Below, piece by piece: positions 1 to 30,720 of a DNA stretch of 30,720 bases. Position numbers and translations under genes: made by a program. Source of the DNA: a virus; IMG/VR virus record IMGVR_UViG_3300034407_003762, positions 1 to 30,720 of that record. One strand, 5' to 3'. The notes beneath the pieces are model-generated. The model did no database searches. It was not told where the DNA came from and saw nothing but the letters and a program-made list of their open reading frames with translations. Numbering within the stretch: the first letter of the stretch is position 1; each line of letters opens with the position of its first letter.

Positions 1-105
1 GCTTTTCAATTGACTTCATTAGAATATGCTGGTGAATTCAATGGTGAAGTAACGTATTCTTTCACATTTGAAAGTTCCGGTGCTATTACATTTGCTACTG
101 TGTAG
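1..105 (+). CDS. Major tail protein, C-terminal end (partial)
   Basis: This open frame enters from the left edge and stops at TAG 103-105, leaving 34 residues. The tail reads ...VTYSFTFESSGAITFATV, a beta-rich ending with the SSGAITF signature that closes TP901-1-type and gene-transfer-agent-type major tail (tube) proteins. The family forms the tail tube around the tape measure. The position fits, because the chaperone pair and the tape measure follow directly. The family call rests on a short C-terminus plus gene order, so it is probable rather than certain. Confidence 0.6.
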   Translation, partial: AFQLTSLEYAGEFNGEVTYSFTFESSGAITFATV

Positions 106-111
106 GTTATT

Positions 112-390
112 ATGGCTTGGATACAATGGCAAATTGAACACAAGGGAAAGTCAATGGCAGGATGGGTTGATGAACAACAACTTATTTTTGAAGTACCTTA
201 CGAATTAGGCATTAAAGCAAATGATGTTTTTAGTGTTAATAATAACAATATAAAAGCAATCTCAGTTGAGAATGTTGCAAATAGAGATGAAACCTTAAAA
301 ATCAAAGGAGAACTAGATGGTAAATCCACAAAAGGGGGAGCTTCAGGTAAAACTGGGGAAGGAACTGCTAAAAGCAAGACTAACGATTGA
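112..390 (+). CDS. Small protein of unknown function between tail tube and chaperone genes
   Basis: This is a 92-residue protein. Its start is supported by AGG at 104-106, which overlaps the previous stop, with 5 nt to ATG. The first 65 residues look like a compact mixed domain with two tryptophans near the N-terminus (MAWIQWQ). The last 25 residues are low-complexity and rich in K, G, S and T. That tail is encoded entirely inside the 74-nt overlap with the next gene, in another frame. I recognise no family. The position between major tail protein and chaperone suggests a virion or tail-assembly role, which is inference. Confidence 0.6.
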   Translation: MAWIQWQIEHKGKSMAGWVDEQQLIFEVPYELGIKANDVFSVNNNNIKAISVENVANRDETLKIKGELDGKSTKGGASGKTGEGTAKSKTND

Positions 391-670
391 TTCATTAATT
401 CGTATAGAAAATGCTAATGGTTGTTCAATTGTGCAGACAGCACAAAAACTAAGTGAGGGAAAAGCCACAGTTACAGAGATTGTAAATGTGATTTATCCTG
501 CAATAAAAGGTGGTGGCAACAATGTTGACCCAAAAGATGTTTCCAAAATGGTATGGGAAGCAGGATTAATTGAGGGAATGCGAGTTGCTGGTGAAATATT
601 AACTGTTGCTTTAAATAGTGGTGTCAAAGATGAGGGAAACCAACAAGCAGAGGAGAAAGCAAAGACATAG
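317..670 (+). CDS. Tail assembly chaperone, GTA gp10-like (lambda gpG position)
   Basis: This 117-residue protein begins MVNPQKGELQVKLGKELLK, and its continuation resembles the small GTA gp10 / Phage_TAC family (short beta N-terminus, then helices). Such chaperones coat the tape measure during tail assembly. A strong ribosome binding site (AAGGAG about 6 nt before ATG 317) fixes the start even though it lies inside the preceding gene. Near its 3' end the frame contains G GGA AAC (634-640), a canonical -1 slippery heptamer. A slip there would continue in the frame of the next small ORF and add 71 residues. Family call is moderate; overlap and slippery site are seen directly. Confidence 0.7.
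   Translation: MVNPQKGELQVKLGKELLKARLTIDSLIRIENANGCSIVQTAQKLSEGKATVTEIVNVIYPAIKGGGNNVDPKDVSKMVWEAGLIEGMRVAGEILTVALNSGVKDEGNQQAEEKAKT
634..640 (+). promoter_or_regulatory. Candidate -1 programmed frameshift site (GGGAAAC)
   Basis: GGGAAAC lies exactly in the X XXY YYZ register of the chaperone frame (GAG GGA AAC). The lambda gpG/gpGT site is GGGAAAG. A -1 shift enters a frame that is open from 634 to the stop at 853-855 and holds the second chaperone domain. The predicted fusion is 108 codons upstream plus 71 residues downstream, about 179 residues. The downstream ORF has no well-placed ribosome binding site of its own, as expected if it is made mainly by frameshifting. I see no obvious downstream pseudoknot. 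Confidence 0.65.
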
Positions 671-684
671 ATTGGAAAAGACTT

Positions 685-855
685 ATGGAGATAGGTTTAG
701 GTATTGTGGGTCTATCTGCTGATGATTTTTGGAATATGTCTATTTACGAGTTCTACTCTGCTGTTGAAGGTTTCAAAGAATTTAACACAGACCAATCTAA
801 AACACCTCTTACAAAAGCACAACTTGATGATATGATGGAAAGGTATCCTGATTAA
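685..855 (+). CDS. Second tail assembly chaperone domain (TIGR02216/gp10.1-like), probably expressed by -1 frameshift
   Basis: The only in-frame ATG gives 56 residues, including GLGIVGLSADDFWNMSIYEF. This matches the short 'GLG..LSP..FW.ltP.E' pattern of the GTA gp10.1-like chaperones. Those proteins usually carry a DW..L stretch before GLG. Here DWKRLM is encoded just upstream of the ATG, with no start codon in front of it. The ATG has no good ribosome binding site. Frameshifting at 634-640 supplies exactly that upstream stretch. The gene ends TAATG, overlapping the tape measure start. The domain is likely real; independent initiation at 685 is doubtful. Confidence 0.6.
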   Translation: MEIGLGIVGLSADDFWNMSIYEFYSAVEGFKEFNTDQSKTPLTKAQLDDMMERYPD

Positions 856-3116
856 TGGCAAATACAACTGTTGATACTCTACTGATTCAGATAAAAGCTG
901 ATATGAAATCTCTGAAAGCAGAGATGGATAAAATCAAAAAGGTATCTGACAATACATCAAAAAATGTTTCTAAAGGTTTTGATAATATTAATAAGAAGTT
1001 ATCAGAAACATCAAGTAGGGCATTAAAAGTTGGAGCGGCAATAGGTACTGCTTTTGCTGGTGTTGCTATTAAAAAAATTATTGACGTTGGTTCTAATATT
1101 GAATCGTTACAAATTCGTTTAAATAATTTATTTGGCTCTGTTGAAGAAGGTTCAAAAGCATTTGATGCAATGGCAACATTTGCAAGTAAAGTTCCATTTA
1201 GTTTAGAACAAATACAACAAGGTTCAGGAGCATTAGCGGCAGTTGCTAAAAATGCAGATGAACTTGCAGAATTATTATTTATAACTGGTAATGCCGCCGC
1301 GGCTACTCAATTGGGATTTGCAGACACAGCTTTACAAATACAAAGAACATTTACTGCAGGATTGGGAGCGGCAGATAGATTTAGAGATGCTTCAATCAAT
1401 TCATTTCTAGGAATTCAACAGGGTGCAAAATTATCATTAGAAGAAACAAGAGAATTATTTGAAAAGTCTTTTGGGAAAGGTGGAAAATTTGGTGAACTTA
1501 CAAATGAACTAGCAACAACTCTTGGTGGTACTTTATCAATGATAGGTGATAAGGTATTTAATTTTCAAAGATTAATTAATGATGAAGGTTTTTTTAATGA
1601 AGTAAAATCACAATTTAAAGATTTAGATACGTTTTTAGAAGAGAATGGAGAAACAATTGATGAATTAGCAAAAGATATTTCAAAAGGTTTAATTGTTGCA
1701 TTAACAAGTTTGGTAAAAGCTTTAAAAATTGTTGCAGATAATTCTGAAAATATAAGAATAGCATTAACATCATTAGCAACTGCTTTTATTGCTCTAAAAG
1801 TTATAGGCACAATTACTTCCCTTATAAAAATGTATAGAACAGCAACACTTGCGGCAACTATTGCAACACTAAAATTCAATACGGCTTTAAAGTCAAATTT
1901 ATTTTTTGCGGCAGGTGCTGGTTTAATATTTTTAGCAGATAAATATAATTTATTAGATAAAGCAATGGGTAAGGTTGACGAAAGACTTAAAGACCCTAAA
2001 TTAATAAATCCATTTATTGCAGGGGGTGCTGACCCTAGATTTGGTGGTGAGAGTAAGATTGTTGAAACACCCAAAGCTATTGCACAAGAAATAACTGAAC
2101 CTGATGCATTAAAAGAATCAATAGCTGAATTGCAACACGAAATTGAATTGTTAGGTCTTAAAAATGATAGAGAGAGAGAATTTGCACAATTATTAAAAGA
2201 AACAAAATTAACAGAAGAAGACCATATTTCAAAACTTAGAGAAAAATTTGATGTTCTTAAAGATTTAGAAGAATCACAAGAAAAAAATAATGAGATAATG
2301 AAAGAAGCTGAAAGCATTATTGAAGGAAATAAAACAGAACAAGAAAAATTAAATGAACAAATAGCAATATTTAGTGAACAATTAAATAAAGTTGCAGATG
2401 AAGATATAAAAGAAAAATTGACAGATGCAATTGCGATACTTAAAGAAGATTTACGACAACTTGATCCATTAATGCAAGAGATTACACAAATATTTGATAG
2501 AGCATCTTCAAGTATTTCTCAAGCCATAGCTGATTCTATAACAGAAGGCAAAAATCTTATGGAAAGTTTAGGCAATATTACAAAACAAGTAGTGAATCAA
2601 ATGATTGCTGAATTTTTAAGATTACAAGTTATTAAACCTCTTATGAGCAGTATCTTTGGTGGTATGGGTGGTCAAGGTGGTGCAAATACAAGGATAGGAG
2701 GTAGTTTATTTAGTGGTTTATTTTCATCAGTTTTAGGTATGTTTGGAGGAGGAGGAGGAGGAATGGCGGCGGCTCAAGGATTTGGTAGAACAGCAAGTTT
2801 TATGTTAGGTGGTGCATTCTCAGGAAGAGCAAGTGGTGGTACAGTAGCTCCAAATAGAGCAGTAATGGTAGGAGAAAGAGGACCAGAAATATTTGTACCA
2901 AACTCAGGAGGAAAGATTGTGCCAAATCATAATATGAAAGCACTAGGAGGACAAGAAACAGTAATCAATCAAAATATTAATATAACAACAGGAGTTTCTC
3001 AAACTGTACGAGCAGAAGTATTGAATATGCTTCCAGCAATTAAACAAGAAACATTACAAGCAGTTGCAGATAGTCGTTTACGAGGAGGAACTTTTGGAGC
3101 GGCTTTCACAAGATAG
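855..3116 (+). CDS. Tail tape measure protein
   Basis: This 753-residue protein sets tail length and is thought to be ejected with the DNA. The N-terminal 60 residues are a Lys/Asp-rich coiled coil. Hydrophobic helices lie around residues 55-75 and 290-365. Residues about 400-540 are strongly charged coiled coil. A Gly-rich region (about 600-650) is followed by SGGTVAPNRAVMVGERGPEI, the typical ending of lambda-type tape measures. With about 0.15 nm per residue (general rule for helical tape measures) the tail would be of the order of 110 nm. It starts at the TAATG overlap with the chaperone frame. A 250-residue frame on the opposite strand is a shadow. Confidence 0.93.
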   Translation: MANTTVDTLLIQIKADMKSLKAEMDKIKKVSDNTSKNVSKGFDNINKKLSETSSRALKVGAAIGTAFAGVAIKKIIDVGSNIESLQIRLNNLFGSVEEGSKAFDAMATFASKVPFSLEQIQQGSGALAAVAKNADELAELLFITGNAAAATQLGFADTALQIQRTFTAGLGAADRFRDASINSFLGIQQGAKLSLEETRELFEKSFGKGGKFGELTNELATTLGGTLSMIGDKVFNFQRLINDEGFFNEVKSQFKDLDTFLEENGETIDELAKDISKGLIVALTSLVKALKIVADNSENIRIALTSLATAFIALKVIGTITSLIKMYRTATLAATIATLKFNTALKSNLFFAAGAGLIFLADKYNLLDKAMGKVDERLKDPKLINPFIAGGADPRFGGESKIVETPKAIAQEITEPDALKESIAELQHEIELLGLKNDREREFAQLLKETKLTEEDHISKLREKFDVLKDLEESQEKNNEIMKEAESIIEGNKTEQEKLNEQIAIFSEQLNKVADEDIKEKLTDAIAILKEDLRQLDPLMQEITQIFDRASSSISQAIADSITEGKNLMESLGNITKQVVNQMIAEFLRLQVIKPLMSSIFGGMGGQGGANTRIGGSLFSGLFSSVLGMFGGGGGGMAAAQGFGRTASFMLGGAFSGRASGGTVAPNRAVMVGERGPEIFVPNSGGKIVPNHNMKALGGQETVINQNINITTGVSQTVRAEVLNMLPAIKQETLQAVADSRLRGGTFGAAFTR

Positions 3117-3128
3117 GAGAAGAATAAA

Positions 3129-3758
3129 ATGGCATTCCCAACATATCCATTAACATTTCCAACAACAGTAGGAGTTACACGAAGTAATTTTAATTTAGCA
3201 AGAGTTGTAGGAATGTCACAATCACCATTTACAGGACAACAACAAGTATTTGAGCACAGCTTTGCTTTATGGCAATCTACTATTACTTTGCCACCTATGA
3301 AACGAGCCACAGCTTCAGAATATCAAACATTCTTTATGCAGTTGCACGGAATGAGAGGAACATTCACAATGGGTGACCCTGATGCCAAAACAAAACGAGG
3401 TAATGCCACACAATCATCATTAACGATTGCTAGTAATACTGCTGTTGGTGCATACGATATTCCTGTAAGTGGTTTAACAAATTCACAAACGAGTGCCTTA
3501 GTAAAAGGAGATTACATTCAATTTGGCACAGGAAGTAGTGCAAAACTTCATATGATTGTAGAGAATGTTGATGCGAGTGCGACAGGCACAGCAACTATAC
3601 AAATAGAACCAGCATTGAAAGTAGCAATCACAACATCAACTTCTTGTAGTATAAATAATTGTGTTGGTGTATGGAGATTAGATACAAACGAAATAGGTTG
3701 GGATGCAGATAGAGCATCAACTTATGGATTTAGCTTTAGTTGTACAGAGGCAATATAA
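3129..3758 (+). CDS. Tail protein, probable distal tail/tail-tip component
   Basis: This 209-residue beta-rich protein follows the tape measure, with a clear ribosome binding site (AGGAGAAG before ATG). It contains GMRGTFTMGDPDAKTKRG near residues 73-90, a 'GxF..gdPdak..rG' pattern I associate with siphovirus tail-tip proteins. The C-terminus (WDADRASTYGFSFSCTEAI) also looks like a virion beta domain. It is not the DUF2460 protein expected at this place in gene transfer agents. No separate hub or long receptor-binding fibre gene follows before the lysis genes, so this short protein may carry much of the tip function. That last point is inference. Confidence 0.55.
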   Translation: MAFPTYPLTFPTTVGVTRSNFNLARVVGMSQSPFTGQQQVFEHSFALWQSTITLPPMKRATASEYQTFFMQLHGMRGTFTMGDPDAKTKRGNATQSSLTIASNTAVGAYDIPVSGLTNSQTSALVKGDYIQFGTGSSAKLHMIVENVDASATGTATIQIEPALKVAITTSTSCSINNCVGVWRLDTNEIGWDADRASTYGFSFSCTEAI

Positions 3759-4022
3759 ATGGATAAAAAAGAATTAGAACTTATTAAAGACCCACGTTTT
3801 GCTGTAATGATAAAGATTGCCGCAGAGCAAGGTGCAAAAACTGCCCTAGCAAAAGTGGGATTACAGGATGAAGAAGCTGGTAAAGATATTCACGATCTAC
3901 GAAGTTTGATTGATGGATATAGAACTGTAAAGAAAACAGCAACAAAAACAATTACACAAGCACTTGTTATATTCGTATTAGGATTAATGAGTGCTGGATT
4001 ATATTTTAAATTTTGGAGATAG
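3759..4022 (+). CDS. Small C-terminally membrane-anchored phage protein, DUF6127-like (possible holin)
   Basis: This 87-residue protein starts immediately after the previous stop (TAAATG, with GAGG upstream). Residues 1-60 are charged and helical (DLRSLIDGYRTVKKTATKT). One hydrophobic segment lies at about 65-84 and the protein ends KFWR. The layout resembles DUF6127-type phage proteins found beside tail-tip and lysozyme genes. The position directly before the endolysin makes a lysis role (holin or release regulator) plausible. A single C-terminal membrane segment is not diagnostic of a holin. Confidence 0.5.
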   Translation: MDKKELELIKDPRFAVMIKIAAEQGAKTALAKVGLQDEEAGKDIHDLRSLIDGYRTVKKTATKTITQALVIFVLGLMSAGLYFKFWR

Positions 4023-4024
4023 AT

Positions 4025-4480
4025 ATGCAATTAACAAAACATTTTTCATTAAAAGAATTCACGAAAAGTCAAACAGCAGAACGAATGGGTATTAATAATA
4101 CACCACCACAAGATATTATTCCTAAATTATCTTTTTTGGCGACACAAATACTTGAGCCATTAAGAGAAAAAATAGAGAAGCCAATTATTATTACGAGTGG
4201 TTATCGTTCACCTGAATTATCAAAAGCCATTGGGTCAAGTGAAAACAGCCAACATTGTAAAGGAGAAGCTGTTGATATTGAAGCTTTGGGAATGTCAACT
4301 CTTAATCTAGCAGAAATGATTATTAACCATTTTGAGTTTGATCAGATAATTCTTGAATGTTACACACAAGGCGATATGAACTCAGGTTGGGTTCATTGTT
4401 CTTTAAAGAGTGGAGATAATCGTAAAGAAGTTCTTACTTATACAAAAGAAAAAGGATACCAAAAAGGTCTAGTGATATGA
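4025..4480 (+). CDS. Endolysin-like zinc peptidase, M15 family
   Basis: This 151-residue M15_3-type D-Ala-D-Ala peptidase is predicted to cut peptidoglycan stem peptides at lysis. Motifs seen are SGYRS (58-62), SQHCKGEAVDI with zinc ligands H77 and D84, and GWVH with H124. The N-terminal LTKHFSLKEF is typical of the family. I chose ATG 4025 because GGAG at 4015-4018 sits 6 nt upstream. An in-frame TTG at 4013 overlaps that ribosome binding site. There is no signal peptide, so export would need a holin. It overlaps the spanin-like gene at ATGA. Confidence 0.85.
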   Translation: MQLTKHFSLKEFTKSQTAERMGINNTPPQDIIPKLSFLATQILEPLREKIEKPIIITSGYRSPELSKAIGSSENSQHCKGEAVDIEALGMSTLNLAEMIINHFEFDQIILECYTQGDMNSGWVHCSLKSGDNRKEVLTYTKEKGYQKGLVI

Positions 4481-4950
4481 TTTTAGGTTATGCAAAAATG
4501 GCTGTTGCTGTGATTGCCATAATTGGGATTGTTGGTGGAGTAGGATATGTTTTAAAACTTCGTAGTGATAATGCAATTCTAAAGGTTAATAATAAATTAT
4601 TAGAAGATAGTGTTGCCCAGCAACAAGAAGCATTAGAACAACAAAAAAAAGATTTTGAACAAATTATGGAAACAAATAAACGATTAACAATATTATCCAA
4701 TAATCTACAAAAAGAATTAAATGATTTAGATAAGCGATTTACAAAGCAAGGCAGAGATATTGGTAAAACTGCGATTGCAAAAGATAAGGCAATGCAAAGA
4801 ATTATTAACAAAGCAAGTGCAATGGCTCTAAGATGTGTAGAGATTTCATCAGGTTCTCCATTAACAGAAAAAGAATTAATGGCAACAAAGAAAAGTGAAA
4901 TCAATAGAGAATGCCCAAGTATAGCGAATCCAAATTATGTTCCGTATTAG
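4477..4950 (+). CDS. Rz-like inner-membrane spanin candidate
   Basis: This 157-residue protein has an N-terminal membrane helix at about residues 8-27. A long Gln/Glu/Lys-rich coiled coil follows (about 33-115), and then a short C-terminal region with Cys and Pro. This is the i-spanin (Rz) architecture, which links the inner membrane to an outer-membrane lipoprotein at the last step of lysis in Gram-negative hosts. It overlaps the endolysin stop (ATGA), and its 3' end overlaps the start of a lipoprotein gene, as in Rz/Rz1 pairs. The call is by architecture and position, since spanins conserve little sequence. Confidence 0.6.
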   Translation: MILGYAKMAVAVIAIIGIVGGVGYVLKLRSDNAILKVNNKLLEDSVAQQQEALEQQKKDFEQIMETNKRLTILSNNLQKELNDLDKRFTKQGRDIGKTAIAKDKAMQRIINKASAMALRCVEISSGSPLTEKELMATKKSEINRECPSIANPNYVPY

Positions 4951-5296
4951 TTTTATCTTTTGTATTTTATTGTTAACAAGTTGTTCTTCTATCAAGAAAC
5001 TTGAGATTTTTTCAAAACCATTAGAAAAAGAACCATTAAATCTTGAAGAACCAATTTTACCTAAACTTGAAACAATAGATTGGATAATTATTACGTCAGA
5101 AAATTCAGATGAAGTATTTGCCAAATTAGAAGAAAAAGGAATAGACCCAGTATTATTTGGATTGACAGATAACGATTACCAACTCATTGCCAAAAACTTT
5201 GCACAAATTAGGCATAATTTAAAATTAAAGTCAGAGATCATAAAATCCTATAAAAATTACTATGAGGCAAAAAAAGAAGATGGAAAACAAGAATAA
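4937..5296 (+). CDS. Lipoprotein, outer-membrane spanin-like candidate
   Basis: This 119-residue protein starts inside the end of the preceding gene. Its N-terminus (MFRISFIFCILLLTSC) is a lipoprotein signal with lipobox LTSC and lipidated Cys16. A Pro-rich linker follows, then a conserved-looking block: DWIIIT..N...VFAKLEEKG.DPVLFGLTDNDYQLIAKNFAQIR. Proteins with this W-I-I-T-x-E-N / LFGLT / Y..LA.N pattern are common downstream of Rz-like genes in marine phages. It is longer than classical Rz1 and is less Pro-dominated. I infer an o-spanin partner for the 4477 gene. Confidence 0.5.
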   Translation: MFRISFIFCILLLTSCSSIKKLEIFSKPLEKEPLNLEEPILPKLETIDWIIITSENSDEVFAKLEEKGIDPVLFGLTDNDYQLIAKNFAQIRHNLKLKSEIIKSYKNYYEAKKEDGKQE

Positions 5297-5540
5297 AAAG
5301 AATTATAGGAAAAAAAAGCAATCATTGTTGTCTAAAACCCAATCTAAGAGGCTTGGAGGCTTAATTCAGGTGTTAGGTAACACAAAACCCCTTGATGAAA
5401 TTGTTGACACTCTACAAGCTTTAAAAATGGTTGTAGAAGAAAAAGATTGTTTGATGGTTACAGAAAAAGGATTAGATGAAACAAATAGACTTTCAACTCT
5501 TGCAGGATTAATGACGGACAAAAAAAAGGAGTCGCAATGA
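5280..5540 (+). CDS. Small basic protein of unknown function at the end of the late operon
   Basis: From ATG 5280 this is 86 residues; an alternative ATG at 5262 adds six. The N-terminus is very Lys-rich. The rest is helical (GLIQVLGNTKPLDEIVDTLQALKMVVEE) and ends TDKKKESQ. It overlaps the lipoprotein gene in another frame. Ribosome binding signals are weak for both starts (GAGG at 5264-5267 favours 5280). Its stop codon lies inside the hairpin of the transcription terminator. I recognise no family. Confidence 0.5.
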   Translation: MENKNKKNYRKKKQSLLSKTQSKRLGGLIQVLGNTKPLDEIVDTLQALKMVVEEKDCLMVTEKGLDETNRLSTLAGLMTDKKKESQ

Positions 5541-5552
5541 CTCCTTTTCTTT
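5524..5552. terminator. Bidirectional Rho-independent terminator between convergent operons
   Basis: AAAAGGAGTC (5524-5533), a 5-nt loop, and GACTCCTTTT (5539-5548) form a 10-bp perfect stem. A U-rich tail follows on the + strand (TTTTCTTT), and an A-run precedes it (5519-5527), giving a U-run on the - strand. It separates the rightward late genes from the leftward genes that end at 5565. Confidence 0.85.
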
Positions 5553-5564
5553 AAGGAAGGTATT

Positions 5565-5741
5565 TTATCTTATTTTTTTAGCATATTTTTTTGCATCTAT
5601 CAAAGAGCCATCAAAATAACCTAAAACTTCGTATGCTGGAGAACCCCATATGTGATCATCCCAAGATTGCCATATTGAAATATCACCATTCTTTTTTCCT
5701 TCAACATTCATAACCCATTTAATAATTACCCAATTTTTCAT
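5565..5741 (-). CDS. Small tryptophan-rich protein of unknown function
   Basis: This 58-residue frame was read directly from the minus strand. It begins MKNWVIIKWVMNVEGKK, contains SIWQSWDDHIWGSPAYEVLG, and ends KYAKKIR. A strong ribosome binding site (AGGGAGAT, about 7 nt from ATG) lies within the end of the preceding gene, giving coupled spacing. It is the last gene of the leftward set and ends 17 nt before the shared terminator. No family is recognised. Four Trp residues in 58 suggest a folded domain rather than chance coding. Confidence 0.6.
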   Translation of the reverse strand: MKNWVIIKWVMNVEGKKNGDISIWQSWDDHIWGSPAYEVLGYFDGSLIDAKKYAKKIR

Positions 5742-5915
5742 TTATTTATCTCCCTCTAAAAGTTTATATATTTCTTTAGCAGTTTGGTTCATCACTTTAT
5801 CACCAAATGCATTGTAATTATCTTTTACGAAATCCCAAACAGTATCTTCACAAAGATTTTCTCTCTTTACAACTCTTTGAGCTTCCATTTTTATTTCTTC
5901 TAAAGTTATTACCAT
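5742..5915 (-). CDS. Small acidic helical protein of unknown function
   Basis: This 57-residue frame (MVITLEEIKMEAQRVVKREN..., ending YKLLEGDK) has a ribosome binding site in the recurring leader AAACAAGGAGTAAAA before ATG. It abuts the next gene directly: its stop codon is adjacent to the following ATG, and its last codons encode that gene's ribosome binding site. No family is recognised. Early, host-directed small protein is an inference from the operon. Confidence 0.6.
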   Translation of the reverse strand: MVITLEEIKMEAQRVVKRENLCEDTVWDFVKDNYNAFGDKVMNQTAKEIYKLLEGDK

Positions 5916-5930
5916 TTTTTTACTCCTTGT

Positions 5931-6284
5931 TTAGTTTTCACAATCAAAATCTTTTGTAGCAAAAAATGATCTAAACTGATCTCTTTTGCAACCAAATCCA
6001 AGATTTTTAGTTTCTTTTAGAGTTTTACCACTATCTTTACATCTAAAAGACCAATCCATTCCGTCGTGTGCAAGAAGTACTGATTGATTTGTAGATTTTT
6101 TTGTTAATAACCAAGCACGATTGAATGCTCTTTCGCAACCACCATTTCTTTCAAATGTGTGTGCAAATTTTAGACAATCACTCTCTTTTAATTTCTTACA
6201 AGTAGTTTTGTCTAAAACTAATTCTTTCCACTTTGAATGTCTAGTGTCTAAACTTAACCAAGTTATTTTTATCGTTTGTGTCAT
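5931..6284 (-). CDS. Cysteine-containing small protein of unknown function
   Basis: This 117-residue protein is the first gene of a three-gene leftward operon with its own promoter. Six Cys residues (CKKL, DCLKF, GGCERAF, FRCKD, GFGCKRD, DFDCEN) and several Trp are spread through it, with a charged surface. No signal peptide is seen, so a metal site or an interaction domain is possible. The start is fixed by ACAAGGAGTAAAAATG. Family unknown. Confidence 0.6.
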   Translation of the reverse strand: MTQTIKITWLSLDTRHSKWKELVLDKTTCKKLKESDCLKFAHTFERNGGCERAFNRAWLLTKKSTNQSVLLAHDGMDWSFRCKDSGKTLKETKNLGFGCKRDQFRSFFATKDFDCEN

Positions 6285-6291
6285 TTTTACT

Positions 6292-6332
6292 CCTTGTTAA
6301 TTATAGTATACATACTTGTAAATTATTGTCAA
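6292..6332 (-). promoter_or_regulatory. Leftward sigma-70-type promoter and leader for the 6284 operon
   Basis: On the minus strand TTGACA (6327-6332), a 16-nt spacer and TATACT (6305-6310) lead to an expected start near 6298. A leader of about 14 nt follows that holds AAGGAGT. The same hexamer pair and spacing occur upstream of the 8897 operon. Confidence 0.7.
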
Positions 6333-6428
6333 CAAAAAAAGTAAAAAAAATGTAAATTTATTTTTAGATAATTTTATGGTATATTTAAAGGTAGATAACA
6401 AAAAAAAGTTATCCATTATCCTCCCCTT

Positions 6429-6455
6429 TAATCCCTACTAATTTAGTAGGGATTA
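6429..6455. terminator. Strong 12-bp hairpin at the end of the 6824-6453 gene
   Basis: TAATCCCTACTA (6429-6440) pairs perfectly with TAGTAGGGATTA (6444-6455) around a 3-nt loop. The stop codon of the leftward gene (6453-6455) lies inside it. No U-tract follows on the minus strand, so it may be a 3'-end stabilising structure or a Rho/other-type end rather than a classic terminator. It closes one leftward set just before the promoter of the next. Confidence 0.5.
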
Positions 6456-6824
6456 CTTAAATAGCTTATCATAGATACTGCCTTCGTATTTTCCATATGG
6501 GTCAAACACTCTACCACTCTTGTCAATTGAGCCTTTAAATTTTCCATATTTATCATAATACTTTCCACTTTTCTCAAGTGTTCCATAATATTTTCCATAT
6601 TGATCATATACTCTTCGCTTTGGTTTCTCAGGCAAATTATTAATAAATTTAATACATTGACTCTCTACTTGAAAGCTATCAGATACAACATTGTATAACG
6701 ATATATCTTTATCCAACAACATACACGTTTGGTCTTGCCCTAAAAAATGATAAATCTCATAATAACGAGGTTCTTCATCTAATGGCGATATCGCAAAAAA
6801 TAATATGAGTATATATTCTATCAT
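6453..6824 (-). CDS. Exported protein with tandem YG-type repeats
   Basis: This 123-residue protein has a short hydrophobic N-terminus (MIEYILILFFAIS), suggesting export. After a Cys-containing middle, residues about 72-120 hold four imperfect repeats of 'YDxYGKxxGxxxKSG': DQYGKYYGTLEKSG, DKYGKFKGSIDKSG, DPYGKYEGSIYDK and their linkers. Such YD.(Y/N)G..G repeats form beta-hairpin arrays; they recall MORN-like and '4-fold beta flower' repeats. Tyr and Gly dominate, and the repeats are basic. Function is unknown; a surface or envelope target is an inference. It overlaps the dioxygenase gene by 4 nt. Confidence 0.6.
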   Translation of the reverse strand: MIEYILILFFAISPLDEEPRYYEIYHFLGQDQTCMLLDKDISLYNVVSDSFQVESQCIKFINNLPEKPKRRVYDQYGKYYGTLEKSGKYYDKYGKFKGSIDKSGRVFDPYGKYEGSIYDKLFK

Positions 6825-7435
6825 CTAAATGGTGCTCCACTTATCCAAGCAACTAATGCCCATCTTTCTCCCTTTGTAATTGGCATCACTCTATGAGAAA
6901 GAAAAGATGGAAATGCAAGACTTTGACCAATAGGCATTTTATGTTCAAAAAGTTTATTTGAGAAAAAAGCAATATTACCACCCTCATATTCATCATTGAG
7001 AGCAATAGATAAAGATATTTTTCTTGTTGATGTTTCTTCTTCTCCTAAATCTGTGTGCCAATCATAACCAACAGATGGTGCATTATATCTTAATAGTTGT
7101 GGTCTTTCTAACAATCCTACTACATCATAATCTAAATATTCAAGAGCAGTATAAATTGAATTGATAATAATTTCATCTATCCACATTGCTGATTCATCTA
7201 TCACCCAAACATCAACATCTCTTTTTTTATCTAACACAAATTTTTTGTCTTTTTGAATTCTGCCTTTTACTTTTTGATGTATTTCTTTTTTATGTTCTAA
7301 AATAATTCTTTGACAAGTTGCTTTTGACAATTCACCACACCTTACAACTCCGTGCGAGTTTTTGTTTTGTTTAGGATTAATTGCAAGTGCCATTTTATCT
7401 GAATCCCATAAGGTATCTAAATTCGCTCTGTGCAT
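6821..7435 (-). CDS. 2-oxoglutarate/Fe(II)-dependent dioxygenase, PKHD hydroxylase type
   Basis: From ATG 7435 this is 204 residues. The family hydroxylates substrates using 2-oxoglutarate, O2 and Fe(II). The double-stranded beta-helix motifs are visible. DWHTDLG supplies H127 and D129, SHRVMP supplies H181, and TKGERWALVAW supplies the 2-oxoglutarate-binding Arg (R191). It resembles phage/bacterial PKHD (PiuC/YbiX-like) enzymes. In phages these may act on protein or modified bases; substrate unknown here. An in-frame TTG lies 6 nt upstream. No strong ribosome binding site is seen, so MALAINP downstream is an alternative start. Confidence 0.85.
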   Translation of the reverse strand: MHRANLDTLWDSDKMALAINPKQNKNSHGVVRCGELSKATCQRIILEHKKEIHQKVKGRIQKDKKFVLDKKRDVDVWVIDESAMWIDEIIINSIYTALEYLDYDVVGLLERPQLLRYNAPSVGYDWHTDLGEEETSTRKISLSIALNDEYEGGNIAFFSNKLFEHKMPIGQSLAFPSFLSHRVMPITKGERWALVAWISGAPFR

Positions 7436-7574
7436 ATTCAAAATCTTGTATAATTGCTATTAATAAAAAGATAGCACAGAAATATAGTATTAAAAATACA
7501 TCTAAAAATATAAATGCTTTTAGAATAATTTTACTCCATTTTTTTATTTGGCTTTTCTTTGTACTTTGGTACAT
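7395..7574 (-). CDS. Possible small membrane protein in overlap
   Basis: This frame gives 59 residues from ATG 7574. It has a basic N-terminus, one long hydrophobic stretch (AFIFLDVFLILYFCAIFLLIAII) and a short tail. It overlaps the preceding exported protein and the dioxygenase start. GGA six nt upstream is a weak ribosome binding site. An intriguing GGAGTAAAA, like the leader of neighbouring genes, sits at the end of the upstream gene, but only ATT codons follow it. The hydrophobic segment supports reality, but AT-rich DNA makes such segments by chance. Confidence 0.35.
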   Translation of the reverse strand: MYQSTKKSQIKKWSKIILKAFIFLDVFLILYFCAIFLLIAIIQDFEYAQSEFRYLMGFR

Positions 7575-7767
7575 CTTCATTCCAATAATGTTTTGATGAC
7601 ATACATAAATATCCTGCATAAATGTCATCATTAATTTTATTTTTTTTTAACCAAGTATTGACAATGTTATTTGCATAGGCACATCCAGGCAATCTTCCAA
7701 TATGATACTGTGTATGAGTATGATCTTCGTTTAACAGAAAGATAACTAAGAAAAATGCTTTCATCAT
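7531..7767 (-). CDS. Small exported protein of unknown function
   Basis: This 78-residue protein (MMKAFFLVIFLLNED...) has a short signal-like N-terminus, then His-rich and Trp/Tyr-containing sequence with two Cys (GCAYAN, GYLCMSS), and a basic tail. ATG 7767 overlaps the stop of the preceding gene (ATGA), with AGGA about 9 nt upstream. That beats an ATG three codons earlier, which is too close to the AGGA. Two Cys suggest a periplasmic disulfide. No family recognised. Confidence 0.5.
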   Translation of the reverse strand: MMKAFFLVIFLLNEDHTHTQYHIGRLPGCAYANNIVNTWLKKNKINDDIYAGYLCMSSKHYWNEDVPKYKEKPNKKME

Positions 7768-7985
7768 TTTTTGCATTCCTGCTTGAATAGAATATATTTA
7801 TTGCCCTTTGGGTCAGTAAGTTCAAAGAATCGCTCTCCATCCTGCTCTATTGTCTTTCCAACGTACTTAAATTCACAATGAGTATTCTCTCTTTCTGCTT
7901 TTTCCTTTGCAAAGAAATAATCATCATTAAAAAATTTAATTACATTCCAAGTTGCTGAAATGCTTGTTATTAATTCTACTATCAT
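7764..7985 (-). CDS. Small protein of unknown function
   Basis: This 73-residue protein starts MIVELITSISATWNVIKFF, then turns charged with EFKYVGKTIEQDGERFFELTDPKGNKYILFK, which looks like a beta-sheet of three or more strands. Start and stop overlap both neighbours by 4 nt (ATGA), so it belongs to the translationally coupled leftward operon. No family recognised. Confidence 0.55.
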   Translation of the reverse strand: MIVELITSISATWNVIKFFNDDYFFAKEKAERENTHCEFKYVGKTIEQDGERFFELTDPKGNKYILFKQECKK

Positions 7986-8209
7986 ATCTCTTCCATATCT
8001 AAATTATTTTTGACTAGATTACACAATAAAGCGAGATGTTTGGGAAGAGGTTTATTTTTTTTTTCAAAATGACAAATGTATGATCTACTTGTAAATCCTA
8101 AAAAATTTGCCATTGCTTGTTGGCTTTTTCCCATTCTTTTTCGCAAAAGTAATAAATCGTTAGAATTAAATCTATAAAAATCTTCTGTTATTGTTTTAAT
8201 ATGTTTCAT
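7982..8209 (-). CDS. XRE/Cro-type helix-turn-helix regulator
   Basis: From ATG 8209 this is 75 residues; AGGA seven nt upstream supports this start, and a GTG one codon earlier is in frame. Residues about 17-65 read LLLLRKRMGKSQQAMANFLG...SYICHFEKKNKPLPKHLALLC, a standard lambda-repressor-like HTH with recognition helix around FTSRSYICHFE. It probably binds operators in this phage's own early promoters. It sits inside an operon of small proteins, not at the divergent control region, where a second, unrelated-looking Cro-like gene lies. Confidence 0.75.
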   Translation of the reverse strand: MKHIKTITEDFYRFNSNDLLLLRKRMGKSQQAMANFLGFTSRSYICHFEKKNKPLPKHLALLCNLVKNNLDMEEI

Positions 8210-8348
8210 CACAAATTCCTATAAATGTTGCAGTTTGAGTAAAAAAAGATTTTACTTTTGATTTTGCTTCATCTTCACAGTAAGCACTAATTGTAAATTC
8301 AGTTTGATCATCATCTAATCTAAATTTATATCGTTTTAATATTTCCAT
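8196..8348 (-). CDS. Small protein of unknown function
   Basis: This 50-residue frame reads MEILKRYKFRLDDDQTEF and continues through SAYCEDEAKSKVKSFF. It starts at a TAATG overlap with the upstream gene, with AGG about 7 nt before ATG. It overlaps the start of the XRE gene. The amphipathic pattern (strand-strand-helix) suggests a small folded domain. No family recognised. Confidence 0.55.
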   Translation of the reverse strand: MEILKRYKFRLDDDQTEFTISAYCEDEAKSKVKSFFTQTATFIGICDETY

Positions 8349-8533
8349 TACTTACCTACAAAATCATTATACTTAGCTTGAACATACCATTTCAAACCAA
8401 CAAGTTTATATTTAGAAGGCAAAAGTTCCCATAACTTTTCAAATGAAATTACTTTGTGTTTATTTACAATCTCTCCACAAGCGAGATCAATATCCATTAG
8501 AATATCTTTTTGTTTATTGTACATCTTCTTCAT
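8348..8533 (-). CDS. Small protein of unknown function
   Basis: This frame gives 61 residues, or 58 from the second ATG at 8524, which is better spaced from AAGGA. It is helical and charged (MDIDLACGEIVNKHKVISFEKLWELLPSKYKLVGLKWYVQ). 'FEKLWELLPSKYKLVG' looks like a small helical bundle and might be a DNA- or protein-binding module. It overlaps the upstream gene by 20 nt. No family recognised. Confidence 0.5.
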   Translation of the reverse strand: MKKMYNKQKDILMDIDLACGEIVNKHKVISFEKLWELLPSKYKLVGLKWYVQAKYNDFVGK

Positions 8534-8897
8534 CTTCCTTTCTTGATTCTAATACTCTTTGATGAGCAGTTAATATTAAATGATTGGCACTATCACAAGT
8601 TGGTGCATGGAAATAACAAGCATCAATTAATGTTGTTAAAGCTCCAATAAAAAGATTTTGTTTGTTATGTATTTTTTTTTCTAACTTAGAAATAACTTTT
8701 GCAATCTCTTCCATTGATAGATCAATCTCCTGATCTTCGCTTTTTTGATTTCTTTTAAGTTTAACAATATTATTTTTTTTCATATTTCCATATATCTCCT
8801 GATAAATTAAATTTACTACATTTCTAAATTGATATTGATCATAATGAGAGATCATTATCTTCTGTACTAAATCTTTAAATTTTTCTTCTTTTTTCAT
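8514..8897 (-). CDS. First gene of the leftward early set, unknown helical protein
   Basis: This 127-residue protein has a charged, helical N-terminal half (FKDLVQKIMISHYDQYQFRNVVNLIYQEIYG). A C-terminal helical part follows (NLFIGALTTLIDACYFHAPTCDSANHLILTAHQRVLESR) with two Cys and two His that could bind metal. There is no good ribosome binding site before ATG; the promoter's predicted start lies only about 7 nt upstream, so the message would be almost leaderless. The very acidic ending (RKEDEEDVQ) is translated over the next gene's start. No family recognised. Confidence 0.55.
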   Translation of the reverse strand: MKKEEKFKDLVQKIMISHYDQYQFRNVVNLIYQEIYGNMKKNNIVKLKRNQKSEDQEIDLSMEEIAKVISKLEKKIHNKQNLFIGALTTLIDACYFHAPTCDSANHLILTAHQRVLESRKEDEEDVQ

Positions 8898-8903
8898 AAA
8901 TTA

Positions 8904-8938
8904 TACAACGAGTATAAACAAAAGTAGAACATTGTCAA
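8904..8938 (-). promoter_or_regulatory. Leftward sigma-70-type promoter for the 8897 operon
   Basis: On the minus strand TTGACA (8933-8938), a 16-nt spacer and TATACT (8911-8916). The hexamers and spacing match the 6284 promoter exactly. Expected start is near 8904, leaving a leader of only about 7 nt before ATG 8897. Confidence 0.7.
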
Positions 8939-8942
8939 CAAA

Positions 8943-9377
8943 TTATTTTAAACACCAATTTTCATATTCGCTAAGCAATCTGTTCCAAGCTACTCTATTT
9001 TCTGTATCGTGAAATTCAGTACGAGATTTAATTCCTAATATTGCTCTTAGACCATTAGCAATTGAATCAGAACTGAATGGGTTAACTTCTTTGATTCCTT
9101 TTTGTTCTTTTAAAAACATTCCAAACTTTTCTTCTTTACACAAAATTCCAGCAGTTTGAATTGCTCTTAAAGCTTCATCATTTTTTTCTATAACCTCATC
9201 ATTTAAACGAGCAACTGCAACCCATTTATCCATATTAGGTGTAGGCATACCAAACATTGTTACAAATTCTTCTGCTTGTTCTAATGGAATCTCTACAATG
9301 ATCTGTGCAATGTTTCTTGTTTTAACAATTTTAAAATCTGAATATGTGCCTTTTGTTATTCTATTTGTTTCTTTCAT
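8943..9377 (-). CDS. Conserved phage protein of unknown function near recombination genes
   Basis: From ATG 9377 this is 144 residues; ATG overlaps the methyltransferase stop (ATGA), with AGGA close upstream. The pattern is EIPLEQAEEFVTMFGMP.P, VAVARLN, IQTAGILCKEEKFGMFL, LGIKSRTEFHDTENRVAWNRL. It recalls a family of proteins from alphaproteobacterial phages that I know by its 'AGILC...F..FL' and 'SR.E.D......W..L...Y..W' parts. No function is established to my knowledge. It is the last gene of the leftward recombination/replication operon. Confidence 0.6.
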   Translation of the reverse strand: MKETNRITKGTYSDFKIVKTRNIAQIIVEIPLEQAEEFVTMFGMPTPNMDKWVAVARLNDEVIEKNDEALRAIQTAGILCKEEKFGMFLKEQKGIKEVNPFSSDSIANGLRAILGIKSRTEFHDTENRVAWNRLLSEYENWCLK

Positions 9378-10000
9378 AATGTCCTCGCATATTTTAAACA
9401 TTTATCTAATCTCTTTTGATTTATCTCATTACCAAAAAATGCCATATCATATTTTACTGCCATTTTTAATGTTAGACCAAACCCACAACAAGGGTCAAGA
9501 ACTATATCTTTTTTTGGACATTGAGCAAAAATATTCTCTGTTGCAAGTTTACCAATGGTATTATCAATTTTTGTACTATCAAATAAAAAGTCATTTTTAC
9601 AAGAAAAGTATGTAATGTTTTGGGCATAGATTTTATTATTGTTACGATAGTAAGGATAAAATATTTGTCGTAGTTTAAAGTTTGTATTCATCTCTATAAA
9701 TAATTTTAAATCATTCGTAAATTTTGTTCCCATTTCTAAAATCACAAGAGAATCTTCATTAGAGTAATTGTTTATAATTTTACAGAATGATTCTAAAAAA
9801 AACTCCCAACTTACTTCTTCTTTTGGCAAATTATTCATTTTTGAATTTAGGGTGTTAAACATTTTTAAAGCACCACTTCCCCAAGGAGGGTCACAATAAA
9901 GTATATCAAATTTTTTATTTTCCATTAACTTATCAATTGCTCCTTTTGTAATGTCACCATTGAAAAAAGAGTGTTTGTTAATCTTTAGTATTTGCTTCAT
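9374..10000 (-). CDS. DNA methyltransferase (N6-adenine or N4-cytosine type, permuted)
   Basis: This 208-residue protein transfers a methyl group from SAM to an amino group of a base. The catalytic motif FDILYCDPPWGSG (DPPW at 37-40) comes first. The SAM-binding motif LDPCCGFG lies near residue 168, followed by FFGNEINQKRL. This is a permuted catalytic-before-SAM order, compatible with the beta class, in a minimal enzyme without a long target-recognition domain. A ribosome binding site (AAGGAG, 8 nt) supports the start. No restriction partner is seen, so it is probably an orphan phage methylase used for protection or regulation. Target sequence unknown. Confidence 0.85.
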   Translation of the reverse strand: MKQILKINKHSFFNGDITKGAIDKLMENKKFDILYCDPPWGSGALKMFNTLNSKMNNLPKEEVSWEFFLESFCKIINNYSNEDSLVILEMGTKFTNDLKLFIEMNTNFKLRQIFYPYYRNNNKIYAQNITYFSCKNDFLFDSTKIDNTIGKLATENIFAQCPKKDIVLDPCCGFGLTLKMAVKYDMAFFGNEINQKRLDKCLKYARTL

Positions 10001-10295
10001 AAGCTGGACTCCTTAACCAAAATGTTTGTGCTATGTGTTTTAGTTGAGATTCCCAACCAAAATATTTATAGGAAAACTTATATTCATTTCCCATTCTATG
10101 CAACTCATTATGATGATGTACACATAATGGCACTAAGTTTTTATCATTTGATTTCATACCCATACCTCTTACACCATCAAAAGGTTTAAGCAAATGATGA
10201 GCTTGTATTACTCCATTGCATTCAGAATTAGAGCAAACACAAGTAAGAGTATGTATATAATCAAGATGCTTTTTATTTTGATACCTCTTTTTCAT
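9978..10295 (-). CDS. HNH endonuclease
   Basis: From ATG 10295 this is 105 residues; GTG 10307 would add four. Zinc-binding Cys (CVCSNSEC) precede AHHLLKPF, then KNLVPLCVHHHNELHRMG, which together form the HNH beta-beta-alpha-metal nuclease fold. Similar small HNH proteins (DUF968/NinG-like) occur in phage recombination regions. Genes on both sides overlap it, so it is an integral operon member and not an intruding homing element. The nicking or resolving role is inferred from the context. Confidence 0.8.
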   Translation of the reverse strand: MKKRYQNKKHLDYIHTLTCVCSNSECNGVIQAHHLLKPFDGVRGMGMKSNDKNLVPLCVHHHNELHRMGNEYKFSYKYFGWESQLKHIAQTFWLRSPAYEANTKD

Positions 10296-10635
10296 TATCA
10301 CTTTCACATTCGCAAATCGTTTCTATAAGTTTTGTTGTATCTTTTCCTAAATCTTTAATTAAGAAACTTGCATAAGTCATAAGTTTCAACACATCTCTGA
10401 TTTGTCCTTTTCTTGTAGGATATTTGTGTTTATATCGCAAAAGATATTTTAAAATATTTGCCTCATCATCATTTAGATTAAAAGCCTTTACAATATCTCT
10501 TTTTTCTAGTGGTAAAATTCTCTCACCTTGCACACCATTACTTTCTACAAAAATTTTAAAAGCACCTTTATACCAAGATGGATCAGTTTTTTGTAATTGT
10601 TCTACATCCAATTTACTAGAATGGTACTTCATCAT
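10273..10635 (-). CDS. DUF3310-like protein
   Basis: This 120-residue protein is led by AAGGAGTTAG then ATG ATG. The central part (AFNLNDDEANILKYLLRYKHKYPTRKGQIRDVLKLMTYASFLIKDL) resembles the DUF3310 arrangement 'N..KY..R..hK......D..Ka..yl', found in many phage replication modules and sometimes annotated as nucleotide-kinase-related. The match is by eye and partial; the rest of the protein is unrecognised. It lies between SSB-like and HNH genes. Confidence 0.5.
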   Translation of the reverse strand: MMKYHSSKLDVEQLQKTDPSWYKGAFKIFVESNGVQGERILPLEKRDIVKAFNLNDDEANILKYLLRYKHKYPTRKGQIRDVLKLMTYASFLIKDLGKDTTKLIETICECESDNEKEVSK

Positions 10636-11032
10636 CTAACTCCTTTTCTGTTTTGTTTTCATCAATCTTTTCTTTGATTTCATTAAAACCATCATTCTTT
10701 GCAGATTCTTCCTCGTTGAATTTTACTGCAATAGAAATATATTTTGAACCACTTTGACTTTCTTTTTTCCACCCAGCAAGATCAAACTTGTATGTGTTAT
10801 AATCAAAGTTGCCTAATATATCAGGTGATGTTTCTTTGTTTTTATTTGTGTTTATGTTGATATATCCAGCTTTTGAATATAACTCATATACTGATTTACC
10901 CTCTTTACTTTTTCTCTCAGAAACAAGAAAGTGATGATCAGTACCATTTACATTAATTCTTCCACCTTTAAAAATCCTTTGATCTTTTATGGTAAATAAT
11001 GCACCTTTATTTGTTTTAGTATTCTCTTCCAT
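10616..11032 (-). CDS. Single-stranded DNA-binding-like protein
   Basis: This 138-residue protein has a beta-rich N-terminal region (FTIKDQRIFKGGRINVNGTDHHFLVSERKSKEG; ...DLAGWKKESQSGSKYISIAVKF) followed by a charged linker. It ends DDEVPF, an acidic hydrophobic tip like the DDDIPF tail by which SSB proteins recruit partners. ERF annealing protein and exonuclease upstream make an SSB expected here. The OB fold itself is not obvious by eye; DUF736-like proteins are an alternative. Start is set by AAAAGGAGTAAAAATG. Confidence 0.6.
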   Translation of the reverse strand: MEENTKTNKGALFTIKDQRIFKGGRINVNGTDHHFLVSERKSKEGKSVYELYSKAGYININTNKNKETSPDILGNFDYNTYKFDLAGWKKESQSGSKYISIAVKFNEEESAKNDGFNEIKEKIDENKTEKELDDEVPF

Positions 11033-11034
11033 TT

Positions 11035-11355
11035 TTACTCCTTTTCTATGGTTGAAAAATCTACTTCATCAGCATAACTTGTTCTCATTCTAAAGAACTC
11101 ATTGTACTTTGGAAAGTCATTCATAAACATTCTTGAATAATAAGGTTTATAAATATTGTTGATTTTATATTCTTCATTTGTCGTAATAGATGTTTCCCAT
11201 CTTATTCTATTGATGATCATTTCAGATGACAAATGTGTATGCCCTGCTTTAATTGCTTGTTTCGTAAATCGTTTAAACAAGTTGTAAACATTGGGATTCT
11301 GTTTATGAAAATTTATAAATTGATTTGTAATTTGTGTATACTCTTTATTTTGCAT
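11035..11355 (-). CDS. Conserved phage protein of unknown function
   Basis: This 106-residue protein has the pattern 'F..FH.QNP.VY.LF.....A..AG..H.S...I..RIRWE......E..IN..Y..YY.R.FM...P.....F..R'. I recognise this as a small protein common next to phage recombination genes, without a known function. It overlaps the ERF gene by 11 nt and is separated from the SSB-like gene by only 2 nt. Rich in Tyr, Phe and Arg, it could bind DNA, which is inference. Confidence 0.65.
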   Translation of the reverse strand: MQNKEYTQITNQFINFHKQNPNVYNLFKRFTKQAIKAGHTHLSSEMIINRIRWETSITTNEEYKINNIYKPYYSRMFMNDFPKYNEFFRMRTSYADEVDFSTIEKE

Positions 11356-12088
11356 TTAGTATCTCCATTGAATTTTCAATTGTTTCTAGTGTTTGTGTAT
11401 GAACATTATTAATTTTCTCAGGCGATTGTTGTTGCAAAAGCTTGAGTGTTTTACAAACTCTCTCTAATTCTTTTCTATTTGCTTTTAAAGTAGGAAGATT
11501 TTTGCGATTTCCATCTTTCATATAATAAATTAAATTAGATATTTTCTTTGACCAATCAGCCATTGAATCTGTATCATCTACCATTTCTCCTTTTGAATTA
11601 AAATATCTATAAGGTTTAAAAGAATGAGAATAATCATATTGAGCATCTATGTCATCACTATTTGCCATATCACCATCATCATCATAATCTCCCTCAAGAT
11701 TTAACATTGGTGTTAATAGATATCTTCTGAAGTAAGTAATCAAACTACCATATCCGTGAATTGTTTTATACTCCCCCATATCTGAAGCAGAAGAAAGAAA
11801 CTGTCCACTTTCTATGTGAAACAAAGTCAATACAAACATATTTTTTGTACTTAGTCTTGCAATACGACTTATTACTGATAATCCATTTTTCTCAAGACTC
11901 TCTCCACAAGCATTCCATATATCAGTTAAAGAAGCAAATGTTCCATACTGAGCCTTGCCAGTTTTTTGTAAAGGTTTAAATTCTTTATGAGCCTTAACAA
12001 GTGAGGTTAATACTTTGTCAACTTCATCACTAGAATATTTTATAAAAGGTTTATTTTGTTCATCATATAATATCATTTGATACTCCAT
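11345..12088 (-). CDS. ERF-family single-strand annealing recombinase
   Basis: This 247-residue protein belongs to the ERF superfamily, which anneals complementary single strands at DNA ends. Diagnostic parts are the N-terminal YGTFASLTDIWNACGESLEKNGL and the signature GYGSLITYFRRYLLTPMLNL followed by EGDYDDDGD. The C-terminal third is a charged helical tail. It overlaps the exonuclease gene by 16 nt. With that nuclease it would form a Red-like pair (exonuclease plus annealing protein) for replication-linked recombination or concatemer formation. Confidence 0.88.
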   Translation of the reverse strand: MEYQMILYDEQNKPFIKYSSDEVDKVLTSLVKAHKEFKPLQKTGKAQYGTFASLTDIWNACGESLEKNGLSVISRIARLSTKNMFVLTLFHIESGQFLSSASDMGEYKTIHGYGSLITYFRRYLLTPMLNLEGDYDDDGDMANSDDIDAQYDYSHSFKPYRYFNSKGEMVDDTDSMADWSKKISNLIYYMKDGNRKNLPTLKANRKELERVCKTLKLLQQQSPEKINNVHTQTLETIENSMEILNAK

Positions 12089-12819
12089 AGTTGTTTAGCA
12101 TTGTTAATAGAATTTTTATCCCATTCCCAAGAATCAAGATTAGGATAAAAGATATTGGCAAGTTCTTGTATATCGCTTGATATATTCAAAAACTTTTCAA
12201 TTCCTTGGCAAATCGCAGTTACTTCTTCAATTGTTTCTTTTACATTTGTAACTTTTGAAGATTTGTAATTTTTTCTTGATACATAATCAACCCACACATC
12301 TTTTTGTGTAGCTTGAGAATATATTGCCATTTGTCTTTGTGTTGAACGAGGAATCATAGATGGTATTGATCTTGTTGTTTTTAAATCACGAATATGATTT
12401 TCAAATGCAATATCGTAGTAACCAACTATGGGAACTTTCACTCCCTCCAATTCAAGTTTGATCTTTCCTTGTGTATCAATCAATTGATCATCAATGCTTT
12501 GATATTTAGGCACACCAACAGAAATGTAATCTTGTAAAGCTTTTCTTTCAGATTCAATTTTTTTCTCTTCAAACTCTCCATTGAGTTTTTTTATTTCAAT
12601 CCAATAATAAGCTTCTGCTTCATCAATAAATTCTTGTATTGATTTATGCTTGTATACAACACTTGAGAATACTGCATTTTCTACTGCATTACCTCTTACT
12701 GTTGCAGGACTACCATCAAAGGTATCTACATCAGCAATTTTCATTATAAATTTTGATTTATCTCTAATAAAAAGATTTATTGTTGAAGGTGATAAATATC
12801 CTAATTCTTCTAATTTCAT
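12073..12819 (-). CDS. PD-(D/E)XK exonuclease (RecB/Cas4-like), partner of ERF
   Basis: This is a 248-residue protein. It starts LSPSTINLFIRDKSKFIMK, a hallmark of PDDEXK_1-type phage exonucleases. RGNAVENAV (about 43-51) carries the early Glu. GYYDIAFENHIRDLKTT supplies the Asp and D-x-K catalytic core, and RQMAIYSQ gives the QxxxY motif. It likely resects double-strand ends to feed the ERF annealing protein encoded next. It is first in the leftward operon; AAAGAGG 5-6 nt before ATG and a strong promoter lie directly upstream. No Fe-S Cys cluster like that of Cas4 is obvious. Confidence 0.85.
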   Translation of the reverse strand: MKLEELGYLSPSTINLFIRDKSKFIMKIADVDTFDGSPATVRGNAVENAVFSSVVYKHKSIQEFIDEAEAYYWIEIKKLNGEFEEKKIESERKALQDYISVGVPKYQSIDDQLIDTQGKIKLELEGVKVPIVGYYDIAFENHIRDLKTTRSIPSMIPRSTQRQMAIYSQATQKDVWVDYVSRKNYKSSKVTNVKETIEEVTAICQGIEKFLNISSDIQELANIFYPNLDSWEWDKNSINNAKQLWSIK

Positions 12820-12839
12820 AATTACCTCTTTGGGATTTT

Positions 12840-12916
12840 TTATATGATTATAAAATTTATATACACTTTGTCAAATAATTATTGACATTTTGTATATATG
12901 GGTTATTTTTTAAGTA
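12840..12916. promoter_or_regulatory. Divergent promoter/operator region with back-to-back -35 boxes
   Basis: Leftward: TTGACA (minus strand, 12869-12874), 16 nt, TATAAT (12847-12852), with the exonuclease ATG about 20 nt after the expected start. Rightward: TTGACA (12882-12887), 16 nt, TATTTT (12904-12909), then 6 nt to ATG 12916. The two -35 boxes form an inverted repeat (TGTCAA...TTGACA) with a 7-nt centre, a natural repressor site able to control both directions. The Cro-like product of the right-hand gene is the obvious candidate ligand. Confidence 0.7.
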
Positions 12917-13113
12917 TGAAATTAAAAGAATACTTAAAAGAAAATAAAATAAAAAAAGAGGATTTCGCAAACTCAATTGGTGCTTCGTATGGTTCAGTCA
13001 TTAAATGGACTTATGGAGGAAGATTTCCTAGACCTCAAACTTTGCAAAAAATTCACGACATAACAAATGGCAAGGTTACTGCCTATGATTTTATTGAACA
13101 AAATCAAAGTTAG
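12916..13113 (+). CDS. Cro/CI-like helix-turn-helix regulator
   Basis: From ATG 12916 this is 65 residues; an in-frame ATG at 12898 would place the start within the promoter. The sequence MKLKEYLKENKIKKEDFANSIG followed by YGSVIKWTYGGRFPRPQTL is a Cro-like HTH, with recognition helix around SYGSVIKWT. No ribosome binding site precedes the ATG, and the predicted -10 ends 6 nt before it, so the message is probably leaderless. As first gene right of the divergent region it likely sets the balance between the leftward recombination operon and rightward genes. No integrase was found, so lysogeny is not implied. Confidence 0.75.
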   Translation: MKLKEYLKENKIKKEDFANSIGASYGSVIKWTYGGRFPRPQTLQKIHDITNGKVTAYDFIEQNQS

Positions 13114-13393
13114 TATAATTATTATTTTGTTGTTTTTACCTAGCATATCTTACGAAAAAAATTACAAGTGGTCAGGTAAGGGAAGATTATATGATCAACG
13201 AAATCAATATTTTGTTACTTGTAGATTAACAAAAGAAAAAAGAGTTGAGCCATTCTTTGGTGAAGATTCTGTAAAATGTTTTTATAATTGCACAGATAAA
13301 GAAGAAATAGTGATAACAACTCATAGTGACCATATTTGTGAAAAACAAATTAGTTCGCCTAGAGGAGATAAAAGAGATTGGAGAAACAGATGA
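13085..13393 (+). CDS. Small exported cysteine-containing protein
   Basis: From ATG 13085 this is 102 residues (AAGG nine nt upstream). A signal peptide (LNKIKVSIIIILLFLPSISYE) is followed by a mature part with four Cys in two close pairs (FVTCRL, VKCFYNC, HICEK) and many charged residues. Disulfides and a periplasmic location are likely. The first part overlaps the end of the Cro-like gene. No family recognised; superinfection exclusion or envelope targeting is only a guess from the exported state. Confidence 0.55.
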   Translation: MILLNKIKVSIIIILLFLPSISYEKNYKWSGKGRLYDQRNQYFVTCRLTKEKRVEPFFGEDSVKCFYNCTDKEEIVITTHSDHICEKQISSPRGDKRDWRNR

Positions 13394-13710
13394 AATATAG
13401 AAATAAAATTACAGAAATAAATGGAATTAAATTTCACTCAAAAAAAGAAGCAAACAGATATATGGAATTAAAATTATTACAAAAAGCAGGAAAAATTAAA
13501 GATATAGAATTACAACCTAAAATACCTCTACTAGTTAATGGCAAATCAATTGGTTACTATATTGGCGATTTTAGATATTATGATAATGCAAAGCATAGAC
13601 TTATTCTTGAGGATGTAAAATCTCCAGCAACAAAAACTCCAATTTACAATCTTAAAAAAAAGATTCTTGAAACATATAATCCTCCCATTGAGATTATTGA
13701 GATTTTCTAG
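13390..13710 (+). CDS. DUF1064-type PD-(D/E)XK phage nuclease
   Basis: From ATG 13390 this is 106 residues; GGAG six nt upstream supports it over TTG 13378. INGIKFHSKKEANRYMELKLLQKAGKIKDIELQPKIPL is the DUF1064 signature. GDFRYYD...LILEDVKSPATKTPIYNLKKKIL gives the D...(E/D)xK catalytic core. The family is predicted to be a small phage nuclease with restriction/resolvase-like fold. Context beside regulators and before replication genes is compatible with Holliday-junction or branch processing, which is inferred. Confidence 0.82.
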   Translation: MKYRNKITEINGIKFHSKKEANRYMELKLLQKAGKIKDIELQPKIPLLVNGKSIGYYIGDFRYYDNAKHRLILEDVKSPATKTPIYNLKKKILETYNPPIEIIEIF

Positions 13711-13741
13711 TATAGTGTAATTGCCAAAGGGCAAAAACAAC

Positions 13742-13753
13742 TCCTATATAGGA
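13742..13753. promoter_or_regulatory. Perfect 12-bp palindrome TCCTATATAGGA in the gap before the 13773 gene
   Basis: The 62-nt gap holds a small inverted repeat (TTGCC/GGCAA) and the palindrome TCCTATATAGGA, then AAGGTGAAG as ribosome binding site for ATG 13773. TTGCCA with 17 nt to CTATAT inside the palindrome could be a weak promoter, with the palindrome as its operator. Nothing more can be claimed. Confidence 0.35.
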
Positions 13754-13772
13754 TACAATCAAAAGGTGAAGT

Positions 13773-14210
13773 ATGGATCCAGTTACTGCACTAGGAGTTG
13801 CTACAACTGCATTTAATACATTAAAAAAAGGTTTTCAAATTGGTAAAGATGCCCAATCAATGATGGGTGATGTGGGTAAATGGATGAATGCTATTGAGAG
13901 CATTAAAAATCCACCAAAGAAGAAAATCAAAAAAGTAGGTAATGTAGAGCAAGAAGCACTTGACGAATTTGCTACAAAAAAGAAAGCTGAAGCTATGGAA
14001 GGTGAGCTAAAGAATTTTTTGATTGCTACTTATGGAATGAAAGCTTGGGATGATATTCTAAGAATACAAGGGCAAATAAGAAAAAGAAGAAAATTAGAAC
14101 AACAATATGAGCAAAAACAAAGAGAAGATATGATTAATGCGATTATTGTTGGAGTAGGTGTATTAGTTGGGGGAGGGGTCTTAATATTTGGAATGACGTT
14201 ATATGTATGA
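13773..14210 (+). CDS. Marine-phage protein with C-terminal membrane segment, function unknown
   Basis: This is a 145-residue protein. The N-terminus MDPVTALGVATTAFNTLKKG with KDAQSMMGDVGKWMNAIESI, a KNPPKKK block, and the 'EEALDEFATKKKAEAMEGELKNFL...YG..AWDDILR' helix are a pattern I know from proteins of marine podo- and siphophages of unknown role. A charged coiled coil follows and one membrane helix (about residues 124-143). AAGGTGAAG supplies the ribosome binding site. It may be virion-associated, given the structural protein downstream in the same set. Confidence 0.6.
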   Translation: MDPVTALGVATTAFNTLKKGFQIGKDAQSMMGDVGKWMNAIESIKNPPKKKIKKVGNVEQEALDEFATKKKAEAMEGELKNFLIATYGMKAWDDILRIQGQIRKRRKLEQQYEQKQREDMINAIIVGVGVLVGGGVLIFGMTLYV

Positions 14211-14331
14211 TTGTAAAATAACAGATTGTCACAAAAACAAATTTCCAAAACACAGAGTTGGGGAATATCGTTGCCCAGTTGTAATATGGAATCATAAAGG
14301 AAGGAGATTATTTTATGAACGAGATAAATAA
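14203..14331 (+). CDS. 42-residue Cys/His protein, possible zinc-binding peptide
   Basis: The sequence starts MYDCKITDCHKNKFPKHR and later contains GEYRCPVVIW, giving C4, C9, H10, H17 and C24 as potential metal ligands. It overlaps the previous stop by 8 nt and the next gene's start by 17 nt. GGA about 10 nt upstream is a weak ribosome binding site. The Cys/His density and clean overlaps suggest a genuine small gene. Confidence 0.5.
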   Translation: MYDCKITDCHKNKFPKHRVGEYRCPVVIWNHKGRRLFYERDK

Positions 14332-14524
14332 AAAAACATATCAAAAAAATAGACGTTATATGGCTTGGTCTGCATTAGGAATGATGTTGGTTACAACAAT
14401 TGCGGTTATTATTGCACCTGATAGATTTAAAAGTGCTGAATCTATTTTAATGATGATGTATGGTTCATTAAGTGCTTTAGTTGGTGCTTACTTTGGATTT
14501 GCAAAAAATAATGAGAAGAAATAA
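14315..14524 (+). CDS. Small membrane protein with two predicted helices (holin-like)
   Basis: This 69-residue protein is led by AAGGAAGGAG. A basic N-terminus (KKTYQKNRRYM) precedes helix 1 (WSALGMMLVTTIAVIIAP) and helix 2 (SILMMMYGSLSALVGAYFGF), with a charged C-terminus (NNEKK). Two helices with charged ends match the size and layout of class II/III phage holins, but this gene lies far from the endolysin. Marine phages often carry this protein type with no assigned role. The DUF6127-like protein at 3759 is the competing holin candidate. Confidence 0.55.
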   Translation: MNEINKKTYQKNRRYMAWSALGMMLVTTIAVIIAPDRFKSAESILMMMYGSLSALVGAYFGFAKNNEKK

Positions 14525-14724
14525 TGTTTAAAAAAATAAAAGAAAAATTTAGTAGTGCTGATAATATTATTGATGTAAGTGTTGATGTATTTCTTTTAAT
14601 ATTTGATGTCTTAACAACACCTCTTCTTATTCCTATACGAATAGCAAAGTTTTATCTCAAAGGATGGATAAAATCTTTTATAAAAAGATTCCTTAAAAAA
14701 ACGTACAATAGAATTTATGATTGA
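14524..14724 (+). CDS. Small basic amphipathic/membrane protein
   Basis: This 66-residue protein starts at a TAATG overlap. The N-terminus is charged (MFKKIKEKFSSADNII), followed by a hydrophobic stretch (VDVFLLIFDVLTTPLLIPIRIA) and a very basic amphipathic end (KGWIKSFIKRFLKKTYNRIYD). This resembles membrane-peripheral or pore-type peptides. No family recognised. Confidence 0.5.
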   Translation: MFKKIKEKFSSADNIIDVSVDVFLLIFDVLTTPLLIPIRIAKFYLKGWIKSFIKRFLKKTYNRIYD

Positions 14725-14929
14725 GATAATAAATTGGGTAGCAAGTCTAACTGCAATTATTTCTATATGGTTATATGGAAATAAGTGGAATTATGCACCA
14801 TACTTTGGTATATTTAGTCAAATATTTTGGTGGGCATTTACATATCTTCACGAAATAACGTCAATGTATGTGCTTTGTGCTTTTATGACTGCCACCCATA
14901 TACGAAACATTTTTAAAATGAGGGAATAA
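14717..14929 (+). CDS. Small three-helix membrane protein (PnuC-like fold fragment)
   Basis: This 70-residue protein overlaps its upstream neighbour by 8 nt. Three hydrophobic segments are seen (IIEINWVASLTAIISIWLY, YFGIFSQIFWWAFTYL, MYVLCAFMTATHI), with the pattern 'W..S...I..IWLYGNKW..AP.FG..SQ..WW'. Short proteins like this occur in marine phages and look like one half of a PnuC-type transporter repeat. Whether it transports anything or pairs with host proteins cannot be told. Confidence 0.5.
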   Translation: MIEIINWVASLTAIISIWLYGNKWNYAPYFGIFSQIFWWAFTYLHEITSMYVLCAFMTATHIRNIFKMRE

Positions 14930-15672
14930 TGGCAATAGATGGAATTTACGGAATTCAAATTCATCAAGGTAGATGGAATTCAAAAATAGCTAATAGATTT
15001 GGTTTTAATGCAGATATTGAAACTGCTGAAGAAACTATTTGGGATCAAGGTGGTTCATATTCATATTTATCATCAGCAAGTGTATTAAAGGTATCTAGTA
15101 GTAGTGCAAATGATACTTCTGATGGCACTGGTGCACGAACAGTTCAAGTCTATGGTGTAGATTCTGACTATAATGAAATTAATGAGATAGTTACTCTTAA
15201 TGGACAAACAGCATTAAATACAAGTAATTCGTTTTTACGAGTGTATAGGACTATTGTTAGAACTGCTGGTAGTGGAGAAAAAAATGCTGGAGATATTTAT
15301 GTTGGAGATGGAACTGTAACAAGTGGAGTTCCTGCTACTAAGTATGCAAAAATATTAGTTGGAAATAATCAAACTCTTATGGCTTTATGGACTGTGCCAA
15401 GTGGATATACTGGTTATCTTTATCAATTTGATTGCTCTAGTGGGTCTACTGCGGCAAATAAATTTCAAACCATTAAATTATTTATACGTCCAGAAAACGA
15501 AGTATTTCAAGTAAAAGATGTTCAAACAGTTCATAATAATAATATTGTTTTAGATTATGGTGTGCCACTTAAAATAAATGAAAAATCTGATATTGAAGTA
15601 AGAGCCTTATCATCAAGTGGTACAGATGCAGTTTCTGCTAATTTTTCAATTATTTATAAAAAGAATACTTAA
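14929..15672 (+). CDS. Virion structural protein of the marine-phage type (tail or head decoration)
   Basis: This 247-residue protein starts at a TAATG overlap with GAGGGAA upstream. It is rich in Ser, Thr, Asn, Gly and Val, almost all beta, with little Lys clustering. The stretches 'GGSYSYLSSASVLKVSSSSANDTSDGTGAR', 'GQTALNTSNSFLRVYR' and 'AGSGEKNAGDIYVGDG' follow a pattern I know from structural proteins of marine podo-, myo- and siphophages, often near fibres. It may be the receptor-side or decoration protein that is missing after the tail tip gene. That is inference. Confidence 0.6.
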   Translation: MAIDGIYGIQIHQGRWNSKIANRFGFNADIETAEETIWDQGGSYSYLSSASVLKVSSSSANDTSDGTGARTVQVYGVDSDYNEINEIVTLNGQTALNTSNSFLRVYRTIVRTAGSGEKNAGDIYVGDGTVTSGVPATKYAKILVGNNQTLMALWTVPSGYTGYLYQFDCSSGSTAANKFQTIKLFIRPENEVFQVKDVQTVHNNNIVLDYGVPLKINEKSDIEVRALSSSGTDAVSANFSIIYKKNT

Positions 15673-15909
15673 CTACCAATTTTTTCTGTTTTTTTTCTTT
15701 AATTGAATTGCATTGCCTAAAATCATCATATCAGCAAGTATTGATGCTTTGGCATTGACAATAGAATTATTGTATAAAGCACTCTCTTCATTTACTAAAA
15801 GACAATCACCATTAGGCAATTCCAAAAGTTCAACAAGACCACCAACAAATTTTTGTGCTTCTTCAAGACTTGGTTCTGATTTATGAACGTAAAATTTAGG
15901 ATATAGCAT
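15673..15909 (-). CDS. DUF3846-like protein
   Basis: This 78-residue protein carries AQKFVGGLVELLELPNGDCLLVNEES, then NNSIVNAKASILADMMILGNAIQL. The order 'VGG.iE...l.nG..l.vNEE......N..A.......i.GnAv.l' is that of DUF3846 proteins from phages and plasmids, with no known role. It converges with the structural gene with no gap, and no clear terminator stem is visible between them, only U-rich runs. No strong ribosome binding site is seen; it overlaps its upstream neighbour by 14 nt. Confidence 0.65.
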   Translation of the reverse strand: MLYPKFYVHKSEPSLEEAQKFVGGLVELLELPNGDCLLVNEESALYNNSIVNAKASILADMMILGNAIQLKKKNRKNW

Positions 15910-16375
15910 TTTGATACCATTGAGGTGTTTCTAGTTTCCATTTAGCAAATCTTGATTTGTCTTTTATATAAAATTCTCTGTATGCATCAACATAGAAAGG
16001 TTTTTTATATTGATCAGGCATACATTGAGGTGGGTTTTGCCAAATAACAGAAGGAAAGTTTTGAGGTAGTTCTTTAAGAACATAAATCATTTCTTCAGCT
16101 TTATGTATTTTATTATATCTTCTTCTGTATTCATTTAAACATTCTGTCCATAAATCAAACAGATAAGCATAATGTCGCCAACATTTCCTCACCCATTTTG
16201 TAGAAGGATGATTTATAAATGCTGATTTGTAGAGAAGAGGATGTTTGTTATCATCAAGAACTCTATGAGTTGTAGAAAGCATTTGTCCATATTCTAAAAT
16301 CATTTTGACAATATGTTTATCACAATGCATTCTTCCTGCTTTAAAAGGGCAGATATCTAAAAAGAATATATTCAT
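15896..16375 (-). CDS. Conserved phage protein (MHCDKH family), possible pyrimidine-dimer glycosylase relative
   Basis: This 159-residue protein contains FFLDICPFKAGRMHCDKHIVKMILE followed by MLSTTHRVLDD, NHPSTKWVRKCWRHYAYLFDLW, and PPQCMPDQYK..... AYREFYI..KSRFAKWK. I know this pattern from cyanophage and other phage proteins; some are related by profile to Pyr_excise pyrimidine-dimer DNA glycosylases, though that link is weak and from memory. Conserved His/Cys/Trp residues suggest an enzyme. A DNA-repair role would suit a sunlit-water phage, which is inference. Confidence 0.6.
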   Translation of the reverse strand: MNIFFLDICPFKAGRMHCDKHIVKMILEYGQMLSTTHRVLDDNKHPLLYKSAFINHPSTKWVRKCWRHYAYLFDLWTECLNEYRRRYNKIHKAEEMIYVLKELPQNFPSVIWQNPPQCMPDQYKKPFYVDAYREFYIKDKSRFAKWKLETPQWYQNAIS

Positions 16376-16377
16376 TT

Positions 16378-16506
16378 TTACTGATCTTTATGATGATAAA
16401 TATATTCTATTACAGATTGAATTGAACTGTACATATCATCTGCATTATGTTGCTCTTCATTTGCTTTTACAATGTTATGAAGTTGATTCAGTATTTCATT
16501 TACCAT
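16378..16506 (-). CDS. 42-residue acidic protein, first gene of the leftward island
   Basis: The sequence MVNEILNQLHNIVKANEEQ continues through DDMYSSIQSVIEYIYHHKDQ and is helical and acidic. A strong ribosome binding site (AGGAG, 5-6 nt from ATG) supports the start, and the stop abuts the next gene's leader. A leftward promoter lies upstream. No family recognised. Confidence 0.6.
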   Translation of the reverse strand: MVNEILNQLHNIVKANEEQHNADDMYSSIQSVIEYIYHHKDQ

Positions 16507-16534
16507 TTTTTCTCCTATTTAAATTTATATACTA

Positions 16535-16563
16535 AATGTATATTTATTGTTTTTGATTGTCAA
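16535..16563 (-). promoter_or_regulatory. Leftward promoter for the 16506-15673 island
   Basis: On the minus strand TTGACA (16558-16563), 17 nt, TACATT (16535-16540). The -35 is perfect and the -10 is weak; other TA-rich hexamers lie nearby. It is divergent from the replication-operon promoter to the right. Confidence 0.5.
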
Positions 16564-16591
16564 CAGAATTTATACATTAAGTAAAAAACAT

Positions 16592-16619
16592 TTGCTGAAC
16601 TATTTTTTTTGTGTATATT
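16592..16619 (+). promoter_or_regulatory. Rightward promoter for the replication operon, apparently leaderless
   Basis: TTGCTG (16592-16597), a 16-nt spacer, TATATT (16614-16619), then exactly 6 nt to ATG 16626. The predicted start site coincides with the A of ATG, and there is no ribosome binding site. The same geometry is seen at 12916 and 25621. Confidence 0.5.
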
Positions 16620-16625
16620 AATTTT

Positions 16626-17246
16626 ATGTCTTTTATTGCCATAGCGAATTGCATCACAGTACAAAATATAAAACCGACTTCTAAACTTGTTTTAATTGTT
16701 CTTGCTAATTATGCTGATGAAAAATTTGAAACGTATCCTAGCAAAAGGCATTTGGCAAAAATATGCAATTGTGATGAAAGAACTATTTTAAGATCATTGC
16801 AAGAATTAGAAGATAAAAAAATTATACGAAAAAAAGAAAGATTTGATGATGGTAGACAAACTTCTAATCTTTATACTATTCTTGTAAAAAATGCAAATTT
16901 GTCACCCTCCCCCCCTACAAATATGTCACCCCATAATACTATCAATAATATACATATAGTGAAGTTGTCAAAAAAGGCTAATGGAAGAATAGAATATCCT
17001 GATGAATTTGAAGAGTTTTGGAAGTTGTATCCATCATCAGAACATAAAACAAAAAAAGACAAAACATTTGCAATGTGGAAAAAAATAGAAGATAAAAAAC
17101 AACTTTTAATATGTCTTAAAAATTACTCTTTAAAAAAACAAGGAAAATTTATTCACAATCCTTATAATTGGTTTGTTGACAAAATTTACGAAAAGTATAA
17201 AAATATAGAAATAAAAAAAGAAAGTAAAAATTCACTCGCAGGATAA
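16626..17246 (+). CDS. Replication initiator with winged helix (phage O-protein-like)
   Basis: From ATG 16626 this is 206 residues; GTG 16611 in frame overlaps the -10. The N-terminal domain (SKLVLIVLANYADEKFETYPSKRHLAKICNCDERTILRSLQELEDKKIIRKKERF) is a winged HTH (HTH_36 type). A linker rich in Pro, Ser and Asn comes next, then a C-terminal domain (FEEFWKLYPSSEHKTKKDKTFAMWKKI...FIHNPYNWFV) common to phage replication proteins. It likely binds the origin and loads the helicase encoded next. The ATG of the primase-helicase overlaps its stop (TAATG). Confidence 0.8.
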   Translation: MSFIAIANCITVQNIKPTSKLVLIVLANYADEKFETYPSKRHLAKICNCDERTILRSLQELEDKKIIRKKERFDDGRQTSNLYTILVKNANLSPSPPTNMSPHNTINNIHIVKLSKKANGRIEYPDEFEEFWKLYPSSEHKTKKDKTFAMWKKIEDKKQLLICLKNYSLKKQGKFIHNPYNWFVDKIYEKYKNIEIKKESKNSLAG

Positions 17247-18964
17247 TGAGAATTTTAAACGAAATAGGAATTACTTTAAATAATTATTCAATAGGCAATC
17301 ACAAAACATTTTGCCCAAAATGCAAACATACTAGAAAATCACAAAATAGATTTGATACACCACTTTCTGTAACGATTGATTCAGAAAAAGTTTTATATAA
17401 ATGTCATAACTGTGATTATCAAGGTATAGTATCAGAAAAAACAAATTATAAAGTTATGCCTAAAATAAAAAAAGAAACAACATCAAAACTTTTTGATTGG
17501 TTTAATAAAAGAGGTATTTCTCAAAAAACAGTTGAAGATTTAGGTATCTATGAAAGTAATGGGTCAATATGTTTTCCATATATACAAGATAATCAAACTG
17601 TAAATGTAAAATATAGAACTTATGATAAACGATTCAAACAACAGCCAAATGCACAACGAACTCTTTACAATATTGATAATGTAAAAAAATATTGGGAAAG
17701 AACAGGAAAAAAGAATTTAATAATTTGTGAAGGAGAAATGGATGTAATTGCATTCTATGAAGCAGGAGTAATAAATGCAGTTACATTACCTGATGGTGCA
17801 CCTAAAGAAGCCAAGTTTGATTTAAAAGATTTACGATTTCAAGCATTAAAAAATTGTAAGTGGTTAAATGATGTTGATAAAGTTTATATCGCAACAGATC
17901 AAGATGATGCAGGAAAAGCTTTGCATTTAGAGTTAGTGCATAGATTTGGTAAAGATAGATGTTTGCAAGTAAAATTTCCTAATCAAGCTGGTGACGTTGC
18001 TACAAAAGATGCAAATGAATGTCTACTTCATCTTGGCAGAAATACTCTTATTGATTCACTAAAACAAGCTACACCTTACCCTATACAAGGCATATATACT
18101 GTTAGAAATTACAAGAAAGAAATTTATGACATATATGAAGGCAACATACAAAAACCTCTCTCCACAGGCTTTAAAATCCTTGATACTATTTACAAAATTC
18201 AACCAGCAACATTTCACGTTGTAACTGGTGTTCCTAATCACGGAAAATCAAATTTCATTGATCAAATTGCAGTTAATCTTTTTAGAAACGAAAATTGGAA
18301 GTTTTGTATATTTTCTCCTGAACATTCAACACCACAACACATAAGAAGAATTGTAGAAAAGATTGTAAAAAAACCTTTTGATGATGGATATTATGAAAGA
18401 ATGTCAAAAGATGAATTGACTAGAGGAATGAAAATTTTAAATGAGAACTTCTATTTTATTGAAAATAAGGATAATATACCATCAATAGATTGGATTCTAT
18501 CAAAAGCAAAACAGAGTGTTTTGAAATTTGGGATTAAAGGTATTATTATTGATCCATACAATGAAATTAATTCAACAAGAGAAGGGAATAAAAGAGAAGA
18601 TGAACATATACGAGATGTTATTAGCAAGTGTAAAAGGTTTTGTAGAACACACGAAATCACTATGTGGATGGTTGCACACCCAAATAAATTGCCTCGCAAG
18701 GAAGATGGGAGTATCGCAGTTCCAACTATGTATGATGTTAGTGGTTCTGCTCATTGGAATAATATGGCTGATGTAGGGCTTGTTGTCCACAGAAACTTTG
18801 ACACACAAAAAACAAGAGTAATTACAAGAAAGATAAGAGAGCAAGGTCTATATGGAAATATAGGCGAATGTTTCTTTGAATACGATCTGAAACAAAGAGT
18901 TTACAAAGAAGTAATAAAAGAATCTAAAACTCAGGAAACAAGACAATATTGGTACAATGATTAA
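17246..18964 (+). CDS. Bifunctional DNA primase-helicase (T7 gp4 / Twinkle type)
   Basis: This 572-residue protein lays primers and unwinds the fork. A zinc ribbon is formed by C23-P-K-C26 and C53-H-N-C56. The Toprim core has CEGEMDVIAFYEAG (about 161-174) and ATDQDDAGK (216-224). The RecA/DnaB-like helicase has Walker A GVPNHGKSN (328-336), Walker B-like GIIIDPYNE and an Arg/Asn-rich sensor region (VSGSAHWNNMADVGLVV). All three modules look intact. It follows the initiator directly; its stop overlaps the glycosyltransferase-like start by 8 nt, so the modification-like genes are coupled to replication. Confidence 0.93.
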   Translation: MRILNEIGITLNNYSIGNHKTFCPKCKHTRKSQNRFDTPLSVTIDSEKVLYKCHNCDYQGIVSEKTNYKVMPKIKKETTSKLFDWFNKRGISQKTVEDLGIYESNGSICFPYIQDNQTVNVKYRTYDKRFKQQPNAQRTLYNIDNVKKYWERTGKKNLIICEGEMDVIAFYEAGVINAVTLPDGAPKEAKFDLKDLRFQALKNCKWLNDVDKVYIATDQDDAGKALHLELVHRFGKDRCLQVKFPNQAGDVATKDANECLLHLGRNTLIDSLKQATPYPIQGIYTVRNYKKEIYDIYEGNIQKPLSTGFKILDTIYKIQPATFHVVTGVPNHGKSNFIDQIAVNLFRNENWKFCIFSPEHSTPQHIRRIVEKIVKKPFDDGYYERMSKDELTRGMKILNENFYFIENKDNIPSIDWILSKAKQSVLKFGIKGIIIDPYNEINSTREGNKREDEHIRDVISKCKRFCRTHEITMWMVAHPNKLPRKEDGSIAVPTMYDVSGSAHWNNMADVGLVVHRNFDTQKTRVITRKIREQGLYGNIGECFFEYDLKQRVYKEVIKESKTQETRQYWYND

Positions 18965-19664
18965 GATTTGTATAGCGATTATGCATTGCCCATATTATGC
19001 AGAAAGACAGTTAATTGTAAAAAAAATGATTAATCAAATTGGTTATTCAAATATTCTAAACAACCTTGAAGATTTTGCAGTAATTGAAGATTGGAAAAAA
19101 AAAGGTGTATGGAACACTTCAAAAAGATGTTGGGAATTTTGTTTATCTTCTAAAGCCACACATTTTCTTGTACTTCAAGATGATCTTGATTTATGTAAAG
19201 ATTTCTATAAAACACTTTTAAATTGTATACAAACATTTCCAAATAGAATGATGTCTTTGTATGCAAACAGAAAAATATGTGAAGAAGCAAAATCAAAAGA
19301 TATAAGATGGATTCAAATAAATGATGGAACTTGGGGTCAAGCCATTCTATTTCCAAAAGAATTATTTATAAAATTTTTTGAATGGCAAACAAAACATTTG
19401 GATTCTGAATGGTTTCAAGATGATATGAGATATAGTTTGTTTTGTTATAAAACAAAAAATTATCCATTGTGTCCAATGCCATCTTTAGTAGAACACTCTT
19501 TACCAAGCAATTCATCCATTGGAAATAATAATAAAAAAAGAATAGCAAGATGGTTTGAGCGAGAAAAATCATATTTGGATTACGATTGGTCAAACAAATC
19601 AATGTTATTTAGCAATTCAATAAGTTTCTTTAACAATGAATGGAAAAAATATTATTATGAATAA
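18957..19664 (+). CDS. Glycosyltransferase-like protein (GT-A type)
   Basis: This 235-residue protein contains ATHFLVLQDDLDLCKDF (Asp-rich DxD-like centre at 75-78), the metal/nucleotide-sugar site of GT-A enzymes. NDGTWGQAILFPKELFIKFFEW follows, then the late acidic HLDSEWFQDDMRYSLF and LVEHSLPSNSSIGN, an order typical of small sugar transferases. Phage enzymes of this sort may glycosylate modified DNA bases or surface polymers. Location between primase-helicase and IbrA/ParB-like genes favours nucleic acid as substrate; that is inference. Confidence 0.6.
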   Translation: MIKICIAIMHCPYYAERQLIVKKMINQIGYSNILNNLEDFAVIEDWKKKGVWNTSKRCWEFCLSSKATHFLVLQDDLDLCKDFYKTLLNCIQTFPNRMMSLYANRKICEEAKSKDIRWIQINDGTWGQAILFPKELFIKFFEWQTKHLDSEWFQDDMRYSLFCYKTKNYPLCPMPSLVEHSLPSNSSIGNNNKKRIARWFEREKSYLDYDWSNKSMLFSNSISFFNNEWKKYYYE

Positions 19665-20259
19665 TCAATACCATACTGCACTTAATTCAAAAAAAAGTGT
19701 AAGTCAAACAATTGAAGGCACAGAAAAATTTGAAACAAAAATTTGTTCAGCATTTAGATATGATTTTATTCCTGAACAATCATTACCAAAAGAATATGAT
19801 GAATGTGATTTTCTTTATGTAGAAGTTCCTTATCCACAAGGAATAAAAATTTTTGATGAGAGAGCCAATATAAAGAAAACAAGAACTGTTGATGAATTTG
19901 CTTTAGCTTTAACAAAAATTATTGAAAATGCAAAAAAACCCATTGGTATTGTTACATCAAAAATATTACATAAAAAATTACCGCCACCTGATGATTTCTA
20001 TGACATAAAGATTCACATTGGTAAAGTAACATTTGCTATACATAATTTAGATATTTCATATAAATTTAAAACATCAACAGATTTAATGAATTACGTTGCC
20101 AACAATTACGAATGTTTAGGTGACTTTTGTTGTGGTTATGGCTACCCTCTTCTTGAATATTTGAAATTTGGAGGAAAGAAAATAATAGCAAGTGATTACA
20201 ACAGCCAATGCATAACAATTCTAAAAAAAAAAATAGAAGATTATGAAAAAAACCTCTAA
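19657..20259 (+). CDS. Methyltransferase-like protein with degenerate catalytic motif
   Basis: From ATG 19657 this is 200 residues; ATG 19636 gives 207. The order mirrors the 9374 methylase. CDFLYVEVPYPQG stands where DPPW/DPPY is expected. LGDFCCGYGYPLLEYLKFGGKKIIASDYN is a SAM-binding motif very like LDPCCGFG. The catalytic Asp-Pro-Pro-Tyr has become Glu-Val-Pro-Tyr, so classic amino-methylation is doubtful. It could bind a nucleotide or base for a different chemistry, or be a partner subunit. It overlaps GT-like and IbrA-like genes on both sides. Confidence 0.5.
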   Translation: MNNQYHTALNSKKSVSQTIEGTEKFETKICSAFRYDFIPEQSLPKEYDECDFLYVEVPYPQGIKIFDERANIKKTRTVDEFALALTKIIENAKKPIGIVTSKILHKKLPPPDDFYDIKIHIGKVTFAIHNLDISYKFKTSTDLMNYVANNYECLGDFCCGYGYPLLEYLKFGGKKIIASDYNSQCITILKKKIEDYEKNL

Positions 20260-21388
20260 ATCAACCTTTATGAAAATTTATCAAGACATCAATGTTTTTG
20301 ATAAAGCCTTAGAAAGAATTAATTGGTTGTTTGATGAATTTGATACAGTTGCCACAAATATTTCAGGAGGAAAAGATTCAACAGTTGTTCTTGAGCTTTT
20401 GATAAAAGTAGCAAGAGAACGAAATCGTTTGCCGGTAAAAGTTTTATTTTTAGATCAAGAAGCTGAGTGGCAAGGAACAATAGATCAGGTAAAATATTCA
20501 ATGGAGAGAAAAGAAGTAGAGCCATATTGGTTTCAAATACCTTTCGTCATTCAGAATGGTACATCAACAATTGATTGGTGGTTAGAATGTTGGGATAAAG
20601 AAAAAAAAGATTTATGGGTACATCCTTATCAAGAAATATCATACAAAGAAAACATATATGGCACAGATAGATTTTATGAAATAATGGATGCAATCTATGA
20701 AAAAGAATGGGGAGGAAAAATAGCAATCCTTGGAGGTGTAAGAACTCAGGAATCTGCGGTTCGTAAAATTGCTGTTTGTGCAGATGCAACTTATAAAGGT
20801 GAAACTTGGGGAGCAGTAAGAAACAAAAAAAAAGAAATATATTCTTTTTATCCAATATACGATTGGACTTTTCAAGATATATGGAAGTCAATACACGACA
20901 ATGGTTGGAAATATAATTCCGTCTATGATGCACAATATAGATATGGTGTTCCTTTTAATAATATGAGAGTTTCAAATCTTACACACGAAACAGCAATTAG
21001 AAATATTTTTTATTGTCAAGAAATTGAACCAAAAACCTACGAAAGATTGACACAAAGAATTGGAGGTATTGATATGGCTTCTAAATTTCAAGAAGATTTC
21101 TTTGTTTATGAACTACCATATATGTTTAAAGATTGGAAAGAATACAGAGATCATCTTTTAGAAAAAATTATTACCAATAAATATAAGCCATATTTTGAAA
21201 AAATGTTTGCAGATAATGAAAGATTATATAAAGAGGTATTTAAAATATATCCAAATGAAGAGCAAAACTGTACAAAAGCAGAAGTAAAAGCTATATTATC
21301 AAATGATTGGGAAGGAACAAAAATAGGAAATTATAGAAAATCACCAACAATAACTAGATATAGAAGGCAAATAGAACTACAAAAATGA
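20243..21388 (+). CDS. IbrA-like protein, PAPS-reductase/ATP-pyrophosphatase family (DUF3440)
   Basis: This 381-residue protein has the PP-loop SGGKDST (41-47) and an HUP-type fold. KVLFLDQEAEWQGTIDQVKYSM, the WWLECWD...DLWVHPY stretch and GVRTQESAVRKIAV follow. This order is that of IbrA/DUF3440 proteins, relatives of PAPS reductase and of DndC. They activate a substrate by adenylation. IbrA is known as a co-regulator with IbrB in some bacteria; biochemistry is unsettled. The next gene is an IbrB-like protein, with a 4-nt ATGA overlap, so the pair is intact. Confidence 0.82.
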   Translation: MKKTSKSTFMKIYQDINVFDKALERINWLFDEFDTVATNISGGKDSTVVLELLIKVARERNRLPVKVLFLDQEAEWQGTIDQVKYSMERKEVEPYWFQIPFVIQNGTSTIDWWLECWDKEKKDLWVHPYQEISYKENIYGTDRFYEIMDAIYEKEWGGKIAILGGVRTQESAVRKIAVCADATYKGETWGAVRNKKKEIYSFYPIYDWTFQDIWKSIHDNGWKYNSVYDAQYRYGVPFNNMRVSNLTHETAIRNIFYCQEIEPKTYERLTQRIGGIDMASKFQEDFFVYELPYMFKDWKEYRDHLLEKIITNKYKPYFEKMFADNERLYKEVFKIYPNEEQNCTKAEVKAILSNDWEGTKIGNYRKSPTITRYRRQIELQK

Positions 21389-21948
21389 TTACACAACATC
21401 CAATTCATAATGTCCAATGGGTTCACATTGATCAAGTAAAAGCAAATAATTACAACCCAAACTCTGTGGCAAAAAATGAAATGAATCTTTTATACACATC
21501 AATTAAACAAGATGGTTATACACAACCAGTTGTGACATTTTATGATTCTAAATTAGAAAAATATATAATTGTTGATGGTTTTCACAGATACTCCATAATG
21601 AAAATGTATAAAGATATTTACGAAACCACAGATGGCAAACTTCCCATAGTAGTGATAAAAAAAGATATATCAGAAAGAATGGCATCTACAATTCGCCATA
21701 ACAGAGCAAGAGGAAAACATAGTATTGATGGTATGTCCAATATCGTATTCAATATGCTTGATAAGGGAATAGATGATAAAACAATTTGTCAAAACTTAGG
21801 ATTAGAACCTGAAGAATTAATAAGATTGAAACATATAACTGGTTTTAGTAAATTATTTAAAGATACAAAATATTCAAAAGCTTGGGAAACAAGAAGGCAA
21901 TTAGAACTACGGAGAGAATATGAAAATAGAGAAGATAAATCTAAGTGA
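21385..21948 (+). CDS. IbrB-like ParB-domain protein
   Basis: This 187-residue protein has an N-terminal ParB/Srx fold: VHIDQVKANNYNPNSV, SIKQDGYTQPVVTF, VDGFHRYSIM (GFHR at 65-68). The next part, RHNRARGKHSIDGMSNIVFNMLDKG with LGLEPEELIRLKHITG, is the IbrB-specific region with an HTH. Its C-terminus (SKAWETRRQLELRREYENRE) is a charged helix. It pairs with the IbrA-like protein immediately upstream, and its 3' end overlaps the next ParB-like gene by 29 nt. Confidence 0.8.
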   Translation: MITQHPIHNVQWVHIDQVKANNYNPNSVAKNEMNLLYTSIKQDGYTQPVVTFYDSKLEKYIIVDGFHRYSIMKMYKDIYETTDGKLPIVVIKKDISERMASTIRHNRARGKHSIDGMSNIVFNMLDKGIDDKTICQNLGLEPEELIRLKHITGFSKLFKDTKYSKAWETRRQLELRREYENREDKSK

Positions 21949-22489
21949 CATAAAACCATATTGGCGAAACCCAAGAAAAAATGCAGAAGCAGTTGAAGCC
22001 ATAAAAAATAGTATACAAAGATATGGATATAATTCTCCAATACTAATTGACAAAGATAATGTTATCATTGCAGGACATACACGTTTTCTTGCACTCAGAG
22101 ATATGGAAAAAAAAGAGGTAGAGGTTATTCGTTTAGATTTAGATGAAGAAAAAGCAAAAGAATTTAGAATAGTAGATAATAAATCAAATGAATTATCGCT
22201 ATGGGATAATGAAAAATTAATGCAAGAATTGAGAGAAATATCTGACATTGATGAAATGAAACAATATTTTCCAAACGAAGATTTGATAAATTTGATTGCA
22301 GATAATATGAATTATGAGCCAATACAATATTCAGAAGATTCATTTAATAATTCCTTTTCTAACCAACAAGAAAATTTTGAAAACAATGAGGACACACTTC
22401 ATAAAGTTATGTGTCCACATTGCCTGAAGGAGCATTATATCAATAGGAGCGAATTATTGAATTTTGCATCCGACACTAGAGAAGAGTAA
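21920..22489 (+). CDS. ParB-like nuclease-domain protein with C-terminal Cys motif
   Basis: This 189-residue protein contains INLSDIKPYWRNPRKNAEAVEAIKNSIQRYGYNSPILID and IIAGHTRFLAL (GHTR at 52-55), the ParB/sulfiredoxin nucleotide-binding core. Then follow ALRDMEKKEVEVIRLDLDEEKAKEFRIVDNK and a C-terminal tail with MCPHCLKEHY (165-173), a half zinc ribbon. This second, more classical ParB domain sits directly after IbrB. Such phage ParB proteins may be CTP/ATP-dependent or DNA-binding. The last 14 nt overlap the convergent GGCT gene. Confidence 0.75.
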   Translation: MKIEKINLSDIKPYWRNPRKNAEAVEAIKNSIQRYGYNSPILIDKDNVIIAGHTRFLALRDMEKKEVEVIRLDLDEEKAKEFRIVDNKSNELSLWDNEKLMQELREISDIDEMKQYFPNEDLINLIADNMNYEPIQYSEDSFNNSFSNQQENFENNEDTLHKVMCPHCLKEHYINRSELLNFASDTREE

Positions 22490-22895
22490 AATCCGATTCT
22501 TTATACGATCTTTCTTTAGCTTCAAATAAATATTTTTTCTCCAAAGAAAAATCATCGTATCCCTCTTCAATACAGTTAAAGTAATGTTTACTTGGGGGAG
22601 CAACTCTGTTTGTATTCATTACATACGTCATTGCCAACTCACCATTTAATTTGAAAAATATTTTAGAATACAAATTAGGATAACCTTCATAAACATCCAA
22701 AGATTTTTCACAATCCTTTGTAATATCCCAAACACCCATAGGACATTTGAATCCTTCAATTTGTTCCACATCAGCCACACCTCTGAACACCAACCTAAAA
22801 TTAGGTATTAATATTTTTCCCAAAGGTTTTGCTTGAGGACAACGTAGTTTCATTTGTTCCAAATTTAAGTTACTTCCATAAGATAAATATTTCAT
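22476..22895 (-). CDS. Gamma-glutamylcyclotransferase-like (GGCT/AIG2 fold)
   Basis: This 139-residue protein has the YLSYGSNLN motif (YGSN at 6-9) and LDVYEGYPNLY, with catalytic Glu near residue 70; both are diagnostic of the GGCT fold. The family cleaves gamma-glutamyl amides with cyclisation. It follows the amidoligase gene with a shared base (start at 22895 where that gene stops), so the two are translationally coupled. It probably trims or reverses the amide made by the amidoligase. The substrate is unknown. Its 3' end overlaps the ParB gene. Confidence 0.85.
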   Translation of the reverse strand: MKYLSYGSNLNLEQMKLRCPQAKPLGKILIPNFRLVFRGVADVEQIEGFKCPMGVWDITKDCEKSLDVYEGYPNLYSKIFFKLNGELAMTYVMNTNRVAPPSKHYFNCIEEGYDDFSLEKKYLFEAKERSYKESDFTLL

Positions 22896-23926
22896 TATGC
22901 TATCCTTTCATTTAATAAATCACTTCTACCCAAAAAGTAGTATTCCAATTTGTCGCAAACACCAGCGAACAAACTATCAGTTTCAAAGTCAACATCTTTC
23001 ATTGAAGAAACAAACTGATGTAACTTGTCATCATCTAACTTTCTACTGCTTCCAATATACATTGCACATACTTCATCATAAGAAAGAAAACGTGTATGAG
23101 GAGTCATTGTACCAACATTGCCATCTCTTGAAGTTCTGATTGCAGTAAACTTAAAACCAAAACCTCTTTTTTGTGTCATCTCAATGTTGAAATGAGCCAT
23201 AGCACCTTTCAAAACACCAAAAGCTTTTTTCTTTAATTCTCTATCCACATCTCTGTCAGATACAAAAGTTCTATCCATTGAAGTGCCACTCTTCTTTTTG
23301 TCAGACTCTGCAACAAAATCCATTAGAAATAAAATCCAATTTTTAATTTTGAAAGCACTCAATGTACCACTATGGTGTCTAAATTCAATTGTATTGATTC
23401 TTGAATAACCTCTCATACTTGTAGTATTTACTTTGCTTTCTCTTCTTGTAGCATAACCAACTGATTCAGTAATATCAAAACCAACAACTGAACGACAGTA
23501 ATTATTGTTATTATCTCTTCTGCTAGAAGGCATAAAAGCATCAATCTGTTTTTCAAATTTTGCATATCTTTTCAAAATTGATCTTACAGTATCTTCTTCC
23601 ATATTCTCCCAAGAGATATGAACGTGTAAACCACATCTTCTATCAACAGAACCATTTGCAAGTTTTACTGCATTTACAACTGAATCAATTTCAGAAATTC
23701 TGTCAACTGTAAGAATAGGCGAAACTAACTCACCACCTCTCATTGATCTACCTCTGCCTGATGCAACCGTAGAATCATAAGTGATCTTCCAATTATCAAA
23801 GTTAGTAGAAGAATGATATCCCTCAATAGTTGAAGTAATACCAGCTTCTCTTAATTTTTTTTGAACACTACTTGCTGTTGCATTTCTGTATTCAATCTCT
23901 AATCCAAATTTAATAGTATCTTTCAT
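22895..23926 (-). CDS. Putative amidoligase (COOH-NH2 ligase, glutamine-synthetase-like fold)
   Basis: This is a 343-residue protein. IKFGLEIEYR (about 6-14) gives the first metal-binding Glu, and MRGGELVSPIL (62-72) gives the second. CGLHVHIS (98-105) and NTIEFRHHSGTL (178-189) complete the amidoligase_2 signature. The family joins a carboxylate to an amine using ATP. Predicted phage members occur with GGCT-fold partners, as here, and are thought to modify peptides or small metabolites. Start is set by AAGGAGCGATAATG; a TTGACA-17-TAATAT promoter lies upstream. Target could be a protein, cell-wall peptide or modified base. Confidence 0.85.
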   Translation of the reverse strand: MKDTIKFGLEIEYRNATASSVQKKLREAGITSTIEGYHSSTNFDNWKITYDSTVASGRGRSMRGGELVSPILTVDRISEIDSVVNAVKLANGSVDRRCGLHVHISWENMEEDTVRSILKRYAKFEKQIDAFMPSSRRDNNNNYCRSVVGFDITESVGYATRRESKVNTTSMRGYSRINTIEFRHHSGTLSAFKIKNWILFLMDFVAESDKKKSGTSMDRTFVSDRDVDRELKKKAFGVLKGAMAHFNIEMTQKRGFGFKFTAIRTSRDGNVGTMTPHTRFLSYDEVCAMYIGSSRKLDDDKLHQFVSSMKDVDFETDSLFAGVCDKLEYYFLGRSDLLNERIA

Positions 23927-23964
23927 TATCGCTCCTTGTTAAGTTATACTATCTGTATAATTAT

Positions 23965-23993
23965 ATATTAGCCAATACAAAAAAGAATGTCAA
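23965..23993 (-). promoter_or_regulatory. Leftward promoter of the amidoligase operon
   Basis: On the minus strand TTGACA (23988-23993), 17 nt, TAATAT (23965-23970), with a start predicted about 30 nt before ATG 23926. The leader carries AAGGAG. Confidence 0.7.
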
Positions 23994-24028
23994 CAATAAA
24001 GAACAAAAAAAATAAAAAAAAATATTAT

Positions 24029-24046
24029 TGTTGTAAAAATACAACA
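24029..24046. other. Hairpin with A/T-runs between divergent promoters
   Basis: TGTTGTA (24029-24035), AAAA, TACAACA (24040-24046) form a 7-bp stem. On the minus strand it is followed by long U-runs (complement of 24004-24022), so it could end stray leftward transcription. No gene lies just upstream on that strand. Its position between the two promoters is also consistent with an operator. Confidence 0.3.
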
Positions 24047-24080
24047 CAATAAAAAAAATTATACTTTTTGTAAATAAGTG

Positions 24081-24109
24081 TTGACTATTGTTTACATAGT
24101 TAGTATATT
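24081..24109 (+). promoter_or_regulatory. Rightward promoter of the small-protein operon
   Basis: TTGACT (24081-24086), 17 nt, TATATT (24104-24109), then ACAAGGAGTAAAAA before ATG 24131. The leader is the same as that of the leftward 6284 and 5915 genes. Confidence 0.7.
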
Positions 24110-24130
24110 ATAATCTACAAGGAGTAAAAA

Positions 24131-24328
24131 ATGCGAAAAAACAACAAAAAACAAAAAAATACTTTTTTATGTAAGATCAAAGAAAATCTATTATGGATAT
24201 TTCTAGTGATACAGACTTTAACTTTATTGGCTGTATTCTTTGATGTAAATGTGGACAATATATCACAAAATCTTGAGAGAGGTTTTTGGGTTGTTGCTCT
24301 TTATCTTTCAAAGAAGTTGGGAGGTTAG
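24131..24328 (+). CDS. Small single-pass membrane protein
   Basis: This 65-residue protein has a very basic start (MRKNNKKQKNTFLCKIKEN) and then a hydrophobic stretch (LLWIFLVIQTLTLLAVFF). A second weakly hydrophobic helix (GFWVVALYLSKKLGG) closes the protein. Inside-positive topology is implied. It leads a set of small genes whose ribosome binding sites are all strong. Unknown family. Confidence 0.55.
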   Translation: MRKNNKKQKNTFLCKIKENLLWIFLVIQTLTLLAVFFDVNVDNISQNLERGFWVVALYLSKKLGG

Positions 24329-24329
24329 T

Positions 24330-24551
24330 ATGATAACTTTTTCAAAATTCACGATTATAGAAATTGCAAAATGGAAAGAGATCAACGAGCAAGATATTGC
24401 AAAGGCATATACTTGTAAGATGATGGGTGAGTTAGATTTGGCAAAACAGTTTATGTCAAAGTCAACGGATAAAAATCAGTTGAACTCACAAATGGCTCTC
24501 ATTGGAAAACAAAAAGTTTCTAATTGGGATAATGTAAACAAATATTTATAG
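24330..24551 (+). CDS. Small protein of unknown function
   Basis: From ATG 24330 this is 73 residues; GGGAGG at 24319-24324 supports this start. It is helical: MITFSKFTIIEIAKWKEINEQDIAKAYTCKMMGELDLAKQFMSKS, ending NWDNVNKYL. 'CKMMGELDLAKQFM' looks like a tetratricopeptide-like helix turn, but the protein is too short for a claim. No family recognised. Confidence 0.55.
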   Translation: MITFSKFTIIEIAKWKEINEQDIAKAYTCKMMGELDLAKQFMSKSTDKNQLNSQMALIGKQKVSNWDNVNKYL

Positions 24552-24560
24552 GAGATAAAT

Positions 24561-24800
24561 ATGGAACTAAATTATAAAGAAAAGATTACTTTAGATAACA
24601 TTGATGTTAAAATAGATTTTGCATTAAGAAATTCTGAAACTTGGACAGAGTTTAGGGAGTTATGTGTTGATGCTTTTCTTATCTATGGAGAAGAGCAAGG
24701 TATTTCTTCAGGCACTAGTGCAGAAATATTTATGGCAAATGATTATGATTCTGATCTGTTAGAATTATGGAATAGAAACTGTGATAAATATAGGGAGTAG
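24561..24800 (+). CDS. Small acidic protein of unknown function
   Basis: This 79-residue protein is led by TAGGAGATAAAT. It is strongly acidic (LRNSETWTEFRELCVDAFLIYGEEQGISSGTSAEIFMANDYDSDLLELW). Acidic small early proteins of phages sometimes mimic DNA or bind host regulators; nothing here proves it. It stops 3 nt before the next ATG. Confidence 0.5.
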   Translation: MELNYKEKITLDNIDVKIDFALRNSETWTEFRELCVDAFLIYGEEQGISSGTSAEIFMANDYDSDLLELWNRNCDKYRE

Positions 24801-24803
24801 AAA

Positions 24804-25037
24804 ATGGAATTTGTAATAAGAAAAATAAATAAAAATGATAAAGACTTTTTAATACACCACCAATATGAAGAGGAGCTTGATGCTGATTTAGATTTATTGG
24901 CTTATGAAGATAACAGAATAAGCATAAATGAATTTTCATCAATCATAAAAAAAAGTTCCAATCGTTACAAAAAATATTTAATCAATTATTTAGGTAAGAA
25001 AAAGTTTGAACAATTAAACCAAGGAGAAATTAAATGA
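24804..25037 (+). CDS. Small protein of unknown function
   Basis: This 77-residue protein (MEFVIRKINKNDKDFLIHHQ, then an acidic middle EEELDADLDLL, ending KKFEQLNQGEIK) has GGGAG before ATG, overlapping the previous stop. Charged and helical. No family recognised. It overlaps the next gene by ATGA. Confidence 0.5.
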   Translation: MEFVIRKINKNDKDFLIHHQYEEELDADLDLLAYEDNRISINEFSSIIKKSSNRYKKYLINYLGKKKFEQLNQGEIK

Positions 25038-25210
25038 AAAGAAGTAAAAAGTGGATTCAAGAACAAGCTATAAAAATTAGTGAAATCATTATTGAAGATA
25101 ACAAATGGGAATATATACCAAACTCCCTTTACGAAGAAACACAAGAAACTCAAGATGCTGTTTCTGAAGAAATGCATTTATTAAGAATTAAACCAAGGAT
25201 AATTAAATGA
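25034..25210 (+). CDS. Small protein of unknown function
   Basis: This 58-residue frame was read directly: MKRSKKWIQEQAIKISEIII, then a central WEYIPNSLYEET and ending HLLRIKPRIIK. AAGGAG about 8 nt upstream of ATG is strong, and start and stop overlap both neighbours by 4 nt. The tight coupling is the best evidence that it is real. No family recognised. Confidence 0.55.
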   Translation: MKRSKKWIQEQAIKISEIIIEDNKWEYIPNSLYEETQETQDAVSEEMHLLRIKPRIIK

Positions 25211-25335
25211 AAAACTTTTTAGAAAACTTAGGATTATTTATCATCTGTTTAGGAATTATGGGAATGTTTTATGTATTACTGCATTTTGCTCCTTTATGGG
25301 ATCAATGGGTGATTGATACAAGAAACAATATATGA
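25207..25335 (+). CDS. 42-residue membrane protein
   Basis: MKNFLENLGLFIICLGIMGM continues into FYVLLHFAPLWDQWVIDTRNNI. One transmembrane helix (about 8-28) is followed by an amphipathic end with two Trp. AAGGA seven nt upstream and ATGA overlap support the start. Role unknown. Confidence 0.5.
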   Translation: MKNFLENLGLFIICLGIMGMFYVLLHFAPLWDQWVIDTRNNI

Positions 25336-25377
25336 TAGAACATAGATAATTAAATGATTAAATTTTTGTAGAGGTAT

Positions 25378-25500
25378 ATGGCAAAGAGATATCACAAAGT
25401 AGAAATAACTTTTACAAAAAAAACAAAAAGAAGATTCAAAAAAGATGGGCTAAGACATAGAAAGAAACTTAGCCCAAAATCTCATTTAAGGCATAAATAG
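25378..25500 (+). CDS. 40-residue extremely basic protein, possible
   Basis: The frame MAKRYHKVEITFTKKTKRRF runs on through KKDGLRHRKKLSPKSHLRHK. Nearly half the residues are Lys, Arg or His. GAGG four nt before ATG supports translation. A nucleic-acid-binding or packaging-related peptide is conceivable next to terminase. The same DNA contains a 9-bp hairpin (25446-25476), so coding and structural signals overlap; which is under selection is not clear. Confidence 0.4.
   Translation: MAKRYHKVEITFTKKTKRRFKKDGLRHRKKLSPKSHLRHK
25446..25476. terminator. 9-bp hairpin upstream of terminase, leftward terminator or packaging-region structure
   Basis: TGGGCTAAG (25446-25454) pairs perfectly with CTTAGCCCA (25468-25476) around a 13-nt loop. 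On the minus strand a U-run follows (complement of the A-run before 25446). No U-tract follows on the plus strand. It lies about 145 nt before the small terminase gene. Confidence 0.4.
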
Positions 25501-25620
25501 CAAGGTACTAGAGGTCAAAGACACATTGATTTGTTCACCCAGCCTTCTTAAAATCGCTTGATTTTTTACAAAATGTACAAAAAAGTTTGAATTTAGCAGA
25601 AATGGTGCTATTTTGTATAT
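25501..25620. other. Non-coding gap before terminase, candidate packaging/promoter region
   Basis: I see no ORF here. It holds a short inverted repeat (AAATC GCTT GATTT near 25552-25566), a repeated ACAAAA/ACAAAAAA block, and a TTGAAT-16-TATTTT promoter (25587-25614). Phage cos/pac sites often lie just before or inside the small terminase gene, so this is a reasonable place to look, but no defined site can be read from the sequence. Confidence 0.3.
25587..25614 (+). promoter_or_regulatory. Rightward promoter of the terminase/head operon, apparently leaderless
   Basis: TTGAAT (25587-25592), 16 nt, TATTTT (25609-25614), then 6 nt to ATG 25621. No ribosome binding site precedes the ATG. ATTTTGTATATATG, ending on this ATG, also occurs at 12887-12900 in the Cro-like gene's promoter. 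Confidence 0.45.
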
Positions 25621-26160
25621 ATGCAAAAACATAGTGAAGAATTAATAGAAAGAATAAGACAAGAGTTTGTTCAAGGTTTTATGGATGGAGAAGTGCGAGT
25701 TTATCCAACGATTGAAGAATTATCAAAGAAACATAAAATCCCTGCAATCACTCTTTATCGTAAATCAAAAGAATGGAAACAACAGAAAATAAAATTTCAA
25801 CAAGAACTCAGTTTGGAGATTGACGAGAACAAAAAAAAGAAAATGGCAAAAGATGCAGTAGACTTTGATGAGAATAATTTACGAATAGCCAAAGCATTAC
25901 AAAACGAAATAGTGGCATTACTTTCTTTATCCAATAAGAAGAGAAGAGAAAATGATGACAGACCATACTTAACTGCAAGTAGTTTAAATTCATTAGGTAT
26001 GGCACTATCAACTTGCCAAAGAGTAGGCAGATTAGCATTAGGAGAATCAACTGATAATACAAATGTTACAACAAACGAATCCACAGTTAACGAAGCTTTC
26101 CAACTTATTGAAGAAATCTTGGGAAGTTCCGATACAAAAAGCAAGTCTGAATTACATTAA
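25621..26160 (+). CDS. Terminase small subunit
   Basis: This 179-residue protein recognises the packaging site and activates the large subunit. An HTH region (YPTIEELSKKHKIPAITLYRKSKEW, about 28-52) is followed by helices typical of small terminases (KKKKMAKDAVDFDENNLRIAKALQNEI...LSSLNSLGMALSTCQRVGRLALGES). The call depends on HTH plus position before the large subunit. The ATG has no ribosome binding site (leaderless geometry). It overlaps the large subunit frame by 98 nt, an unusually long overlap. Confidence 0.75.
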   Translation: MQKHSEELIERIRQEFVQGFMDGEVRVYPTIEELSKKHKIPAITLYRKSKEWKQQKIKFQQELSLEIDENKKKKMAKDAVDFDENNLRIAKALQNEIVALLSLSNKKRRENDDRPYLTASSLNSLGMALSTCQRVGRLALGESTDNTNVTTNESTVNEAFQLIEEILGSSDTKSKSELH

Positions 26161-27373
26161 ATATTTCAAACTAGCAAGGAAGAAACAAAAGACACCAAAA
26201 GGGAATTGGAATGTTTGGCTTATTCTTGCAGGAAGAGGTTTTGGAAAAACGTGGACTGGTGCTTATGATATTGTTAATTATGCAATGCAAAACCCAAATA
26301 CAATTAGTGCAGTTCTTGCTCCTACATTTGGTGATTTACGAAGAGTTTGTTTTGAGGGTGTAAGTGGAATTAATCAGTTAATACCAAAAGAATGTTTTAA
26401 AAAACAAAGCAAAGCTGGATATAATCGTAGTACAAGTGAGATTCATTTGTGGAATGGCTCAAAAATTATGGGCTTTGCCGCAAGTGAACCTGATAGATTA
26501 AGGGGAAGTCAGTATCACCGAGCTTGGTGTGATGAGTTAGCCGCTTGGAGATATCCTGAAGCTTATGACCAATTGATGTTTGGTATGAGATTAGGTAAGA
26601 AACCACAAGTTGTTATTACCACAACACCTAGACCAACACAGTTAATTAAATCTCTTTTTAAAAGACGTACAGAAGATGTTTACGTTACTCAGGGGTCAAC
26701 ATACGAAAATGTAGACAATCTTGCTCCAAGTGCATTAGAACAGTTTAGAGAACGATATGAAGGCACACGTTTAGGTAGACAAGAACTGTATGCTGAAATA
26801 TTAGATGATGTTGAAGGTGCATTATGGAATCATTCAATGATAGATAAGAATAGAGTCCACAAAGAAGAATTACCTGAGATGAGTAAAATTGTAATTGGTA
26901 TTGATCCTGCTGTAACAAGCAATGCTAATTCTGATGAAACTGGAATTATTGTTGCAAGTTTGGGTGAAAATGGGTATTACTACATACTGGAAGATAAAAG
27001 TGGGAAATATTCTCCTGATTCTTGGGGACGTATTGCAGTTGAACTCTTTTATCGCTATAATGCCAATATGATTGTTGCCGAAATTAATAATGGTGGCGAT
27101 CTTGTTGAAAGGTTGTTGCGAAGTGTTGATAGAAATGTTGTTATTAAAACAGTACACGCAACAAGAGGTAAAATGATAAGGGCAGAGCCAGTATCAGCAT
27201 TGTATGAGCAGGAAAAAGTTTTTCATTGTGGTTCTTTCAATGAATTAGAAGATCAGATGTGTTCATATACTGGAGATACAAGAAGCAAAAGTCCTGATAG
27301 ATTGGATGCTCTAGTTTGGGCATTAACACAACTAAGTGTTTCTAGTGGGAAGCCATTATGGAGAATAAGTTAA
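26063..27373 (+). CDS. Terminase large subunit (ATPase-nuclease)
   Basis: This 436-residue protein packages DNA into proheads. Walker A LAGRGFGKT (55-63), Walker B AWCDELA (about 154-160), the ITTTPRPT coupling motif and the RNase H-like nuclease (IVIGIDPAVTSN, later PDRLDALVWAL) are all present. It resembles GTA/DNA-packaging terminase_6-type enzymes (GNWNVWLILAGRG...). The start is uncertain: ATG 26063 lies deep in the small subunit gene with no nearby ribosome binding site. An ATA at 26132, 5 nt after GGGAAG, would still keep the ATPase. The portal follows directly. Confidence 0.92.
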   Translation: MLQQTNPQLTKLSNLLKKSWEVPIQKASLNYIKYFKLARKKQKTPKGNWNVWLILAGRGFGKTWTGAYDIVNYAMQNPNTISAVLAPTFGDLRRVCFEGVSGINQLIPKECFKKQSKAGYNRSTSEIHLWNGSKIMGFAASEPDRLRGSQYHRAWCDELAAWRYPEAYDQLMFGMRLGKKPQVVITTTPRPTQLIKSLFKRRTEDVYVTQGSTYENVDNLAPSALEQFRERYEGTRLGRQELYAEILDDVEGALWNHSMIDKNRVHKEELPEMSKIVIGIDPAVTSNANSDETGIIVASLGENGYYYILEDKSGKYSPDSWGRIAVELFYRYNANMIVAEINNGGDLVERLLRSVDRNVVIKTVHATRGKMIRAEPVSALYEQEKVFHCGSFNELEDQMCSYTGDTRSKSPDRLDALVWALTQLSVSSGKPLWRIS

Positions 27374-29719
27374 ATGAGTATACTAGACGATTTAAAAAAA
27401 ATATTTACAAGAAACATCAAAACAAAACAAGCACCAGTAACAGTTTATAACAACGTAGGTTACTCAACACCAAAAAGAGATTCATTTATACAATATGCAG
27501 AAGAAGGTTATCAAGAAAATGCAGTTGTTTATAAATGTGTAAATGAGATTGCCAATGGTGCATCAAGTGTAAAGTTTGATGTATTTGATGAGGAAACAAA
27601 GTTAGATAATCATCCATTAATAAATTTACTAGAAAGACCAAATCCTTTACAAGCAGGAAACGAATTTTTTCAATCGCTCTATGCCTATTTATTATTAAGT
27701 GGTAATAGTTATGTACTGAGAACAGGAGCAGATAATCAGCCACCAAAAGAATTGCATTTATTACGACCAGACAGAATAAAAATAGAACCAAGTAATACAA
27801 CAATTCCAAAAAGCTATCAATATGAATTGAGTGGACAAGTTGTTGCATCATATCCAGTAGATTCAGAAACTGGTGCAAGTGAAATCAAACATTTTAAATT
27901 ATGGAATCCTACTGATGATTATTATGGTCTATCTCCTATTAGAGCCGCAAGTGTTGATATAGATCAGCACAATTACTCTGCAAAACACAATGTAAATCTT
28001 TTAATGAATGGAGCAAGACCTAGTGGTGCAATTGTATTTAGACCAAGGGATGAAGCAGGAATGAATGTTCAATTAACTGAATCACAAAGACAACAATTAA
28101 TTTCTGATTTAGAGTTAAGATTTCAAGGTACAAATAATAGTGGCAGAGCAATGTTATTAGAAGGAGATTTTGATTGGAAAGAAATGGGTCTATCTCCAAA
28201 AGATATGGATTTTCTACAATTAAAAAATATGAGTGCAAGAGATATTGCAATGTGTTTTGGAGTACCTAGTCAACTAGTAGGCATTCCTGATGCACAAACT
28301 TATTCAAATGTACAAGAAGCTAGACTTGCTTTATATGAAGAAACAATCATTCCATTAATACGAAGAGTAGAGTCTGATTTAAATGAATACCTTGCTCCAT
28401 ATTATGGTGAGAGATTGCGAATTCAATATGATATTGATTCTATTCCTGCAATGGCAGAAAGAAGAAGAAGAATTTATGAAAATGTAACTGTTGCTGTAAG
28501 AGAAGGAATTATATCAAGAAATGAAGCACGAGATAGATTAGGACTTGAACCCATTACTGGTGGAGATGAAGTTTATATAAGTGCAAATCTATTTCCATTA
28601 GGTGAGCCTGAAGAATCTAATCTAGAAGATGATTCAGAAAAAGATTTTGAAGAAGATTATCTTTCAAAAAGAGAAGTAAGAAAAGATGTATTTACAACAG
28701 AAGAAGAAGCAGAACAACGTGCAGAAGAAATAGGATGTAGTGGAACACATTCACACGACACAGATAATGGAACTGTATTTATGCCTTGTGCATCACATAG
28801 TGATTATGAGAGAATAACTGGAGAAGAATTAAAGTATCATACTGCTGACCCTGAATATTTAGTGCAACAAGACCCAAGAATGGGAGAGGGTGAAGATGTT
28901 TTTGATTCTGTGGGAGAAGCAAGAGAAAGAGCAGAAGAATTAGGATGTGATGGCACTCACACATTGAGAACACCTGATGGTAATGTTTATATGCCTTGCA
29001 GTAGTCATTCTATCTATATGAGAGTTACTGGACAAGATAAGTCATTAGAAGATATTGATCTTACACCAACATCAGGTATGGCTGAAGAAGCACGAAAAGG
29101 TTTAGAATGGAGAAAAGAATTTAAACGAGGTGGTACTGCTGTTGGAGTTGCAAGAGCCAATCAACTTGTAAGAAAAGAAAATCTATCACCAAGAACTGTA
29201 TTGAGAATGTATAGTTTCTTTGCACGACACGAAGTTGACAAACAAGCAGAAGGATTTAGAGCAGGAGAAAAAGGATATCCAAGTGCAGGAAGAATTGCTT
29301 GGGCATTATGGGGTGGTGATGCTGGGCAAACTTGGTCTGCAAAAAAAAGAGATCAAATAAAAAAAGAAGTAGAAAAAGCTTGTTGCCAAGATTGTGAAGA
29401 AAAAGCAGAAGTATCAGGCAAGGCAAAAAAAACATTAGAAGGAAAAGTAAAAGAACATAATGACAAGCACGGACACAAGAAAGGAAAAAGAGTAACATTA
29501 AGAATGTTAAGTGCTGTTTTTAGAAGAGGTGTAGGAGCATACAGGACAAACCCTGAATCTGTTAGAAGAAATGTTACTGGACCTGATCAATGGGCAATTG
29601 CACGAGTAAATGCCTTTTTATATGCTGTAAGAACTGGAAGATTTAGAAGTGGACAATTTGACAGAGATTTGCTACCAAAAGATCATCCATTGTATAAGGC
29701 AAGGGGTAAAGATGATTAA
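27374..29719 (+). CDS. Portal protein (HK97 family) with a long multi-domain C-terminal extension
   Basis: This is a 781-residue protein. Residues 1 to about 410 are a complete HK97-type portal (FIQYAEEGYQENAVVYKCVNEIA, SGNSYVLR, RPDRIKIEPS, QLKNMSARDIAMCFGVPSQLVG, YLAPYYGERLRI), which normally ends here. The rest has two 46-residue repeats 70 residues apart (438-483, 508-553; EEIGCSGTHSH / EELGCDGTHT and MPCxSHSxY). ARKGLEWRKEFKRGGTAVGVARANQL and HEVDKQAEGFRAGEKGYPSAGRIAWALWGGDAG follow. A last domain reads TLRMLSAVFRRGVGAYRTNPESVRR and DQWAIARVNAFLYAVR.G. The last two resemble domains I know from other phage proteins (possibly DUF5872- and DUF5824-like). Their roles are unknown. Confidence 0.85.
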   Translation: MSILDDLKKIFTRNIKTKQAPVTVYNNVGYSTPKRDSFIQYAEEGYQENAVVYKCVNEIANGASSVKFDVFDEETKLDNHPLINLLERPNPLQAGNEFFQSLYAYLLLSGNSYVLRTGADNQPPKELHLLRPDRIKIEPSNTTIPKSYQYELSGQVVASYPVDSETGASEIKHFKLWNPTDDYYGLSPIRAASVDIDQHNYSAKHNVNLLMNGARPSGAIVFRPRDEAGMNVQLTESQRQQLISDLELRFQGTNNSGRAMLLEGDFDWKEMGLSPKDMDFLQLKNMSARDIAMCFGVPSQLVGIPDAQTYSNVQEARLALYEETIIPLIRRVESDLNEYLAPYYGERLRIQYDIDSIPAMAERRRRIYENVTVAVREGIISRNEARDRLGLEPITGGDEVYISANLFPLGEPEESNLEDDSEKDFEEDYLSKREVRKDVFTTEEEAEQRAEEIGCSGTHSHDTDNGTVFMPCASHSDYERITGEELKYHTADPEYLVQQDPRMGEGEDVFDSVGEARERAEELGCDGTHTLRTPDGNVYMPCSSHSIYMRVTGQDKSLEDIDLTPTSGMAEEARKGLEWRKEFKRGGTAVGVARANQLVRKENLSPRTVLRMYSFFARHEVDKQAEGFRAGEKGYPSAGRIAWALWGGDAGQTWSAKKRDQIKKEVEKACCQDCEEKAEVSGKAKKTLEGKVKEHNDKHGHKKGKRVTLRMLSAVFRRGVGAYRTNPESVRRNVTGPDQWAIARVNAFLYAVRTGRFRSGQFDRDLLPKDHPLYKARGKDD

Positions 29720-29734
29720 ACAAAAGGGGAAAAA

Positions 29735-30720
29735 ATGGTTAGACCAACAAACTATCAAGTGTATGTTGACACATATAATACTTTTTTAAATAACAACAAA
29801 GATTATAAAAAAACTTGCGAAGAACTAGATATTAAAAGACCTACATTATGTGCTCGTTTGTGGAAGTACAGAAAAGATAATGACATAAAACCATCAGACG
29901 AAAAAAAAGAAATACAAAAACCATATCAACTCATTAAACAAGAACTAAAAGAAATCGTAGTTCCAAATCTACAACACGACCCTGATGAACCTATTGATGA
30001 ATTAATTAATAGACTAACTGAAAATTTTAAACGAACAAAATTACACGAAGATGAAAAAAAATGGAGACCCATCCACGTTAACACAGATAAACCCATAGGT
30101 ATTGCTTGGTTAGGTGATCCACATATTGATGACCCATATTGTGATTGGGTTACATTAAGAAGAGATTTAAATATAATTAAAAACACAAGAGGATTATATG
30201 GTGCTTCTTTAGGTGATCAAACAAATAATTGGGTGGGAAGATTAGCACGATTATATGAGAATCATACTGTTACAAAAGCTGATTCTTGGCGACTAGTAGA
30301 ATGGTTAATCAAAGAAATGGATCCATTGATCCTAATTGCTGGTAATCACGATATGTGGAGTGGAAACTCTGACCCTGTACAATGGATGAAAAGGCCACAT
30401 CAAATCTATGAAAAATGGCAATCACGATTACAATTAGAATTTCCTAATGGTAAGAAAGTAAAGATAATTGCATCACACGATTTTCCTGGACACTCAATGT
30501 GGAATAATCTTCACGGACAAATGAAAGCGGCAAAGTTTTTATCATCAGCCCATCTTTACATTGCTGGTCATAAACACAATTGGGCATTACAACAAATTGA
30601 ATTACCTGAAAATGATATTTGTTGTTGGTTAGCAAGAGCAAGAGGATATAAGTTTTATGATGAACACGCGTTAAGGTTTGGGTTTGAAGAACAGCGATAT
30701 GGACACGCGATTTGTACAAT
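29735..30720 (+). CDS. Calcineurin-like metallophosphoesterase, N-terminal HTH (partial at window end)
   Basis: This frame is open from ATG 29735 (AAGGGGAAAAA upstream) to the right edge, 328 codons so far. The dimetal core is clear: GDPH (D128, H130), GDQTNN (D161), GNHDMW (N204, H205), ASHDF (H248), GHKHN (H279, H281). The first 50 residues (VYVDTYNTFLNNNKDYKKTCEELDIKRPTLCARLWKYRKD) look like an HTH domain. A phosphoesterase between portal and, presumably, the head protease/capsid genes is a position I do not know from classic phages. A nuclease or nucleotide phosphatase role is possible. Confidence 0.88.
   Translation, partial: MVRPTNYQVYVDTYNTFLNNNKDYKKTCEELDIKRPTLCARLWKYRKDNDIKPSDEKKEIQKPYQLIKQELKEIVVPNLQHDPDEPIDELINRLTENFKRTKLHEDEKKWRPIHVNTDKPIGIAWLGDPHIDDPYCDWVTLRRDLNIIKNTRGLYGASLGDQTNNWVGRLARLYENHTVTKADSWRLVEWLIKEMDPLILIAGNHDMWSGNSDPVQWMKRPHQIYEKWQSRLQLEFPNGKKVKIIASHDFPGHSMWNNLHGQMKAAKFLSSAHLYIAGHKHNWALQQIELPENDICCWLARARGYKFYDEHALRFGFEEQRYGHAICT

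Follow-up and report, generated by a model that had tools for sequence, protein, structure and literature searches.

In an uncultured marine phage, a minority of the copies of the first tail assembly helper protein very probably carry a second helper domain, gained when the ribosome slips at a GGGAAAC heptamer. The window analysed here is a 30.7-kb IMG/VR virus record (30,720 nucleotides), the first 3 kb of which carries part of the tail gene module (Table 1). We put the probability that a TAC_11–TAC_6 fusion is made by −1 frameshifting at 634–640 at about 0.92. The case is built on two chaperone domains in two frames, an in-register heptamer that is conserved and under constraint, and the lack of a start codon that would preserve the second domain. 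From these we infer the occurrence of the slip, its rate and the roles of both products. Since distant relatives keep the slip site, we regard the case as genuine but unsurprising: lambda uses the same device.

In the proposed pathway, most ribosomes would translate 317–670 to its stop, giving a 117-residue TAC_11 chaperone (step 1). A minority, with tRNA-Gly and tRNA-Asn on GGA AAC, would slip back one base onto GGG AAA (step 2). The slipped ribosomes would continue in the −1 frame to 855, giving a 179-residue TAC_11–TAC_6 fusion (step 3). If the roles are as in lambda, the TAC_11 part would coat the tape measure protein, encoded from 855 onward, and the fused TAC_6 domain would bring in the major tail protein (step 4).

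Table 1. Chaperone region of the window and the features that bear on the predicted frameshift
Feature	Position	Strand	Remarks
Small ORF, role unassigned	112..390	+	Flanked by the major tail protein gene and the chaperones; 74-nt overlap with TAC_11 start
Tail assembly chaperone, Phage_TAC_11 / GTA-gp10 kind, 0-frame ORF ('G' product)	317..670	+	117 aa without slip
TGA closing the −1 frame directly 5′ of the heptamer	631..633	+	In many, not all, relatives
Slippery heptamer G_GGA_AAC, candidate −1 frameshift site	634..640	+	In register; conserved; synonymous constraint
Phage_TAC_6 / GTA-gp10.1 domain, −1 frame segment ('T' part of predicted fusion)	640..855	+	PF09550
SD-like purine stretch (AGGAG 651–655)	648..655	+	8–15 nt 3′ of heptamer; recurs in many relatives
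0-frame stop TAG	668..670	+	34 nt from the heptamer's first base
Only ATG of second ORF	685..687	+	Four codons past the invariant Trp (673–675); weak SD
Tape measure protein gene, expected chaperone partner	855..3116	+	phrog_1538, E 8e-19

Both frames encode recognizable chaperone domains. The 0-frame ORF matches PF11836 (Phage_TAC_11; E 5.6e-12), and its ATG has a strong Shine–Dalgarno (SD) match, with an anti-SD energy of −8.9 kcal/mol. The TAC_6 frame overlaps this ORF and is open from 634 to 855, ending in a TAA at 853–855; because a TGA closes the frame at 631–633, the −1 ORF opens exactly at the heptamer. Its product matches PF09550 (Phage_TAC_6; E 5e-12) over residues 10–71, and also TIGR02216, the 'rcc01693 family', with a score below the cut-off. 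A first-pass annotation of this DNA had read the −1 frame as an open second chaperone domain and predicted a product of about 179 residues, and both statements hold. Translation of the two frames gives 108 + 71 = 179 residues, with the predicted junction at DEGN-PTSR and CCA read from 640 after the slip. An AlphaFold2 model of the TAC_6 part has four helices (mean pLDDT 75), the first of which starts at Trp12, where pLDDT is about 88. Trp12 is invariant in an alignment of 23 TAC_6 sequences. Comparison of the TAC_6 domain with solved structures and searches for fold matches gave nothing significant.

The gene neighbourhood is that of a tail module. Both chaperone ORFs sit between a major-tail-protein-like gene, assigned by reading rather than by a model, and the tape measure gene. 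In a contig near-identical to the window (L001), the major-tail-protein-like ORF lies at 2376–2789, upstream of the chaperones. By our own reading, not from model hits, the order there is head-closure-like, HK97 gp10-like, tail-terminator-like, major-tail-protein-like, small ORF and chaperones.

The heptamer stands in X_XXY_YYZ register with the upstream chaperone frame, as originally proposed. The −1 relation of the two frames proves nothing by itself, because ATGA start–stop overlaps give the same relation. The window's single site is also modest evidence, since an in-register GGGAAA arises in 5.6% of trials when the ORF end is synonymously recoded with the phage's own codon usage. Conservation of the heptamer, by contrast, is strong evidence for a candidate slip site. 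In a first scan with the TAC_11 protein as query (11 loci, 71–100% identity), GGGAAAC lies exactly 34 nt 5′ of the 0-frame stop in 11/11 relatives. The other heptamers of the gene (TTTAAAT, CCCAAAA, GGGAAAA and AAAGGGG) are variably present among the same 11. Wider scans of the marine clade, reaching proteins about 45% identical, found GGGAAAC/G in register 22–37 nt before the stop. Within the window's phage clade, 34 loci among those listed, some of them near-copies, preserve both GGGAAAC/G and the −1 register, which is the retention that the first-pass annotation had suggested looking for by alignment. Poly-A sites replace GGGAAA in two loci of this clade, L068 (A_AAA_AAA) and L097. The window's clade, represented by 10 GGGAAA and 2 poly-A rows in a 39-representative tree, is supported at 99/98. 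No close relatives were found among named phages by either TAC_11 or TAC_6. A scan of genome contigs with the phage TAC_6 alignment also found no relatives, and a GTA-type alignment was used next.

Synonymous constraint was assessed on a codon alignment of 17 representatives. Because these are not independent of one another, the z-scores serve for ranking columns and not as probabilities. The heptamer's GGA ranks first in the whole gene (16/16; expected pairwise codon identity 0.30; z 16.9). The AAC is fixed (15/15; z 7.8) though it is mostly the minority Asn codon. The wobble base before the GGA is nearly always G. As a positive control, several of the first 25 TAC_11 codons, which overlap ORF 112–390, are likewise synonymously constrained. 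Conservation of the site shows selection for the heptamer, not a protein or an efficiency.

Signals that might assist the slip are less evident. No consistent downstream RNA stem was found when the 60–90 nt past the heptamer were compared across 18 loci, nor was a consistent upstream SD stimulator found among the relatives' loci; the slip rate may therefore be low. In E. coli, slippage is less frequent with A_AAC as the second codon than with A_AAG. The downstream AGGAG is an unlikely stimulator of this slip, as it is badly placed and still ahead of the decoding site. The AGGAG/GGAGG 3′ of the heptamer has no start codon at normal spacing in the window or at the corresponding position in many relatives. 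It may have arisen as a side effect of the demands of two overlapping coding sequences.

The main alternative is that two separate proteins are made, with the TAC_6 ORF translated alone from ATG 685 or by termination–reinitiation from TAG 668–670 helped by AGGAG 651–655. All close relatives have an ATG at the corresponding position, purines resembling an SD recur downstream of the heptamer, and the GTA-like branch appears to make two proteins by start–stop overlap. The window has no start codon overlapping the TAC_11 stop; the only ATG of the second ORF lies just 17 nt past the TAG, a short distance that favours this alternative, and after the Trp. The −1 frame contains no other ATG, GTG or TTG. 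The PF09550 match begins at Ile-Asp-Trp, six codons 5′ of this ATG, so the usual N-terminal residues do precede it, as the first-pass annotation had stated. Separate initiation would thus truncate the TAC_6 domain, which would lose its invariant Trp12 and the opening turn of helix 1. The claim that the second ORF has no ribosome binding site stands in a softened form. Its anti-SD match is weak, at −3.3 kcal/mol (TAC_11 has −8.9 and the tape measure gene −5.2), but it is not absent, and some other genes of this phage have SDs no better. Relatives repeat the arrangement: the first ATG past the heptamer lies 2–4 codons after the conserved Trp in 19/19 representatives, and no SD-preceded start upstream of that Trp was found in 37 GGGAAA loci. 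The Met is retained as a residue even where the start lies upstream (L104, L109), which argues against its being kept as a start. Separate translation also leaves the fixed GGA and AAC unexplained, and we consider it unlikely.

Less probable still is that the heptamer arose by chance where two ordinary genes overlap and has been retained through common ancestry and constraint on Gly-Asn. The GN dipeptide is indeed conserved, and a site of this kind has about a 6% chance of arising in one sequence. This reading is already disfavoured, however, because the third positions of three successive codons are near-fixed where the lineages' other codons vary freely, and the flanking residues are variable. 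Slippage during transcription rather than translation could in principle yield the −1 product at the poly-A relatives, such as the A_AAA_AAA locus. RNA polymerase slippage normally requires runs longer than three, and GGGAAAC contains no homopolymer of more than three, which makes this route highly improbable here. A sequencing or assembly error that split one gene has nothing in its favour beyond the −1 relation, and it is refuted by the recurrence of this frame change in named phages and in independent contigs of many metagenomes. Ribosomal frameshifting at the heptamer is the reading that we retain for this phage.

The same pair of chaperones occurs in GTA-like elements, mostly arranged differently. 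Scans with the GTA-type TAC_6 recovered many alphaproteobacterial and IMG/VR loci, of which 201 distinct loci were counted, and TAC_6 lies in the −1 frame at 192 of these. An ATGA or GTGA overlap with no GGGAAA or AAACCC heptamer near the stop is found at 96 distinct loci, 83 of which have an anti-SD energy of −5 kcal/mol or better. A_AAC_CCT or A_AAC_CCC is in register at 43 loci and GGGAAA at 37. A 115-genome sample from the class of a Brucella relative included 13 genomes with TAC_6, often with ATGA/GTGA, and with AAACCCT in three. Outside the window's clade, the tree is mostly GTA-like and mixes start–stop with AAACCC arrangements; many inner branches there are weak, so the number of changes in that part is unsure. 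The first-pass annotation had tied its proposal to homologues that keep a slippery heptamer and lack a dedicated ribosome binding site and start for the second ORF. That pattern is found at the 34 GGGAAAC/G and two poly-A loci listed for the window's clade, with no SD-preceded start before the Trp, whereas GTA-like pairs mostly have a dedicated start. Because the dedicated-start loci lie elsewhere in the tree, the frameshift reading fits this phage and not the whole family.

In many Hyphomicrobiales GTA-like elements (for example L127, L161, L205 and L218), an in-register A_AAC_CCT or A_AAC_CCC stands at the g10 stop or a little before it. The motif often occurs where no ATG start exists, and the TTG of TTGA is a rival start in some. 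It is possibly a second kind of slip site. Tentatively, and at rather less than even odds, the TAC_11/TAC_6 pair that marine phages share with GTAs may have switched several times in how its second product is made, with a GGGAAA slip in the phages, an A_AAC_CCY slip in many Hyphomicrobiales GTA-like elements, and SD plus ATGA without fusion in others. If so, GTAs would show that tails can be built without a fixed G:GT fusion ratio. In three loci (L262, L284 and L295), the PFPW codons of TAC_6 (CCC TTT CCC TGG) form C_CCT_TTC in the other frame, and the 0-frame ORF runs through it, possibly by coincidence.

The tail-chaperone frameshift is widely conserved in long-tailed phages, and in lambda the product ratio is about 30:1 (PMC5009743). 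There, the G part binds the tape measure protein and the T part the major tail protein, and G_GGA_AAG is highly shift-prone in E. coli (PMC5009743). The window resembles lambda gpG/gpGT in that two chaperone genes directly precede the tape measure gene, GGGAAA stands in register towards the 3′ end of the first ORF, and the −1 ORF has no start that would keep its domain whole. It differs in that lambda has its own G and T families rather than TAC_11 and TAC_6, in the C at the Z base here, and in that the window is known from sequence alone. The motif is not new, since the haloarchaeal virus HCTV-1 is reported to have the exact heptamer, G_GGA_AAC, as its g-t site (PMC5009743). HCTV-1 shares with the window this identical heptamer and the same kind of genes; its host, however, is archaeal.

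Nearer to the window in protein family is the RcGTA-like g10/g10.1 pair (rcc01692/rcc01693 family, TIGR02216), with the same two families, order and −1 relation. Unlike the window, it mostly looks like two proteins, with an ATGA/GTGA overlap, usually with an SD, or A_AAC_CCY. In relatives of RcGTA, g10 and its partner have been treated as separate chaperone genes (PMC11409702). In Rhodobacter phages, a frameshift is usual in the chaperone genes, RcZahn being an exception (PMC8601537). Three named phages, Rhizobium phage RHph_Y3_1 (L032:1450), Desulfofustis phage LS06-2018-MD02 and ctuI7215 (the latter two at L035:1186 and L034:1174), have GGGAAAC in register 7–31 nt before the stop and TAC_6 in the −1 frame. 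Their proteins are distant, however, and their deposited annotation gives two separate CDS. A search of openly available papers found no description of a frameshift for the TAC_11/TAC_6 pair or for GTAs. As far as we found, the coupling of the GTA-like pair, mostly by ATGA/GTGA overlap plus SD or with A_AAC_CCY at the junction, is also undescribed.

With the predicted fusion, the conserved frameshift of tail chaperones would reach into a deep clade of marine phages that are uncultured and have GTA-type chaperones. The fusion would also correct an annotation that otherwise omits the second domain or begins it too late. The comparison with GTAs makes the need for a fusion, and for its ratio, testable, as similar chaperones are probably made as a fusion in one lineage and seem to be made separately in another.

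Two further observations concern other genes. Pelagibacter and Roseobacter phages with other chaperones, namely HTVC111P (L025), HTVC026P (L027), HTVC112P (L028) and CRP-811 (L029), have A_AAA_AAG/AAC at the equivalent position, 7 nt ahead of the stop codon of the chaperone, together with an unannotated −1 ORF that stays open as far as the tape measure gene. This parallel counts in favour of a frameshift in the window. Within the window, the portal protein gene (27374–29719) is unusually long, at 781 aa, and its C-terminal part contains two DUF3721 stretches and one phrog_2859 stretch.

Follow-up and report, generated by a model that had tools for sequence, protein, structure and literature searches.

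A recurring viral gene cassette with an IbrA–IbrB core and swapped middle enzymes: a possible plug-in route to viral DNA decoration

The locus and its gene products

The window analysed here, a 30,720-nucleotide stretch of viral DNA (IMG/VR record IMGVR_UViG_3300034407_003762, positions 1 to 30,720), carries five plus-strand open reading frames at 18957-22489, directly after a primase-helicase gene. The coordinates, strand and overlaps of this block agree with the original prediction. GT overlaps the upstream primase-helicase gene by 8 nt, and the successive overlaps between GT, MT, IbrA, IbrB and ParB2 are 29, 17, 4 and 29 nt.

17246-18964, plus strand: primase-helicase (Toprim plus DnaB-like); Pfam DnaB_C 3.8e-15, Toprim_4 1.1e-11; phrog_239 1.5e-84
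18957-19664, plus strand: GT, putative GT-A-like glycosyltransferase, module part; 235 aa; phrog_854 'glucosyltransferase'
19636-20259, plus strand: MT, permuted DNA-methyltransferase-like protein, slot gene, module part; 207 aa; motif IV VEVPY versus DPPY
20243-21388, plus strand: IbrA, PP-loop ATP-pyrophosphatase (PAPS-reductase/CysD superfamily) with DUF3440, core; 381 aa
21385-21948, plus strand: IbrB, ParB/sulfiredoxin-fold partner of IbrA, core; 187 aa
21920-22489, plus strand: ParB2, second ParB-domain protein, core; 189 aa

IbrA matches phrog_2302 over residues 10-376 (3.3e-75), as well as PAPS_reduct (2.7e-15) and DUF3440 (1.7e-5), and the full-length family match together with the PP-loop SGGKDS places it in the IbrA family. 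In an alignment of 99 distinct IbrA proteins, one very divergent row left out, SGGKDS, DxE and GxRxxE...R are conserved, each position of SGGKDS being kept in 95 to 99 proteins. The best cysteine column is occupied in 69 of the 99 and the next two in 39 and 36, so that IbrA lacks the conserved catalytic or cluster-binding cysteines of sulfur enzymes such as PAPS reductase and DndC. Searched against the PDB, the IbrA profile finds CysD, a sulfate adenylyltransferase component (2.7e-10), and FAD synthase (1.3e-8), with PAPS reductases behind (7e-4). Because no cysteine is conserved and the adenylyltransferase and FAD synthase matches are better than those to reductases, adenylylation appears more likely than sulfur transfer, and sulfur chemistry was dropped as the leading idea for IbrA on account of the cysteines. 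The protein had been described as a PAPS-reductase relative akin to DndC; its PP-loop family membership holds, whereas the cysteines and the order of PDB matches leave the link to DndC and phosphorothioation weak.

IbrB matches phrog_2159 (2.9e-76) and ParB_N (4e-6). ParB2 matches phrog_620 (4.2e-47), the phrog_498 DNA methyltransferase profile at positions 33-182 (1.7e-35) and PADLOC MTase_II (9.1e-21); judged from these profiles, it is related to the N-terminal ParB domain of phage DNA methyltransferases.

GT matches phrog_854 across residues 34-194 (3.5e-10); it has no Pfam match, and its profile has no significant glycosyltransferase match in the PDB. Its homologues hold the same cassette position in other loci, and A2, D76, P95, H180, S186 and R195 are invariant in 17/17 proteins of the family alignment. 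One PHROG name and the conserved acidic residues make it a putative GT-A-like glycosyltransferase.

For MT, the sole family match is a weak one to Methyltransf_25 (0.017). Homologues align from about residue 10 of the window protein, so the true translation start is likely the ATG at 19657 rather than 19636. In its AlphaFold2 model, which is of low confidence (pLDDT 58), the motif IV element precedes motif I, and the best Foldseek match is M1.HpyAVI (5hfj, 3.6e-4), followed by MboIIA and M.BceJIV; the model thus points to a fold circularly permuted as in N6A/N4C DNA methyltransferases. MT shares with these beta-class enzymes the motif IV strand before motif I and a GxG in motif I. The beta-class motif IV reads (D/N/S)PP(Y/F/W), whereas the window has VEVPY and Glu occupies the first position in 15/15 distinct members of the MT family. 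MT also differs in having no recognisable target-recognition domain. DPPW or DPPC occurs in MT relatives, for example at loci L010, L034 and L020 and at 9374-10000 of the window, where this virus encodes a canonical DPPW enzyme. The original prediction, which had MT as a SAM-fold protein whose catalytic motif is altered, is thereby supported by the low-confidence model, the Foldseek matches and the motif IV Glu.

Conservation of the cassette

The expectation that the genes travel together was put to its own refuting condition, loci where they do not, and held up across other viral contigs. Three independent queries were used, namely GT, MT and OX, the last being a third protein found at MT's position in other loci. 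IbrA lies within 4 kb in 75/80 loci retrieved with GT, 13/14 retrieved with MT and 58/58 retrieved with OX, several of the loci without IbrA nearby being cut contigs. Several loci overlap on one contig, so that locus counts are not independent and distinct-protein counts are given where possible; by that measure, 62 of 65 distinct GT proteins have IbrA nearby. In a second collection, both OX matches (2/2) lie inside cassettes. After exclusion of IbrA proteins shorter than 300 aa and of flanks below 2.5 kb on either side, 115 loci were reduced to 79 distinct cassettes, of which 79 carry IbrB near IbrA, 69 ParB2 and 63 GT. This sampling is enriched by the queries, and GT is present in just 14/21 loci of an IbrA-only sample (42 before loci with duplicate or short IbrA proteins or with short flanks were removed). 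Conversely, MT, OX and GT are almost never seen without IbrA. No domain fusions joining cassette parts were found.

As a single-protein query, neither GT nor MT retrieved relatives in viral contigs, and MT retrieved none in phages; relatives of both emerged only via IbrA loci and then profiles, so that single-sequence absence is misleading. An MT profile search of 84,980 genomes returned no relative, and OX, MT-relative and GNAT queries had no match in cultured phages. A version of the cassette is present in the cultured Microbacterium phage Hendrix (gp154-158 plus gp1-3). Dozens of further viral contigs contain this gene set, so that its presence in the window is more than chance: the five genes are a conserved cassette across many uncultured bacterial viruses.

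An exchangeable module beside a constant core

The gene just before IbrA encodes a window-like MT, an Fe(II)/2OG-oxygenase-like protein (OX) or a GNAT acyltransferase, and these are mutually exclusive, none sharing any of the 79 cassettes. On the IbrA tree, the label of this slot changes at least 18 times, with loci having less than 1.8 kb upstream left out and MT-like proteins labelled DPPW counted as MT. The slot enzymes are of modification type and of unrelated folds: permuted DNA-methyltransferase relatives, DPPW N6_N4_Mtase relatives, GNAT and OX. OX is modelled (pLDDT 96) as a double-stranded beta-helix with HxD...H, and its top-ranking matches in the PDB are to AspH, a 2OG oxygenase.

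Natural exchange is seen in two locus comparisons (L063 versus L075, L014 versus L021). Within a near-identical pair, ParB2 is 97%, IbrA 99% and IbrB 98% identical, yet GT only 22%, so the GT-slot module has been exchanged. The cassette is therefore not a fixed five-gene pathway; ParB2, IbrA and IbrB are constant, and GT and the pre-IbrA gene are exchangeable. In most relatives the module includes a small protein, PHEY, which the window lacks. Some cassettes contain tailoring genes for an NAD epimerase, a cytidylyltransferase-like protein, TylF/Methyltransf_24 or a SAM decarboxylase; one virus has an MTase relative next to a SAM decarboxylase.

Proposed function

We propose, with a probability of about 0.65, that the cassette is a phage DNA-hypermodification system in which a constant ParB2–IbrA–IbrB core serves an exchangeable chemistry module. 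The earlier suggestion of DNA hypermodification fits the repertoire of alternative slot partners. The core would recruit the enzymes to phage DNA that has been replicated and would activate the target, IbrA spending ATP to adenylylate it, with IbrB and ParB2, two ParB-fold proteins, as NTP-binding, DNA-associated partners. The module, consisting of GT and one slot enzyme just before IbrA (with PHEY in most relatives), would then supply the chemistry: the slot enzyme may put a group or handle onto the base, and GT may decorate that handle, joined in some relatives by sugar-nucleotide or methyl-tailoring enzymes. In the window, the slot enzyme would be MT, an N6A/N4C DNA-methyltransferase relative, whose Glu for Asp in motif IV suggests that the group it moves to N6 or N4 is probably not a plain methyl, or that it targets another base. 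A module swap would alter the decoration while leaving the core unchanged, which may help the phage escape modification-specific restriction. A thymidylate-synthase homologue is absent in 5/5 larger cassette-bearing records (possibly fragments), which mildly favours modification after replication and disfavours precursor-level base replacement.

More tentatively, and with rather less confidence than in the proposal above, ParB2–IbrA–IbrB might serve phages in general as a platform into which enzymes for DNA decoration are plugged. In that case IbrA would adenylylate a DNA position or a small DNA-delivered acceptor, and unrelated enzymes (the Glu-motif MTase relative, a 2OG oxygenase, a GNAT or, in one virus, the MTase relative with SAM decarboxylase) would finish different hypermodified bases, so that exchange of one GT-slot block between constant flanks would change the DNA chemotype.

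GNATs, 2OG oxygenases, PP-loop enzymes and glycosyltransferases have RNA, protein and metabolite substrates as well. A counterpoint to the module model is that some phages, including cultured ones, have IbrAB without GT or slot enzyme (Mycobacterium phage Athena and Arthrobacter phage Laroye have IbrAB without GT), and that the pair is also chromosomal in E. coli as ybdN-ybdM (PMC9068703); both point to a core role independent of the module.

Alternative explanations

The cassette might instead modify RNA, for example tRNA in order to counter host anticodon nucleases, with IbrA adenylylating a tRNA base like TilS and the slot enzyme and GT completing the decoration. Among tRNA-modifying enzymes there are counterparts of the PP-loop, GT, MTase, GNAT and 2OG oxygenase proteins, and the primase-helicase neighbour is compatible with an RNA target. 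We nonetheless consider this unlikely, as true DPPW N6_N4_Mtase relatives are found among the slot enzymes, the window MT structurally resembles DNA methyltransferases (in Foldseek, from a low-confidence model) and the ParB domain of such methyltransferases is matched by ParB2. Swappable glycosyltransferase and acyltransferase modules are also typical of seroconversion, and seroconverting prophages are described as employing glycosyltransferases and acetyltransferases (PMC12373910); a module that glycosylates or acylates a protein or host surface structure would make its exchange a source of receptor or virion diversity. That is quite improbable here, where the GT, MT, OX and IbrA families have no membrane-spanning stretch, no flippase or lipid-linked sugar gene was recognised among the accessory clusters listed, and GT translationally overlaps the primase-helicase gene in the window.

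The conserved SGGKDS of IbrA and the near-constant company that MT, OX and GT keep with it both speak against IbrAB being transcriptional co-activators surrounded by unrelated morons. Such a role, very unlikely in our view, would follow the naming of the pair for activation of prophage eib genes in E. coli ECOR-9 (Sandt 2002, via PMC10434257). Least probable is a phosphorothioation-like system in which IbrA, acting as DndC, would introduce sulfur into the DNA backbone. IbrA does have distant DndC similarity (TIGR03183 4.1e-6; PADLOC DndC 7.7e-9), but DndC is reported to require three cysteines for its 4Fe-4S centre plus a cysteine dyad (PMC10853773), cysteine reaches at most 69/99 in any IbrA column, and DndD, DndE and a desulfurase were not recognised among the accessory clusters listed.

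Relation to known systems

E. coli ibrAB, chromosomal ybdN-ybdM and the phage pairs of PAPS-reductase and ParB proteins consist of the same two adjacent families (phrog_2302, phrog_2159), whereas the window pair sits in a block that also contains GT, a slot enzyme and ParB2. The pair is known from Flavobacterium phages FCL-2 and 6H, where it is treated as a possible virulence factor and not as a modification core (PMC4541368). CmoA-CmoX-CmoY, described as a phage carboxymethylcytosine system of handle-and-decorate hypermodification, likewise pairs a DNA-MTase relative of changed chemistry with another enzyme that decorates the handle, and often has ParB-domain proteins nearby; CmoX, however, belongs to the C5-MTases and has an SPPC motif, while the window MT is N6A/N4C-like with a motif IV Glu and is accompanied by IbrAB and GT (PMC12783734). 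Dnd phosphorothioation (DndB/DndC) has in common a PP-loop enzyme and a ParB-fold protein in one cluster, but lacks chemistry modules; IbrA is without conserved cysteines, and DndD, DndE and DndA were not recognised in the cassettes. In the literature searched, whose scope left out bioRxiv and most subscription journals, we found neither a description of this cassette nor a cassette phage with modified DNA.

Significance

Phages infecting many different hosts, as well as E. coli, carry IbrA/IbrB homologues, a pair with no established biochemistry. With a constant IbrA/IbrB core and a naturally exchanged module, this long-standing annotation now yields predictions that can be tested, and the cultured carrier Microbacterium phage Hendrix makes testing practical. 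On this model the modified DNA bases would form a new class, IbrA would be an adenylylating enzyme directed at DNA, and phages would be able to switch their DNA decoration, evading modification-dependent restriction. The middle-enzyme swaps across this recurring cassette suggest that viral DNA is decorated by a plug-in system.

The Cassette and Its Gene Families

As the original prediction had described, five overlapping plus-strand genes lie directly 3' of the primase-helicase gene, in a linear record of 30,720 bases from an uncultured virus, with terminase and portal genes downstream. GT is the glycosyltransferase-like gene, MT the methyltransferase-like one and ParB2 the second ParB-domain gene. 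These genes and further features of the same virus are as follows.

Cassette, family matches and other features in the window
18957-22489 (+): GT, MT, IbrA, IbrB and ParB2, in this order
GT (+): phrog_854 'glucosyltransferase', 3.5e-10
IbrA (+): phrog_2302, 3.3e-75
IbrB (+): phrog_2159, 2.9e-76
ParB2 (+): phrog_620, 4.2e-47
22476-23926 (-): GGCT-like (139 aa) and Amidoligase_2 (343 aa) pair, directly after the cassette
15896-16375 (-): pyrimidine-dimer DNA glycosylase-like gene (Pfam Pyr_excise, 4.5e-5)
9374-10000 (-): canonical DPPW N6_N4_Mtase relative, separate from MT
6821-7441 (-): 2OG-FeII_Oxy_3 oxygenase (Pfam 1.1e-12, phrog_61), away from the cassette

The glycosyltransferase name of GT is weakly supported. 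ParB2 also matches phage DNA methyltransferases in their N-terminal region (phrog_498, 1.7e-35; PADLOC MTase_II, 9.1e-21). Family searches by sequence gave no confident match for MT. Its predicted model, of low confidence (pLDDT 58), places the motif IV strand ahead of the motif I strand, which is the order of permuted DNA amino-methyltransferases, and its best Foldseek match is M1.HpyAVI (3.6e-4), followed by MboIIA, M.BceJIV and a rotifer N4C enzyme. Motif I is kept as CGYG, and motif IV is VEVPY in the window's MT, with EPPF, EPPY, EPPW, EVPW or EPAW in its relatives. The SAM fold with an altered catalytic motif, as originally proposed, is thus supported. Glu occupies motif IV in 15/15 distinct family members (Asp in canonical relatives), which marks it as a trait of the family rather than the decay of one copy; it may reflect a changed target base or a changed transferred group.

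Co-occurrence in Other Viruses

The IbrA query recovered 42 viral loci. Single-sequence searches with MT and with GT found no relatives in viral contigs; relatives of both were found adjoining IbrA within the IbrA-derived loci, and profiles of MT, GT and OX, an Fe(II)/2OG-oxygenase-like family, were then used as independent queries. That the genes co-occur in other phages, a proposed check, was confirmed: IbrA was present in 13/14 MT loci (the sole miss being a contig which stops 52 nt past MT), within 4 kb in 58/58 OX loci, and in 75 of the best 80 of 111 GT relatives, with IbrB only in 2 more and neither gene in 3. Two of these three (L131 and L189) are cut contigs; the third, L183, is the one clear and real exception, with full flanks of 5 kb each side and without IbrA, IbrB or a slot enzyme, i.e., the enzyme encoded directly before IbrA. 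Only two OX relatives were found in 84,980 genome assemblies, both in cassettes with GT, IbrA and IbrB. When only distinct IbrA loci flanked by at least 2.5 kb on each side are counted (79), IbrB occurs in all 79, ParB2 in 69 and GT in 63; in the IbrA-only sample of 21 loci, not enriched by GT, MT or OX queries, the counts are IbrB 21/21, ParB2 21/21, slot enzyme 19/21 and GT 14/21.

Slot Enzymes and Their Exchange

Across cassettes, slot genes fall into several classes that are unrelated to one another.

Classes of slot enzyme
a: MT family of the window
b (OX): double-stranded beta-helix with an HxD...H triad (model pLDDT 96); best PDB matches the Fe(II)/2OG oxygenase AspH, then cupins
c: GNAT acyltransferases
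d: either true DPPW N6_N4_Mtase relatives or SAM methyltransferases of class I, found in a few loci

Among the 79 cassettes, OX occurs in 38, GNAT in 12 and MT in 9, no two together; DPPW proteins stand beside GNAT in 3 and beside OX in 1. A minimum of 18 changes of the OX/MT/GNAT label is required on an IbrA tree of 100 proteins, which was built by a quick method and has its long branches flagged.

Closely related loci capture the exchange itself. L063 (MT) and L075 (OX) share 92.6% DNA identity over 5.0 kb up to the ParB2 end and 95.0% from the IbrA start onward, and the block between does not align; protein identities are 97% for ParB2, 99% for IbrA and 98% for IbrB, vs. 41% for PHEY, a small protein, and 22% for GT. 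A second pair, L014 (GNAT) and L021 (MT), gives IbrA 98%, IbrB 98% and GT 21%, and a third, more diverged one, L071 (OX) and L186 (GNAT), gives 94%, 91% and 46%. These identity patterns indicate that GT and the slot enzyme are exchanged together as one block and that the core of ParB2, IbrA and IbrB is kept.

The small conserved W...PH(E/Q)Y protein (L002 6575-6889, L035 4380-4721 and others) occurs in 54/79 cassettes, resembles the L013 and L020 SAM methyltransferases in their N-terminal part, has no match in Pfam and was not found in the window. Some cassettes carry an NAD epimerase, a cytidylyltransferase-like protein, a TylF/Methyltransf_24 enzyme or a SAM decarboxylase. In L034, the AdoMet decarboxylase (6990-7385; Pfam 4.8e-12) directly precedes a DPPW MTase and IbrA, which suggests decarboxylated SAM as donor, i.e., aminopropylation. 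The L035 cassette contains a radical SAM protein (7119-8009) that weakly matches spore-photoproduct lyase, and L036 has a homologue.

Proposed Function and Target

In 99 distinct IbrA proteins, SGGKDS, DxE, GxRxxE...R and DWxxxD are nearly invariant, whereas no cysteine is (best column 69/99); DndC relies on a cysteine dyad besides three cysteines for its 4Fe-4S cluster (PMC10853773). In the PDB profile search, PAPS reductases also rank below sulfate adenylyltransferase and FAD synthase. Both observations make adenylylation likelier than sulfur transfer for IbrA, and the suggested link to DndC and phosphorothioation is weak; the original prediction was right in its observation and partly right in its interpretation.

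Gene order, co-occurrence, exchange and gene families are direct observations, and the cassette is real, modular and apparently not described before. Its most likely role is DNA hypermodification (probability about 0.65), in which ParB-fold proteins would bind DNA and nucleotides, IbrA would activate, the slot enzyme would install a handle and GT would glycosylate it. The GGCT-like and Amidoligase_2 genes both lie <5 kb from IbrA in 11/51 distinct cassettes (flank at least 3.5 kb), and the amidoligase might attach an amino acid to a handle. A 2025 survey reports that ParB domains bind NTP and occur fused to phage DNA methyltransferases (PMC12704722); the term IbrB is absent from the available portion of its text.

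Counting against hypermodification is the occurrence of IbrAB without the module of GT and slot enzyme. Athena has ParB, IbrA and IbrB only, in Laroye and 055SW001 these three are joined by a different methyltransferase, a helicase-like gene precedes IbrB-IbrA in Flavobacterium FCV-1 and 23T, and E. coli carries chromosomal ybdN-ybdM (PMC9068703). Flavobacterium phage IbrA and IbrB are treated solely as possible virulence factors in the available text of PMC4541368. A homologous helicase-like gene of ~400 aa lies near IbrAB in four loci of Flavobacterium, Lactobacillus and Fusobacterium phages (L045, L049, L050, L051), where no GT relatives were found near IbrA. The main rival within a modification role is that the cassette acts on RNA; DNA is favoured, as relatives of DNA methyltransferases are found among the slot enzymes and ParB2 is a ParB domain of the kind associated with methyltransferases.

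Microbacterium phage Hendrix encodes a GT-family protein (gp154), an annotated glucosyltransferase (155), a methyltransferase (156), GNAT (157) and IbrA (158) at one record end, and three ParB genes and terminase at the opposite end. It is a cultured phage in which a version of the cassette can be tested.
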